Shown here: positions 1-52,463 of the stretch, piece by piece | Layout of the letters: the number at the start of each line of letters is the position of its first letter | Position numbering within the stretch: the stretch's first letter is position 1 | Assembly: GCA_021790995.1 (NCBI GenBank) | Contig: JAJYFA010000007.1 | Coordinates: 1 to 52,463 of the forward strand | Source of the DNA: Acidobacteriota bacterium | Lineage (GTDB): Bacteria; Acidobacteriota; Terriglobia; Terriglobales; Acidobacteriaceae | DNA length: 52,463 bases | Direction of reading: 5' to 3' | Translations under genes and position numbers: made by a program | The notes under the pieces: model-generated | What the model saw: only the letters and a program-made list of their open reading frames with translations | The model's database searches: none | Told to the model about the DNA's origin: nothing

Positions 1-117
1 AGCCGCATCGATGGTCTCTATCGAAAAGCCGCGCCGCAAAAGCTCCGGCTCAAGAGTCCCCAGATCCTCAAAAGGGAGGTGAGAGAGAACAACCGCCTGT
101 AAGGCCTGAGAGGACAT
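1..117 (-). CDS. Class I glutamine amidotransferase family protein, N-terminal 39 residues only
   Basis: The frame begins at an ATG at 117-115 and runs off the left edge of the window. The 39 visible residues begin MSSQALQAVVLSHLPFEDLG and continue with a Leu-Glu-Pro then Arg-Arg-Gly-Phe segment. This matches the opening of GMP-synthase-like class I glutamine amidotransferases, which start with a beta strand, a His-x-Pro-x-Glu-x-x-Gly turn and a stretch meaning 'fuzzy, longer side of the molecule'. The catalytic Cys, His and Glu lie outside the window, so activity cannot be judged. It follows the aldolase gene on the same strand after a 73-base gap that holds a perfect inverted repeat. The family is fairly clear from the N-terminus; the substrate is unknown. 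Confidence 0.6.
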   Translation of the reverse strand, partial: MSSQALQAVVLSHLPFEDLGTLEPELLRRGFSIETIDAA

Positions 118-151
118 AGATTTCCACCGATTTGATTTGCTTGTCAGTAGT

Positions 152-168
152 TAACAGAATATCTGTTA
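152..168. promoter_or_regulatory. 17-base perfect inverted repeat, possible operator
   Basis: The sequence TAACAGAATATCTGTTA has 7-base arms (152-158 and 162-168) around a 3-base centre. It lies in the gap between the aldolase stop (191) and the amidotransferase start (117), about 35 bases upstream of that start. No T-run follows on either strand, so an operator is more likely than a terminator. The regulator is unknown. Confidence 0.35.
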
Positions 169-190
169 TCAGACATTACTGAACGAGCGC

Positions 191-1258
191 CTAATTTCTG
201 ATCTCCGCCAGCAAGCCCTCAATCTCGGACTTCTCCTGCGCCGTTAGCCTCAACAGAGGCGCTCTGGTGTGGCCGCCGAAGTAGCCATTGAAATCGCAGG
301 AGTATTTCACGCCGGCGATGCCGAGTTCCCCTACAATACGCCGATTCGCGGCGGCAATGCGCTGCTGCTTCTCGCGCGCCAGCGCAAGGTCGTGATCCTT
401 CCATGCAAGGTAAATCTCCTGGCACGCCTGCGGCGCGAAGGCTGCGAAGGCCAGGATGGCACCGGAAGCCCCGGCCTCCAGCGACTCCAGAACCGTGCTC
501 CCCGACCCACATAGGACCTGGAACCCGATCTCCCTGCTCCGGGTCTTCACCGAAATTGCGGGGGGTACCGTAGCCACCGCTGCGCCGCCAGCCAGATTGT
601 CTGCTGGAACAAACGCCGCCTCAGTCCTCGTCGCAGTATCGACTCGCGGCGCGAGCATGCGCTCCGTCACCGCCTCGAAGACCTGCGTTACCGGCACGGT
701 ACGGCGCGGCGCATCCCGGGTAGCCGCAACCTGCGCCTTAATCCTGTCGACATTCCCGGCCGAGTCTTTGATCCCAACGATATTGGGATGCTCGGAGAGT
801 TCCTCCACCACTTCGACCGGAATCTCATACGGCACGCACCGCGGCATGTTGTAGAGCACCAATGGCAGCGGCGACCGGTCGGCAATGCTCCGGAAGTAGT
901 TCAGCACCGCGGCCGCATTCATCTGCCCGGCATAGTAGCTGGGCGGGCGAACCAGAATCGCATCGTAGCGAAACCGGGCTGCGGCTTCAGCCAGCTCCAC
1001 CGTAGCCCTCACGCTTTCACGCCCCACGCCGGCAATCAGCACCTTTTCCGGCGCGACAGCCTCAGCCGCCACACGCAGAACCTCGCGCGACTCGGCGTCA
1101 TCAACCAGCGGAGCTTCGCCCGTCGAGCCCAGAACCACAATTCCAGACAGCAGACTCAGCGAATACCGCGCGATATTGGCTTCAATCTTGCGAAAATAGA
1201 CGCGCTCATCGGAGTAAAATGGCGTCGTCACTGCGGCAAAAATACCTTCAAGCAGCAT
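191..1258 (-). CDS. DapA/HOGA-like aldolase with a large internal insertion
   Basis: Member of the dihydrodipicolinate synthase / N-acetylneuraminate lyase superfamily of class I Schiff-base aldolases. The phosphate- or carboxylate-binding motif is GSTGEAPL (residues 44-51), the family Tyr is in LYNMP (Tyr136), and the Schiff-base Lys is in GIKDSAG (Lys164). The wording of the first half resembles 4-hydroxy-2-oxoglutarate aldolase more than true DapA, but the substrate is not proven. Usual family length is about 295 residues; this protein has 355 because about 60 residues (roughly 182-245) lie between the Lys strand and the next core strand, which resumes at FQVLCGSGS. I chose the ATG at 1258 because it starts directly at the core (MLLEGIFAAVTTPF); a GTG seven codons upstream is possible. 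The gene is divergent from the membrane-protein gene at 1405. Confidence 0.75.
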   Translation of the reverse strand: MLLEGIFAAVTTPFYSDERVYFRKIEANIARYSLSLLSGIVVLGSTGEAPLVDDAESREVLRVAAEAVAPEKVLIAGVGRESVRATVELAEAAARFRYDAILVRPPSYYAGQMNAAAVLNYFRSIADRSPLPLVLYNMPRCVPYEIPVEVVEELSEHPNIVGIKDSAGNVDRIKAQVAATRDAPRRTVPVTQVFEAVTERMLAPRVDTATRTEAAFVPADNLAGGAAVATVPPAISVKTRSREIGFQVLCGSGSTVLESLEAGASGAILAFAAFAPQACQEIYLAWKDHDLALAREKQQRIAAANRRIVGELGIAGVKYSCDFNGYFGGHTRAPLLRLTAQEKSEIEGLLAEIRN

Positions 1259-1404
1259 GGATTTATTGTAGATGCCCACCGCAATTCATAGCGCGGCGCC
1301 CTTCTCGACGCGGTCAAAATTGTTCGCCTTGGCGGCTGCGGTGTATGGTAAGTGGTGAAATAAAACGCACAGACAGCAGCAACTCTCCTTCAGGAGCCGC
1401 GCCG

Positions 1405-1887
1405 ATGGACACATCCGTGCAAACCGAGCTTGAGGAATCCAGCAGATCCAGGCTTGCGGGACAGACGCTCTCGTTTCTCCTGCACACGCTCTTGGCGCTT
1501 GGCTCCTGGATCGCGCTCATGCTCCTCGGCTACGCGATCAACCCGAGCGGCGTGCCGCAATCCGCTATTTTTCTTCTCTCTCTGGGAGTGCCGCTTGTCA
1601 TCGGGCTCTTCGTTGCGCGCATTTATCCTTCGGAGACGGCAACCCTGGTCTGGCTGCTGGGTCTGATCTGGTTCCTGATTGCCTGCCTTTTGGTACTCGA
1701 CCTGCCGACCGGGCCGAACCAGTGCTTCCAGTGCGATGCGACGGAGAAACTTGCCCGCACTTTTTTTAGTCTGCCGCGTCCCAGCGGGCTGATCGACGAC
1801 GATGGTCCGTTTATCGGAACCTGGCCGGCGGCGGCGCTTATCGGCTACTCGATTGGAGCAAAGCTGGGCTTTCACAGGGCGGAATAG
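1405..1887 (+). CDS. Small multi-pass membrane protein, unknown function
   Basis: The 160-residue protein starts at ATG 1405, preceded by CAGGAG at 1391-1396. The same frame stays open upstream, but that segment is antisense to the aldolase gene and does not look coding. Three clear hydrophobic helices are visible (about residues 24-46, 52-73 and 77-99), then a hydrophilic loop with the cluster Gln-Cys-Phe-Gln-Cys, then a weaker hydrophobic segment near the C-terminus. I recognise no family. It is convergent with carB, whose stop codon lies 52 bases downstream; I see no clear hairpin terminator between them. Confidence 0.6.
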   Translation: MDTSVQTELEESSRSRLAGQTLSFLLHTLLALGSWIALMLLGYAINPSGVPQSAIFLLSLGVPLVIGLFVARIYPSETATLVWLLGLIWFLIACLLVLDLPTGPNQCFQCDATEKLARTFFSLPRPSGLIDDDGPFIGTWPAAALIGYSIGAKLGFHRAE

Positions 1888-1938
1888 CCATCAGGAGCCG
1901 ATTCCCTTCATTTCCCCGGATGCAACTCCGCCGAGACT

Positions 1939-5215
<3,277 letters not shown>

Positions 5216-5232
<17 letters not shown>

Positions 5233-5836
5233 GGTTTGTTCGCTTCGCCTCAAATTCGCGCATTTGTGCTTTGAAAGGCCACGACTTCAGTCGTGCCGCT
5301 GGTGTCGAGTTGTTTTGAAAGGGCACGGCTTCAGCCGTGCCGATACACGGCTCTTCAAAGTCTTGGGGCTTTAGCCCCTGAGGGATGGGGTCCAGCTTCC
5401 AGCCCGGAAATGCCGAGGAGTATTTGTATTCGGCCGGGCTTTGGCAAAGGCCCTTCTTGACCGGGTTGAGATGAATGTAGCGCATGTGCTTGTCGCAATC
5501 CTCCGCGTCCCGAATCCGATGATCGGAAAATCCGCGATGCCAAATTTCCGTGCTCGAACCGAATTCCTTCTTCACGCGATAGGAAAATCCACCCTTGATG
5601 AGTTGGACGGCACGTTCCAGTGCACCTAACGGAGTAATGAGCAGATGAAAATGCTCAGGCATCAAGACGAACTCGTGCAAAAGATATACCTTGCCGCGAT
5701 GCGCCAAAAGAGTTTTGAAAAACATCCGCGCCCACGACTCGTTCCGAAAAAGCGCTCGCCGTTCCCACGTGTCGGACGTGACAAAGTAGGTTTGCGCGTT
5801 ATTCGTTGCATGTTCGCGCGCCGGTTTCAAAACCAT
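5216..5836 (-). CDS. REP-associated tyrosine transposase (RAYT, Y1 HUH family)
   Basis: The 206-residue protein has the HUH metal-binding motif in [10 protein letters not shown] (His62, His64) and the nucleophilic Tyr in [12 protein letters not shown] (Tyr120). These are the hallmarks of Y1 transposases of the TnpA-REP group, single-copy enzymes that act on REP hairpins. Six REP-like palindromes flank it. Its last 45 or so residues are encoded by three of them, so the C-terminal tail is probably not part of the fold. The start is uncertain: GAGGG directly abuts the ATG at 5836, and a palindrome lies seven bases upstream. The gene sits in the carA-carB operon, same strand, and its stop (5216) lies inside carB. 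It may be domesticated or still able to mobilise REPs. Confidence 0.9.
5280..5378. repeat. Three REP-like palindromes on the carB side of the RAYT gene
   Basis: The hairpins are: CACGAC-TTCA-GTCGTG at 5280-5295; GGCACGGC-TTCA-GCCGTGCC at 5322-5341; and GGGGC-TTTA-GCCCC at 5365-5378. All have a four-base TTCA or TTTA loop closed by G-C pairs. They lie inside the 3' part of the transposase reading frame. The segment TTTTGAAAGGGCACG at 5313-5327 recurs inverted at 5892-5906. Confidence 0.85.
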
Positions 5837-5842
5837 CCCTCA

Positions 5843-5944
5843 GCGGCTAAAGCCGCGACCTTTCTTCTGTCATCTTCGGCACGACTAAAGTCGTGCCCTT
5901 TCAAAACGGTCCTGCCCAAAAAATAGCGGAGCCTAAAGCCCCGC
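5843..5944. repeat. Three REP-like palindromes upstream of the RAYT gene, inverted relative to the other group
   Basis: The hairpins are: GCGGC-TAAA-GCCGC at 5843-5856; GGCACGAC-TAAA-GTCGTGCC at 5878-5897; and an imperfect one, GCGGAGC-CTAAA-GCCCCGC, at 5926-5944. The loop TAAA is the complement of the TTTA/TTCA loop in the other group, so the two groups point in opposite directions around the transposase gene, as REP/iREP pairs do in BIME-like units. Confidence 0.85.
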
Positions 5945-5973
5945 CTGAGGTGGTCGCCGGAATCCTATTGATG

Positions 5974-6588
5974 TTAGCTCCGAGCGGCATCGAGGTCCTT
6001 TGCGTTCCTGGCCATCAACCGAGTGAAAAACTTTGAGCGTGAATCCGTCCCGCGATTGAGTATTTCGATTTGAGGAGACCGAGCATGAAGTATGGCTAAG
6101 TTTTCGATAGCTCTGCGCATGTACAGATCCCCAAATTCCTCAGCAGAGATCAGTATGCGATTGAAGTAGAAATCGTTGAAGTCGAGGAGTTCAAGTCTCA
6201 CCCTGCTTCCACCTGTCTCTGCACTCAAAATGCGTCCAGGTATTTCCCCTTTCTGAGTGGAAAGCAGTTTCTTACGTTTTTCCTTGTCGGATTTGAGTTT
6301 CTCATTGAGCGCCGCCTGGGACTCAATTGTTTCCGACCTAGCGTTACGCACAGCTTGGATATAGTCTCCTAATCTATCGTGAAACTCTTCGGCCTCCCCT
6401 ATATAGCAGGCAGCACCTCCATCTCCCGGCTCGAAAAAAAAGCGGTACACCCTGGGGCCACGATAGTCGCCGAACGAACTGGACGACGTATTGACATCTA
6501 CACGAAAAGGCCAATTATCCTGATCCGACGCCGTAATAAGTCGCCAATTGAACGACACACTAATCGTAATCGGAACAGGAGCGGTCAT
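5974..6588 (-). CDS. GIY-YIG-like protein translationally coupled to carA
   Basis: A 204-residue protein. Residues 44-76 read like a GIY-YIG nuclease core: a VYRFFF strand replacing GIY, then a CYIGEAEEF strand (61-69), then an Arg in DRLGDY (Arg72). A Glu in RRAIENLAI (Glu162) could be the metal-binding acid. A charged helix with many Lys and Glu lies between (about 85-112). The match is by pattern only, and the fold assignment is tentative. The ATG at 6588 overlaps the carA stop as ATGA, with GGAGG and GGAAGG just upstream inside carA, so translation is coupled. The gene is visibly richer in A+T than carA and carB, which suggests recent acquisition. Function is unknown; the first 40 residues match nothing I know. 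Confidence 0.6.
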   Translation of the reverse strand: MTAPVPITISVSFNWRLITASDQDNWPFRVDVNTSSSSFGDYRGPRVYRFFFEPGDGGAACYIGEAEEFHDRLGDYIQAVRNARSETIESQAALNEKLKSDKEKRKKLLSTQKGEIPGRILSAETGGSRVRLELLDFNDFYFNRILISAEEFGDLYMRRAIENLAILHARSPQIEILNRGTDSRSKFFTRLMARNAKDLDAARS

Positions 6589-7736
6589 CCCTTCCACTCC
6601 TCCATCATCCGCCGGAAGTCGCGGAACAGGTAGTGCGAGTCGTGCGGACCGGGTGCGGCTTCGGGATGGTACTGAACGCTGAAGAGAGGCAAACTCTTGT
6701 GCCGCAGCCCTTCAAGCGTCTGATCGTTCAGATCCACGTGGGTCAGTTCGACCTCGTTGGCGTTGATCGAATCGGGATCGACGGCAAAGTTGTGATTGTG
6801 TGCCGTGATCTCCACCTTGCCCGTTAAGTTGTTGCGCACCGGATGGTTGCCGCCGTGGTGGCCGAACTTGAGCTTATAGGTGCGGCCGCCGAGGGCCAGA
6901 CCCGTCAGCTGGTGGCCCAGACAGATTCCAAAGATCGGCACACGGCCCATCATCTGTCGAATGGCGCGGACCGCATAATCGACCGGCTCGGGATCGCCGG
7001 GGCCGTTTGACAGAAAAACCCCGTCGGGCTTGAGCCCGAGCACGTCGTCTGCCGCAGTTTCGGCCGGAACGACCGTTACGCGGCAATTCTCGCGAGCTAA
7101 CATGCGTAATATGTTTTGTTTAATCCCAAAATCATAAGCTGCTACATGAAGAATTTTTCGCTGTGTCTCTGGCTTCTGGATAAATCCTTCGGCCAGCAGC
7201 GATTCGCCCATCTGGCTGCGCGGGTCGGTGGCGTCGAACTCGTACCGGGTCTTGGTCGAGACCACACGCGCCAGGTCGGTGCCGTCCATCTTCCTGATAT
7301 TTCGAGCCTTCCGGACCAGAGCGTCGGGATCGGAAGCGCCGGTCGCAATGACTCCGCGCATGACGCCCTTGGTGCGGAGGTGCCGCACCAGCGCCCGCGT
7401 GTCGATCTCGGCAAGCACAGGCACTGAAAAGCGCTCCATATACTCGTCTGTCACCTGCTCCGACCGCCAGTTGGAACTGATGGCCGAAAACTCGCGCACG
7501 ATCAGGCCCTCGATAAAAGGCTTCGAGGCCTCATTGTCTGAATGATTGGTGCCGTAGTTGCCGATCTGTGGGTTGGTCAGTACGACGATCTGTCCCGCAT
7601 AGGATGGATCTGTCGCAATTTCCTGATAACCAGTAAGGGAAGTATTAAAAACCACTTCGCCCTGGCATTCGCCTGGGTGTCCATGGCCTTCGCCGCGGAA
7701 GATGCGCCCGTCTTCGAGCGCGAGGATTGCCTGCAT
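6585..7736 (-). CDS. carA: Carbamoyl-phosphate synthase small (glutaminase) subunit
   Basis: CarA hydrolyses glutamine and channels ammonia to CarB. The 383-residue product has the CarA-specific N-terminal domain (LALEDGRIFRGEG, SLTGYQEIATDPSYAGQIV) and a C-terminal class I amidotransferase domain with the nucleophile in FGICLGHQLTGLALGG and the His-x-Glu pair in SVQYHPEAAPGPHDS. I chose the ATG at 7736 because GGAGAGG lies just upstream; a TTG eight codons earlier is less likely. It is followed on the same strand by the GIY-YIG-like gene (ATGA overlap), the RAYT gene and then carB, instead of directly by carB. The lepB stop is about 70 bases upstream. Confidence 0.97.
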   Translation of the reverse strand: MQAILALEDGRIFRGEGHGHPGECQGEVVFNTSLTGYQEIATDPSYAGQIVVLTNPQIGNYGTNHSDNEASKPFIEGLIVREFSAISSNWRSEQVTDEYMERFSVPVLAEIDTRALVRHLRTKGVMRGVIATGASDPDALVRKARNIRKMDGTDLARVVSTKTRYEFDATDPRSQMGESLLAEGFIQKPETQRKILHVAAYDFGIKQNILRMLARENCRVTVVPAETAADDVLGLKPDGVFLSNGPGDPEPVDYAVRAIRQMMGRVPIFGICLGHQLTGLALGGRTYKLKFGHHGGNHPVRNNLTGKVEITAHNHNFAVDPDSINANEVELTHVDLNDQTLEGLRHKSLPLFSVQYHPEAAPGPHDSHYLFRDFRRMMEEWKG

Positions 7737-7809
7737 CGCCTCTCCGAGGAGTGGATTCAATCGATTTTAGCAGATTTTTCGGACCGATTCTGTCGGGATT
7801 TCCACCGAT

Positions 7810-8466
7810 TTAACGGACCACGCCCGCGTCGTGAGTCGGCCAATAAATAAAAACTGCCTTTCCGTAAATCAGGGAGCGGTCCACCGGCCCGAAGTCCCGG
7901 CTGTCGGACGAGATCGAGCGATGGTCGCCCATCATGAAATATTCGTCTGGAGGGAGCACGATCTCCGCCATGGACCGGTCGTCGCGGTACTTGGCAGGGA
8001 CGTAGGGCTCGTGCACGAGTTTGCCATTGACGTAAACGCGGCCGCGATCGATACGGATGTGATCGCCGGGAATGCCGATAACCCGTTTAATGTAGCTACG
8101 TTGCGGGTCGAGCGGCGCCGGATGCAGAAACACCACCACGTCGCCGCGCCCGATGGCTTCGAAGTGATAGGCAAGCTTGTTGATAAACAAGCGGTCCCGG
8201 TCTTCGAGCCGCGGCAGCATGCTGGTGCCTTCCACGCGGACCGGCTGGTAAAGAAAGGTGATGATGAGGACCGATGCGGTTGCTGCGATGAGCAAGTCGC
8301 GCAGCCAGAGAGAGAATCCTGAGGACTGACTCTTCTGAGCAGGCACCGCGCCGGCGGGCGGCTGGCTGGCATTGGAAACAGTCCGTACTTGAGTAGTGGG
8401 GCGATCGCCGGGTTCGAATTGCATCTGCGTTAAATCTAGATTACCCGGAACTGCGGCTGACTGCAT
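7810..8466 (-). CDS. lepB: Signal peptidase I
   Basis: Membrane-bound serine-lysine protease that removes signal peptides from exported proteins. The 218-residue product has one N-terminal membrane helix (about 52-72), the catalytic Ser in EGTSMLPRL (Ser82), the general-base Lys in YIKRVIGIPGD (Lys127), and the family's late motif GDHRSISSDSRDFG. A long, proline-rich cytoplasmic N-terminus precedes the helix. I chose ATG 8466, with a G-rich stretch just upstream; a TTG 15 codons earlier is also in frame. The gene stands upstream of carA on the same strand. Confidence 0.93.
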   Translation of the reverse strand: MQSAAVPGNLDLTQMQFEPGDRPTTQVRTVSNASQPPAGAVPAQKSQSSGFSLWLRDLLIAATASVLIITFLYQPVRVEGTSMLPRLEDRDRLFINKLAYHFEAIGRGDVVVFLHPAPLDPQRSYIKRVIGIPGDHIRIDRGRVYVNGKLVHEPYVPAKYRDDRSMAEIVLPPDEYFMMGDHRSISSDSRDFGPVDRSLIYGKAVFIYWPTHDAGVVR

Positions 8467-8740
8467 CTCGGCCCCCCGGAGGTGGTTCACAGATCGGTAC
8501 GCCAGGGTCAATTTGCTGTTCCCGGCGGCATCAGCCGGAGTTCAGCGGCGAAGCTCCAGCGAAGTTCATGGCGGTCGACGAGCAAATCAGGAGGCCTTTC
8601 AATCGGAGGTGGTAGAGCGATCACCCTTTTGGGGCAGACTTGATCCCCCGTTTGGTGGATTGTTGGGTAACTCATACCAATAGTCCAATGTAACTGCAAG
8701 ACAAAAGCGGAGCTGGCAAAGACTGAAGGGCAGAATTGAT

Positions 8741-9598
8741 ATGGCGACGCAAAATCTTTCCCTCGAAGACTTCCTGATCAGCAGCCAAAGGGCAGTAGAG
8801 ATTCCCAGGGCGCGGAAATTTCGTTTGGCCTTGCCCTTGCTCTACGCCATGGCAGGCGTAGCGATTGGAACCCTGACAGGCGTCACTGTCGCGACCGTGA
8901 ACCCGTCAGCCGGGATCTTGTGGCTTCACATCGTTTCGGCAGCGGGCAATGTAAGCGACACCATCTCTCAGACTATCCACGGAACGGCCCCGGCCCCTGC
9001 GCGGCAGTTGGCACGGCCAGCGGCTGTGGTCCACGCGGCCAGCACCAGCAGTCCCACCGCGATTGCGCGAGAGTTGGCTGCGCCCAAGGTGGTAGCAGCG
9101 GCTGCCAAGGCAAATCGGCAAGTCATTGCGGAACACCCAGCCGCTTTGCAAACCGCACTCGGTAAAGCGCGTGCGGAGGCCAGGAGCCGGAGTGCGAGGA
9201 CCGCTTTCGCAGAGATTCATCGCTCCAGGTTGGCTGGCGGCCATCGGGTAAGGCCGGCTCGGATCGTTATGGCGAGCACCGCCAATGCCGCCCCGTCGCA
9301 GATGATGGCAGCCGCTGAGCAGCTCAGCTTCGACAATCAGGCTGTGCCCTCTGACGAGGAAGCTGTTCCTTCCGCTGTATACGTCGAAGGGGATTTTACA
9401 GTAGCCTCGTACGACGCCAGCAATGGAACAATCGAGACCAACGACGGCAGAACGTTCGCCGTCGGGATGACCGTGGTCGCCGGCAGCGCGAGCACCTGGA
9501 ATGACTCCGGCTCAAACCTGCACTACCGCTGCAATACAACCGGAGTCTGCACATTGTTCGGACCGGGAATCTTCGCTCCGAACGCGAGACTGATTTAG
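8741..9598 (+). CDS. Predicted membrane-anchored protein, unknown function
   Basis: A 285-residue protein with a charged N-terminus of about 28 residues, one or two hydrophobic segments (about 29-50 and 58-66), a long Ala/Arg-rich low-complexity region (about 83-185), and a compact C-terminal part (about 209-285). The last part contains VYVEGDFTVASYDASNGTI and a Cys pair in HYRCNTTGVCTLFG. The layout suggests a single-pass protein with its C-terminal domain outside the cytoplasm. I recognise no family. The 274 bases upstream hold a direct CCAATAGTCCAAT motif at about 8677-8690 and no other clear signal. Confidence 0.55.
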   Translation: MATQNLSLEDFLISSQRAVEIPRARKFRLALPLLYAMAGVAIGTLTGVTVATVNPSAGILWLHIVSAAGNVSDTISQTIHGTAPAPARQLARPAAVVHAASTSSPTAIARELAAPKVVAAAAKANRQVIAEHPAALQTALGKARAEARSRSARTAFAEIHRSRLAGGHRVRPARIVMASTANAAPSQMMAAAEQLSFDNQAVPSDEEAVPSAVYVEGDFTVASYDASNGTIETNDGRTFAVGMTVVAGSASTWNDSGSNLHYRCNTTGVCTLFGPGIFAPNARLI

Positions 9599-9673
9599 TA
9601 AAAAACAAAGTGGTTAGCGGCGTCAGACCGGGCAACGATTCATCCGCGGCAGAGTTAGAAACTCCGGCGGGGG

Positions 9674-10507
9674 CTATTCACAACCGAGGCTTCCCGGCGG
9701 GCACAGAATCCGTGGACGATGTGAGGTGATGGGCTTGGGTTGTGACGGCGCAGGAACCATCTCTAGCGCGGTTCCCGGCTGACCTGTGCCAGCCAGATTT
9801 GCCTCCTCCAGCTTAAGTGGCCGCTGCAAGACCATCTCCACCTGCGTCCCCACCGGAATGTCGACATCGGCATTGCGAGTGAAGAGCGAAACGACCCCAA
9901 CCGTCGCCAGACCGGCGCCCAGCCCAGCCAAGCCGCCTTCAATTGGGTGTCCAGACGCGGCTCCGCCTATGGTCCCTACGCCTGCGCCAGTGGGCAAAGC
10001 AATCTCAGCCGTCTGTCCGGCATGGCGTCCCTTGTCGCCGTTTTGTTCGATGGTCCCTTCGCCGTCGTTCTTGACGGTCTGCTCCTTTGCTCCAGGCATA
10101 TTGTCCACAACGCCGGGGATCTCCACCACCGAGCCGTTCGGAAAGATCATCGTTGTAAAGTGCATATCGAGCTGAGCTTTTCCGTGGATGCGCCCTCCGC
10201 GCTGGACACGGTCAACGACGCCCTGCACGTAAACGCCCGTGGGGATCATGACGCGGTTACCAACCACGACCGGAAAAACTGAGGCGAGGTAAACCCCATC
10301 GCCCGGCTTTGCGCTCCTGGTGTTCACGGCACTGCGCAGTTGCAGCAGAACCTTGGTGCCAGCGGGCACAATGTAGGCCTTCCTGGCCGGGGCGGCCGCC
10401 GGAGTTGGTTGAGTCTGCGCCACCTGCTGGGCGACCCCAAAGCCGAAGCAGAAGGAGATCAGGCAGGCAAGACATACTACCCGCCGCCATCTGCGCAATG
10501 GCGTCAT
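9674..10507 (-). CDS. Secreted protein with a VirB10/TrbI-like beta motif, unknown function
   Basis: The 277-residue protein starts at ATG 10507, directly after GGAGGAGGG. A signal peptide (about 1-26, ending near GFGVAQQ) is followed by a segment built like the C-terminal beta fold of VirB10/TrbI proteins: VPAGTKVLLQLRSAVNTRSA then VMIPTGVYVQGVVDRV. This motif is common in stand-alone periplasmic proteins and does not imply a secretion system; no such genes are nearby. A glycine-rich stretch (about 170-205), hydrophobic enough to touch a membrane, precedes a final strand with VPVGTQVEMVLQRPL. It is convergent with the gene at 8741. Confidence 0.55.
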   Translation of the reverse strand: MTPLRRWRRVVCLACLISFCFGFGVAQQVAQTQPTPAAAPARKAYIVPAGTKVLLQLRSAVNTRSAKPGDGVYLASVFPVVVGNRVMIPTGVYVQGVVDRVQRGGRIHGKAQLDMHFTTMIFPNGSVVEIPGVVDNMPGAKEQTVKNDGEGTIEQNGDKGRHAGQTAEIALPTGAGVGTIGGAASGHPIEGGLAGLGAGLATVGVVSLFTRNADVDIPVGTQVEMVLQRPLKLEEANLAGTGQPGTALEMVPAPSQPKPITSHRPRILCPPGSLGCE

Positions 10508-10627
10508 AAAGCCCTCCTCCGAAGAGACGAAATTCCCGGTCTCAAGGATAGCCTGAACCTTCCCACGACGACAAAAGAATGACAGCTTCGGTGATCCACG
10601 CCGCGCGCGTTACTCTACGAGAAAGCG

Positions 10628-11755
10628 ATGTACCCTGAGAGCCATTCATCTGCCGGACAAGCAACTCGTCAGAGCAGCCGATTTCGCAACGCACTCGGTG
10701 TCCTTGAAGACGCCATCGGCGCGCATGCCTTCCCCGGATGCGCCTTTGGCGTCCTGGTTGACGGCAGAATCGTGTTGCAAGGTGCGCTGGGGCGCTTCAC
10801 CTGGGAAGAAGACTCCCCGCTGGTCGCCGCCGATACCGTCTATGACGTGGCCAGTCTGACGAAGGTTGTGGCCACCACGGCTGCGGCCATGCTGCTTGTT
10901 CAGCGCGGGCAACTCGACCTTGAGATCCGGCTTGGCGATCTGTTGCCGGACTTTGTGGCTGGCCGAGCCGCCTGGGATCTGGCGCGCAATGTCACCTTGA
11001 GCCATCTGCTGGCGCATAGCTCCGGGTTGCCGGGATACGTCGAGCTTTTCCGCGCCGCATCCAAACCGGCAGAATTGCTGGACGCCTGCCAGAGGCTTCC
11101 GATCGAGGCCGCACCGGGCACCCGCGCCGAGTACTCAGACCCCGGCTTCATCCTCCTTGGTAAATCGATTGAAGCACTGGTTCATGAGGATCTGGCCGGC
11201 TGGATGCGCCGCGAGATCTATGCTCCGCTTGGCATGACGGTCACAGGTTTTTGCCCTCCACTGGCAACCCGACCCGCGATTCCGCCAACGGAGGTGGATT
11301 CCGACTTCCGGCACCGGTGCATTCAAGGCGAGGTGCAAGACGAAAACGCGTGGGTTCTCGGCGGTGTGGCAGGACATGCGGGACTTTTTTCGAACGTGCA
11401 GGATCTCCTGCGCTTTGCTGCGGCGATTCTTGGCGACAGAAGGTCACAGGAACCCCGCAAGGAGCCTTCCCTCTTCGATCGAAGAATCGTGGAGCAGTTT
11501 GCGCAACGGCAATTGCCGCAGGGGAGTGCGCGTGCGCTCGGCTGGGACACACCGTCCGAGCCTTCGTCTTCCGGCAAGCATTTTTCGCGCCACTCCATCG
11601 GCCATCTCGGCTACAGCGGCTGTTCGCTCTGGATCGATTTGGATGCGGGTTTGGCCGTGGTTCTGCTGAGCAACCGCACATGGCCCGACCGGAAGAGCCA
11701 ACTGATTCGCCAAGTGCGACCGGCCTTTCACGATGCCGTGCGCGAGGCCATTTAA
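10628..11755 (+). CDS. Serine hydrolase, class C beta-lactamase family
   Basis: A 375-residue protein of the beta-lactamase/DD-peptidase superfamily. The nucleophile and base are in ASLTKV (Ser76, Lys79), the second motif is a Tyr-Ser-Asp in RAEYSDPGF (near 167), and the third is His-Leu-Gly in SIGHLGYSG (near 322), where penicillin-binding proteins have Lys-Thr-Gly. No signal peptide is obvious, so it may act inside the cell. It stands 95 bases before murQ on the same strand. In Bacillus a beta-lactamase-like gene also belongs to the murQ cluster, so a role in handling muropeptides or sugar-peptide fragments is a reasonable inference. True beta-lactam resistance is unlikely from this motif set. 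Confidence 0.85.
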   Translation: MYPESHSSAGQATRQSSRFRNALGVLEDAIGAHAFPGCAFGVLVDGRIVLQGALGRFTWEEDSPLVAADTVYDVASLTKVVATTAAAMLLVQRGQLDLEIRLGDLLPDFVAGRAAWDLARNVTLSHLLAHSSGLPGYVELFRAASKPAELLDACQRLPIEAAPGTRAEYSDPGFILLGKSIEALVHEDLAGWMRREIYAPLGMTVTGFCPPLATRPAIPPTEVDSDFRHRCIQGEVQDENAWVLGGVAGHAGLFSNVQDLLRFAAAILGDRRSQEPRKEPSLFDRRIVEQFAQRQLPQGSARALGWDTPSEPSSSGKHFSRHSIGHLGYSGCSLWIDLDAGLAVVLLSNRTWPDRKSQLIRQVRPAFHDAVREAI

Positions 11756-11850
11756 AAACAGTTTTTGCGGGTTGTAAGCGAGATTACGCCCGAACAATTT
11801 TTTATCGTTGCCTGATTTTATCGATACAATCACAATTGGGGACAGACGCG

Positions 11851-12828
11851 ATGCTATCCAGCACCACGATGCAGGAGACGGCCGGCGCTCGAACAAGAGA
11901 GACACACAACGATCAGGCCACACTGCTTCAACAATTGACGACGGAGAGCCAGAACGAGGCTTCTCAGGGACTTGACACAAAATCCGCGATCGAGATCGCT
12001 CGCATTATCAACCACGAAGACTCCAAAGTGGCAGCGGCGGTCAAGAAGGCTCTCCCGGAAATCGCCGAGGTGATCGACGAGGTAGCGCGCAGCCTACGCG
12101 ACGGCGGCCGGTTGATTTATGTTGGGGCCGGCTCCAGCGGACGCATCGCTGCTCTCGACGCTTCGGAATGTCCACCATCCTACTCCACTGCTCCGGGCCA
12201 GGTGCAGTACATCATGGCCGGCGGACCGAAGGCCCTTGCCTCTGCGGTCGAGGTCAATGAAGACTCTGAGGAACTGGGCCAGCGCGACATTGCGCGCCGC
12301 CGCCCCACGCGTAAGGACGTGATTGTCGGTATCTCTGCTTCCGGCCGAACGCCCTACGTCGTTGCGGCAGTGGCCTATGCCCGCGCACGCGGAGCACGCA
12401 CCGCAGCCGTCACGTGCAATCAGGGAACCCCCCTGGCCGAAGCCGCCGACACGACGATCATCGCCGAGGTTGGCCCCGAAGTGGTGGCGGGATCGACCCG
12501 CCTGAAAGCCGCAACCGCGCAGAAGATGATCCTCAACATGATCACCACCGGCGCCATGACGCGGCTGGGCTATGTGTACGAGAACCTGATGGTCAACGTG
12601 CACATGCAGAACTCGAAGCTGGTGGAGCGCGGCATCCGCATTCTGATGCGCGCCTGCAACATCGACCGTGCGACCGCTGTTGAGACCATCAAGAGCGCCG
12701 GACGCAGCGTCCCCGTTGCGCTTGTGATGCTGAAGGCAAAGGTCGATAAGCCCGAGGCAGTGCGGCGACTGGCCAAGTCCGACGGCAATGTCCGCCTGGC
12801 CATTGAAGACAACGTATTGGAACTCTAG
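11851..12828 (+). CDS. murQ: N-acetylmuramic acid 6-phosphate etherase
   Basis: MurQ cleaves the lactyl ether of MurNAc-6-phosphate, giving GlcNAc-6-phosphate for peptidoglycan recycling. The 325-residue product carries the SIS sugar-phosphate fold with LIYVGAGSSGRIAALDASE (catalytic Glu within DASECPPSY), the second motif VIVGISASGRTPYV, and the conserved TESQNEASQGLD start of the family. I chose ATG 11851, eight bases after GGGGA; the same frame is open far upstream but is antisense or shifted relative to the serine hydrolase. Between the two genes the octamer TTTTATCG occurs twice, 16 bases apart (11800 and 11816), in an AT-rich stretch that could hold the promoter and a regulator site. 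No murR or murP is visible. Confidence 0.95.
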   Translation: MLSSTTMQETAGARTRETHNDQATLLQQLTTESQNEASQGLDTKSAIEIARIINHEDSKVAAAVKKALPEIAEVIDEVARSLRDGGRLIYVGAGSSGRIAALDASECPPSYSTAPGQVQYIMAGGPKALASAVEVNEDSEELGQRDIARRRPTRKDVIVGISASGRTPYVVAAVAYARARGARTAAVTCNQGTPLAEAADTTIIAEVGPEVVAGSTRLKAATAQKMILNMITTGAMTRLGYVYENLMVNVHMQNSKLVERGIRILMRACNIDRATAVETIKSAGRSVPVALVMLKAKVDKPEAVRRLAKSDGNVRLAIEDNVLEL

Positions 12829-12894
12829 TCTGGGCCGTTCCTGCGGGTGGTGCGCAACCCAAATCGCACGTGCGATCCCATCCGATGCCGGTGG

Positions 12895-13542
12895 TTAAGG
12901 CAGCACTTTCTTGAGGTGCAAATAGAGTGTCAGGGTCATGACTACGCCTGCTGCGGCCAGCACGAGCGCGATGATCGCTATGATCTTGATCTTGGTACCG
13001 TAGGCCTTCAGGTCCTCGAGCAGTTCCTGCTGCTCCAGGGTGTTGCGGTCGGTGGCCTCACGCACCATCTCCAACTGATCCTCGACACGCTTGAGGGACG
13101 TGTTCTGCTCCGTTACCTGAACGCGCAGGCCGTGCTGCTGCGAGCGCAACTCGGCCAGCCCGTCCTCGATGGGTGCCAGGTCGAACTTCGACGAAGCTGG
13201 AGGCTCATCGAGATGCGCCTGGGCGTGAGGCGCGAGAAGATTGCCGATCGTTGAGGCAAAGCTCCCGTCGAACAAGGGCAACAGCCGCTGCACAAAGGGA
13301 AGAACCGCATGCACAAGATTTGCCGCACCCTGTGCGCTCGAAGACTCCTCGGACGATTGCCCTAAAGCCCGTCCCGGTGGAGGCGGAGTGACTTGGCTCG
13401 CGCCGCCCTCTTGAGCGGAAGGCCCTGCACGGCGGCTCACGCCGGTCGAGAGCGGCGATCCGACGGGGCGCGTCCGCAGTGCGACCGGCTCCGGCGCTTC
13501 TTGCTGTTCTTCGCCCAAGTCAATGCTGTCGGGTTCGCTCAT
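12895..13542 (-). CDS. Tail-anchored coiled-coil protein, unknown function
   Basis: A 215-residue protein. Residues 1-75 are acidic then Pro/Ser-rich and probably disordered. Residues about 80-105 form an amphipathic segment, about 115-185 a predicted coiled coil (ELRSQQHGLRVQVTEQNTSL, then EDQLEMVREATDRNTLEQQE), and about 187-210 one membrane helix ending in HLKKVLP. The helix next to the C-terminus makes it a tail-anchored protein facing the cytoplasm. No family recognised. I chose ATG 13542 (MSEPDSIDLGEE); an upstream in-frame start at 13581 is less likely. Convergent with murQ; a loop-less palindrome ATCGCACGTGCGAT (12863-12876) lies between them. Confidence 0.6.
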   Translation of the reverse strand: MSEPDSIDLGEEQQEAPEPVALRTRPVGSPLSTGVSRRAGPSAQEGGASQVTPPPPGRALGQSSEESSSAQGAANLVHAVLPFVQRLLPLFDGSFASTIGNLLAPHAQAHLDEPPASSKFDLAPIEDGLAELRSQQHGLRVQVTEQNTSLKRVEDQLEMVREATDRNTLEQQELLEDLKAYGTKIKIIAIIALVLAAAGVVMTLTLYLHLKKVLP

Positions 13543-13790
13543 TCGCGTATCTCTGCCGTAATTCGACGTCGTAATCCTCATATCCAGCTAATTTTGAGCC
13601 TTTTAGGGGACAGTTTTTCTCATTTCCCCCAGCGTTTCGCGATTCGATTTCTCTTACCGGAAATCCTGAGTTACTGTATCACGAAGTTGCAACTTTTTGA
13701 CGTGAGCGTCAACGGCGGCGGCCAGTCAACGGGTTGATTTGTGTCAGGCGGTAGCTCGAATACTGGGTAGCGTATGCTCGTAACGAGGTG

Positions 13791-14483
13791 ATGCTCGTGA
13801 AAGGACCCATCAGCCGCAGCCTGCGCAGTTTGCAGCGCAATGTTCTGGCCGGAATCATCACGATCGGCCCGCTTTTCGTCACGTATCTGATCTTCAGCTT
13901 CCTCCTGCAATCGCTTGCCAAGGCGGGGCTGCCCGCGGTGCGGCTACTGGCCGCCCACTTTCGCAGTGGCTGGTTCGGCAATCCCTGGCTGCAACCCGCG
14001 CTCGCCGTCGTGCTGACACTGGTCATGCTCTATGTCGTCGGACGCGTGACTTCCCTTGTCATCGGCCGCCAGCTGTTCGGCCTTTTTGAGTCGATTCTTG
14101 AGCGGCTGCCCTTTGTTGCCAAGGTTTACACCTCAGTGCGGCAACTGCTGGACTCCATGATGGCGAAGAAGGGTTCGAGCCAGCGTGTGGTGCTGATCGA
14201 TTTCCCCATCGCCGGCCAGAAGAGCATCGGTTTTCTCACACGCACCTTTCGCGACGCGACGAGTGGGCGTCCACTGGCGGCTGTGCTTGTGCCCAATGCC
14301 ATCAATCCCACTTCGGCATTTCTGCAGATTCTGCCCACCGAACGCGTGGTTGATACCGACCTGACAATGGAGCAGGCGATGAGCATGATCCTGACCGGTG
14401 GCGCGGTGGGACCGGAAACGATTCATTATGCGCCTTTGGGCGCGGAAGAAGCGAATGCGGTGGACACGCCTGCCGGCGTGTGA
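13791..14483 (+). CDS. DUF502 family membrane protein
   Basis: A 230-residue protein of the DUF502 family (function unknown). Two membrane helices are clear (about 19-45 and 64-88), followed by a soluble domain with the family signatures LPFVAKVYTSVRQL, AVLVPNAINPTSAFLQILP and a C-terminal MSMILTGGAV. GAGG at 13785-13788 is only two bases from the ATG but eight from the GTG at 13797, so the real start may be that GTG, two codons later. A palindrome TTGACGTGAGCGTCAA (13697-13712) lies about 80 bases upstream and could be an operator. The gene is convergent with the flippase-like gene at 14561. Confidence 0.85.
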   Translation: MLVKGPISRSLRSLQRNVLAGIITIGPLFVTYLIFSFLLQSLAKAGLPAVRLLAAHFRSGWFGNPWLQPALAVVLTLVMLYVVGRVTSLVIGRQLFGLFESILERLPFVAKVYTSVRQLLDSMMAKKGSSQRVVLIDFPIAGQKSIGFLTRTFRDATSGRPLAAVLVPNAINPTSAFLQILPTERVVDTDLTMEQAMSMILTGGAVGPETIHYAPLGAEEANAVDTPAGV

Positions 14484-14560
14484 GGCGGCCAGTCAAAACT
14501 GGCGTAATCCGGATTTCGACGGGTGACCGGGCTGGAGCGTCGACATGCGCCGGAAGCGCA

Positions 14561-15739
14561 TCAGGGAGCAACAGCGGGATCGGCGTTCTCAGCGGATTCC
14601 AGATCTTCCTTGGCGTGTTCGCTTTCGATCGTCACGTTGCGAAGATTGATGTGCTCGAACTGCGCCCAGACCAATCCAATGGGCGCCACGCTCAGAAAGG
14701 TGATTGCGAGCAAGCTCGCTGCGCAGGCCATGGCAGTCTCAGGGGACATGCCGAACAGCGGTCTCAGCATGACCTGGAGCGCGGCAATCTGCGTAAACCA
14801 GCCGATCACGGGTAACTGGACAATGCTGGCAACGCCGCCGCCGGCCATCAGCACCAAACATCGGGCAAGGAGATGGGAGGTTTCCGCGCCGGCGGGCATG
14901 AATGCCTCGACTCCCTCGACATAGGCGAATGTGATCAGGCACCACATGACCAGCGAGATCGTAAGGGTGACGACGAAATCCGCAGGCGAACGCAGGGTGT
15001 CGAGGCCGCTGTGAAAGGCGCGAATCTTCTGCCCCACGGCCACGGCGAGCTTGCGCGAGAGAGGCGCGAGAACGGTCTCGGAGAATGCAGCAACCGCTCT
15101 TCCAGAAAGCCGCACGGCCACTAGAAATAATGCTCCTGCCAGCGTGAGTGCCAGACCGCCCTTGCCAAATTTATTGAAGACATCCTGATGCGGCAGGGTT
15201 CCGGCCGGCGCGAGCACGATGGCCGAGCAGAACAGGATTGCCATCGATCCGCCATCGAAGAGCCGTTCAACGATATAAACGGCGATCTGCGAACTGACGG
15301 ACAGATCGGTCTTTCGGGCAATCAGATACGGACGCACCAGATCGGCGATGCGGCCGATGAGAGCGACTGCCGTGAATCCCATGACCTGCGTGCCCAGGAG
15401 AGAAAACAGTGGCACGTGCTTGTTCGGTCTCAGCAGCCGGGCCCAGCGCGCTGCGCGAAAAGCGAAGGCCAGGTAAATGCATCCCACGCCAATTCCGACC
15501 TTCGTCCATCTGGCCTTGCGGAACTCCTCAAGAAACATCTTCCAGTCGAACGGGTGCCGATGCTGCTCATAGAGAAAAAGGCCGGCTAACGCAGCCAGCA
15601 CAATCAGACCCAGAATCCATTCGCGCCGCTTCAAGCGATCTCTGTTCCCCCACTCGAATAATGAATCTATGTTCTCACGGCAGGCTGGAGGATGGGTTGA
15701 CCAAAGATAGTACTTCAAATGCCGGGAGTGCGCATTCAT
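14561..15739 (-). CDS. Flippase-like membrane protein (LPG synthase TM region / UPF0104 family)
   Basis: A 392-residue protein with about eight hydrophobic helices. The signature block is GRIADLVRPYLIARKTDLS followed by AVYIVERLFD, typical of the large family that includes the membrane part of lysyl-phosphatidylglycerol synthase and AglD-like proteins. The family is linked to lipid or lipid-linked sugar translocation, but individual roles are rarely known. No synthetase domain is attached. The first 35 residues look unlike the family. A TTG at codon 37, preceded by GGGGGAA, would give a start at KRREWILGLIVL and is a credible alternative. Confidence 0.8.
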   Translation of the reverse strand: MNAHSRHLKYYLWSTHPPACRENIDSLFEWGNRDRLKRREWILGLIVLAALAGLFLYEQHRHPFDWKMFLEEFRKARWTKVGIGVGCIYLAFAFRAARWARLLRPNKHVPLFSLLGTQVMGFTAVALIGRIADLVRPYLIARKTDLSVSSQIAVYIVERLFDGGSMAILFCSAIVLAPAGTLPHQDVFNKFGKGGLALTLAGALFLVAVRLSGRAVAAFSETVLAPLSRKLAVAVGQKIRAFHSGLDTLRSPADFVVTLTISLVMWCLITFAYVEGVEAFMPAGAETSHLLARCLVLMAGGGVASIVQLPVIGWFTQIAALQVMLRPLFGMSPETAMACAASLLAITFLSVAPIGLVWAQFEHINLRNVTIESEHAKEDLESAENADPAVAP

Positions 15740-15817
15740 CTAAAGATCTGGCGGGTTGGCGAAGCGGGTTGGCGGCCTGGCGCATTATCGGAAGCAAATG
15801 GGAACGCCGGTGTGAGT

Positions 15818-16561
15818 TCAGCGAGAAGCTACATGCGGCGCTGAAGCCTGCGCCTCGCGCGCCAGCACACGGCGGTTGAACTCATGGATCACGCGCGCCA
15901 CGTAGAGCCGCGTCTCGCGATAAGGCGGAATGCCGTGATACTTGTCCACGGCCTGCGGTCCGGCGTTGTATGCGGCCAGCGCCAGGGCCAGATTGTCGTG
16001 GTAGCGGTTCAGCAGCGCGTCGAGATACGTTGACCCTCCGCGCACATTCTGCTCGGGCTCGAAGCTGTTCTGGACGCCAAGGTTCGCGGCCGTTCCGGGC
16101 ATCAGTTGCATCAGCCCCCGTGCGCCGGCGCGGCTCACGGCCCGCGCGTTTCCATCGCTTTCCGCTTTCACCACGCTGGCCAGCAGGTCCACATCCAGGT
16201 TGTGCGCTGAGCCCGCGCGCGCCAGCATCTGGTGCAGGTCGGCCGGGGTCAGCTTTTCGGAGCGGCGCAGTTTCTTCACAGAAACAGGCGCCGTGGCTGA
16301 CGGCGGATCGGGAACCTTCTCGAAGGTTGCAACTTCATTGGCGGGAAATTCAATGTAGCTGTCTTCGCCGGAACTGAGGTAAAGCCGCATGTGCCCGTCG
16401 ACCAGCGCATGATGATCGCAGCGGAGCGTGAATCCGTTCTCGAGCGTCGCCTGTTCGGCTGCGCGCGCGCGGACGCCGAGGCTGGTGAGCGCCGCAAGAG
16501 CCGCCGTCGCGACGACGCGGCTTACCGTCCCTCTTTGCCTGCTTTGAGACTTTTGCCTCAT
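15818..16561 (-). CDS. Lytic transglycosylase (SLT family)
   Basis: A 247-residue exported murein hydrolase. After a probable signal peptide (about 1-35, ending near VRARAAEQ), residues about 36-85 form a small beta region, and the C-terminal 130 residues are a goose-lysozyme-like SLT domain: catalytic Glu134 in VVKAESDGNARAVSRAGARG, then LMQLMPGTAANLGV and AYNAGPQAVDKY. It cleaves the MurNAc-GlcNAc bond to anhydromuropeptides. I chose ATG 16561; the same frame is open further upstream but there it overlaps the HAD phosphatase antiparallel frame usage and does not look coding. No strong ribosome binding site is visible. It follows the HAD phosphatase gene on the same strand after 56 bases. 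Confidence 0.88.
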   Translation of the reverse strand: MRQKSQSRQRGTVSRVVATAALAALTSLGVRARAAEQATLENGFTLRCDHHALVDGHMRLYLSSGEDSYIEFPANEVATFEKVPDPPSATAPVSVKKLRRSEKLTPADLHQMLARAGSAHNLDVDLLASVVKAESDGNARAVSRAGARGLMQLMPGTAANLGVQNSFEPEQNVRGGSTYLDALLNRYHDNLALALAAYNAGPQAVDKYHGIPPYRETRLYVARVIHEFNRRVLAREAQASAPHVASR

Positions 16562-16617
16562 ATGAGTATTCGCTTGGATTCCGCGAAAAAAGCCGCAGAT
16601 CCTTTGACTCCGTCTGC

Positions 16618-17520
16618 TCAGGATGGCATGTCCGAGTTGATGCAAATATTTTGCGAGATTTTGGCAACCGCCGATTCCAGAATCGCGGCCACGCCATCGT
16701 CGTCGCTCGACGGCGCTTGCTTCCATCCGCGCGTCTTTGCCAGAGCGCGCAGCTCGGGAGCAGCATTCGCCATCACGATTGACTGCCCAGCCCATTCCAG
16801 CATTCCCAGATCGTTCCAGTTGTCGCCAATGGCCATGGTCTCTTTGCGATCCACGCCCAACCGCGCGGCCAGTTGCTCCAGCGCATTTCCTTTCGACACT
16901 CCCGGCGGCACAAGATCGAGAATCGAGAGGTCGCGCGCCGGATACTCCGTGCGCACACAATCGCACTCCGCGGCCCATTCGCTTGCCTTCAATGCCTTCT
17001 CGGCCGCGCGCATCTGCTCGACTGTGCCGGCCGCCATTCCCTGAATTGGGTCTTCGCCATCCATCAACGCCATTTCGAGGGGTTTGACCACCTCGATCGC
17101 ATCCCGGTTTGCCTCAATCCACAGGGTAATGCGCCCATGTGCCTGATGCAGGTCTTCAAGAACCAGTTCGCCGCGGCCGGGCCGGTTGAAAGTGAAGACC
17201 ACGATCCCAAACCGGCGAAGCACTCCGCAGATGCCGCGCGCGACACGCGCATCCATGTGACAGCAATCGATCGTTCCTCCACCCAGAGTGCAGGTCACTG
17301 CACCATTCGACGTAATCAGGGGCGTATCCGCTCGCAGATTCAGGTGTTCGATCATGGGCAGCGTATAGGCCAGCCGCCGTCCGGTGGCGATGGCCACCGT
17401 GATGCCGGCCTTCTGCGCAGCCACCAGCGAACGGCCCGTGCGCTCGCTCATGGATTGAGAAAGCGCGGGCAAGAGCGTGCCGTCCATGTCGATGGCTACG
17501 AGGCGCACAGGAGGGTGCAT
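16618..17520 (-). CDS. HAD superfamily phosphatase, Cof type
   Basis: A 300-residue cytoplasmic hydrolase of the Cof/YidA group. Motif I is LVAIDMDGTLL (Asp11 nucleophile, Asp13), motif II is in LITSNGAV, and motif IV is MAIGDNWNDLGMLEWAG. A C2 cap lies between motifs II and III. Usual substrates are sugar phosphates or phosphorylated cofactors; nothing here fixes the substrate. The ATG at 17520 has no clear ribosome binding site. A TACACT box six bases before it would fit a leaderless transcript, but no matching -35 box is visible. Confidence 0.88.
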   Translation of the reverse strand: MHPPVRLVAIDMDGTLLPALSQSMSERTGRSLVAAQKAGITVAIATGRRLAYTLPMIEHLNLRADTPLITSNGAVTCTLGGGTIDCCHMDARVARGICGVLRRFGIVVFTFNRPGRGELVLEDLHQAHGRITLWIEANRDAIEVVKPLEMALMDGEDPIQGMAAGTVEQMRAAEKALKASEWAAECDCVRTEYPARDLSILDLVPPGVSKGNALEQLAARLGVDRKETMAIGDNWNDLGMLEWAGQSIVMANAAPELRALAKTRGWKQAPSSDDDGVAAILESAVAKISQNICINSDMPS

Positions 17521-17601
17521 ACATTCAGTGTACGAAAGCAGGGATCAATGGCCAGTGGTCAGGTATCGAAAGACGCCGAGCCGGTGGAGTAAGCTCGTGG
17601 T

Positions 17602-17805
17602 ATGGAACGGATTTGCAGCCAATGCCACGCTGTGCTGGCCGAATCGACGAGGGCCGACTGGTGCCCTGCCTGTGGCGGCGCGCTTATCGAACGCGTGGCG
17701 CTGAAAGAATCCGGTGAGCCGCCGAGAGTGCCCGTCGAAGTTGATCATCGCGGCATCGTTCTGCCGCGGCGTCATGCGCTGGGCGGGATTATTACGCCGC
17801 AATAG
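17602..17805 (+). CDS. Small zinc-ribbon protein
   Basis: A 67-residue protein with two Cys-x-x-Cys knuckles, RICSQCHAV (Cys5, Cys8) and DWCPACGGAL (Cys21, Cys24), enough for one zinc site. The remaining residues are charged and then a hydrophobic tail (HALGGIITPQ). GGAG lies about 12 bases before the ATG. The gene is short, but the spacing of the four cysteines makes chance unlikely. Function unknown. Confidence 0.6.
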   Translation: MERICSQCHAVLAESTRADWCPACGGALIERVALKESGEPPRVPVEVDHRGIVLPRRHALGGIITPQ

Positions 17806-17820
17806 CTCCTGACGGCGCGA

Positions 17821-18249
17821 TCAGGCAGTTGTGTCCAGGCCAACAGTTTCGGCCAGCTTTTTCTGGCGCTCATCGAAGGTCCAGAACCTGTCGGCCCGCA
17901 GTTCGATCGCGCAGGCGACATGCAGTAAATCGAGAGTGCGGACGCCGAGGGCCGGAGTATGGCGGCGAGCAAGGTTGATACCTGTTTCCCACACGCTCAC
18001 AGGCAGGTCAACCGTCATCCATACATTAGATCGAATGTCCTCTTGAAACTCTCTCCATGCGCGCTTGGCGGATTGCGCTGTAAGCTTCTTGCGAAAGACA
18101 TGGAGTGAAATTGCGTTGGCTACTTCTACTCGATGAAATGGCGTTAGCCAAATGATCGGACACTACGCAATCCGCCTCAGGAATTCGGCCTTGTGCACAT
18201 CCTGAACGTAAGAGGAAACCAGGAAGCTGCTATCCACGTAGACGTTCAA
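17821..18249 (-). pseudogene. VapC-type PIN-domain toxin, interrupted by an amber codon
   Basis: Read in a single frame, the segment encodes a complete PIN ribonuclease of about 141 residues: NVYVDSSFLVSSYVQD with the first acidic residue, then HRVEVANAISLHVF with the second, then LGVRTLDLLHVACAIEL and FWTFDERQKKL with the last acids. All expected acidic residues remain. A TAG at 18165-18163 (codon 29) cuts it; there is no frame change on either side, so one base change is enough to explain it. The start TTG (18249) overlaps the antitoxin stop as TTGA. Unless TAG is read through or an internal ATG at 18018 gives a fragment, the toxin is dead. A sequencing error cannot be excluded. Confidence 0.85.
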
Positions 18250-18488
18250 TACCGGCTCTTTTCTCTTTCCTCAATCAGCAGATCGGCTCCCGGCAAAACA
18301 CGATCGCCGAAGTTGCGTTTCAGGCGCGCCTCGAAATCCGGCCATTCGACGGCGGGTTTCGGCGGTGTTCTCGGCACCAGATCGCCAATCACCTCGCCAC
18401 GTTCGCGGACCTCGATATGCACGCCGGCGCGAAGCCAGGTCTTGACCTGTTTGGTGTCGCGAAGCTGACGTAGAGTAATCGACTGCAT
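18246..18488 (-). CDS. VapB/Phd-like antitoxin
   Basis: An 80-residue protein starting MQSITLRQLRDTKQVKTWLR, the shape of a Phd/VapB antitoxin: a short N-terminal DNA-binding part, then a strand-rich segment VHIEVRERGEVIGDLVPR, then an acidic and Pro-rich C-terminal part that would wrap the toxin (PAVEWPDFEARLKRNFGDRV). It overlaps the broken PIN toxin gene by four bases. I prefer ATG 18488 to an upstream frame start at 18524, because the promoter and operator-like sequence covers that upstream stretch. The antitoxin is intact while the toxin is not. Confidence 0.75.
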   Translation of the reverse strand: MQSITLRQLRDTKQVKTWLRAGVHIEVRERGEVIGDLVPRTPPKPAVEWPDFEARLKRNFGDRVLPGADLLIEEREKSRY

Positions 18489-18495
18489 GAGATCA

Positions 18496-18524
18496 ATGTG
18501 ACGCAATTTGTGACACATTGTCAA
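18496..18524 (-). promoter_or_regulatory. Promoter and operator-like repeats of the VapBC module
   Basis: On the minus strand TTGACA (18524-18519) is followed after 17 bases by TCACAT (18501-18496), a poor -10 box, seven bases before the ATG at 18488. The same stretch holds the palindrome TGACA-CAT-TGTCA (18511-18523) and a direct repeat TGTGAC at 18497 and 18509, good candidates for autoregulation by the antitoxin. The spacing would give a leaderless mRNA. Confidence 0.45.
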
Positions 18525-18537
18525 ACTTCAGCGAAGG

Positions 18538-19791
18538 TTACTCGTACCGCAATGCCTCGGCCGGAAGGACGGACGCTGCCGCCGATGAGGGATACAGCGT
18601 AGCCAACAGCGAGATTCCGATCGAAACCAGAGAGACGATGATGCCGTCTAGGGCGCGCGGCGCGAAGGGCAGTGTATCAATCGAGTAAACCTCGGCCGAA
18701 AGATGAATGAAGTGATAGTAGCCGCCGGCCCAGGAGGCAAAGTAGCCAAGCGCCAGGCCCAGCACCGTGCCGATCACGCTGATCAGAAAGCCCTGAAGCA
18801 TGAAGATGCGCCGCACCTGGCCGGGAGCGACGCCGAAGCTCATCATGACGGCGATGTCGCGCGTCTTTTCCATCACCATCATGGTCAGCGCGATGAGAAT
18901 GTTGAGCGCGGCTACGATGACGATGAGCCCGATCACGATAAACGTAACCACCTGTTCGAGCTTGAGGGCGCGGAACAGGGCGCGGTTCTCGTCGGTCCAA
19001 TTGGTTGTCATGTAGCCGTGGCCGGCGGCTTTCTCAATCTCGCGGGCAATCCGTGGGGCGCGGTTCAGGTCGTCTACCTTGAAACTGATGACGGAGAGCA
19101 GGTCGGGCTCGTCGAAGAGCCGCTGCGCATCGGCCAGGCGTACGAAGCCCATCTCGGAGTCGTACTGGAAAAAGCCGGAGTGATAGGTTCCCGCCACGCG
19201 AAAACTCATGTACTTGGGAACGATGCCGCCCATCGGCGTCAGCTCCCCCTGCGGGCTGATCACCATGACGGAATCGCCCACCATCACGCCAATGCTCTCG
19301 GCCAGATCGCTGCCAAGGACGATCGGCGGCAGCGCCCCGCCCGCCGCGGAGGCCCCTTGCGCTTGCGGCTCAAGCGCCGCAACCGAGCCCGGCGTAGCGG
19401 TCAAGAGCAGGTCGCTCACCGTTCGCTCATATTGGGGCACGATGCCATCGATGAGCGCGTAGCCGTCGCGCGCGCCGTGCGCCACCACCACCTGTTCGTA
19501 CAAGCCTGGCGCCGCGGCGGTCACATGCGGCAATTTGCGCAGACGCTCCATCAGTGGCTGCCAGTTGGAAATTCCCTTCCCTTCCGTCTGCATCAACTGC
19601 ACGTGCGCGACCGAACCGACGAGTTTATCCTGCAAATCGCGCTTCATGCCGTTGGTGATGGCGAGCGCAATGATGAGCGCGGCGACACCGGCCGTAACGC
19701 CCGCAACCGAGATGGCGGTGACAACACCCACCACGGCCTGCCGCCGTTTGGCCTTCAGATACCGTGCTGCTACGTAGAGCTCAAATCGCAT
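18538..19791 (-). CDS. Lipoprotein-releasing ABC transporter permease (LolC/LolE family)
   Basis: A 417-residue inner-membrane permease. It opens with FELYVAARYLKAKRRQAVVG and a first membrane helix, then a large periplasmic domain (about 45-270), and then three C-terminal helices (about 272-300, 320-350 and 375-400), the normal LolC/E layout. In this family it works with the LolD ATPase to move outer-membrane lipoproteins from the inner membrane to LolA. No lolD is in the window, and LolC, LolE and a single hybrid form cannot be told apart here. It starts only six bases after the stop of the secreted propeller gene, so both are probably one operon. Confidence 0.9.
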   Translation of the reverse strand: MRFELYVAARYLKAKRRQAVVGVVTAISVAGVTAGVAALIIALAITNGMKRDLQDKLVGSVAHVQLMQTEGKGISNWQPLMERLRKLPHVTAAAPGLYEQVVVAHGARDGYALIDGIVPQYERTVSDLLLTATPGSVAALEPQAQGASAAGGALPPIVLGSDLAESIGVMVGDSVMVISPQGELTPMGGIVPKYMSFRVAGTYHSGFFQYDSEMGFVRLADAQRLFDEPDLLSVISFKVDDLNRAPRIAREIEKAAGHGYMTTNWTDENRALFRALKLEQVVTFIVIGLIVIVAALNILIALTMMVMEKTRDIAVMMSFGVAPGQVRRIFMLQGFLISVIGTVLGLALGYFASWAGGYYHFIHLSAEVYSIDTLPFAPRALDGIIVSLVSIGISLLATLYPSSAAASVLPAEALRYE

Positions 19792-19797
19792 GGTGCC

Positions 19798-22107
19798 CTA
19801 CTGTCCCCGTGCGGGAATCACCGTCTTGGCCACGCCTGCATTATCGTACCGATCGCAGGCGCGGACCGTGATGAGGTGCTCGACGCCCTTTCCACCTGCG
19901 CCCTCATGCAACGGGACCTGGAATTCGTAGTGCTCCGTCTTTGAATCGGAGAGCTTGCCCGCCGGATCCACGTGCTGCCACGGCCCTGCGTCGAGCGAGT
20001 ACTCGGCGTGCGCAATCGGCGAGGCCGCATCGATTGCATCGAAGCTGACGGCGAGTTCCTTTTGACAATTCGCGCCAGTGCAACTTCCCTGCTGGCGAGC
20101 CGCCTTCAAATTAGCAATCGCCGGCGGCGTGGTGTCGATAACGAAGCGATCGCTCACCTTGTCGCCTGTCAGCGCATCGCCCGGCGTGTGCGAAGGCGCG
20201 TCAGAGGCGACGACCTTGATGCGATAGCCGCCGTCGGGAAGCTGCGTGGCATCGAAGCTGTACGCCGTCCTGGAGATTTTGTTTTTGAGCGGACGCCAGA
20301 CTGTCTCACCGTCGCCGCGCAGGTAGAGCGAATAGATTAGCTTGTCGCCGTCGTCATCATGCGCCGCCCAGCGCACAGTCACGCTGGTGTGGCTTTTCGT
20401 CGCCTGCAGTGGCGCATTCGAACCGCCGTCGAAGGAGACTGTTCCGTCCTGACCCGACGACGGGAACGTGATGTTCACCGTCTGGTTTTGGGGCATGGAA
20501 ATCTGCGGATTCAGGCGCGCTCCAGGGACCACCACCAGATCGTCGACGACCGGAGCGGAGTTTACCGGCAGATAGTTGACGCCCACACTGCTCAGAACGC
20601 CGCCGCTTTGCAGTTCGGTTTTCCACTGCAGGAAGCGTCCCGGCGGCGAAGCCACCTCGCCATTCTTGAGCGGCTGCCAGTCGTTCCAGCCGCGCACCGG
20701 TTGCTCGACGTTGCCCGAGCGGGTCAGAATCTCATAGCCTTTCGAGCCGGGGTCGATCTCGACACGGCCAAAACGCGCAAAGGCGCCGGCGTCGAGAACG
20801 TCACTGGCATACTCATGTTTCTGCGACGCGCCCAGCATGTAGACCTTGCCCGTGTTGCCCGTGCCAATGATGATGCCTCCCGAGCCTTCGGCGCTTTTGA
20901 ACGTGGTCAGGCTCAGGCCCTGCTGCGCTTGCAGGTGCGCGATATCGGCATAGCTGCCGTCTTCTTCAATGCGAAAGATGCGCCCGCGGTTGCCGCTGAG
21001 CACAATGAGTCCGTCGGGAGTTGCCGCCAGCGCGTAGACAATCTCCTGCTTCTCGGCCCAGAGCTTGCGCGGCGCCTGCCCTTCGGTCAATGCGTAAATC
21101 TCGGTCCCTTCGGGCACTGAGGAACTCGCATTCGCCGCCTGCAGAGAGCCGGGCTGCACAATCGTTATGCTCAACATGCCCACGCCCTGCACGGGCAACG
21201 GAGGCAGCGGATTGTGACTCTTGTCGCCCACGCTGGACGCGTAGATTGTGCCGCTCGCACCAATGGCAATGGATGTGATCTCCCGCCGTGGCGCCTCGAA
21301 GAGAACATATCCCCTGCCCTGGGGATCGATGCGATAGATGAGCCCAGAGCCATCGGATCCGGCAATGAGGTTGCCCTTTGCGTCCCACGCCAGTGCGCGG
21401 ATGTGGGCCTCATCGCTCTTGAAAAAGAGGTCTGGCGCGGAGCTGGGCTTTGCGGGATCGACGCGGTAGATCGCTCCCGGATTGCCGGTGGCGATATACA
21501 GTCGTCCCGCGGCGTCAAAAGTCAGTTCCCAGATGTAATGCGACTGAGAAGTCTGCTTCACTGAGTTTGCTTTGCTCGCTTCCGCGGCCTCTACCTTGGC
21601 GGCGTCGAAGACCACCGTCGCACTCGAATCGTTCTGTTTCTCTGTGGCGTTGGGATTCAGCTTGTAGACCTTACCGCTGGGCAGCGTCGCGGCATAAAGA
21701 GCGCCGTCCGGGCCCAGGCACAGAGCCTGGACGCTCAGATCCTTGGTCTCAAAGAGCGTGAACGGCTTTTCGCCTTTCTTCGAGGCCAGCCGAAGCACCG
21801 AGGCCGGTGTGCCGGTTGCGGCAAAGACCTGTCCGGCTTTATTCGCGGCGACCGCCCAAACAAACGTTGAAGGCGTGGTCAATTCCGCAGTAAGCCCCGG
21901 CCCCTGGCGCAGTTCGCCGTTGCTTTCAATGGCTACGCCATCGGGCGTTCCTTTTTCGAACTGCTCCATCTGCGACTGCACCCAGAGGTGCGTACCCTGG
22001 GCGGCAAGTGGGGTTCCAGGCATCAACGCAACAGCAAAGAGTGCCGGAAGAATGAGAGAGCCAGGAGCGAAAGGTGAGCGGCAAAAGAATCGAGGTGAGC
22101 AAAGCAT
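19798..22107 (-). CDS. Secreted beta-propeller protein, unknown function
   Basis: A 769-residue protein with a signal peptide (about 1-36, ending PGTPLAAQGT). Residues about 60-400 contain repeated blades such as GRLYIATGNPGAIYRVDP and GNLIAGSDGSGLIYRIDP, typical of NHL/SMP-30-like propellers. The second half holds beta domains of fibronectin or Ig character and a late Cys pair in GSCTGANCQKELAVSF. I do not recognise a catalytic site. GGAAG precedes the ATG at 22107. Its tight link to the LolC/E-type gene suggests a periplasmic or outer-membrane role, but this is inference only. Confidence 0.7.
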   Translation of the reverse strand: MLCSPRFFCRSPFAPGSLILPALFAVALMPGTPLAAQGTHLWVQSQMEQFEKGTPDGVAIESNGELRQGPGLTAELTTPSTFVWAVAANKAGQVFAATGTPASVLRLASKKGEKPFTLFETKDLSVQALCLGPDGALYAATLPSGKVYKLNPNATEKQNDSSATVVFDAAKVEAAEASKANSVKQTSQSHYIWELTFDAAGRLYIATGNPGAIYRVDPAKPSSAPDLFFKSDEAHIRALAWDAKGNLIAGSDGSGLIYRIDPQGRGYVLFEAPRREITSIAIGASGTIYASSVGDKSHNPLPPLPVQGVGMLSITIVQPGSLQAANASSSVPEGTEIYALTEGQAPRKLWAEKQEIVYALAATPDGLIVLSGNRGRIFRIEEDGSYADIAHLQAQQGLSLTTFKSAEGSGGIIIGTGNTGKVYMLGASQKHEYASDVLDAGAFARFGRVEIDPGSKGYEILTRSGNVEQPVRGWNDWQPLKNGEVASPPGRFLQWKTELQSGGVLSSVGVNYLPVNSAPVVDDLVVVPGARLNPQISMPQNQTVNITFPSSGQDGTVSFDGGSNAPLQATKSHTSVTVRWAAHDDDGDKLIYSLYLRGDGETVWRPLKNKISRTAYSFDATQLPDGGYRIKVVASDAPSHTPGDALTGDKVSDRFVIDTTPPAIANLKAARQQGSCTGANCQKELAVSFDAIDAASPIAHAEYSLDAGPWQHVDPAGKLSDSKTEHYEFQVPLHEGAGGKGVEHLITVRACDRYDNAGVAKTVIPARGQ

Positions 22108-22553
22108 TCTTCCGTTGAGTCTACTAGAGTTTTGAGGCCGCGCCGAACCCTAAGTGCGCGCAAGGAACCAGTGGGGCCAGAAACGTGCAGTTGCGGAGGA
22201 TTCCGGAGCGGAAGATCGATTGAAATTCGAAAAAGCAGCTTTCAGCCCGCCTGGCGCCTCCAAGCTGTTTTAGGCGCTGATTTTTGTGTGCCGGCACACA
22301 ATATGCATAGCATCAAACGATTATTTTATTTAATGAACACAGTTTTCATCAATAATGGACACTCTTGCTAACTTTTTCCACTGAGGTGTTGCCAGTCGTA
22401 TTTTCAGGAGACTACTATTCCGGTTAGTTTAGGGGGATTATGAGCCACCCCTCGCTTTAGTGCCACTATGCACACAGCTATTCCCAAGTTCCCAGAGATC
22501 CAACAACCAGCGGCGTCCGATTCCGTGGGCGCGCGCGGACGGAGCATCTTGAT
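22108..22553. other. Divergent 446-base intergenic region
   Basis: This region separates the propeller gene (minus) from the GvpL/F gene (plus). It holds a perfect 18-base palindrome (22284-22301), an AT-rich stretch at about 22318-22352 that may contain promoter elements, and no open frame that looks coding. I see no riboswitch or tRNA. Confidence 0.5.
22284..22301. promoter_or_regulatory. Perfect 18-base palindrome of CRP/FNR-like spacing
   Basis: The palindrome TTGTGTGCCGGCACACAA has TGTG and CACA half sites eight bases apart, the spacing used by CRP-family regulators (TGTGA-N6-TCACA), with the inner A and T exchanged. It lies 177 bases before the propeller start and 253 before the GvpL/F start, so it could serve either gene. 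A second site of this type lies before ccmF. Confidence 0.4.
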
Positions 22554-23393
22554 ATGGCGTGGTATGCCTACTGCATCGGTGAAAAACAAGCATTTCCAGA
22601 GTTAATGCGTCATCGCAAACCGATTCCTATGGAATCGGTATTTGGGGTCAGCGGCAATCAGGTTTTTCTTTATCCGGCAAGCGATCTTGCAGTCGTTGTG
22701 AGTCAGCACAACCCGGAAGAAGCCTACAACCAAAAGTCCGGGGTCGACCACGCACGGGTGATCGCGGACTGTTTTCGGCATTCCACCGTGCTTCCTTTCC
22801 GTTTCGGCACCGTCTTTCACGACGACGAGGCGTTGCGCAAGTCCATCCGTTCCAACCAGCGCCAGTTTCTCGGCAATATTGACAAACTTCGCGGCAAGAC
22901 CGAGATGCATCTGAAGATCTTCGTTGACGATTGCAGCTGCTACGAAGGAGAGAAGGAATCCAGTGGCGAGACTTCGGGCCGCGCGTATCTGAGCCATCTG
23001 AGGGAAAACGCTTCGCGTGCGCGTGAGCGGCAGACCAAGGGGCGCGCCGTCAGCTTCCAGATGCACAGGCTTTTTCAGCCGCTTGACGAAGAGGTAAGCT
23101 GCCGTCTGATGGAAAACGGCAAGCTGTTGCTCGATATTGCGCACCTCATCGATCGCAAATGCGTGGAACGCTACCAGAACAAATTCACCACGACCAGCGC
23201 CGTTATGCGCGAATGTCACATGCAGCTTTCGGGTCCGTGGCCGCCTTATCATTTCGTTCACAGACTTACCCGCTCCGCACATGCGCAGGCGCAGGCAGCA
23301 ACCCCGGCTCCAGTCCCTGCTCCGACGCCGGCTCCAGGCGCGACTGAAAGCTCTCCGGTCGTACTGATGGAGCCTGCGCACGCGTTCGTGTAG
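22554..23393 (+). CDS. Orphan GvpL/GvpF family protein
   Basis: A 279-residue protein of the gas-vesicle GvpL/GvpF family. Family signatures are AWYAYCIGE at the start, STVLPFRFGTVFHDDEAL (about 77-94), KLRGKTEMHLKIFV (about 111-124) and QLSGPWPPYHFV (224-235). In gas-vesicle clusters these proteins bind the shell protein GvpA and help nucleate or build vesicles. No gvpA, gvpN or other gas-vesicle gene is in the window, so this is a stand-alone copy and its job is open. A Pro/Ala-rich tail (about 242-265) is appended. GGAG at 22541 precedes the ATG. A strong hairpin terminator follows, so it is a single-gene unit. Confidence 0.9.
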   Translation: MAWYAYCIGEKQAFPELMRHRKPIPMESVFGVSGNQVFLYPASDLAVVVSQHNPEEAYNQKSGVDHARVIADCFRHSTVLPFRFGTVFHDDEALRKSIRSNQRQFLGNIDKLRGKTEMHLKIFVDDCSCYEGEKESSGETSGRAYLSHLRENASRARERQTKGRAVSFQMHRLFQPLDEEVSCRLMENGKLLLDIAHLIDRKCVERYQNKFTTTSAVMRECHMQLSGPWPPYHFVHRLTRSAHAQAQAATPAPVPAPTPAPGATESSPVVLMEPAHAFV

Positions 23394-23432
23394 TTTGCAG
23401 ACCGCGTGCACCCTATGCCTTGGTTTTCTCAA

Positions 23433-23462
23433 AGCCCAGGTCCCGATTTCGGGGCCTGGGCT
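23433..23462 (+). terminator. Strong hairpin after the GvpL/F gene
   Basis: A 13-base-pair stem: AGCCCAGGTCCCG, loop ATTT, CGGGGCCTGGGCT, with one G-T pair. It starts 40 bases after the GvpL/F stop. Only a weak T-rich tail (ATTCTGT) follows, so termination may be partial; it also separates this gene from ypdA. Confidence 0.6.
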
Positions 23463-23553
23463 ATTCTGTCGAGATCCTTTGCGCGGGCTTTCTTCCGGAT
23501 ACAGAGAAAGGTACCATCCCCATCCTGCCCGCCGCATGAACTAATCTGGAAAT

Positions 23554-24612
23554 ATGAATGGTACTACGGTGAACACCGCGCAGGATTCTCTTTTCGATTT
23601 CCTTGTGGTGGGCGCGGGACCCACCGGCCTGGCAACCGCCATCGAGGCGCAGAAAGCTGGTTTCCGCGTTGTGCTGGTGGATAAGGGCTGCATCTGCAAC
23701 TCGATCTTTCACTATCCCTCGCACATGACGTTCTTCACCACATCGGAGCTGCTGGAGATCGGCGGCATTCCCTTCCCGAGCCCCAACGCCAAACCAACGC
23801 GGAGCGAAGCTCTCGAATATTATCGGCAGGCCGCCGATCACTACAAGCTCGACGTTCGCCAATATCATCGCGTGGAGCGCATCAGCGGCGCGGACTGTGA
23901 TTTCACGGTGCACACCACGGATCGCTTTGGACGCCACGGCAAACTCAGGACGCGCAAGCTGGCGCTTGCAATCGGCTATTACGATCTACCCAACTGGATG
24001 GGCGTCCCTGGCGAGACGCTGAGCAAAGTTCACCACTATTACCTCGACCCGCACCCTTATCACGGCATGGACGTTGCCGTTGTCGGAGGCAAGAATTCGG
24101 CTGCTATCGCTGCCCTCGAACTCTGGCGTCACGGCGCGCTTGTCACTCTCATTCACAGGGAATCGGGGATGCATCAGCATGTGAAGTACTGGATCAAGCC
24201 CGACATCGAGAACCGCATCAAGAACGGCGAGATCAAGGCATACTTCGAATCGCATATTGTAGAGATCACACCGGATTCCGTCGTGGTGGAAACTCCCGCC
24301 GGCCCTCAAACTTTGCACAACGATTTTGTCTTCGCCATGACGGGCTATCATCCCGACTTCGGCTTTCTCGAACAGTTGGGAATCCGCCTCGAGGGGCCGG
24401 ACCGGCTGCCCATCTGCAATTCCGAGACACTGGAAAGCAATGTTCCCGGCATCTATTTAGCAGGAGTCGTTGTGGCGGGTGCGCGCACGAATGAGATCTT
24501 TATTGAGAACGGACGTTTCCATGGGCGGCAGATCGCGGCTTCGCTCGTCGCCCGGCTCAACGGACAGAGCGAGGAACCCCGGGCGGTTAGCCGGGACGTT
24601 CCAATAGGCTAA
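23554..24612 (+). CDS. ypdA: YpdA-family thiol disulfide reductase
   Basis: A 352-residue FAD- and NAD(P)H-dependent flavoenzyme. The FAD-binding motif is FLVVGAGPTGLATAIEAQKA (about 16-35); the family block YPSHMTFFTTSELLEIGGIP and KPTRSEALEYYRQ follow; the second dinucleotide fold is VAVVGGKNSAAIAALEL. A late block AGVVVAGARTNEIFIENGRF closes the FAD site. YpdA enzymes of Firmicutes reduce bacillithiol disulfide, and homologues occur in other phyla. Whether this organism makes bacillithiol cannot be seen here. The histidine kinase gene starts 21 bases after the stop. Confidence 0.88.
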   Translation: MNGTTVNTAQDSLFDFLVVGAGPTGLATAIEAQKAGFRVVLVDKGCICNSIFHYPSHMTFFTTSELLEIGGIPFPSPNAKPTRSEALEYYRQAADHYKLDVRQYHRVERISGADCDFTVHTTDRFGRHGKLRTRKLALAIGYYDLPNWMGVPGETLSKVHHYYLDPHPYHGMDVAVVGGKNSAAIAALELWRHGALVTLIHRESGMHQHVKYWIKPDIENRIKNGEIKAYFESHIVEITPDSVVVETPAGPQTLHNDFVFAMTGYHPDFGFLEQLGIRLEGPDRLPICNSETLESNVPGIYLAGVVVAGARTNEIFIENGRFHGRQIAASLVARLNGQSEEPRAVSRDVPIG

Positions 24613-24632
24613 GGCTTTGCGGGGGTAGAACA

Positions 24633-26540
24633 TTGCACATACGCTGGTGGCCACGATCCATTCGCTGGCAGATGCTGGCCAGCTTACTGGCTTTGGAGCT
24701 GCTTTCTCTTGGTCTCTTTGCGCTTTTGCTTTTCCGGCAGCAGACAAACGAGCTCACCGAGCGCGCCCACGCGCGCATTGCATACGAAGCCAGATCCCTG
24801 GCCCTGCAGGCCAATGAGGCGCTGCATCAACAGCAGCCGCAATGGGTTGGTCTTTCGGTCAAGATGATGGGCCATTCACCAACTGTCGCCCAGGCGAAGG
24901 TCACCGATCCAGCCGGAAATGTACTCTTCAGTAACGGAATCGAAGCCAACGATCCCACCCTCGAGCCAGCCGAGCTCAAACTCATCCCGCAGATCAAGCG
25001 CGATACCGCCAATTGTCTGACGCTTGCCGGCGACCGCTGGGAGTGCGTCTACCCCATCTACACAAGTGATGTACTGCGCGGTTTTGCGTGGGTGACCTAC
25101 GATAAGCTCTGGATGAACGAGCAGGTGGACTCGATTCTTCGCAGCACTGCGATCTTCGGCGCCATCTGGGTGATCGCCTCGGCGATCCTGGTGTTGATCA
25201 TGGGCCGCTCCATCGCTCAGCCCATCTCCGTACTGCACCGTGGCGCCACAGCCCTGATGCACGCGCCGGAAGATGTGAGCCATTTCCCGCTGCCGGTTTC
25301 GGTTCATAACGAAATCGGCGATCTGATTGAGACATTCAACCGCATGGTCGCATCGCTGGCCGAGCAGCGCGCAGGCCTCAACGACACGCTCTCCCTGCTC
25401 GACTCAATGCTGGCCAATGCGCCCATCGGCCTGGCGTTTGTCGACCGCAATAAGCGGTTTGTCAGGGTCAATCATGTCTTCGCCGACCTGACCGGAGTTG
25501 CGGTCAGCCGGCATCTTGGCCGTACCTTCGCGGATCTGTTGCCGCCAAGCGCAACGCGCGAGGTGGAAACTGCCGTGGAGCACGTCTTTCAAAGCGAAGA
25601 GCCGGTTCGCAATCTGGAACTGAACGGTGAAGGCGGCAAGGCCCGCAGGCCGTGGACATGGCTGCTTAGCGCCTACCCTGTGCGCACCACACCCGCTCAG
25701 GTGCGCTGGGCGGGTGTCATTGCCCTCGACGCCAGTGACCGCAAACGCAACGAAGAGGCCTTGCGCCGCAGCGAAAAGCTCGCCGTGACGGGCCGCCTGG
25801 CTGCGTCCATCGCACACGAAATCAACAACCCACTCGAAGCCATTACGAATCTGCTCTTCCTGCTTCGCAACTTCAGCGACCTGCCCGAGCCCGCCAGACA
25901 ATACGCCACCATGGCGGAGTATGAGGTGCGCCGTATCTCCGAAATCACCCAGCAGACGCTGCGCTTCTATCGCCAGCCAACGCAACCGGCGCGCACCGCG
26001 CTCTCTGAACTGCTCGATTCTGTCCTGAGCCTCTATCAGGGGCGCATCAACTCCCTCGATCTCCATGTCGAGCGCAAATATGACCCGGAGTTGACTGTTT
26101 TCTGCTTTGCCGGCGAGATCCGTCAGGTCTTCGCAAATCTGATCGGCAATGCGATCGACGCCAGTTCACCTGCCGGCCGGCTGCTGGTGCGCGCCCGCCG
26201 CTCTCGCGATTGGAAGAACCCCGCTCAGGCTGGAATCCGCTTTGCCGTTGCCGACACGGGCTCGGGCATGGACCCCGACGTTCGCGAACACATCTTCGAG
26301 GCTTTTTTTACCACCAAGGAAGTGACAGGAACCGGGCTGGGACTCTGGGTGAGCCACGAAATCGTCTTGAAACACCACGGCTCCATCCGCGTGCGCAGCC
26401 GCTCCGCAGCACAGGCAAATGCCGCGCCTAAATCCAGCTCCGGAACGGTCTTTGAAGTCTTCATCCCCGACAATCCTGACTTTGCCAAAGAGATCGCCGC
26501 AGCCCATGCAAAAGCCTCGGCGGCTGCAACAGCATCCTGA
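24633..26540 (+). CDS. PAS-containing sensor histidine kinase
   Basis: A 635-residue inner-membrane kinase: membrane helix 1 (about 12-34), extracytoplasmic sensor (about 35-170), helix 2 (about 171-191), HAMP linker (about 192-245), PAS domain (about 250-365), HisKA with the phosphorylated His395 in ASIAHEINNPLEAI, and an ATPase domain with N box QVFANLIGNAIDA, DTGSGMD and GTGLGLWVSHE. The start is TTG 24633, with GGGGG ten bases before. It lies 21 bases after ypdA and is probably co-transcribed with it, which suggests a link to thiol or redox status, although the sensor ligand is unknown. No response-regulator gene lies beside it. Confidence 0.9.
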   Translation: MHIRWWPRSIRWQMLASLLALELLSLGLFALLLFRQQTNELTERAHARIAYEARSLALQANEALHQQQPQWVGLSVKMMGHSPTVAQAKVTDPAGNVLFSNGIEANDPTLEPAELKLIPQIKRDTANCLTLAGDRWECVYPIYTSDVLRGFAWVTYDKLWMNEQVDSILRSTAIFGAIWVIASAILVLIMGRSIAQPISVLHRGATALMHAPEDVSHFPLPVSVHNEIGDLIETFNRMVASLAEQRAGLNDTLSLLDSMLANAPIGLAFVDRNKRFVRVNHVFADLTGVAVSRHLGRTFADLLPPSATREVETAVEHVFQSEEPVRNLELNGEGGKARRPWTWLLSAYPVRTTPAQVRWAGVIALDASDRKRNEEALRRSEKLAVTGRLAASIAHEINNPLEAITNLLFLLRNFSDLPEPARQYATMAEYEVRRISEITQQTLRFYRQPTQPARTALSELLDSVLSLYQGRINSLDLHVERKYDPELTVFCFAGEIRQVFANLIGNAIDASSPAGRLLVRARRSRDWKNPAQAGIRFAVADTGSGMDPDVREHIFEAFFTTKEVTGTGLGLWVSHEIVLKHHGSIRVRSRSAAQANAAPKSSSGTVFEVFIPDNPDFAKEIAAAHAKASAAATAS

Positions 26541-26566
26541 GTGTTCTCGGGGCTGCTGCATCTTGC

Positions 26567-28828
26567 CTAGGGCTGGAGTCCCAATTGCCGGCGGAGGGTC
26601 GTCACACCCCAACCCTTTGTGTTGCGCGGGGCTGAGTGCGCCATGCAGTGACTGATTGAGCGCACCGGCCCTTTGAGGTAGGAGCGCGTCACGTGCAACC
26701 GATCCATAATCACGTACCGCGTGCGCAGACCGTTGATAACGGGCGGCAGCACGGCGGGGATCTGCCTGCGATCGACGTAGATCACCAGCGCGGCCTCGCG
26801 CGGATTGTCGAGGCTCTGGCCTACGCCGACGCCAAAGTAAGCGGAATTCTGCCGCATCAGGCTCGGCGCAGTCTGCTCTTTGGCGGCGATGGCTTGCTGG
26901 AGAACCGCACTGCCGAGAGGTGTCACCGCGCCGGCATCCAACGCCGACTGCGGAGCTGTGCCCGCCGCCATGGCCCGCGCCGTTGTGGGAATCACCTCTG
27001 TCCGCACGCCATTGATCGTTTGCGGCACGGTAGCGTTCTTATCCTGATCGACATAGACAATCACAGCCGCTTCCCCGGCCTGGTCGCTGCTCTTGCCGGC
27101 GGCCACGCCCAGAATCCCCAGCGCAGGGTTGATGAGCATTCGTGCCTGGGCCATAGCCTGCTGCGCCAGTTCCTGCTGCCTGGCAGAGAGATTGCTTTCC
27201 TGCGCAGCCACGGTGGTTGTCGCGCCGTAGTTCAGGCAGCTCACAGAATGGTCGGCCGCGCCCACAAAGGTGAAGTTCGTGCCTTCCTGGCGGCTCAACT
27301 CGGCCAGCACTGTCGGCGCCGGACTGGCTACGCCTTCACTGATGCCCGTGGCCGTTACGCCGCCGGCGAAAAACAGCCCCACCGGCTCTGCATTGCTCGT
27401 ATCCACCACGAGCGATCCCGAGTCGCCCGCATCGCTGAACTCCCTGCCTTCAATGGCAATCTGACCGGTGTAGGTCTTGGTCAGGTAGGGGACGGTTTCT
27501 GCGCAATCCTTGAAGTAGTCCACAGCCACGGTAAGGTCCAGCGCAGAGATCCTGCCGCAGGTCAGCCCTGTGGTCCTTCCGCTCTTGGCGACCGTCAGAC
27601 TGAGAGATCCAGCCTCGCCCTTGCCGCCGGTTGACGAAATGCCCGGTGGCGCCGCCGCCAGTTTTCCATTGCCCTGCATCGCACCCAGTTCCAGAATCGC
27701 GCCACTTGCATTCACAGCGTTCGAATCCACCTGGGCGATTGCTGCGTCGGCATTGGTCGAGCCGGAGCCGAGTGGAAGCCATGCCGTCAAAATCCCTATC
27801 GGCGTGGTTCCCGCGCCTTCGCCGTTGGGCGTGCAGTTGTTGTCGATCAGTCCAGGCTGCACAATCATCTCGCCCACGGAAGCCTGGTCGCTGCGTGCAA
27901 GCACATGATTGCAGCTCAGCAGATACTGCGTTCCGCTGCTGTTCTGGATCAGAGAGCCGAGCGTACCTCCGCAGCAATCCACAATCTGGTTACCCTTGGC
28001 GTCGAAATCGTTGTTGTTTCCGCCAGAGGCGCCCAGGAACGCCGGCGTCGCCAATTGCTGTTCGTGTCCGGCAGGATTGCTGGAAATTCCCTGTGCATTC
28101 AGAAGTACCTCAGTGGCTTCCTTCGAGCCCGATCTGCCGATGCTCGCCACAACATACGTAACCCTGTTCGCCGTCAACGAGGCAGGCGCGGTATAGGTGA
28201 CTGCACAATGGGTGAACGCGCTGTTACTGCGTGTGCACACCGGACTGCTCAGCGACCCCTCGCCGCCGCTCGATCCTGTGGAAGAATTCGCCAGCGCGAA
28301 GTGGACGCGCGTCGAGCCGCCAGTTTCGGCAACATAGGCCGAGATGGTCGTCGTACCTCCTGCGCCAAGGGCGACGTTTTCCGGAGTCAACGGCTGCAGA
28401 AATCCCGGCGTCAACGTAATGACCGTACTTGCTTTCCTGGATGCGTTGCCCGCCAGGGACGCGGTGACGGTCACTTGAACGCTGTCGGCCGTCAAATAAC
28501 TTGGCGGAGTGTATTGCCCGTTAGCGTCGATCATCCCCGCACCCGCGCCTGCGTCGCCGCCTGCAAGCGACCACTGGACGTTTGCAGGGTTGCCGCCGAG
28601 GTTCGCCAGAAACCGCTCAACCGCAACGCCGGAACCGCTGGTGGCATTGCACCCAGTGCAGTTGGTGTCAATGACGGCCGCGCCGGGCGAGACCGCTAAG
28701 CTTCCCGGTGTAGCGCCGATCATTCCGTTGGCGCAACCGGTCAGCGCAACCAGCGCCGGCAGCACAGCGCCCGCCAGAATAGGCACCCGCCATCGCCGTA
28801 ACGAAGATCGCTTGCTTCGCTCATCCAT
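26567..28828 (-). CDS. Trypsin-fold serine protease lipoprotein with duplicated C-terminal domain
   Basis: With ATG 28828 as start, the product has 753 residues. A lipoprotein signal with lipobox ALTGC (Cys32) is followed by Ig-like beta regions (about 40-250) and a chymotrypsin fold whose triad is readable: His308 in LSCNHVLARS, Asp361 in NADAAIAQV and Ser470 in DAGDSGSLVV. Two related units follow: residues about 567-616, ending INGVRTEVIP, and about 661-708, ending INGLRTRYVI. The core and tail resemble bacterial relatives of plant NAL1-type trypsin-like proteins. It is predicted to sit in a membrane facing the periplasm. Other starts in frame are ATG 28861 and upstream codons. Convergent with the histidine kinase gene. 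Confidence 0.75.
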   Translation of the reverse strand: MDERSKRSSLRRWRVPILAGAVLPALVALTGCANGMIGATPGSLAVSPGAAVIDTNCTGCNATSGSGVAVERFLANLGGNPANVQWSLAGGDAGAGAGMIDANGQYTPPSYLTADSVQVTVTASLAGNASRKASTVITLTPGFLQPLTPENVALGAGGTTTISAYVAETGGSTRVHFALANSSTGSSGGEGSLSSPVCTRSNSAFTHCAVTYTAPASLTANRVTYVVASIGRSGSKEATEVLLNAQGISSNPAGHEQQLATPAFLGASGGNNNDFDAKGNQIVDCCGGTLGSLIQNSSGTQYLLSCNHVLARSDQASVGEMIVQPGLIDNNCTPNGEGAGTTPIGILTAWLPLGSGSTNADAAIAQVDSNAVNASGAILELGAMQGNGKLAAAPPGISSTGGKGEAGSLSLTVAKSGRTTGLTCGRISALDLTVAVDYFKDCAETVPYLTKTYTGQIAIEGREFSDAGDSGSLVVDTSNAEPVGLFFAGGVTATGISEGVASPAPTVLAELSRQEGTNFTFVGAADHSVSCLNYGATTTVAAQESNLSARQQELAQQAMAQARMLINPALGILGVAAGKSSDQAGEAAVIVYVDQDKNATVPQTINGVRTEVIPTTARAMAAGTAPQSALDAGAVTPLGSAVLQQAIAAKEQTAPSLMRQNSAYFGVGVGQSLDNPREAALVIYVDRRQIPAVLPPVINGLRTRYVIMDRLHVTRSYLKGPVRSISHCMAHSAPRNTKGWGVTTLRRQLGLQP

Positions 28829-29199
28829 CCAAATTGCAATGTCTCTTCGTTGCTTTCTCATTCTGTTCGTTTTCTGGCGGAGGCCACAGGGCTGTTCATC
28901 GGCCGACATCTTTGCGCCGAATGCGTCCACCCCGGTTCAACAACTTCGACAAGCCCTTTTGTCTCAGGAAGATATCGACTGAAAGGGCCAGAAACACTCC
29001 TCCTTTAGACCTTGCCAACTGTGAAAAGTCGACTGCGCGGCCTGTAAAAACGCCCTCAATTCATGTATACGCTCACTGGAATTCCACTGCAAAATTACCT
29101 TCGATGCATTCCCTGCCCTCTTTCGGTAAGCGATTCGGCTTTCAACACGACTCCGCCGACCCTTGGATACATGGCGATACACTCAAATCAGGAGCAGAG
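28829..29199. other. Intergenic region between protease and aldo/keto reductase
   Basis: About 370 bases between two divergent genes. The frame of the reductase remains open upstream to 28834, but the encoded sequence is rich in rare-looking Arg, His and Ser runs and lacks a ribosome binding site, so I regard it as non-coding. I see no hairpin or repeat. Promoters of both genes should lie here. Confidence 0.4.
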
Positions 29200-30198
29200 A
29201 TGGAATACGTTAACCTTGGCCACACCGGATTGAAAGTATCGCGTATCTGCCTTGGTTGCATGACTTACGGCAGCCCCGCCCAGGGAAGGCTGCTTCCGGG
29301 CCGCCAGGCGTGGGCGCTTAACGAAGCCGACAGTCAGCCGTTTCTGCGCCAAGCCCTCGATTTCGGTATTAACTTCTTCGATACGGCCAATGTTTATTCG
29401 AGCGGTGACAGCGAACGTGTTCTCGGCCGCTTCCTTAAAGCCAACACGCGCCGCGAAGCCGTCGTCATCGCTACCAAAGTCCAAACCCTCATGCGCGAAG
29501 AGCCCAATGGCCGCGGCCTTTCGCGCAAAGCTATCCTGTTTGAACTCGACGAGAGTCTGCGGCGGCTTGAAACCGACTACGTGGATCTCTACCAGATTCA
29601 TCGCTGGGACTACGAAACGCCGATCGAAGAGACGCTTGAGGCGCTGCACGACGCCATCAAGGCGGGCAAGGTGCGCTACATCGGAGCCTCGTCGACCTAC
29701 GCCTGGCAGTTCGCCAAGGCGCTTTACCTCGCCGATCGCCACGGCTGGACGCGCTTTGTCTCCATGCAGAACCACTACAACCTGCTCTATCGCGAAGAAG
29801 AGCGGGAGATGATGGGCCTGTGCCAGGCTGAAGGCATTGCCGTGATTCCCTGGAGCCCGCTCGCCCGCGGCCGGTTGACGCGCGCCTGGCAGTCGGAAAC
29901 CACCAGCCGCTCTGAGAGCGATGCTTACGGCAATACGCTCTACTCGCGCACCGAAGAGGCCGACCGGCGCGTCGTCGAACGGCTGGGCGCGGTCGCGGAG
30001 AAGCGTGGCATTCCCCGTGCGCAGGTTGCGCTGGCTTGGCTGCTGGCAAAGCCCGGCGTCACGTCGCCCATTGTGGGCGCAAGCAAGCCGCACCATCTGG
30101 AAGACGCCGCCGCCGCGCTCAATGTGCGCCTCACGCACGAGGAGATGACGGCGCTCGAAGAGCCTTATATTTCGCACCCTGTTCTTGGGTTCAGCTAA
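29200..30198 (+). CDS. Aldo/keto reductase
   Basis: A 332-residue NADPH-dependent oxidoreductase with the (beta/alpha)8 fold. The catalytic tetrad is visible: Asp61 and Tyr66 in FFDTANVYSSGDSE, Lys93 in IATKV, and the His in DLYQIHRWD. The cofactor-binding end is GVTSPIVGASKPHHLEDAA. The wording is close to the YajO/YghZ-like group that reduces small aldehydes and ketones; the substrate is unknown. GGAG at 29191 is directly upstream of the ATG at 29200, which fixes the start. It stands alone, 58 bases before recG on the same strand. Confidence 0.92.
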   Translation: MEYVNLGHTGLKVSRICLGCMTYGSPAQGRLLPGRQAWALNEADSQPFLRQALDFGINFFDTANVYSSGDSERVLGRFLKANTRREAVVIATKVQTLMREEPNGRGLSRKAILFELDESLRRLETDYVDLYQIHRWDYETPIEETLEALHDAIKAGKVRYIGASSTYAWQFAKALYLADRHGWTRFVSMQNHYNLLYREEEREMMGLCQAEGIAVIPWSPLARGRLTRAWQSETTSRSESDAYGNTLYSRTEEADRRVVERLGAVAEKRGIPRAQVALAWLLAKPGVTSPIVGASKPHHLEDAAAALNVRLTHEEMTALEEPYISHPVLGFS

Positions 30199-30256
30199 TA
30201 TTGCCTTGCCTCTTGCGCTCTCGCGCTTAGCGAGCGTGCCGCTGTAGCATCGATAC

Positions 30257-32551
30257 GTGCCCGCTCTCGACACTCCAGTCAAGTTTGTGCGCGGCGTGGG
30301 TCCGCACGTCGCAGACCTGCTCGCCCAGAAATCCATTCAGACTGCCGAGGACTTGCTTTACCACCTGCCTTTCCGTTATGAGGATCGGCAGAATCCGCGC
30401 AGTCTCGATGAACTGAAGCCCGGCGAGGTAGCCAGCATCATCGGCGAGGTGCGCGGCGCGGCCCTGCTGCGTACCCGCCGCATGCCGCTCTTTGAGGTCA
30501 CGATTGGCCAGGGACGCTTTGCGCTCAAGTGCATCTGGTTCAACGCGCCCTACCTCAACGGCAAGTTTCAGGCCGGGCAAACGGTCGCGGTTTACGGCAA
30601 GGTTGAGGCGTCGCGCTCTACGAGCAATTTCAAGATGATCCAGCCTCAGTTCGAGATTCTGCCCGATGCGAGCGCTGATGCAGAAACACGGCTGCTCGAA
30701 GTAGGCCGCATCACGCCAGTTTACGAGTCACTGGGCGGCAGCCGTCTGGCCTCGCGCTGGCAACGAAAGGTGATCTTCAACCTGCTCGAAGGCGTGCATG
30801 GCGTGGTGCCGGAGTGCCTGCCGCGGTCGATGCTTGATCGCCTGAGCCTGCCCAGCCGCGAGATCGCGTTGCGCGAGGTTCACTTTCCGCCGGAGGGCAC
30901 GCCGTTTCCGCAGTTGCAGAGTTTCTCGACCCCGGCCCATCGCCGGCTTATCTTTGAGGAACTTTTCTTCCTGGAACTTGGCCTCGAACTGAAGCGGCGG
31001 CGCATGAAGCAGCGCGAGGGCATAGCCTTCGCCGCCAACGACAAGGTGCGCGAGGCCATCCGCGAGGTGCTTCCTTTTCATCCCACCGCTGCGCAAAAAC
31101 GCGCGCTGGGCGAGATCGTCAGTGACATGCGAGCGCCCAGCCCCATGCGCCGTCTGTTGCAGGGCGACGTGGGCTCGGGCAAGACGATCGTGGCCTTTCA
31201 GGCCATGCTGGTGGCGATGGAGAACGGCTACCAGGCCGCGCTCATGGCTCCCACCGAGATCCTCGCCACGCAGCACTACCTGGCAGCACGCAAGCTCTTC
31301 GAGCGGTCTTCGCGCAAGCCGCGCATTGTGCTGCTCACCGGCTCGCTCGACGAGGACCGCAAGCGCACAAATCGCGGCCTCATCAATCGCGGGGAAGCGG
31401 ATCTTGTCATCGGCACCCACGCGCTCATCGAAGAGAAGGTGGAGTTCGGCAAGCTCGGTCTCGTGGTAGTCGACGAACAGCACCGCTTCGGCGTGCTGCA
31501 GCGATTCAAGCTGATGAAGAAGCCCAACCAGCCCGAGCCCGACGTGCTGGTGATGACGGCGACACCGATTCCGCGCACGCTTGCGCTTTCGCTCTACGGC
31601 GATCTCGATCTGAGCATCCTGGACGAGCTACCGCCAGGCCGCATGCCCATCGTCACGCGCCGCGTCGCCGGCGAGCGAGCGACTGAGGTCTGGGAGTTTG
31701 TGCGCAAGCAGGTGGCGCAGAGCCGCCAGGCCTACATCGTCTATCCCGTCATCGAAGGCTCGAAGGACGACCAGCCGGAGTTGGACTTTTCCCAGGAGCC
31801 GGACGGCGGCGTGGATTCCCATCCACTTCGCCAGGAGCGCGAAAAGGATGAGGCACGGGGCACATCCGCACGAAAATGCAAGACCGCCGAGTTGTTTCCG
31901 AAGGCCGTGCGGGAGGCCAATCCCAACGGGCGCTCTGGCCTGCGCTCAGCCGTAGAGATGCACGAGAAGCTGCGCACCGGGCCGCTGGCCGGTCTTCGCG
32001 TAGGGCTGCTTCACGGCCGCCTCGACGCGGACGACAAGGACGTCATCATGCGCCGCTTCCAGCGCGGCGAGATTGACGTCCTGGTCGCGACCACGGTGAT
32101 CGAGGTTGGCGTCGATGTGCCCAATGCGACGGTGATGGTAGTGGATCACGCCGAGCGATTCGGCCTGGCGCAGTTGCATCAGTTGCGCGGACGCGTAGGC
32201 CGCGGCGCGGCGAAAAGCTACTGCATTCTGATGACGGGCGATCGCGTTTCCGATGTTGGCGAAGAGCGGCTGAACGCCATGGTGCGTACGCAGGACGGTT
32301 TCGAACTGGCTGAGCTGGATCTCTCGATGCGCGGACCGGGAGAGTTCTTCGGAACCCGGCAGGCAGGTTTGCCCGATTTTCGCGTAGCCAACCTTCTCCG
32401 CGACCGCCAGTTGCTGGAACTGGCCAAGCAGGAAGCAGCACGCTTTGCCATCGATCCCGGTCCGGACGTGACGCAGGAGGAGCGCGGCCACGTGCGCGCC
32501 CAGTTGAAACAGTCCTGGCAGCGCCGCTATGGGCTGGTGGAAGCGGGCTGA
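30257..32551 (+). CDS. recG: ATP-dependent DNA helicase RecG
   Basis: RecG remodels stalled replication forks and branch-migrates Holliday junctions. The 764-residue product has the wedge/OB region (about 50-150), Walker A GDVGSGKT (303-310), the DEQH box VVVDEQHRFG (404-413), MTATPIPRTLALSLYGDLD, and the C-terminal QLHQLRGRVGRG. It is about 70 residues longer than Escherichia coli RecG, mainly because of a hydrophilic insertion of about 55 residues (about 501-565) just before VGLLHGRLD. The start is GTG 30257. No ribosome binding site is visible, and a TAGCAT box ends six bases before it, so the mRNA may be leaderless. Confidence 0.96.
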   Translation: MPALDTPVKFVRGVGPHVADLLAQKSIQTAEDLLYHLPFRYEDRQNPRSLDELKPGEVASIIGEVRGAALLRTRRMPLFEVTIGQGRFALKCIWFNAPYLNGKFQAGQTVAVYGKVEASRSTSNFKMIQPQFEILPDASADAETRLLEVGRITPVYESLGGSRLASRWQRKVIFNLLEGVHGVVPECLPRSMLDRLSLPSREIALREVHFPPEGTPFPQLQSFSTPAHRRLIFEELFFLELGLELKRRRMKQREGIAFAANDKVREAIREVLPFHPTAAQKRALGEIVSDMRAPSPMRRLLQGDVGSGKTIVAFQAMLVAMENGYQAALMAPTEILATQHYLAARKLFERSSRKPRIVLLTGSLDEDRKRTNRGLINRGEADLVIGTHALIEEKVEFGKLGLVVVDEQHRFGVLQRFKLMKKPNQPEPDVLVMTATPIPRTLALSLYGDLDLSILDELPPGRMPIVTRRVAGERATEVWEFVRKQVAQSRQAYIVYPVIEGSKDDQPELDFSQEPDGGVDSHPLRQEREKDEARGTSARKCKTAELFPKAVREANPNGRSGLRSAVEMHEKLRTGPLAGLRVGLLHGRLDADDKDVIMRRFQRGEIDVLVATTVIEVGVDVPNATVMVVDHAERFGLAQLHQLRGRVGRGAAKSYCILMTGDRVSDVGEERLNAMVRTQDGFELAELDLSMRGPGEFFGTRQAGLPDFRVANLLRDRQLLELAKQEAARFAIDPGPDVTQEERGHVRAQLKQSWQRRYGLVEAG

Positions 32552-32635
32552 TCCGCGCAGCGCGCATTCTGTGTGGCCCGGAGTCAAAGTGCGCCTTTTG
32601 CGCCGTCAACCGGTCGTTTCCTCGCGCTTGTCTTC

Positions 32636-32661
32636 AAAAAAAGTGCGCCACATTGGGCGCA
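32636..32661 (-). terminator. Rho-independent terminator for the small gene at 32697
   Basis: On the minus strand the stem TGCGCC / GGCGCA (32661-32656 and 32649-32644, loop of six) is followed by CTTTTTTT (seven T, 32642-32636). It lies 36 bases after the stop of the minus-strand gene, and supports that gene as real. Confidence 0.75.
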
Positions 32662-32696
32662 AAATGAGGAAGGATGCGGATCGTTGCGATACCAGA

Positions 32697-33101
32697 CTAC
32701 ATTTGTCCCGTGCAAGGCACTGTGCCAACAATCTCAGCGGGATAGGTCTGCACCTCGAGGTCGACGCTGGCGATCTCACCGCCACAATTGCGCTGCTGGC
32801 TGCGCGTGCATTGGCAGAGTTCGGTGAAACGCATGTGTCCATTCGGACTCAGTTCGAGACCTGCCGCAATCAGCACGCTATAGATCTCCACGCACGCCTG
32901 GCGCTCGAATTCGAAGAGCATGTTGATGGCGCCTGTATCGTTGGCTCCGCGGCTCAGCACCCATCCTCCGCAATCCAGAATTGCCCCGGTGAGAGACTGC
33001 ACCAAACGCGATGGCTCGTCGGTACTGACCGCTTTCATCTGCATCGCCCAGGGGATGGTGTCTGGCTGAATGCTCTCCTGATTTTGGTTCGTACTTCTCA
33101 C
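32697..33101 (-). CDS. Small cysteine-containing protein, unknown function
   Basis: With GTG 33101 as start (AAAGG a few bases upstream) the product has 134 residues; ATG 33044 is an alternative. It contains MQMKAVSTDEPSRLVQSLTG, a Cys-Gly-Gly-Trp segment, then INMLFEFERQACVEIYSVLI and RFTELCQCTRS. Codon use is strongly G/C in the third position, as in neighbouring genes, and a good terminator follows. The upstream part of the same frame, to 33656, is antisense to acpS and not coding. I do not recognise the family; the amphipathic helix and Cys residues suggest a small cytoplasmic protein. Confidence 0.6.
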   Translation of the reverse strand: MRSTNQNQESIQPDTIPWAMQMKAVSTDEPSRLVQSLTGAILDCGGWVLSRGANDTGAINMLFEFERQACVEIYSVLIAAGLELSPNGHMRFTELCQCTRSQQRNCGGEIASVDLEVQTYPAEIVGTVPCTGQM

Positions 33102-33308
33102 AGTGCCTTTATCGGAGACGGCTGAGGCAACATCAAAGGTGTCGCGGAGTCGAACGCCGCTTGACCGCCTTTGGCACAACCTCTGCAATTTCAGCGCCCG
33201 CGCCGCATGTTTCGGTAATTGAATGCGCGCATTGCACACGGCTTCCGGGCGGACTCTGTGTTTCAAGCGTGGTTGAAGAGGCACGAAGCGACAGGCACAT
33301 GTTGTAGC

Positions 33309-33704
33309 GTGAAAGATAACGTGATTACCGGTTCCGGAATCGATTTGACAGAGATTGCCCGCATTCAGCACGCGGTGGATCGCTACGGCCGGCGCTTTCT
33401 CGACCGCGTCTACCTTCCTGCCGAACAGGCCTATTGCCTGCGCAAGCGCAACTCCACTGAGAGCTTCGCCGCACGCTTTGCCGCCAAGGAGGCCGCAGCC
33501 AAAGCGCTCGGCACCGGGATCAGCCACGGCGTCAGTTGGCTTGAAATTGAAGTTGTACGTGAGCCGAGCGGCCGGCCGACTCTGCGATTCCATGGCCGCG
33601 CCGCAGAAATTGCCGCGCGCCAGGATGTCGTCCGCGCCAACCTTTCGCTCACGCACACGAGCGGCCTTGCCGCGGCCAGTGTCGTACTGGAAGACGCGCG
33701 GTAA
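33309..33704 (+). CDS. acpS: Holo-[acyl-carrier-protein] synthase
   Basis: AcpS transfers the 4'-phosphopantetheine arm from coenzyme A to the acyl carrier protein. The 131-residue product has the family motifs GSGIDLTEIARI (with the Mg-binding Asp), FAARFAAKEAAAKALGTG (with the Glu-Lys pair) and NLSLTHTSGLAAA. The start is GTG 33309 or GTG 33321; neither has a strong ribosome binding site. Normal length for the family is about 120-130. It lies 60 bases before the MlaD gene on the same strand. Confidence 0.93.
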   Translation: MKDNVITGSGIDLTEIARIQHAVDRYGRRFLDRVYLPAEQAYCLRKRNSTESFAARFAAKEAAAKALGTGISHGVSWLEIEVVREPSGRPTLRFHGRAAEIAARQDVVRANLSLTHTSGLAAASVVLEDAR

Positions 33705-33764
33705 GCTCGCCCATTCTGCTATTCTCTAGGCGTCGACTGGCTATTTTCTCGTGCGAGGAGGATC

Positions 33765-34841
33765 GTGCCAAGCCGTAAAGAGATTCAGTGGTCACAATTG
33801 AAGGTTGGATTGCTGGTGCTGGCCGCCATGGCGGTGCTTATTGCCCTCATTTTTCTCATGAACAGCACCACAGGCGGCAGCTTCGGGCAGAAACGAGTTC
33901 TCCGCGCCTACTTTGCCAACGCCTCCGGTCTCAAAGTCGGCGCCGTGGTCTCGCTCGACGGGGTCACCGTAGGCAACGTGACCAAGACTCGCGTAGTGCC
34001 CGAGCGAAATCCTTACCCGGTTGAAGTCACGATGCGGCTCGGTGAAAAGTTCTGGCCGCTGCTTCACACCGATTCGATTGCTCGCATCACTCCGGCCGGC
34101 GTGCTCGGAGAAAGTTTTGTCGATATCGATTCCCGGGATGCCAGCGGTCCGCCACCGGCCAACAACGCCGAGATTGCCGTCTCCAATTCCCCGACGATCG
34201 CGCAGGTGGTCGCCACCAGTCAGGTTTCCATCCAGGAGATCAACCGGCTGATTCAGAAGATCGATATACTGATCGACTCGATGAACTCCACTCGCGGCGT
34301 CTTCGGCGCGATTGTTAACGACCCGTCGCTGAAGAACAAGGTCGTAAACATCGCAACGAACTTGCAAACCGTGACTCAGGCCGTAGCCGACGGCAAGGGT
34401 TCGCTCGGCAAACTCGTGAATGACGATTCGCTCTACACCAAGCTCGATTCGACCGCCGACAAGTTGAACACCATCGCGACCGAATTGAACGCCGGCCAGG
34501 GTACCGCCGGCAAGCTGCTCAAGGACGAAGCCCTCTACAACAACTTCAACTCCGCCGTCTCGAACCTCAACCAGCTCACGGCTTCGATCAACGCGGGCAA
34601 CGGGGCGCTGGGCAAGCTTGCCAAAGATCCGGCGCTTGCGGCGAAGCTCGACGACGCCATCACAAACCTCGACGGAATTCTGAAGAGCGTGAATGCCGGC
34701 GAAGGCAGCGCGGGCCAACTCATCAAGAACAGGGCGCTTTACGATCACGCCGATCAGGCGGTGGATCAGGCCCAGCAACTCCTTAAGAACATTCGCCAGG
34801 ATCCCAGGAAGTACTTCGTCATCCGCATGAAGCTGTTCTGA
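33765..34841 (+). CDS. MCE/MlaD family lipid-transport protein with tandem repeats
   Basis: A 358-residue protein. One N-terminal membrane helix (about 14-32) is followed by the MCE domain (about 43-125, with GLKVGAVVSLDGVTVGNV and GVLGESFVDID). The rest consists of four or five repeats of about 34 residues, each with a core like GKGSLGKLVNDDSLYTKLD (starting near 178, 211, 245, 279 and 313), predicted helical. MCE proteins bind phospholipids between the membranes as the periplasmic part of Mla-type ABC transporters; no MlaE or MlaF is in the window. GAGGAGG directly precedes the GTG start. Confidence 0.9.
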   Translation: MPSRKEIQWSQLKVGLLVLAAMAVLIALIFLMNSTTGGSFGQKRVLRAYFANASGLKVGAVVSLDGVTVGNVTKTRVVPERNPYPVEVTMRLGEKFWPLLHTDSIARITPAGVLGESFVDIDSRDASGPPPANNAEIAVSNSPTIAQVVATSQVSIQEINRLIQKIDILIDSMNSTRGVFGAIVNDPSLKNKVVNIATNLQTVTQAVADGKGSLGKLVNDDSLYTKLDSTADKLNTIATELNAGQGTAGKLLKDEALYNNFNSAVSNLNQLTASINAGNGALGKLAKDPALAAKLDDAITNLDGILKSVNAGEGSAGQLIKNRALYDHADQAVDQAQQLLKNIRQDPRKYFVIRMKLF

Positions 34842-34933
34842 CGAGAGTCAGCGGGATTCGCGGAGCCAGGCCTGTTGCGGTGGGCGGCCACGCTTTCTGC
34901 CTGGCGGGCTGAGATACAGAAGGCTCACACTAT

Positions 34934-35854
34934 TCACGGCGAACAGGATTCCTGCTGCCGGAAAGTCATCCAGAACGCCAGAAACGCTTTCAGTCGCACC
35001 ACCTGGAAGAAATCGTTGGCCACTAAATAAAAAACCATGGCAACTGCCACCGACAGTTGCATCGCGCCTGCGCCTAGCTGGCCGCTGAAAGGCAGCGGCG
35101 CGGCGGAAAAGACCATGGCGAGCACGATCAGCGCCAGCTTCACGATGCCCATCACCAGGTTGATCTCGACGAGCTTGCCTGTGAATCCACGGCCCAATCG
35201 CAGGCTCTCGCAGGCGGCGGAGAGCAACGAGCGATCTTCGAGATTCACCAGCAGTGGCGCAATCGTCAACGGCCAACTGGCAAGCGCAAATGCCGTGAAG
35301 AATCCGAGCGACAGAAAGATCGCCCAGATAAAGTAGCCCACCAGGTCCGGTTCGCCTTGCACTTCGATGTGCGTCGCTGCTACCCAGGCGATCGAGCGCA
35401 GCCATCCCCAGATCGTAAGCGCGAACAGAGCCAGCCACATCGCCTGGAAGACCATTGCCGTGAAGGGCTGAAATCGTATTCGCGCCTCCAAGCGGCTGAG
35501 CAAAAGGCCGCGGCCCAAACCGGAAATCGCGATCCAGGCCAGCGCCGCGGCCGGCAGGAGCCAGCGCAGCGCAGCCAGCACATGCGGCTCATAAAATGAG
35601 ATGCCATGCGAGATCTGAACCGCCGCAACCCAGGGGTTGAACGCATCGATGGAATCGAGGCCTGAAGAATCGAGCGGATACGCGGCAAGAAGCTCTTGCG
35701 CCCGCCGCCAGCAGAGCAAGAGAAACGGAATGCCGAAGAGCCACCGCCAGCCGATCTCGATGGCAATCAGCAGAGGGCGCCTGAGGATTACGCCCATGTG
35801 CTCCACGAGCAGTTGCGTCCCGCGCACCGGGCGCGCCTCTTCGAGATTCGCCAT
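34934..35854 (-). CDS. Multi-pass membrane protein, unknown function
   Basis: A 306-residue protein with about six hydrophobic segments (for example IAIEIGWRWLFGIPFLLLCW, VFQAMWLALFALTIWGWL and AIFLSLGFFTAFALASWPLT). I recognise no family and no catalytic motif. I chose ATG 35854 (MANLEEARPV); GAGG overlapping the leuS stop lies nine bases before it, and only 11 bases separate the two genes, so it is probably co-transcribed and coupled to leuS. The function need not be related. Confidence 0.7.
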   Translation of the reverse strand: MANLEEARPVRGTQLLVEHMGVILRRPLLIAIEIGWRWLFGIPFLLLCWRRAQELLAAYPLDSSGLDSIDAFNPWVAAVQISHGISFYEPHVLAALRWLLPAAALAWIAISGLGRGLLLSRLEARIRFQPFTAMVFQAMWLALFALTIWGWLRSIAWVAATHIEVQGEPDLVGYFIWAIFLSLGFFTAFALASWPLTIAPLLVNLEDRSLLSAACESLRLGRGFTGKLVEINLVMGIVKLALIVLAMVFSAAPLPFSGQLGAGAMQLSVAVAMVFYLVANDFFQVVRLKAFLAFWMTFRQQESCSP

Positions 35855-35865
35855 GCCGCCGGACC

Positions 35866-38397
35866 TCACTTCACAACCAGATTCACGGCCCTGCCCGGCA
35901 CCACAATCACCTTCGCAACATTCTTGCCAGCCGTACGGCTGCGCACCTTCTCATCGGCCAGAGCCGCAGCTTCGATCCCTTTGGCGTCGGAGCCTGCGGG
36001 AACCTTCACCACATTCACGAGCTTGCCGTTGATCTGCACCGGAATCTCAATCTCATCTTCTTTGGCCAGTTCGGGATCGCTCGTTGGCCACGGCGCGCGA
36101 AGAACTGCTCCGTCTTCACCAAGTTCCTCCCACAGCTCCGCGGCCAGGAAGGGCGCAAACGGCGCCAGTAGCAGGACCAGCGTGCGCAAAAGCTCGCCTA
36201 CCGCCGGCGCGGAGACCTCGCCCGACGTCAGTTGCGCGTCGGCGTTCTGCAGCTCGTTCACCAGTTCCATGATGGCGGCCACGCAAGTGTTGAAGTGCCA
36301 GCGGCCGGTGAAGTCCTGCGTGATCTTGGCACTGGTCTGGTGCAGCTTGCGGCGGAGCTTGACCTCTGTCGGGTTTCCCTCCGGGGTACGACGCAAGTCG
36401 CGCCCATTCGGGGCAGCGGCTCGAGCGGAAGCAGATTTGGCCAGTTGCGCATGTTTCGTTACAACCCGCCAGACGCGCCCGAGGAACCGGCTCACGCCGG
36501 CCACGCCGTCTTCCTGCCAATCGAGGTCGCGGTCCGGCGGGGCTGCAAACAGGGCGTACATGCGCGTGGCGTCGGCGCCGTAGCGGGCCACCATGTCGTC
36601 GGGCGAGACCACGTTGCCCTTCGACTTCGACATCTTGGCGCCGTCTTTAATCACCATGCCCTGCGTGAAGAGCCGCTGCGCAGGTTCATCGTTCTTGATC
36701 ATTCCCAGATCGCGCATCATCTTCGTCCAGAAGCGCGAATAGATCAAGTGCAGAATGGCATGCTCCACGCCGCCGATGTATTGGTCGATGGGAAACCAGT
36801 ACTGCGCCGTCACTGGATCGAACGGCACCTTCGTATTGCGCGCGTCGGTGTAACGATAGAAGTACCAGCTTGAATCGACGAAGGTGTCCATGGTGTCGGT
36901 TTCGCGCCGCGCCGCGCCGCCGCACCTGGGGCAGGTGGCGTTGACAAAGTCGGGCACGCGGCCCAGCGGCGAGCCGCCCTGCTGCGTAATCTCGATCCTT
37001 TCGGGCAGAATCACCGGCAACTGCTCGTCGGGAACGGGGACCAGGCCGCACCTTTCGCAGTGAATCATTGGGATGGGCGTGCCCCAGTAACGCTGCCGGC
37101 TCACGCCCCAATCCTTCAGGCGGAAGATCACCTTCGCCTCGCCGAAACCCTGCAGGGTGGCAGACTCTTGGAGCAGCTTTTGCGCCTGGGCGCAAGTCTT
37201 TCCGTCGTACTCGCCGGAGTTCACCAGCACGCCGTCTTCTGAACAGAACGGAAGCAGCGTCGCTCCGTCCTTATCCTGGACTGGCTGAATCACTTGGCGA
37301 ATCTCAATCCCGTACTTGGTGGCAAACTCAAAGTCGCGCTCGTCGTGCGCGGGAACGCTCATGATGGCGCCGGTGCCGTAGTCCATGAGGATGTAATTCC
37401 CTACCCAGATCTGGACGCGCTCGCCGCTATAGGGATTAATGGCGAACCGGCCCGTCGGGACGCCGTGCTTCTCGATAGCACCGACGTCGCCTTCTTCTCT
37501 GGCCTTTCGCTGCTCTTCCAGCAGCTTTTCCACCTGCTCCTTCAGCTTCGCGTCGGAGGCCGCGAACTCCTTTATCAGCGGATGCTCGGGGGCCAGTTGC
37601 ACGCTGGTCGCGCCAAAGATCGTATCGACACGCGTGGTAAAGACGCGAATCTTCTTCGGGCTTCCTTCCAGCCCAAAATCCACCTCGGTCCCTTCGCTGC
37701 GCCCAATCCAGTTGCGCTGCATGGTGCGCACTTTTTCCGGCCAGCCGTCGAGCTTGTCGAGGCCGTCGAGCAACTCCTGCGCGTAGGCTGTGATGCGCAG
37801 GAACCACTGCTCCAGATCGCGCTGCTCGACCAGCGTGTCTTCATGCCGCCAGCAGCAGCCGTTCACTACCTGCTCGTTGGCCAGAACGGTGGCGCACTCC
37901 GGGCACCAGTTCACCTTGCTCTTTTTGCGGTAGACGAGCCCTTTCTCGACCATGCGCAGAAAAAACCACTGGTTCCAGCGGTAGTACTCAGGCAGGCATG
38001 TGGCGACCTCGGTGGCCCAGTCGTAGCTGAGGCCCAGCCGCAGCATCTGGCGCTTCATGGCTGCAATATTTGCAAGCGTCCACTCGCGGGGCGGCGTATT
38101 GTTCTTGAGCGCGGCGTTTTCCGCGGGAAGGCCGAAGGCGTCCCAGCCCATGGGGTGCAGCACGTTGTAGCCGCGCATCCACATCTGCCGCGCCAGAGCG
38201 TCGCCGATCGCGTAGTTGCGCACGTGGCCCATGTGCAGCTGGCCGCTGGGATAAGGCAGCATCTCCAGCACGTAATACTTCGGCCTGTTGCTTGTGGCAG
38301 GCTCCGCGGCATAGAGTTTCGGGTCCGCGGCCCACCGCTCAAGCCATTTTTGCTCGATTGTTGCAGGGTCGTAACGCAGTTCTTTTTCGTCCGCCAT
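35866..38397 (-). CDS. leuS: Leucyl-tRNA synthetase
   Basis: Class I synthetase that charges tRNA-Leu. The 843-residue product has the HIGH-type motif GQLHMGHVRNY, a zinc-ribbon segment (WCPECATVLANEQVVNGCC), the editing domain (VFTTRVDTIFGATSVQLAPE), a second zinc-like Cys pair in NATCPRCGGAAR, and the KMSKS loop in GAKMSKSKGNVVSPDD. The C-terminal anticodon-binding region ends in VAKVIVVPGRAVNLVVK. The start ATG 38397 is the only good one. It lies 30 bases after the secreted-protein gene on the same strand. Confidence 0.97.
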   Translation of the reverse strand: MADEKELRYDPATIEQKWLERWAADPKLYAAEPATSNRPKYYVLEMLPYPSGQLHMGHVRNYAIGDALARQMWMRGYNVLHPMGWDAFGLPAENAALKNNTPPREWTLANIAAMKRQMLRLGLSYDWATEVATCLPEYYRWNQWFFLRMVEKGLVYRKKSKVNWCPECATVLANEQVVNGCCWRHEDTLVEQRDLEQWFLRITAYAQELLDGLDKLDGWPEKVRTMQRNWIGRSEGTEVDFGLEGSPKKIRVFTTRVDTIFGATSVQLAPEHPLIKEFAASDAKLKEQVEKLLEEQRKAREEGDVGAIEKHGVPTGRFAINPYSGERVQIWVGNYILMDYGTGAIMSVPAHDERDFEFATKYGIEIRQVIQPVQDKDGATLLPFCSEDGVLVNSGEYDGKTCAQAQKLLQESATLQGFGEAKVIFRLKDWGVSRQRYWGTPIPMIHCERCGLVPVPDEQLPVILPERIEITQQGGSPLGRVPDFVNATCPRCGGAARRETDTMDTFVDSSWYFYRYTDARNTKVPFDPVTAQYWFPIDQYIGGVEHAILHLIYSRFWTKMMRDLGMIKNDEPAQRLFTQGMVIKDGAKMSKSKGNVVSPDDMVARYGADATRMYALFAAPPDRDLDWQEDGVAGVSRFLGRVWRVVTKHAQLAKSASARAAAPNGRDLRRTPEGNPTEVKLRRKLHQTSAKITQDFTGRWHFNTCVAAIMELVNELQNADAQLTSGEVSAPAVGELLRTLVLLLAPFAPFLAAELWEELGEDGAVLRAPWPTSDPELAKEDEIEIPVQINGKLVNVVKVPAGSDAKGIEAAALADEKVRSRTAGKNVAKVIVVPGRAVNLVVK

Positions 38398-38427
38398 AAT
38401 TTCTCAGTGTAAATGGGCGGATGGCGG

Positions 38428-39246
38428 CTACTGAGAAGACGGCGCGGCAGGTTCAAATTCCTCCGCTTCCGTACATGCATCGATTTTCACTTCGCGATTG
38501 ACGATCTTGTACCGCGGCGGCACGCGAAAGACCGAAGGGTCCGGTTCGGTCTCATTGAAGCGCACCAATTCTTTCGCCGTTTTGCCCGACTGTGGATCGT
38601 CGATGACCTCGCGCGCAACCATGCCTCGCAATCCGGGCGCGACCGCTGTCCATAACTCTACGGTGCGCACAAGCGGCTCGCTGTTTCTCACGGCTCCTGC
38701 CGGAATTGTCGTGGTGGTTCGCTTTCCCCTCGCCTCAACTCCCTGAATCGTCTCTATGCCCAGATCTTCCACTGTCGATTTGACGCTCAGAGGTTTGGCT
38801 TCAGAGCCGGGACGCACGATGAATATCGACTGCTCGGCCGCGCCAGAAGGGCACGGCATGGTTGCGCGGATTGGCATCGCGGATACGGTCACTTCATTTC
38901 CCGGAGAGACCCAACTGAGCCGCGTATGCGCGATTGGATCAAACACCGCGATGTGTGTCTTCCGCGCCTGCCCAGCCTGCGCGACCCATGTCGTTGCAGT
39001 CATTCTTCGCCCCTGCGCGTCAACAGCCACGACTACGGTGGTTTGCCGGGTGACAGTGGACCGATCGGACAGCGTCCTCACTTGCGTGGTCTCATAGCTC
39101 GCCGTATACGGCTGCCGCGCTAGCCGGGCAGGGCTTCCCATTTGTTGCGCCTGCGCAGTTCGGCCACAAAATACCGCGTCCAGAATTGGAGACGACGCGC
39201 TCAACGCGAGCGCGCAAATTGCGAAGGCAAAAACTTTTACGGCCAT
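38428..39246 (-). CDS. Secreted protein, unknown function
   Basis: A 272-residue protein with a signal peptide (about 1-35, ending near FCGRTAQAQQ). The mature part is mostly beta strand, with a run of Thr-rich repeats such as TRQTTVVVAVDAQGRRMTAT and a Cys near the C-terminus in KIDACTEAEEFEPA. I recognise no family. I chose ATG 39246, preceded by TGAGGCC; an upstream ATG at 39258 is possible. It is the first gene of a probable three-gene run with leuS and the membrane protein. Confidence 0.6.
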   Translation of the reverse strand: MAVKVFAFAICALALSASSPILDAVFCGRTAQAQQMGSPARLARQPYTASYETTQVRTLSDRSTVTRQTTVVVAVDAQGRRMTATTWVAQAGQARKTHIAVFDPIAHTRLSWVSPGNEVTVSAMPIRATMPCPSGAAEQSIFIVRPGSEAKPLSVKSTVEDLGIETIQGVEARGKRTTTTIPAGAVRNSEPLVRTVELWTAVAPGLRGMVAREVIDDPQSGKTAKELVRFNETEPDPSVFRVPPRYKIVNREVKIDACTEAEEFEPAAPSSQ

Positions 39247-39365
39247 TGTTGGCCTCACACCCGCCTATTTGCGGCACCTCCATTTTTATCCCGAAAGCCG
39301 AGGCGCACAAGGGGGAAGGCGAAAAAAGGGTGCGCCTTAGACGGTTCATCCACGCGCAAATGAAG

Positions 39366-40223
39366 TCAAGCTTTCATCAGACCCTTCAGCGCGAGCACAT
39401 TCCGCTCCTCGTCGCCGGGTTCGTCGACGGGCGTCTCCGCGATGAAGGCGGCGTGGGCAAAGCGCGGGTCGTTCAGGAGCCGCCGGAACGGGTCCAGCCC
39501 CAGTGTTCCCTCGCCGATGTGCTCGTGCCGGTCGAGCTTCGATCCGCGCGCCGCCTTGGCGTCGTTGCAGTGCCACACGCGCACGGCCTCATGCGTCACT
39601 GTCGCCTCCGCCTGCTTCATCGTCTCTTCGTAGCCCTCGGCTGAGCCCAGATCGTATCCCGCGACCCAGGTGTGACAGGTATCGAGACACACGGCCACAG
39701 GCGCATGGCGCTTCAACCGCGCGACCAGTTCCGCCACCTGCTCAAAGCTGCCGCCCAATGAGAACTCTGCTCCCGCGGTGTTCTCGATCAGGATGTGAAA
39801 GCCGGTTCCCTGCCACGGAAGGCCGTCGATCGCCCGTTCGATCGACTCTGCGGCCAGCTTGAGCCCCTCATCGCGAGTCAGGCCCTTCCATGAGCCGGGA
39901 TGCAGCACAAGGTACTCGGCGCCCAGCGCCAGCGCACGCTCGATCTCCCCGTGAAAGGCCGCCACACTCTTTTCGCGCACATCGGCCGACTGGCTGCACA
40001 CGTTCACCAGATAGCTGGTGTGAATCACGAGCGGGCCGACATCGAACTTCTTGCGCAGTTCCCTCATGCGCTCGCCCTGTTTGGGGTCGACCTTGGGCGC
40101 GCGCCACATGCGCGGACTGGAAGAAAAAATCTGAAAGGTGTTGGCGCCGATCTCGCGGGCGCGTTCGACAGCGTTCGAGGCTCCGCCCGCAGTACCGAGG
40201 TGTACGCCGATGCGTCTGGTCAT
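39366..40223 (-). CDS. nfo: Endonuclease IV
   Basis: AP endonuclease of base excision repair, a zinc enzyme with a TIM-barrel fold. The 285-residue product has the metal ligands in the expected order: LVIHTSYLVN, YLVLHPGSW, ILIENTAG, VCLDTCHTW, VWHCNDAK, DRHEHIGEG and FIAETP. Length is normal. No ribosome binding site is seen; TAGACT ends six bases before the ATG, which would fit a leaderless mRNA. It is divergent from the uvrB-head copy, placing two repair genes back to back. Confidence 0.95.
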   Translation of the reverse strand: MTRRIGVHLGTAGGASNAVERAREIGANTFQIFSSSPRMWRAPKVDPKQGERMRELRKKFDVGPLVIHTSYLVNVCSQSADVREKSVAAFHGEIERALALGAEYLVLHPGSWKGLTRDEGLKLAAESIERAIDGLPWQGTGFHILIENTAGAEFSLGGSFEQVAELVARLKRHAPVAVCLDTCHTWVAGYDLGSAEGYEETMKQAEATVTHEAVRVWHCNDAKAARGSKLDRHEHIGEGTLGLDPFRRLLNDPRFAHAAFIAETPVDEPGDEERNVLALKGLMKA

Positions 40224-40260
40224 GGAGAAAGTCTACAGTCCGTCGGAGGGCGCGGGTTGT

Positions 40261-40358
40261 TCGTCATTTATTCGCTCCTCTCGTATAATTCAGGCTATGG
40301 ACTTTCAGCTCGTCACCAGCTACATGCCGCGCGGCGAACAGCATGAAGGTGACGGGCA
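40261..40358 (+). pseudogene. Truncated duplicate of the uvrB promoter and first codons
   Basis: The segment repeats the uvrB 5' region. TATAAT lies at 40284-40289, seven bases before ATG 40297, and the first 27 bases of the reading frame (40297-40323) are identical to uvrB 41080-41106. The next six codons differ in sequence but encode Met-Pro-Arg-Gly-Glu-Gln against Lys-Pro-Lys-Gly-Asp-Gln in uvrB, mainly conservative changes. After that the similarity is lost and the frame ends at 40431. It is the head of a uvrB allele, cut off from its body by the toxin-antitoxin pair. Confidence 0.85.
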
Positions 40359-40433
40359 GCCGGTAGACGGTCGAAGTTCTACTGCTCCTGGTCGCTCCCT
40401 GAGCCAGTCTTGCACAGAATCCAACCTGTAAAA

Positions 40434-40439
40434 TATAGT
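40434..40439 (+). promoter_or_regulatory. -10 box of the HigBA module
   Basis: TATAGT ends six bases before the toxin start codon at 40446, with TTGCAC (40410-40415) 18 bases upstream as a partial -35 box. The spacing predicts a leaderless transcript, as for uvrB. Confidence 0.45.
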
Positions 40440-40445
40440 TGACAC

Positions 40446-40691
40446 GTGATCGAAATCCGCCAGACAGTCGTCTTTGCGGAGTGGCTGCGGAAACTGCGCG
40501 ACGAAGTTGCGCGGGCACGCATTCAGATTCGGGTTCGACGTGTGTCGCTCGGCAATTTCGGCGATGTGAAGCCGGTTGGCGGCGGCGTAAGCGAGTTGCG
40601 CGTCGATTACGGACCAGGTTACCGAGCGTATCTGCGCAGGCATGGAGAGGTTCTGGTTCTGCTGCTTGCCGGCGGAACAAAGAAGACGTAG
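40446..40691 (+). CDS. RelE/HigB-like toxin, truncated by an amber codon
   Basis: Addiction-module killer protein of the RelE/ParE superfamily. The 81 residues (IEIRQTVVFAEWLRKLRDEV, then GNFGDVKPVGGGVSELRVDY, then AYLRRHGEVLVLLLAGGTKK) match the family to just before its last helix. The codon after KKT is TAG (40689-40691). In the same frame the sequence continues with EADIVKAKELAKEWEEGL to TAA at 40746-40748, the expected C-terminal helix. One base change (CAG to TAG) would explain the stop. The truncated protein keeps the fold's core but lacks the terminal helix, so activity is uncertain. The GTG start has no leader. Confidence 0.85.
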   Translation: MIEIRQTVVFAEWLRKLRDEVARARIQIRVRRVSLGNFGDVKPVGGGVSELRVDYGPGYRAYLRRHGEVLVLLLAGGTKKT

Positions 40692-40701
40692 GAGGCCGAC
40701 A

Positions 40702-41022
40702 TTGTCAAAGCAAAAGAACTTGCGAAAGAGTGGGAAGAAGGCCTTTAAGACGACAGCGTGGGATCCGGCCGAGCATCTTTCGACCCCGGAGTCGGTAGCA
40801 GCCTATCTGGAGGCCGCTTTCGAAGATGGCGCCCCCGCTCTGATTGCAGCTGCGCTGGGCGACGTGGCCCGAGCCCAGGGAATGACACAGTTGGCCAGCC
40901 GGGCTGGCGTGACGCGCGAGGCGCTCTATAAGGCGCTGTCATCGGCAGGCGATCCGCGGCTGTCCACGCTGCTCGGAGTGATGAGGGCGCTGGGGATAAA
41001 AATACGCCCCGTAGCGGCATAA
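40702..41022 (+). CDS. HigA-like antitoxin
   Basis: A 106-residue addiction-module antidote protein. The N-terminal part (TTAWDPAEHLSTPESVAAYL) and the helix-turn-helix (GMTQLASRAGVTREALYKAL) are typical. I chose TTG 40702: GGAGG at 40691-40695 is six bases upstream and begins within the toxin's amber codon. The intact toxin frame would overlap the start by 47 bases, the usual arrangement of this family. It ends 57 bases before uvrB. Confidence 0.85.
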   Translation: MSKQKNLRKSGKKAFKTTAWDPAEHLSTPESVAAYLEAAFEDGAPALIAAALGDVARAQGMTQLASRAGVTREALYKALSSAGDPRLSTLLGVMRALGIKIRPVAA

Positions 41023-41067
41023 CCGTATAAACTGCGCCTCTCTTTCGTCTTATATTCGCTGTCCCGG

Positions 41068-41079
41068 TATAATCCCCTC
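41068..41079 (+). promoter_or_regulatory. uvrB -10 box, leaderless spacing
   Basis: TATAAT (41068-41073) is a perfect -10 box, six bases before the ATG at 41080. The transcript should therefore start at or within a base of the start codon. No Shine-Dalgarno sequence lies upstream. The -35 region (TTCGTC at 41044-41049) is poor. No LexA-type operator is obvious. Confidence 0.65.
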
Positions 41080-43071
41080 ATGGACTTTCAGCTCGTCACC
41101 AGCTACAAACCCAAGGGCGATCAGCCGCGGGCCATCGACCAGCTCCTCGAAGGGCTGGTTGCCGGTGAGCAGCACCAGGTGCTGTTGGGCGTGACTGGAT
41201 CGGGCAAGACCTTCACCATGGCCAAGGTGATCGAGCAGTCTGACCGGCCGGCGCTGATTCTGGCGCACAATAAAACCCTCGCGGCCCAGCTCTACCACGA
41301 ATTCAAGCAGTTTTTCCCCTCGAACGCGGTCGAGTACTTCGTGAGCTACTACGACTACTACCAGCCGGAGGCGTACATTCCCGCCGGCGACCTCTATATC
41401 GAAAAAGAAGCCACGATCAACGAAGAGCTCGACAAGCTGCGCCTCTCGGCCACGCGATCGCTCTTCGAGCGGCGCGACGCGATCATCGTCAGTTCGGTGA
41501 GCTGCATCTACGGTCTCGGTTCGCCGGAGGCTTACTATGGCATGTTGCTGCTGCTTGAGAAAGGCCAGCAGATCAGCCGCAAAGACATCACGCGGCGGCT
41601 GGTCGAGATCCTCTACGAGCGCAACGACACAGACTTCCGGCGCGGGACGTTTCGCGTGCGCGGTGACGTGATCGAGGTCTTCCCCACCTACGATGAGAGT
41701 GCCTACCGCATCGAGATGTTCGGCGACGAGATCGAGTCACTGGCGCAGATCGATCCTTTGTTCGGCACCGTCAAACAGAAGTACTCGCGGTTGCCGATCT
41801 ATCCCAAGAGCCACTATGTGGTGCAGCCGGAACGTAAGTCCGAAGCCATCGATTCAATCACCGCCGAGTTGAACGAGTGGGTGGCGCATCTGGAATCGGA
41901 AGGCCGCATGGTGGAAGCGCAGCGCGTGCATCAGCGCACGCGCTTCGATCTAGAGATGATCAAGTCGATGGGTTACTGCCACGGCATCGAGAACTACTCG
42001 CGCCATTTTTCGGGCAGGCTGCCGGGCGAGCCGCCACCCACGCTGCTCGATTACTTCCCGCGCGATTTCCTGCTCTTCGTCGACGAGAGCCACGCGACCA
42101 TTCCACAGGTGCACGGCATGTGGTACGGGGATCGCAGCCGCAAACAAAACCTCGTCGATTACGGCTTCCGTCTGCCCTCAGCGATGGACAACCGCCCGCT
42201 CAAATTCGAGGAGTTCGAGAACCGCGTGCACCAGGTGGTCTACGTCTCGGCCACGCCGGGTCCATACGAACTGACGAGGTCGAGCGGCGTGGTGGTCGAG
42301 CAGGTGATCCGACCCACAGGGCTCATTGATCCAGAGGTTGAAATTCGGCCGGTAAAGGGCCAGATCGATGATCTGTTAGCCGAGATTCGCGACCGCGCCA
42401 AACGCAACGAGCGCGTACTTGTCACCACGCTCACCAAGCGCATGGCCGAGGATCTGGCCGGCTACTACACCGAGGTGGGCGTGCGCTGCCGTTATATGCA
42501 TTCGGAGATCGAGACGTTGGAGCGCGTCAAGCTGCTGGCCGCTTTGCGCAAGGGCGAGTATGACGTGCTGATCGGCATCAATTTGCTGCGCGAGGGACTC
42601 GATCTGCCCGAAGTCTCACTGGTGGCGATACTCGACGCCGATAAGGAAGGCTTTCTGCGTTCGGCGGGCTCGCTGATCCAGACCATGGGCCGCGCGGCGC
42701 GCCACGTTGCAGGCAAGGCAATTCTTTACGCCGACAGGGTCACAGACTCGATGCGCCGCGCGATCGACGAAACGGATCGCCGCCGCGCCATCCAGCGGGC
42801 TTACAACGAGGAGAACGGTATTGTGCCGCAGTCGGTCATCAGCCAGGCGGATATGGGTCTTGCGCACATTCTCAAGGCTGAGTACGGCGAGATCGACGAG
42901 CAAGAGACCGCGGGTATTCCCGAGTTCAAAACTCAGGAAGAACTTGACGGCTACATTGCCAAGCTCGAATCTGAGATGCGCGAGGCGGCAAAGAAGTTCG
43001 AGTTCGAGAAGGCCGCCAGACTGCGCGACGCGATCAAAGAGCTGCGGGAGAAGGAGTTTTTGTTCGGGTGA
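41080..43071 (+). CDS. uvrB: Excinuclease ABC subunit B
   Basis: UvrB verifies DNA damage in nucleotide excision repair, loaded by UvrA and cutting with UvrC. The 663-residue product is complete: [20 protein letters not shown], Walker [13 protein letters not shown], the beta-hairpin block [15 protein letters not shown], helicase motifs [16 protein letters not shown] and [30 protein letters not shown], and the C-terminal UVR domain ([20 protein letters not shown]). The first nine codons and the promoter are duplicated 783 bases upstream. The intact gene has a perfect -10 box six bases before the start. Confidence 0.97.
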
Positions 43072-43154
43072 GGTGGTCCGTAGGCAGGGCGCGCCGATTT
43101 GCGCACGTGTCCGCTACCATAAATGCCTGAGCAACTCAATTCAGGAGCACCAGC

Positions 43155-43733
43155 ATGGGAACCAGCCGCCTTGAGGCCTTCAGCGACGGCGTTATCGCCG
43201 TCATCATCACCATCATGGTGCTGGAGCTGCATGCCCCCGCCGCACCCACTACCGGAGCGGCCGCGGCCCTCGTGCCCAGCCTCCTTGTCTACGCTTTAAG
43301 TTTCATCATGGTGGCTATCATGTGGATCAACCACCACCACTTCTTCCAGCATGCGCGCCGTGCCACACCCGGCCTCATCTGGTCGAACATGTTTCTGCTC
43401 TTCTGGATGTCGCTGGTTCCCTTCGGCACCGCGTGGCTCGGCCAACATCCCACGGACCCGATACCCATCGCCATTTACGGCGCGACGCTGGCCTTCTGTT
43501 CCTCTGGATTCCTGCTGATTCAGTCGGCACTAGCCTGTCAGAACCGCGAGGATGAACGAACCCTGTGTTTGTTCGCGCGCATTCGGATCAAAGCTTTCAT
43601 TAGTACGGTGCTCTATCTACTGGCTGCGCCCCTGCCTCTCTGGTCGCCGTATCCTTCGCTGGCGATCTTTGTACTAATTCCGGCCGCATACTTCTGGCCG
43701 GATCCAAAGTCCGAGCCGGCGGCTGCAAGCTGA
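43155..43733 (+). CDS. TMEM175 family potassium-channel-like protein
   Basis: A 192-residue membrane protein with six hydrophobic segments. The signature RLEAFSDGVIAVIITIMVLE (about 5-24) holds the Arg-x-x-x-Phe-Ser-Asp motif of TMEM175/DUF1211, and MVAIMWINHHHFFQH is the typical second block. Bacterial members form tetrameric potassium-permeable channels; selectivity of this one is not shown. AGGAG precedes the ATG. It follows uvrB by 83 bases and may have its own promoter. Confidence 0.88.
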   Translation: MGTSRLEAFSDGVIAVIITIMVLELHAPAAPTTGAAAALVPSLLVYALSFIMVAIMWINHHHFFQHARRATPGLIWSNMFLLFWMSLVPFGTAWLGQHPTDPIPIAIYGATLAFCSSGFLLIQSALACQNREDERTLCLFARIRIKAFISTVLYLLAAPLPLWSPYPSLAIFVLIPAAYFWPDPKSEPAAAS

Positions 43734-43906
43734 CAGATCCTTCAGGGGGGCGAACCCGGCGGCGCCAGATTCATCGGGCCGAAGGTCCGGGGTGACCGAA
43801 GCCGCGCCACGCGCAGACAACCGAACGCACCCGGGCGTCATCCCATTACTCAGTTCGAAAATACAATCGCGCGGCAAGACCGGCTTAGACGCGTTACGCG
43901 GGATTC

Positions 43907-44287
43907 ATGGCAACAATTCTTCTGGTCGATGACGACCCACTGCAGGCGTCCTTCATGGTATCTATCCTCGAAAGGCGGTTCGGCGAAGTATGCCGCGCCA
44001 CCGACGCGGCAGAGGCGCTTTGTCTCATCGAGCAGCCAGACCTGGCGAGCAAATTAAGCCTGGTCATCTCGGGGCATCACATGCCGGGAATCGGCGGCCC
44101 CGTGTTTATTTCAGAGATTCGAACCCGCATGCCGAACCTGCCGGTTCTTGTTCTGGGCGCTACCGGGGAATCACCCAAAGACTACCCACAATCGCGCGTG
44201 GTCTTCCTGGCCAAGCCTTTTGTGCCAGAAGTGATGCTTTCCCTTACCGGCCGGATGCTCGCCGGCCAGAAGAGCGCCAAGGCTTGA
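43907..44287 (+). CDS. Stand-alone receiver protein lacking the phosphoacceptor Asp
   Basis: A 126-residue CheY-like receiver. The acidic pocket LLVDDDPLQ (Asp8-10), the switch Thr in LVLGATGE (Thr86) and the Lys in VFLAKPF (Lys103) are present. At the position of the phosphorylated Asp the sequence is LVISGHHMPGIGG, where the residue four before Pro is Gly56 instead of Asp. It should therefore not be phosphorylated in the normal way: a pseudo-receiver or one controlled by binding. No output domain is attached. It stands just upstream of the ccm operon but is separated from it by 249 bases. Confidence 0.85.
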   Translation: MATILLVDDDPLQASFMVSILERRFGEVCRATDAAEALCLIEQPDLASKLSLVISGHHMPGIGGPVFISEIRTRMPNLPVLVLGATGESPKDYPQSRVVFLAKPFVPEVMLSLTGRMLAGQKSAKA

Positions 44288-44416
44288 GTGTCCGGTTCTT
44301 CTACGGGGCGACCTTGGCTCTCTTTGCGGCAGGTGGGATAGAGGCAGAGCTGTTTTCGCCGCCTGAATGGACGGCGAGAACCATCGCCCATTTGCCGATC
44401 TTCGCGTAGATCAGTT

Positions 44417-44434
44417 GTGTGAGCCTAATCACAC
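44417..44434. promoter_or_regulatory. CRP-like operator upstream of ccmF
   Basis: GTGTGA-gcctaa-TCACAC is a perfect inverted repeat containing the consensus TGTGA-N6-TCACA of CRP-family regulators. It lies about 103 bases before ccmF. TATCAT at 44445-44450 could be a -10 box; the site would then overlap the -35 region. An activator role would need a start site a little further down. Confidence 0.55.
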
Positions 44435-44536
44435 CGTTTGGGCATATCATAGATAGAGAATAAGGATGTCGGCGAGGTCCCCTGTTCCCCTCCCCGCGCG
44501 CCGGCGAAAATCGGCGAAAATGGTTTGGGAGTCTTC

Positions 44537-46600
44537 ATGGCAGCTTTCGGGAGTTTTTGTCTTCTTATCGCCTTGGCATTGGCCGCCTATAACCTATTGG
44601 CGGGCACACTTGCCCTACGGCTTCTTGCCACAGGCCAGCCGGTGCGCATCTCGCCCGAGCGGCTGGCAGACACTGCACGCCGCGCCGGAATCGCCAGCTT
44701 CATCGCGGTAAGCGGGGCTGCCTTTGCTCTGGTATGGTCGGTTCTAACCAACGATTTTTCGATCACTTACATTCTTGAGCACTCCAACCGCGCCCTGCCC
44801 ATTCCCTACAAGTTCGCGGCGCTTTGGAGTGGTCAGGAGGGATCGCTGCTGTTCTGGGCCTGGCTGCTGGGCGGATACGGTTTCATTCTTCGCCTGCGTC
44901 ACAAGACAGACGTCAAGCTCTTCGCTTACGCCGGCACGATCCTGGCCGGCATTCAGGTCTTTTTTCTGCTGGTGCTCAACTTTGCCGCGCCGCCGTTTTC
45001 GCTGCTCAAGGGCGTCATTCCCGAAGACGGCAACGGCCTGAATCCACTGCTCCAATACCCGGAGATGGTGATTCACCCCCCGCTGCTCTACCTGGGCTAT
45101 GTGGGATTTTCGGTGCCATTCGCGTTCGCCCTGGCCGCCTTGATGATGCGCTACCCTGGCGAGAAATGGATCCGCGTCACGCGCATCTGGACGATGGTGA
45201 CCTGGGTATTCCTGACCTGCGGCATCTTTCTCGGCATGCACTGGGCTTACGCTGTGCTGGGCTGGGGCGGCTACTGGGGATGGGATCCGGTGGAAAACGC
45301 GAGCCTGATGCCATGGCTGACCGGCACAGCCTTTCTGCACTCGGTGATGATGCAGGAGCGCAAAGGCATGATGAAAAGCTGGAATGTGTGGCTGATCTTC
45401 TCCACATTCCTTCTCACGATGCTGGGCACCATGCTGACCCGAGGCGGCCTGGTGAGTTCGGTGCATGCCTTCGCGCAATCGTCAATCGGCTACTGGTTCC
45501 TGGTGTTCATGGTGATTGTGCTGGTAGTTTGCATCTTCACCTATATCTTGCAGCGCAGCCACCTGAAGAGCGAGCACGAACTGGAGTCTCTCGTCAGCCG
45601 TGAATCGAGCTTCATGTTCAACAGCCTGGTGCTGCTCACGGTCTGCTTCGTGATTCTGTGGGGCACGCTGTTCCCCATCCTTTCCGAATACGTGCAAGGC
45701 AGCAAAGTAACGGTAGGCGCGCCGTTCTATAACAACGTGGCCGTGCCCATCGGATTGTTTCTGGTGTTTCTCACAGGCGTTGGGCCGCTGCTGCCCTGGC
45801 GCGCCACTTCGCTCAAGGCCATCAAGCGCAACTTCGTGCTTCCGGTGATTGCGTTGTGGAGCACGGTGATCATCTGTCTCCTCGCGGGCGCGAAACCGTG
45901 GGTAGATGGCGCATTCAGCACCGGCCACTTCTACGCGCTGGTTGGCTTTGCGATTGGGGCCGCGGTGCTTACCGCGATCATGTCGGAGTTTCTGCGCGGA
46001 GCCGCGGTGATCCGCAGGCAAACCGGGCGCAACCTGTTTGCGGCCATCGTGCTGCTCACGCGGCGCAATACCCGCCGTTACGGCGGCTACATGGTTCACA
46101 TCGGTGTTGTGATCGTTGTCGTGGGACTCTGCGGAGCAGCCTTCAACCGCAGCGTGGAGCGCGAACTGGGACTCAAGAGCAGCATGAGCGTCGGCCCATA
46201 CACCTTGCAGTGCACCGGGTTTACGCAGGACTCGAACGACAATTATGACTCCGATTACGCGATGCTGAACGTCTACAAGGACGGCAAATACGCCTTCCAG
46301 ATCGCGCCCGAGAAACGCGTTTACCACTCCAGCGGCCAGCCGCAAACCATGGTTTCGATTCATTCGACGCCGGAGTGGGATCTCTACGTGGTCTACGAAG
46401 GGTCGAATCCCGACACCGGCCAACCCATCATCAAGGCGTTCCTGAACCCGCTCGTCGGCTGGATCTGGATTGGACTGCTCGTCATGGTCTTGGGTTCGAT
46501 TGTCGCCCTTGTTCCCAGCCTCTCGCCTGCAACCGCAGCTCTGCGCGTGCCTGCCACGCAAGCGGTCTCCGCTGAGCCAGCGCTGAAGGGAGGCGCCTGA
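44537..46600 (+). CDS. ccmF: Cytochrome c maturation protein CcmF
   Basis: CcmF is the membrane heme-lyase core of system I cytochrome c maturation. The 687-residue product has the WWD heme-handling motif in GWGGYWGWDPVENASLMPWL, about 13 to 15 membrane helices, conserved LWSGQEGSLLFWAWLL and the His motifs in YPEMVIHPPLLYLGYVG. GGGAG at 44527-44531 fixes the ATG at 44537. It is followed by ccmH with a one-base overlap (TGATG). The 249 bases between the receiver gene and ccmF hold the CRP-like site; a TTG-started 41-codon frame at 44284 there is doubtful. Confidence 0.96.
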   Translation: MAAFGSFCLLIALALAAYNLLAGTLALRLLATGQPVRISPERLADTARRAGIASFIAVSGAAFALVWSVLTNDFSITYILEHSNRALPIPYKFAALWSGQEGSLLFWAWLLGGYGFILRLRHKTDVKLFAYAGTILAGIQVFFLLVLNFAAPPFSLLKGVIPEDGNGLNPLLQYPEMVIHPPLLYLGYVGFSVPFAFALAALMMRYPGEKWIRVTRIWTMVTWVFLTCGIFLGMHWAYAVLGWGGYWGWDPVENASLMPWLTGTAFLHSVMMQERKGMMKSWNVWLIFSTFLLTMLGTMLTRGGLVSSVHAFAQSSIGYWFLVFMVIVLVVCIFTYILQRSHLKSEHELESLVSRESSFMFNSLVLLTVCFVILWGTLFPILSEYVQGSKVTVGAPFYNNVAVPIGLFLVFLTGVGPLLPWRATSLKAIKRNFVLPVIALWSTVIICLLAGAKPWVDGAFSTGHFYALVGFAIGAAVLTAIMSEFLRGAAVIRRQTGRNLFAAIVLLTRRNTRRYGGYMVHIGVVIVVVGLCGAAFNRSVERELGLKSSMSVGPYTLQCTGFTQDSNDNYDSDYAMLNVYKDGKYAFQIAPEKRVYHSSGQPQTMVSIHSTPEWDLYVVYEGSNPDTGQPIIKAFLNPLVGWIWIGLLVMVLGSIVALVPSLSPATAALRVPATQAVSAEPALKGGA

Positions 46601-47217
46601 TGGCATCCGGGCAAAACAAGCCTGACAATCTGAGCAAAAACCCGGCAGCGCCAAGACGAGTCGATGCATCCGCGGTTGCCTTTCGCCGAGCCTACTGGTT
46701 CTGGAGTCCAAGCTTTGCCCGCGGCCTGAAAGTTGCGCAGGCTCTGCTGCTGGCTGTCGCCGTATGTTTTTCCCTCGGCGCCAGCAACGCAAGCTCCCGG
46801 TTCAACGACCTGGGCCACCGCCTGATGTGCACCTGCGGCTGCGCGCAACTGCTGGGTGAGTGCAACCACGTAGGCTGTCCGGAGTCGGGCCACATGCGCA
46901 ATGAACTCAGCGCAGCAATCGCGGCCGGCCTCGGCAATCAACAGATTCTCGACGCCTTCGCCGCAAGATACGGCATGACGGTGCTCGCCGCGCCGCCGAC
47001 AAAGGGCTTCGACCTCATTGCCTGGATTGCGCCCTTTGCCGTCTTTGCCGCGGCGTTGATGGGAACAATCCTTCTTGTCCGGCGCTGGACGGGCCTTGGA
47101 GGAAAACCGCTGGCAGCCGTCAACGCGGAACAGGCCGCTCTCGATCCGGAAGAGCAGAAGCGTCTGGATCGCATTCGACGCGAGACAAACATCGACGTCG
47201 GCGAAGGAGGATTCTAA
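46600..47217 (+). CDS. ccmH: CcmH/CycL-type cytochrome c maturation protein, Cys-rich variant
   Basis: A 205-residue protein, overlapping the ccmF stop by one base. An N-terminal membrane helix (about 43-60) is followed by a periplasmic helical domain and a second helix (about 139-160). CcmH proteins keep apocytochrome cysteines reduced through an LRCxxC motif. Here the motif is LMCTCGCAQLLGECNHVGC (Cys77, 79, 81, 88 and 93), a five-cysteine arrangement that differs from the usual pair. The rest (NELSAAIAAGLGNQQILDAF, AARYG) matches the family. Confidence 0.85.
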   Translation: MASGQNKPDNLSKNPAAPRRVDASAVAFRRAYWFWSPSFARGLKVAQALLLAVAVCFSLGASNASSRFNDLGHRLMCTCGCAQLLGECNHVGCPESGHMRNELSAAIAAGLGNQQILDAFAARYGMTVLAAPPTKGFDLIAWIAPFAVFAAALMGTILLVRRWTGLGGKPLAAVNAEQAALDPEEQKRLDRIRRETNIDVGEGGF

Positions 47218-47220
47218 GCC

Positions 47221-47499
47221 ATGACGGAAACGCAGGGATTGATTGCAGGATTACTGCTTCTCTTCGCGTTGTTTCTTTATACTTTCTGGCCGGAGGACGG
47301 CTTTGCCAGCCACCGGGAAAAGACCCGGCTCGACTTTCTGCTGGAGCGCAAGGAGCAGCTCTACGAGAATCTCCGCGACCTGAACTTTGAATACCGCGCC
47401 GGGAAGTATCCTGAAGAGGATTTTCAGACCCAGCGTACGGCACTCGAACACGAAACCGCGCAGTTGCTGGCGGAGATCGAACTATTGCAGCAACTCTAA
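47221..47499 (+). CDS. Small membrane-anchored coiled-coil protein of the ccm operon, CcmI-like
   Basis: A 92-residue protein starting three bases after ccmH. One membrane helix (about 7-23) ends in WPEDG, then a helical coil reads LDFLLERKEQLYENLRDLNF and GKYPEEDFQTQRTALEHETA. The shape (membrane anchor, then a Leu/Arg/Glu helix with a Gly-x-Tyr turn) resembles the N-terminal part of CcmI, the apocytochrome chaperone, but without the TPR domain. The function is inferred from position. Confidence 0.65.
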   Translation: MTETQGLIAGLLLLFALFLYTFWPEDGFASHREKTRLDFLLERKEQLYENLRDLNFEYRAGKYPEEDFQTQRTALEHETAQLLAEIELLQQL

Positions 47500-47607
47500 T
47501 TGCCTGCACGGTTGCATACATGCATCCTGAGCAAAAACGGAGGCGCAGAATCTGCGTTTGCTTCAGGCCCTTACTCCGTGTACGACTTGAAGAAAGAGAT
47601 CGCCTTT

Positions 47608-48867
47608 ATGAAATTGACGAAATCTGTTTTTTTCTGCGCAGCTATTTTTTCTCTGCTCGCCGGCACGCTGGCGCAGGCTGCCACCGTGACTGGAACCGTG
47701 ACTGACGGAACAACCGGCAAGCCTTCCGCCGGAGATGCCGTCGTGCTGCTCGAGCCGATGTCGGGCATGAGCGAGGTGGGCCGCACCACCAGCGATGCAA
47801 GCGGACACTACAAACTAAATCTGCCCGGCAGCAATCCCTATCTGATCCGCGTAACGCACCAGGGTGCGGACTACTTTGTCTCGGCGCCGCAGGGCGGAGG
47901 CACCGGCGATGTCTCGGTGTACGACGTCGCGGCCAAGGTGGACGGCGTGACCATCGCGGAACACGTAAGCGGTATCGAGACCGACAATGGACAGCTTCGC
48001 GTGGTGGAGCGCTACGACCTGCACAATGAGAGTTCGCCGCAGCGCACGCAGTGGAGCAAGCGATCATTTGAAGTGGTTTTGCCCGAGGACGCGGTGCTGG
48101 GCGACGTGTCGGCGCAGCGGCCCGGCTCAAACAGCCTGCCGACCAGCGTCAAGCTCGATCCCGACGGTCCCAAGGGCCACTACTCCTTTAACTTCCCCAT
48201 CCAGCCGGATGAGGGCGGCAAGGGCACGCTGTTTCAGATTCAGTACAACCTGCCCTACAACAACGGCAAATACACCTTTCACTCGGTCGTCACATTGCCC
48301 GCGGACACCGTGTGGGTGGTTCTGCCCACATCCATGACCCTCAGCGGAGCAGGATTCGAATCTTCGCCGCAGGATCCCGGAGTTCAGACGTTTCTGTTGA
48401 AGAATGCCGCGCCGGGCAAGGAAATCGCGTTCACAGTCTCGGGCACAGGCTCGTTCCCGCGCGAAGATCAAAGCGCGCAGGGGAATAGCGGCCAGGGCGC
48501 CGCGGAAGGCGGCCCAGGAGGCGGCATTGGCGAGCCGATCAACACGCCTGACCCGCTGTCGAAATACAAGTGGTGGATTCTCGGCGCATTGGCGCTGCTG
48601 CTGGCGGCGGTTGCAGCTTTTCTGTTGCGCAAGCCCGCAACTGCAACCGGCCCGGCCGCTGCCGTCGCTGCGCCCGCAGGAATTGCAACAGCCCCCATGA
48701 CGCCCGCCACACCCGCAGGCAAGAAGTCTGCACTGCTCAATGCTCTCAAAGAAGAGTTGTTTGCTCTGGAGAGCGAGCGCATCGCCGGAACGCTACCGGC
48801 CAATGAGTACGCCGAGCAGAAAGCGGCGCTGGAGACCGTGTTGAAGCGGGCGCTGAAGAAGAGCTAA
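47608..48867 (+). CDS. Exported carboxypeptidase-regulatory-like protein with membrane tail
   Basis: A 419-residue protein. A signal peptide (about 1-24, ending AGTLAQA) is followed by a carboxypeptidase-regulatory-like beta domain (TVTGTVTDGTTGKPSAGDAV and GHYKLNLPGSNPYLIRV), a second beta region, a Gly-rich linker (about 285-305), one membrane helix (about 317-338) and a helical C-terminus ALKEELFALESERIAGTLPA. That last segment resembles the helix of the preceding 92-residue protein. It lies 108 bases after that gene and is probably the last of the ccm unit. I chose ATG 47608; no catalytic site is visible, so a scaffold or binding role is likelier. Confidence 0.7.
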   Translation: MKLTKSVFFCAAIFSLLAGTLAQAATVTGTVTDGTTGKPSAGDAVVLLEPMSGMSEVGRTTSDASGHYKLNLPGSNPYLIRVTHQGADYFVSAPQGGGTGDVSVYDVAAKVDGVTIAEHVSGIETDNGQLRVVERYDLHNESSPQRTQWSKRSFEVVLPEDAVLGDVSAQRPGSNSLPTSVKLDPDGPKGHYSFNFPIQPDEGGKGTLFQIQYNLPYNNGKYTFHSVVTLPADTVWVVLPTSMTLSGAGFESSPQDPGVQTFLLKNAAPGKEIAFTVSGTGSFPREDQSAQGNSGQGAAEGGPGGGIGEPINTPDPLSKYKWWILGALALLLAAVAAFLLRKPATATGPAAAVAAPAGIATAPMTPATPAGKKSALLNALKEELFALESERIAGTLPANEYAEQKAALETVLKRALKKS

Positions 48868-48999
48868 ATTTCAGGGATCGGGTTTCAGGGGTCAGGACCG
48901 ACGATGATCACCTGTGCCGCACCGAAGTGAACGCCAAGGGCTACACTGTTCACTAACCGCGATTTACTGACATTTGAAACCTGGCGCCTGAAACCTGCT

Positions 49000-49491
49000 A
49001 TGAAGACTCTTTTTCGTTCGCTGCTCTCTCTGTCCCTCATCATATGGATTGGGGCAGAAATTTTCTTCCCCGTTGTTGCCGCCATCACTTTCAACACGCT
49101 GCGACCCGACACGCACACGGCCGGCACGATCGTCGGCCAACTGCTTCGTATCCTGCATGGCATGGGTCTGGTAGCCGGCATGGTTGCCCTTGCCGTCCTG
49201 GCGCTGGCTCCCGCATGGGGCATCTACAAGCCGCGCGCAGTGCTTGTGCCCATGGTGCTCCTGGTGCTGATGATCGCAGCCACGGCCTACTCGCAGTTCG
49301 GTATCATCCCCAGCATGGAGCGCGACCGCATCACCGCCGGTGGCACAATCGACACAGCCGAGCCGGACAATCCAACAACCATTCACTTCAACAAGCTGCA
49401 CAAGCGCAGCGAGTTGGTCGAAGAAGCCGTCCTGCTGATGGGCCTTGTCACCGTGGTGCTTGTGGCGCTCGCGGAAACTACCCGATCCTGA
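49000..49491 (+). CDS. DUF4149 family membrane protein
   Basis: A 163-residue protein with four membrane helices (about 8-28, 46-70, 80-100 and 143-160). The block HFNKLHKRSELVEEAVLL is the family's Phe-x-x-Leu-His-x-x-Ser motif. The family has no known function; it often stands near respiratory or heme genes. The 132-base gap upstream holds an inverted repeat GGTTTCAGG (48881-48889) / CCTGAAACC (48987-48995). Confidence 0.75.
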   Translation: MKTLFRSLLSLSLIIWIGAEIFFPVVAAITFNTLRPDTHTAGTIVGQLLRILHGMGLVAGMVALAVLALAPAWGIYKPRAVLVPMVLLVLMIAATAYSQFGIIPSMERDRITAGGTIDTAEPDNPTTIHFNKLHKRSELVEEAVLLMGLVTVVLVALAETTRS

Positions 49492-49551
49492 GAGAAAGAA
49501 CGTTCACTCGTAAGACAGCACTCACCACACGTCCGAAGCCGCACGGCCCTT

Positions 49552-49591
49552 GCAAAAAGGGATGGCCTCTCCGTTGAGCAGAGAGGCCATC
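49552..49591 (-). terminator. Rho-independent terminator of the phosphoesterase gene
   Basis: An 11-base-pair perfect stem, GATGGCCTCTC / GAGAGGCCATC (49561-49571 and 49581-49591) with a nine-base loop. On the minus strand it is followed by CCTTTTTGC. It lies 29 bases after the phosphoesterase stop and in the convergent gap with the DUF4149 gene; only the minus side has a T-run. Confidence 0.85.
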
Positions 49592-49619
49592 GCTGGCAAG
49601 CGGTTCGGGTAGTGGAAAT

Positions 49620-51653
49620 CTAGCGACCGCCGTCGTCCCCGCTGAAATCGAACATGCCGAACAAGTCGCCAATGGCCGGGCCGTTTATCGGCACGTAGGG
49701 ATTGTTCCAGGTAGTTTTCGGGTTGGGCAAATTGTCCCGGCTGCGATCCGTCAACGGCTCCAGATCCCAGTTCCGTTCAATGAATTTCAGCAGCGAAACG
49801 TGGTCGCTGTACATATGCGAAATGTGCCCAGGGCGTGTGAATCGAGAAACAACGATGAGTGGGACGCGCGTGCCGTCACCGAAGAAGTCTACCGGCTGCA
49901 CGTAGCCTGAATCATAGTAGCCGCCGCCTTCGTCAAACGTAATGAAGATGGCCGTGCTCTTCCACAGTTCCGGGTTCGCCTGCACTCCATCGACGATCTT
50001 TTTCACGAAGCCCTCAAAGAGATCAAGCTTCGATGATGCCGGATGTCCATCGACAAAGCCGCTAGGCTTGACGTAGGACACAGCCGGGAGCGTGCCGTTC
50101 TGGATGTCGGCGTAGAGGTCTACAGTATCCGCAATGTGGGCGTTGCGCACCGCGGGGTTAGTCATGATTGAAGTTGAGTAGGAAAGAAAGTTGCAGATGT
50201 TGCAGTAAGCATCGGCCGGGTTCCGGTAGTACGGATCATTCTTATACAGATTCCACTGGTCGCCGTAGTACTTGAAAGAAATGTTCTTCGCGAGCAGCGC
50301 ATCGCCGATGTTACGCACCGTGGATGGCGGAATCGTGAAGACCGAGTTCATATTGTTCGTATCCGTGTAGGCGTTGCTCCCATCGCCGAAGTAGCCGGGG
50401 TTGTAGTTATTCAGCAAATAATAATGCCCCGCCTCGCACCTCAGGTCGACACGATACGGCAGCGCGCGCATGTATTGGACCACCGCGGAAGCTCCCGGAG
50501 CATTCGGATCCGAACAGTTGCTATAGCTTCCGCCGCCATACGAAGGGCTGCCATTCGACCCGCCGCCGTAGCCATCCTCCGAATACCAGTTGTTGGTTCC
50601 AGGGGCGGCGTTTGGGTTCTCAATCTCGTCCACAATGCCGGCATTCGCTGTCCCGCTGGCCACCATCTGGTTGTTCGGCGGCGTAGCCGGATGGCCATTG
50701 CCATCGCTAAACCAAAGCGCGTCACCAGTTCCAATCTCAATGTGGTTCATGCCCGTGCCGCCGGTCGCTGCCTGGTGGTAGTTGTCGCTCAGGGCGTAGT
50801 TGTCAGCAAGATATTTCAGATATGGCGCGTCGCCCTGCTGCACGTTGTAAAAACCCATCGATGCAGAGCCTTCGCCCGTCGACTCCTCAGTGAAAGGCGA
50901 AGGCTGCTGTTTGCCGTTGGAACCAGCACCAATCGTCGTCTCAACCCATGGAAAGAGATCAGCCATGCAACCGCTTGGATTGTCGCTCGTGGCCTTGCTG
51001 GCGGCGCAATCCTCCTGTTGCCACATCTGATAGAAGCGATGCACGGGGCTCGCCGCATAGGCATCGTAGGGAATGCCCGGCGTAATCTGGAACGGCCCTG
51101 GAGGCAGTGAGTTCACATTGGGGATGCGGACGTCCGGCGTGCCATGCTTCAGCCCCGTTCCGCCCGTCGTCAGGTAGGTGTAGTACTGATCGTCGGGAAG
51201 GCCCGTTTCAACCGCCTTCGCTTCAGCAAGCGAGGAGATATATGGAACCGTGGGACCGCCGGCGAGAGGCGCAGGTAGCGTCGCGTAGTTCGACTTCTGC
51301 CCAGGGCTTACCCGGTACCCATCTGTGGAGCTGTCCACGGCCTGCTTCTGCGCTGCCATCCAGTAGTTGGGACCCGGCGTGCCGTCCGCGTGGATGATGC
51401 CCTTGGAAAGCAGGTTGTCCACATGCTGATCGCCGCGTGGAACATATGTGGCGAAGATATGGTCAAAGCTGCGGTTCTCTCCGATGATCACAATGACGTG
51501 CTTGATGGGCGTGCGGGTCTGCATGTCAGCAGAGCGCGCGCCATCATGGTCTTCAGCGAAAGCAGGCTGAGGAATGCCCGCAAACACTTGCAGCGCGGCA
51601 ACTGCTGCCGCTCCGCACTTCAAAAGCATGGAACTCTGGCGATTCTGTCGCAT
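49620..51653 (-). CDS. Secreted phosphoesterase (phospholipase C / acid phosphatase family)
   Basis: A 677-residue exported enzyme of the phosphoesterase family that includes bacterial phospholipase C and AcpA. Signal peptide about 1-36, ending near PQPAFAEDH. Metal and catalytic region: VIVIIGENRSFDHIFATYVP with Glu-Asn-Arg-Ser-Phe-Asp-His, then TGMNHIEIGTGDALWFSDG, then AIFITFDEGGGYYDSGY and YSDHVSLLKFIERNWDLEPL. The substrate may be phospholipid or another phosphate ester. I chose ATG 51653, with TGGAG six bases upstream; the frame extends further but the upstream part is not signal-like. A clear terminator follows. The 284 bases to ychF hold no gene. Confidence 0.88.
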   Translation of the reverse strand: MRQNRQSSMLLKCGAAAVAALQVFAGIPQPAFAEDHDGARSADMQTRTPIKHVIVIIGENRSFDHIFATYVPRGDQHVDNLLSKGIIHADGTPGPNYWMAAQKQAVDSSTDGYRVSPGQKSNYATLPAPLAGGPTVPYISSLAEAKAVETGLPDDQYYTYLTTGGTGLKHGTPDVRIPNVNSLPPGPFQITPGIPYDAYAASPVHRFYQMWQQEDCAASKATSDNPSGCMADLFPWVETTIGAGSNGKQQPSPFTEESTGEGSASMGFYNVQQGDAPYLKYLADNYALSDNYHQAATGGTGMNHIEIGTGDALWFSDGNGHPATPPNNQMVASGTANAGIVDEIENPNAAPGTNNWYSEDGYGGGSNGSPSYGGGSYSNCSDPNAPGASAVVQYMRALPYRVDLRCEAGHYYLLNNYNPGYFGDGSNAYTDTNNMNSVFTIPPSTVRNIGDALLAKNISFKYYGDQWNLYKNDPYYRNPADAYCNICNFLSYSTSIMTNPAVRNAHIADTVDLYADIQNGTLPAVSYVKPSGFVDGHPASSKLDLFEGFVKKIVDGVQANPELWKSTAIFITFDEGGGYYDSGYVQPVDFFGDGTRVPLIVVSRFTRPGHISHMYSDHVSLLKFIERNWDLEPLTDRSRDNLPNPKTTWNNPYVPINGPAIGDLFGMFDFSGDDGGR

Positions 51654-51937
51654 AATTTCTCCAGGTTGGAGATGAAGGACCGAGGAAGTGCACAAAACCC
51701 AGGGAACGGGCTCCGGCAATGCGCTAAGAATAGGCGTAAACAGGCGGACGCAGCTTAAACACCACGAGAAAATCTGGAGTATTTTCTGCAACAGACGTGG
51801 AAATCTCCGCTCTGGTATTCGAGCGCCGTGGAGCGGCATCACGCGAGCATCGTCCACTGTCTGTCACTATCACTTCCTGTATCATCTAAGAGGTTCTTCA
51901 TCGGATTGCATTCAGTGGAGACCTTGACGAGATATTC

Positions 51938-52463
51938 ATGAAAACTGGCATTATCGGCCTGCCGCAGGTAGGCAAGACATCGCTGTTTAAGATTCTGACC
52001 AAAGCCAAAATCGAGGAACACGGATTCTCGAATCCGCGCGAGGCGCATATCGGCGTGGCGCGCGTACCCGACGAGCGCCTCGACAAGCTTTCCGCTCTCT
52101 ATTCCCCGAAGAAGACCACCTACGCCTCAGTTGAGTACGTCGACGTAGCGGCCATCGGCCAGGAGTCGCTCAAGGAAACCGCCTTCCTCACCAACCTGCG
52201 CAACGTCGACGCGCTCATTCACGTGCTGCGCGCGTTTGAGAACGACGCCGTGGCTCATGTGGGACCGATCGATCCGCTGCGCGACGCGAAGAACGTCGAA
52301 TTCGACCTGATCGTGAGCGATCTGGCGCAGGTGGAGAAGCGCATCGAACGCGTGGAGAAAGATCTGAAAAAGGCGCGCACCGCCGATCTGGAGCGCGAAC
52401 ACGCACTCCTGCTCCGCTCGAAAGAGTGCCTCGAAAAAGAAACTCCGCTGCGCGAGTTGGAGA
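51938..52463 (+). CDS. ychF: YchF/Obg-like ATPase family protein, N-terminal part only
   Basis: The frame starts at ATG 51938 and runs off the window edge, giving 175 residues. It opens with the P-loop GLPQVGKTSLF, followed by switch and Walker B segments HIGVARVPDERLDKL and ASVEYVDVAAIGQE, then the YchF coiled-coil insertion (DLAQVEKRIERVEKDLKKAR). YchF binds ATP rather than GTP and is tied to the ribosome and oxidative stress. The P-loop reads Gln-Val-Gly-Lys-Thr-Ser where the family normally has Asn-Val-Gly-Lys-Ser-Thr, a conservative change. The nucleotide-specificity motif and C-terminal TGS domain are outside the window. Confidence 0.93.
   Translation, partial: MKTGIIGLPQVGKTSLFKILTKAKIEEHGFSNPREAHIGVARVPDERLDKLSALYSPKKTTYASVEYVDVAAIGQESLKETAFLTNLRNVDALIHVLRAFENDAVAHVGPIDPLRDAKNVEFDLIVSDLAQVEKRIERVEKDLKKARTADLEREHALLLRSKECLEKETPLRELE

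Follow-up and report, generated by a model that had tools for sequence, protein, structure and literature searches.

A predicted type II toxin-antitoxin pair lies between a displaced and a current uvrB head in an Acidobacteriaceae genome

In the 52,463-nucleotide stretch of an Acidobacteriaceae genome that was analysed (the window), the promoter and head of the repair gene uvrB are present twice, as a truncated relict (40260-40342) and as the current start of an intact gene (41044-41125), and a predicted type II toxin-antitoxin (TA) pair, with nothing else recognised, lies between the relict and the intact gene (Table 1). We consider it somewhat probable that DNA of another species, carrying a TA pair and uvrB, was joined to this locus by homology-facilitated illegitimate recombination, and the promoter of the stub may drive the TA genes. 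In outline, incoming DNA in which the TA pair was followed by uvrB with its own promoter would have entered an ancestor of the strain; its uvrB part would have paired with the resident uvrB (the homologous end), and its other end would have been joined by chance, without homology, within the resident head near position 40342 (the illegitimate end). Of the resident head, the promoter and codons 1-15 would have stayed beside nfo as a stub, and uvrB would have been kept whole by the complete head of the incoming DNA, a route that would require no recombinase. That the donor was foreign, in which order the events took place and by which route the DNA recombined are what we infer; the anatomy of the locus and its counterparts in related genomes are described below.

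Table 1. Features of the nfo-uvrB locus (positions in the window)
Feature	Position	Strand	Evidence or remark
nfo (deoxyribonuclease IV), native left neighbour of uvrB	39366..40223	-	TIGR00587, 245 bits; adjoins uvrB in G075 and G023
Displaced uvrB promoter, with LexA-like box at 40260-40275 (TTCGTCATTTATTCGC) and TATAAT	40260..40296	+	Continuous with the nfo side in an empty-site relative
Truncated uvrB head, codons 1 to 15	40297..40342	+	Alignment to an empty-site relative
Joint linking the truncated head to the TA core	40343..40407	+	Source: best matches to the compared loci are of 13 to 14 bases only
TA core promoter and operator	40408..40445	+	
Toxin, 81 aa, GTG start, TIGR02683 (upstrm_HI1419, RelE/ParE family)	40446..40691	+	105.9 bits, cut-off 62.85
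Antitoxin, 106 aa, assumed TTG start, TIGR02684 (dnstrm_HI1420), PF21716 and HTH_3	40702..41022	+	112.8 bits, cut-off 53.7
Current uvrB promoter, with LexA-like box at 41044-41059 (TTCGTCTTATATTCGC) and TATAAT	41044..41079	+	
uvrB, intact, 663 aa	41080..43071	+	TIGR00631, 1048.8 bits

Comparison of the window with itself for direct repeats spaced 350-3000 bp apart aligned the two heads at 77% identity over 83 bp (E 1.4e-9); the three other pairs detected are all within one carB-like ORF (1939-5232). Against shuffled flank the head repeat scored 87, with a null mean of 21.6 and 0 of 300 shuffles as high. The first-pass annotation had correctly placed both heads, each with a TATAAT, 7 bases before the ATG at 40297 in the relict and 6 bases before the ATG at 41080 in the current head, and had correctly counted 27 identical coding bases between them. 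Alone, these 27 bases are weak evidence, because all of them are also common to the heads of 3 of 59 other species. The reading frame of the truncated head continues without uvrB similarity to a stop codon at 40429-40431, for a total of 44 aa.

Two congeners (G075 and G023) have nfo and uvrB with a single head and without the TA pair, and thus represent the empty site. In the alignment to G075, one block spans nfo into the truncated head (to 40342) and a second restarts at 41044, the two overlapping by 82 bp on the single G075 head; G023 gives the same 82-bp overlap of two aligned blocks. The truncated head is thus the continuation of the native nfo side, and the insert has homology to the resident uvrB at one end and none at the other joint. 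This anatomy fits, without proving, a scar of homology-facilitated illegitimate recombination. The first-pass annotation had named as contrary signs relatives with both heads and no TA genes, a site that is always occupied, and an upstream copy of paralogous origin; in the material examined, there was no head pair without cargo among 59 congeners (60 uvrB loci scored), empty sites exist, and the upstream copy lies in native synteny in a genome where uvrB has one strong match (two weaker matches in this genome rank below those listed). Across 398 family genomes, this genome alone matches a uvrB promoter-plus-head pattern twice on one contig, whereas the pattern occurs in 69 of the 398, including 40 of the 50 in the genus, and is silent on the other 329; G047 and G219 also have two matches each, but on different contigs.

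The two heads are 68.3% identical upstream and 84.8% identical in the coding part, and the mean identities of the window heads to those of 59 congeners are 64.2-65.8% and 81.9-82.0%, respectively. The divergence of the two heads is thus close to the average between species, which makes the earlier suggestion of another uvrB allele reasonable. An identity of 77% could also result from an ancient duplication followed by drift. When, in search of a foreign 5' part, the identity of uvrB was followed along the gene against 28 full-length congeners, the nearest relative had 84.7% and the best match shifted from one interval to the next. A donor form, with a TA pair of this family upstream of uvrB, was not found in the congener loci searched (67 to about 2,500 bp upstream).

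Both proteins of the insert exceed the curated cut-offs of their models, and the pair is therefore assigned to the TIGR02683/TIGR02684 (HI1419/HI1420) type, predicted to be type II, and not to HigBA proper. The HigB/HigA-type designation of the first-pass annotation holds for the gene order (toxin before antitoxin), the HTH antitoxin and the predicted fold of the toxin, which resembles HigB1, ParE and RelE, but not for the family, as neither protein matched a HigB/HigA model in Pfam or NCBIfam at E up to 0.001. The toxin has no Pfam match, a search of solved structures by sequence yielded none for the toxin and one marginal match for the antitoxin, and PADLOC has no family for either. Distant relatives of the antitoxin are encoded elsewhere in the genome (for example, with 50% identity on contig C234), and the TA family is located mostly downstream of uvrC (11 of 14 loci in the named scan). 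The toxin and antitoxin are indeed all that was recognised in 40343-41043 by ORFs, Pfam and NCBIfam, with no recombinase among them. Within the genome assembly (263 contigs, 94% complete), the 981 bases from 40200 to 41180 have no match but their own, and the 780-base unit that was to be sought elsewhere has no other copy there.

Similar scars are present at uvrB, uvrC and a permease gene elsewhere in the genus. In G070, a decayed uvrB head (z 9.5) precedes a TumE toxin, an HTH protein and then uvrB; uvrC is followed by a TA pair and a second uvrC tail in G057, and by a CHAD protein and a second uvrC tail in G007. The order in G043, with cargo named by eye, is VapBC-like genes, stub 1, an esterase-like gene, stub 2, a TIGR02683/TIGR02684-type TA pair and a permease head. 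Stub 2 is significant (0/300 shuffles; z 9.1), and stub 1, which has 24 exact bases in common with it by eye count, is alone barely above chance (35 vs 31). The G043 repeat is partly a dispersed CCCCACCGCAGGTGG palindrome that also occurs before other permease genes, so that only CCCTCACATCAC..ATG is specific. The scan for uvrB heads (60 loci, 67 to 2,450 bp upstream) counted this genome (z 23.9) and G070, leaving L057 (z 4.6) and L022 (z 3.3) uncounted; that for uvrC tails (78 loci, with 70 genomes scored of 76 with a match, 116 to 4,000 bp downstream) was clear for G057 and G007, leaving weaker gapped scores at L192 (z 5.4) and L132 (z 4.1) uncounted; and that for permease heads (30 of 38 loci scored) counted G043, leaving L260, L265 and L257 (z 3.4-3.5) uncounted. 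As background, a 400-kb portion of G003 with 245 ORFs of at least 150 aa contains four spaced direct-repeat pairs; one of these resembles a displaced gene head, another lies between genes, a third is within a gene and the fourth joins two ORFs.

Flanking repeats were significant at 3 of 16 TA loci tested (L064, which is the window locus, L065 and L068; 0/300 shuffles each) and not significant at the other 13, where shuffles scored as high in 6/300 cases for L070 (weak), 17/300 for L071 and at least 65/300 for the rest; at L072-L075 the left edge was placed by position, the toxin start not being found. Thus, the TA pair itself need not be the moving unit, and the displaced-end scar is not special to TIGR02683/TIGR02684 pairs, since other cargo is found in like scars. 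The earlier proposal that the cassette arrived with its own uvrB head is favoured by the empty site and the divergence of the heads, but is weakened, as far as a mobile unit is concerned, by the scars with other cargo, the 13 TA loci and the lack of a donor form in the congener loci searched. Foreign DNA with its own gene start looks likely in view of the single start and missing TA pair of two relatives and the similar scars at a few other genes.

The identical bases could also mark a single crossover within the head by a small circle carrying the TA pair and a uvrB head fragment, so that the stub would consist of the resident promoter and the end of the donor fragment, and the current head of the donor promoter and the resident gene. 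Such an event, reported for circularised linear DNA in E. coli (PMC3240628), predicts an identical stretch flanked by divergence, as is found here (27/27 coding bases, about 68% identity upstream, and differences after codon 9). However, a crossover stretch of just 27 bases, common to three other species anyway, makes this course of events unlikely. A local event, in which uvrB came to have two heads through a tandem (or a long target-site) duplication, with the TA pair landing between them and the stub drifting later, is also hard to credit, and a little more so. The stub is in its native place, and of the six codons beyond the identical stretch that the first-pass annotation had read as conservative, in a copy whose alignment to the empty-site relative ends at codon 15, M10 and E14 are found in 0/59 congeners, as expected from drift; but R12 is a common natural variant (44/59), the promoter of the stub retains its box and TATAAT, 27 bases are unlikely to have stayed unchanged had drift been uniform and as fast as in the flanks (0.7^27), and duplicated heads without cargo are missing from the uvrB loci scored.

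Some integrative elements replace the end of their target gene, which stays whole through the copy carried on the element. The uvrB gene has likewise been kept whole, but its insert has no integrase and no fixed attachment site was seen. A site-specific integrative element that attaches at the ends of genes and brings its own copy of the end in question would account for the repeated striking of the same genes (uvrB in this genome and G070, uvrC in G057 and G007), yet it is very unlikely, given that Pfam detects no recombinase in the cargo of G070 or G007 (that of G043 was read by eye), that the two genes of the cassette include none, and that the repeats are imperfect and differ between genes in their length and position. 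Assembly error in a draft of so many contigs is more improbable still, as a join at the shared 27-mer would merge two heads into one rather than create two, no gap letters occur in 39600-43600, and like structures are present in four other assemblies (G070, G057, G007 and G043). A transposon with target-site duplication was rejected, as it needs an exact short flanking repeat and the repeat found is of 83 bp at 77% identity.

Recombination of foreign DNA at one homologous and one illegitimate end has partial precedents. The first-pass annotation considered such an insertion unusual without a recombinase; the insert does lack one, but displaced gene ends at T6SS effector and Rhs loci have been attributed, as a proposal, to homology-facilitated illegitimate recombination (PMC5361080, in the part available). 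As described there, new modules in the T6SS effector-immunity arrays of Vibrio cholerae supply a substitute for part of a gene, the former part is pushed aside but persists as a relict, and modules are stacked serially; those arrays displace effector 3' ends and immunity genes, whereas at the uvrB locus a housekeeping repair gene has had its promoter and opening codons displaced, and the cargo is a type II TA pair. The Rhs orphan 3' regions of the same account are likewise strings of displaced gene ends, but are polymorphic toxin tails, whereas the scars here include heads of unrelated genes. In transformable bacteria, homology-facilitated illegitimate recombination also has one homologous and one non-homologous end (available part of the E. 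coli study PMC3240628), but is a laboratory process, whereas for uvrB it is inferred from a scar. Short variable segments of bacterial genomes are similarly small, unexplained by known mobile elements and attributed largely to illegitimate recombination, but displaced gene heads around TA pairs do not figure in the available part of their description (PMC2884548). No description of a TA pair with a displaced gene head was found in the literature searched, which covers few subscription papers. DprA and a ComEC-type competence protein are encoded in the genome; both are common (each also matched in 10 of 14 control genomes) and lend weak support to the proposed recombination.

The movement and settling of small TA pairs without a transposase are poorly understood, and displaced-head stubs are readable fossils of single insertions that record target, direction and order of arrival. 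In a genus with stubs at uvrB, uvrC and a permease gene, insertion events can be counted, and the effect of a captured promoter on the TA response can be tested.

The similar bases upstream of the two heads (TTCGTC and ATTCGCT) to which the first-pass annotation drew attention are present, but are explained as the TTCG-N7-TTCG (LexA-like) box found in 54/59 congener uvrB promoters and in both window heads. The sequence TTCG[CT]-N6-TTCGC occurs upstream of lexA in 6/6 genomes and at 0/6 recA loci; the box is thus common to the lexA promoter of the genus, which was the mark sought for a LexA-controlled promoter. Since both heads carry the box, the displaced promoter, with box and TATAAT intact, may now also transcribe the TA genes and make them damage-inducible, although the TA pair also has a promoter of its own, which counts against damage control through the stub. 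A wider possibility, put forward with considerable doubt, is that conserved gene ends (uvrB head, uvrC tail, permease head) serve as recombination ports in the genus, repeatedly stacking TA pairs and other small cargo without a recombinase, each arrival bringing a spare end that displaces the old one. The LexA-controlled promoter of the uvrB stub would then have been handed to the TA pair, converting it from an autonomous into a damage-induced pair while its own operator eroded in parallel; in that operator, the GTGAACTATAGTTNAC palindrome of 8/8 compared relatives is degraded in the window (12/16 vs 14/16 self-complementary).

The second, truncated uvrB promoter and head that the first-pass annotation had claimed is present upstream of the working gene, with 77% identity to it over 83 bp in a self-comparison of the window, and the toxin and antitoxin are, as also claimed, the sole recognised genes between the two heads (table below). 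Every one of the genus's 80 genomes, including that of the window, gave a UvrB match, which was weak in six (G050, G064, G068, G069, G072 and G073), and the promoter and head of uvrB were read in 59 congeners. The nearest relative by UvrB (G075; 94% of residues) has a uvrB with a single head directly after nfo, the deoxyribonuclease IV gene. Its alignment to the window falls into two blocks (39378-40342 and 41044-43067) that overlap by 82 bp on the relative's side, the nfo-side block running into the truncated head; another single-headed relative, G023, whose nfo is truncated by a contig end, gives an identical overlap. Thus, judged by position, the truncated head is native, and the incoming DNA would be the toxin-antitoxin (TA) pair plus the second head. 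In three more genomes (G002, G006 and G046), other DNA of about 1.8 to 6.5 kb separates nfo from uvrB, so this gap readily accepts DNA.

Features of the window and of loci (L) read from relatives (G)
Feature	Source	Position	Strand	Context or basis
Truncated uvrB promoter and first 15 codons	window	40260-40342		direct reading, repeat comparison
Toxin	window	40446-40691		above curated cut-off of TIGR02683
Antitoxin	window	40702-41022		above curated cut-off of TIGR02684
Working uvrB promoter and gene	window	from 41044 onward
IS200-like Y1 transposase (PF01797)	window	5216-5836		between carB-like (1939-5253) and carA-like (6585-7760) genes
TumE toxin (PF20126) and HVO_A0114-type HTH protein	L018 (G070)	655-1501	minus, opposite to uvrB	between decayed uvrB head and uvrB
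CHAD-domain gene	L176 (G007)	540-1750		between intact uvrC and second uvrC tail (63 bp, z 15.5)
VapBC-like genes, probable stub 1, esterase-like gene, stub 2, TA of the window's family (HI1419/HI1420)	L192 (G043)	2181-4608	minus	before a permease gene; VapBC-like and esterase-like named by eye
Zinc-ribbon-like gene (by eye), head repeated about 1.25 kb upstream (92 bp, 84%)	L234 (G003:C1)	about 1251586-1253023		another open frame between

Upstream, the two heads are 68.3% identical, and over 46 coding bases 84.8%; their mean identities to the 59 congeners are 64.2 to 65.8% upstream and 81.9 to 82.0% in coding sequence; by this measure they are about as divergent as heads of different species, in keeping with the earlier description of another uvrB allele. 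The 27 identical coding bases described earlier do occur in both heads, but are little proof, because 3 of the 59 congeners have them too. At codon 12 the truncated head has R, as do 44 of 59 congeners, and the current head K, as do 14. Codons 10 (M) and 14 (E) of the truncated head are found in none of the 59, so decay of this head is probable too. A sliding-identity comparison of uvrB with 28 full-length congeners singled out no donor.

The label HigB/HigA-type holds for the gene order and for the toxin's predicted RelE/ParE/HigB fold (nine-sequence alignment, mean pLDDT 82.3), but in Pfam and NCBIfam searches neither protein matches a model of the HigB or HigA families. In a scan of named genomes for the pair, covering the best 80 of 202 relatives, the best 14 matches belong to Acidobacteriaceae, Acidobacteriales or Acidobacteria bins, and 11 of these 14 share the strand of uvrC and follow it at a distance of no more than about 2.6 kb; the stored flanks of the other 66 loci hold no uvrB, uvrC or permease at E < 1e-8. 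In a second, overlapping set of 70 genomes of the genus, the pair or its antitoxin follows uvrC in at least nine, and a remnant does so in a tenth; TA counts are lower bounds because the scoring took no more than 6 candidates per genome and missed the pair of G036, which turned up in the survey downstream of uvrC. The uvrB site of the window is the exception to the usual home of the pair. No match to it was found in the 4 kb downstream of the window genome's own uvrC, where the next gene, by eye, encodes a zinc-ribbon-like protein.

A LexA-like box, TTCG[CT]-N6-TTCG[CT], is found no more than 60 bp from the start of uvrB in 54 of 59 congeners (about 0.0005 expected per 60 bp, given how often it occurs in 180 kb of one congener, G003); TATAAT is found within 20 bp in 48 of the 59. 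A box of this kind precedes lexA in six of six genomes tested and is absent at six of six recA loci. The box of this genus shares the 11-base period of GTTC-N7-GTTC, the alphaproteobacterial LexA box given in PMC3323433; the references of that article include a paper about the LexA box of Acidobacterium capsulatum. Both window heads retain it (at 40260 and 41044). The operator palindrome of the pair itself is self-complementary at 12 of 16 positions, against 14 of 16 in all eight relatives compared. The pair may thus depend at present on the displaced uvrB promoter. The window has further boxes: two on the plus strand, at 5244 and at 5802, and one at 8548-8563 on the minus strand, some 37 bp ahead of a minus-strand gene for a signal peptidase (7810-8511).

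A search of 398 family genomes for the box, 17 to 27 bases and ATGGANTT, informative only for genomes that match, found the pattern in 69 (40 of 50 within the genus). Two matches on a single contig occur in the window's genome alone; in G047 and G219 the two matches lie on different contigs. Scoring of the stretches upstream of 60 uvrB loci added G070, with a more decayed cut-off head (z 9.5); its cargo is a second, unrelated TA at uvrB. Second uvrC tails lie downstream of uvrC in two of 70 genomes examined, G007 and G057, the cargo in the latter being a relative of the window's pair. At the permease gene, one of 30 loci scored (G043) has a displaced head upstream, and here there are probably two serial promoter and start stubs, with different genes behind each of them: stub 2 is significant in flanking-repeat tests, and stub 1 has 24 exact bases in common with it, counted by eye, and scores 35 against the working head (next-best chance match, 31). 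One further candidate was found in 400 kb (245 ORFs) of G003. Flanking copies are significant at 3 of 16 TA loci tested, the window's included, so the scar is not tied to this TA; across these comparisons, displacement of a gene end is an uncommon but general event. The proposal of a cassette with its own uvrB head is partly supported, in that the site is empty in relatives; since like scars carry other cargo, a mobile unit of this kind is no more than possible.

The anatomy of the locus has a native stub to one side and an intact, newly headed gene to the opposite side, an imperfect repeat, no recombinase recognised in the insert beside toxin and antitoxin, and, in one relative, probable serial stacking. 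It fits a scar of homology-facilitated illegitimate recombination. In this it resembles T6SS effector arrays, for which PMC5361080 proposes that route; PMC2884548 discusses it for short variable segments. Single-crossover integration of a circle may also have produced the arrangement, as may an old tandem duplication of the uvrB head. For homology-facilitated illegitimate recombination, the DprA and ComEC-type protein encoded by the window's genome are permissive only. Such a route is known; new are the kind of displaced part, here promoter and head from a gene for damage repair, and the kind of cargo, a type II TA.

Other repeats were noted. A CCCCACCGCAGGTGGC palindrome is dispersed upstream of the permease gene in three loci of relatives (L257, L260 and L269), in tandem in L257, and similar forms occur in L253 and L271. 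In the window, 5311-5385 and 5829-5908 have several matches in G075 in both orientations, resembling a REP/RAYT repeat.
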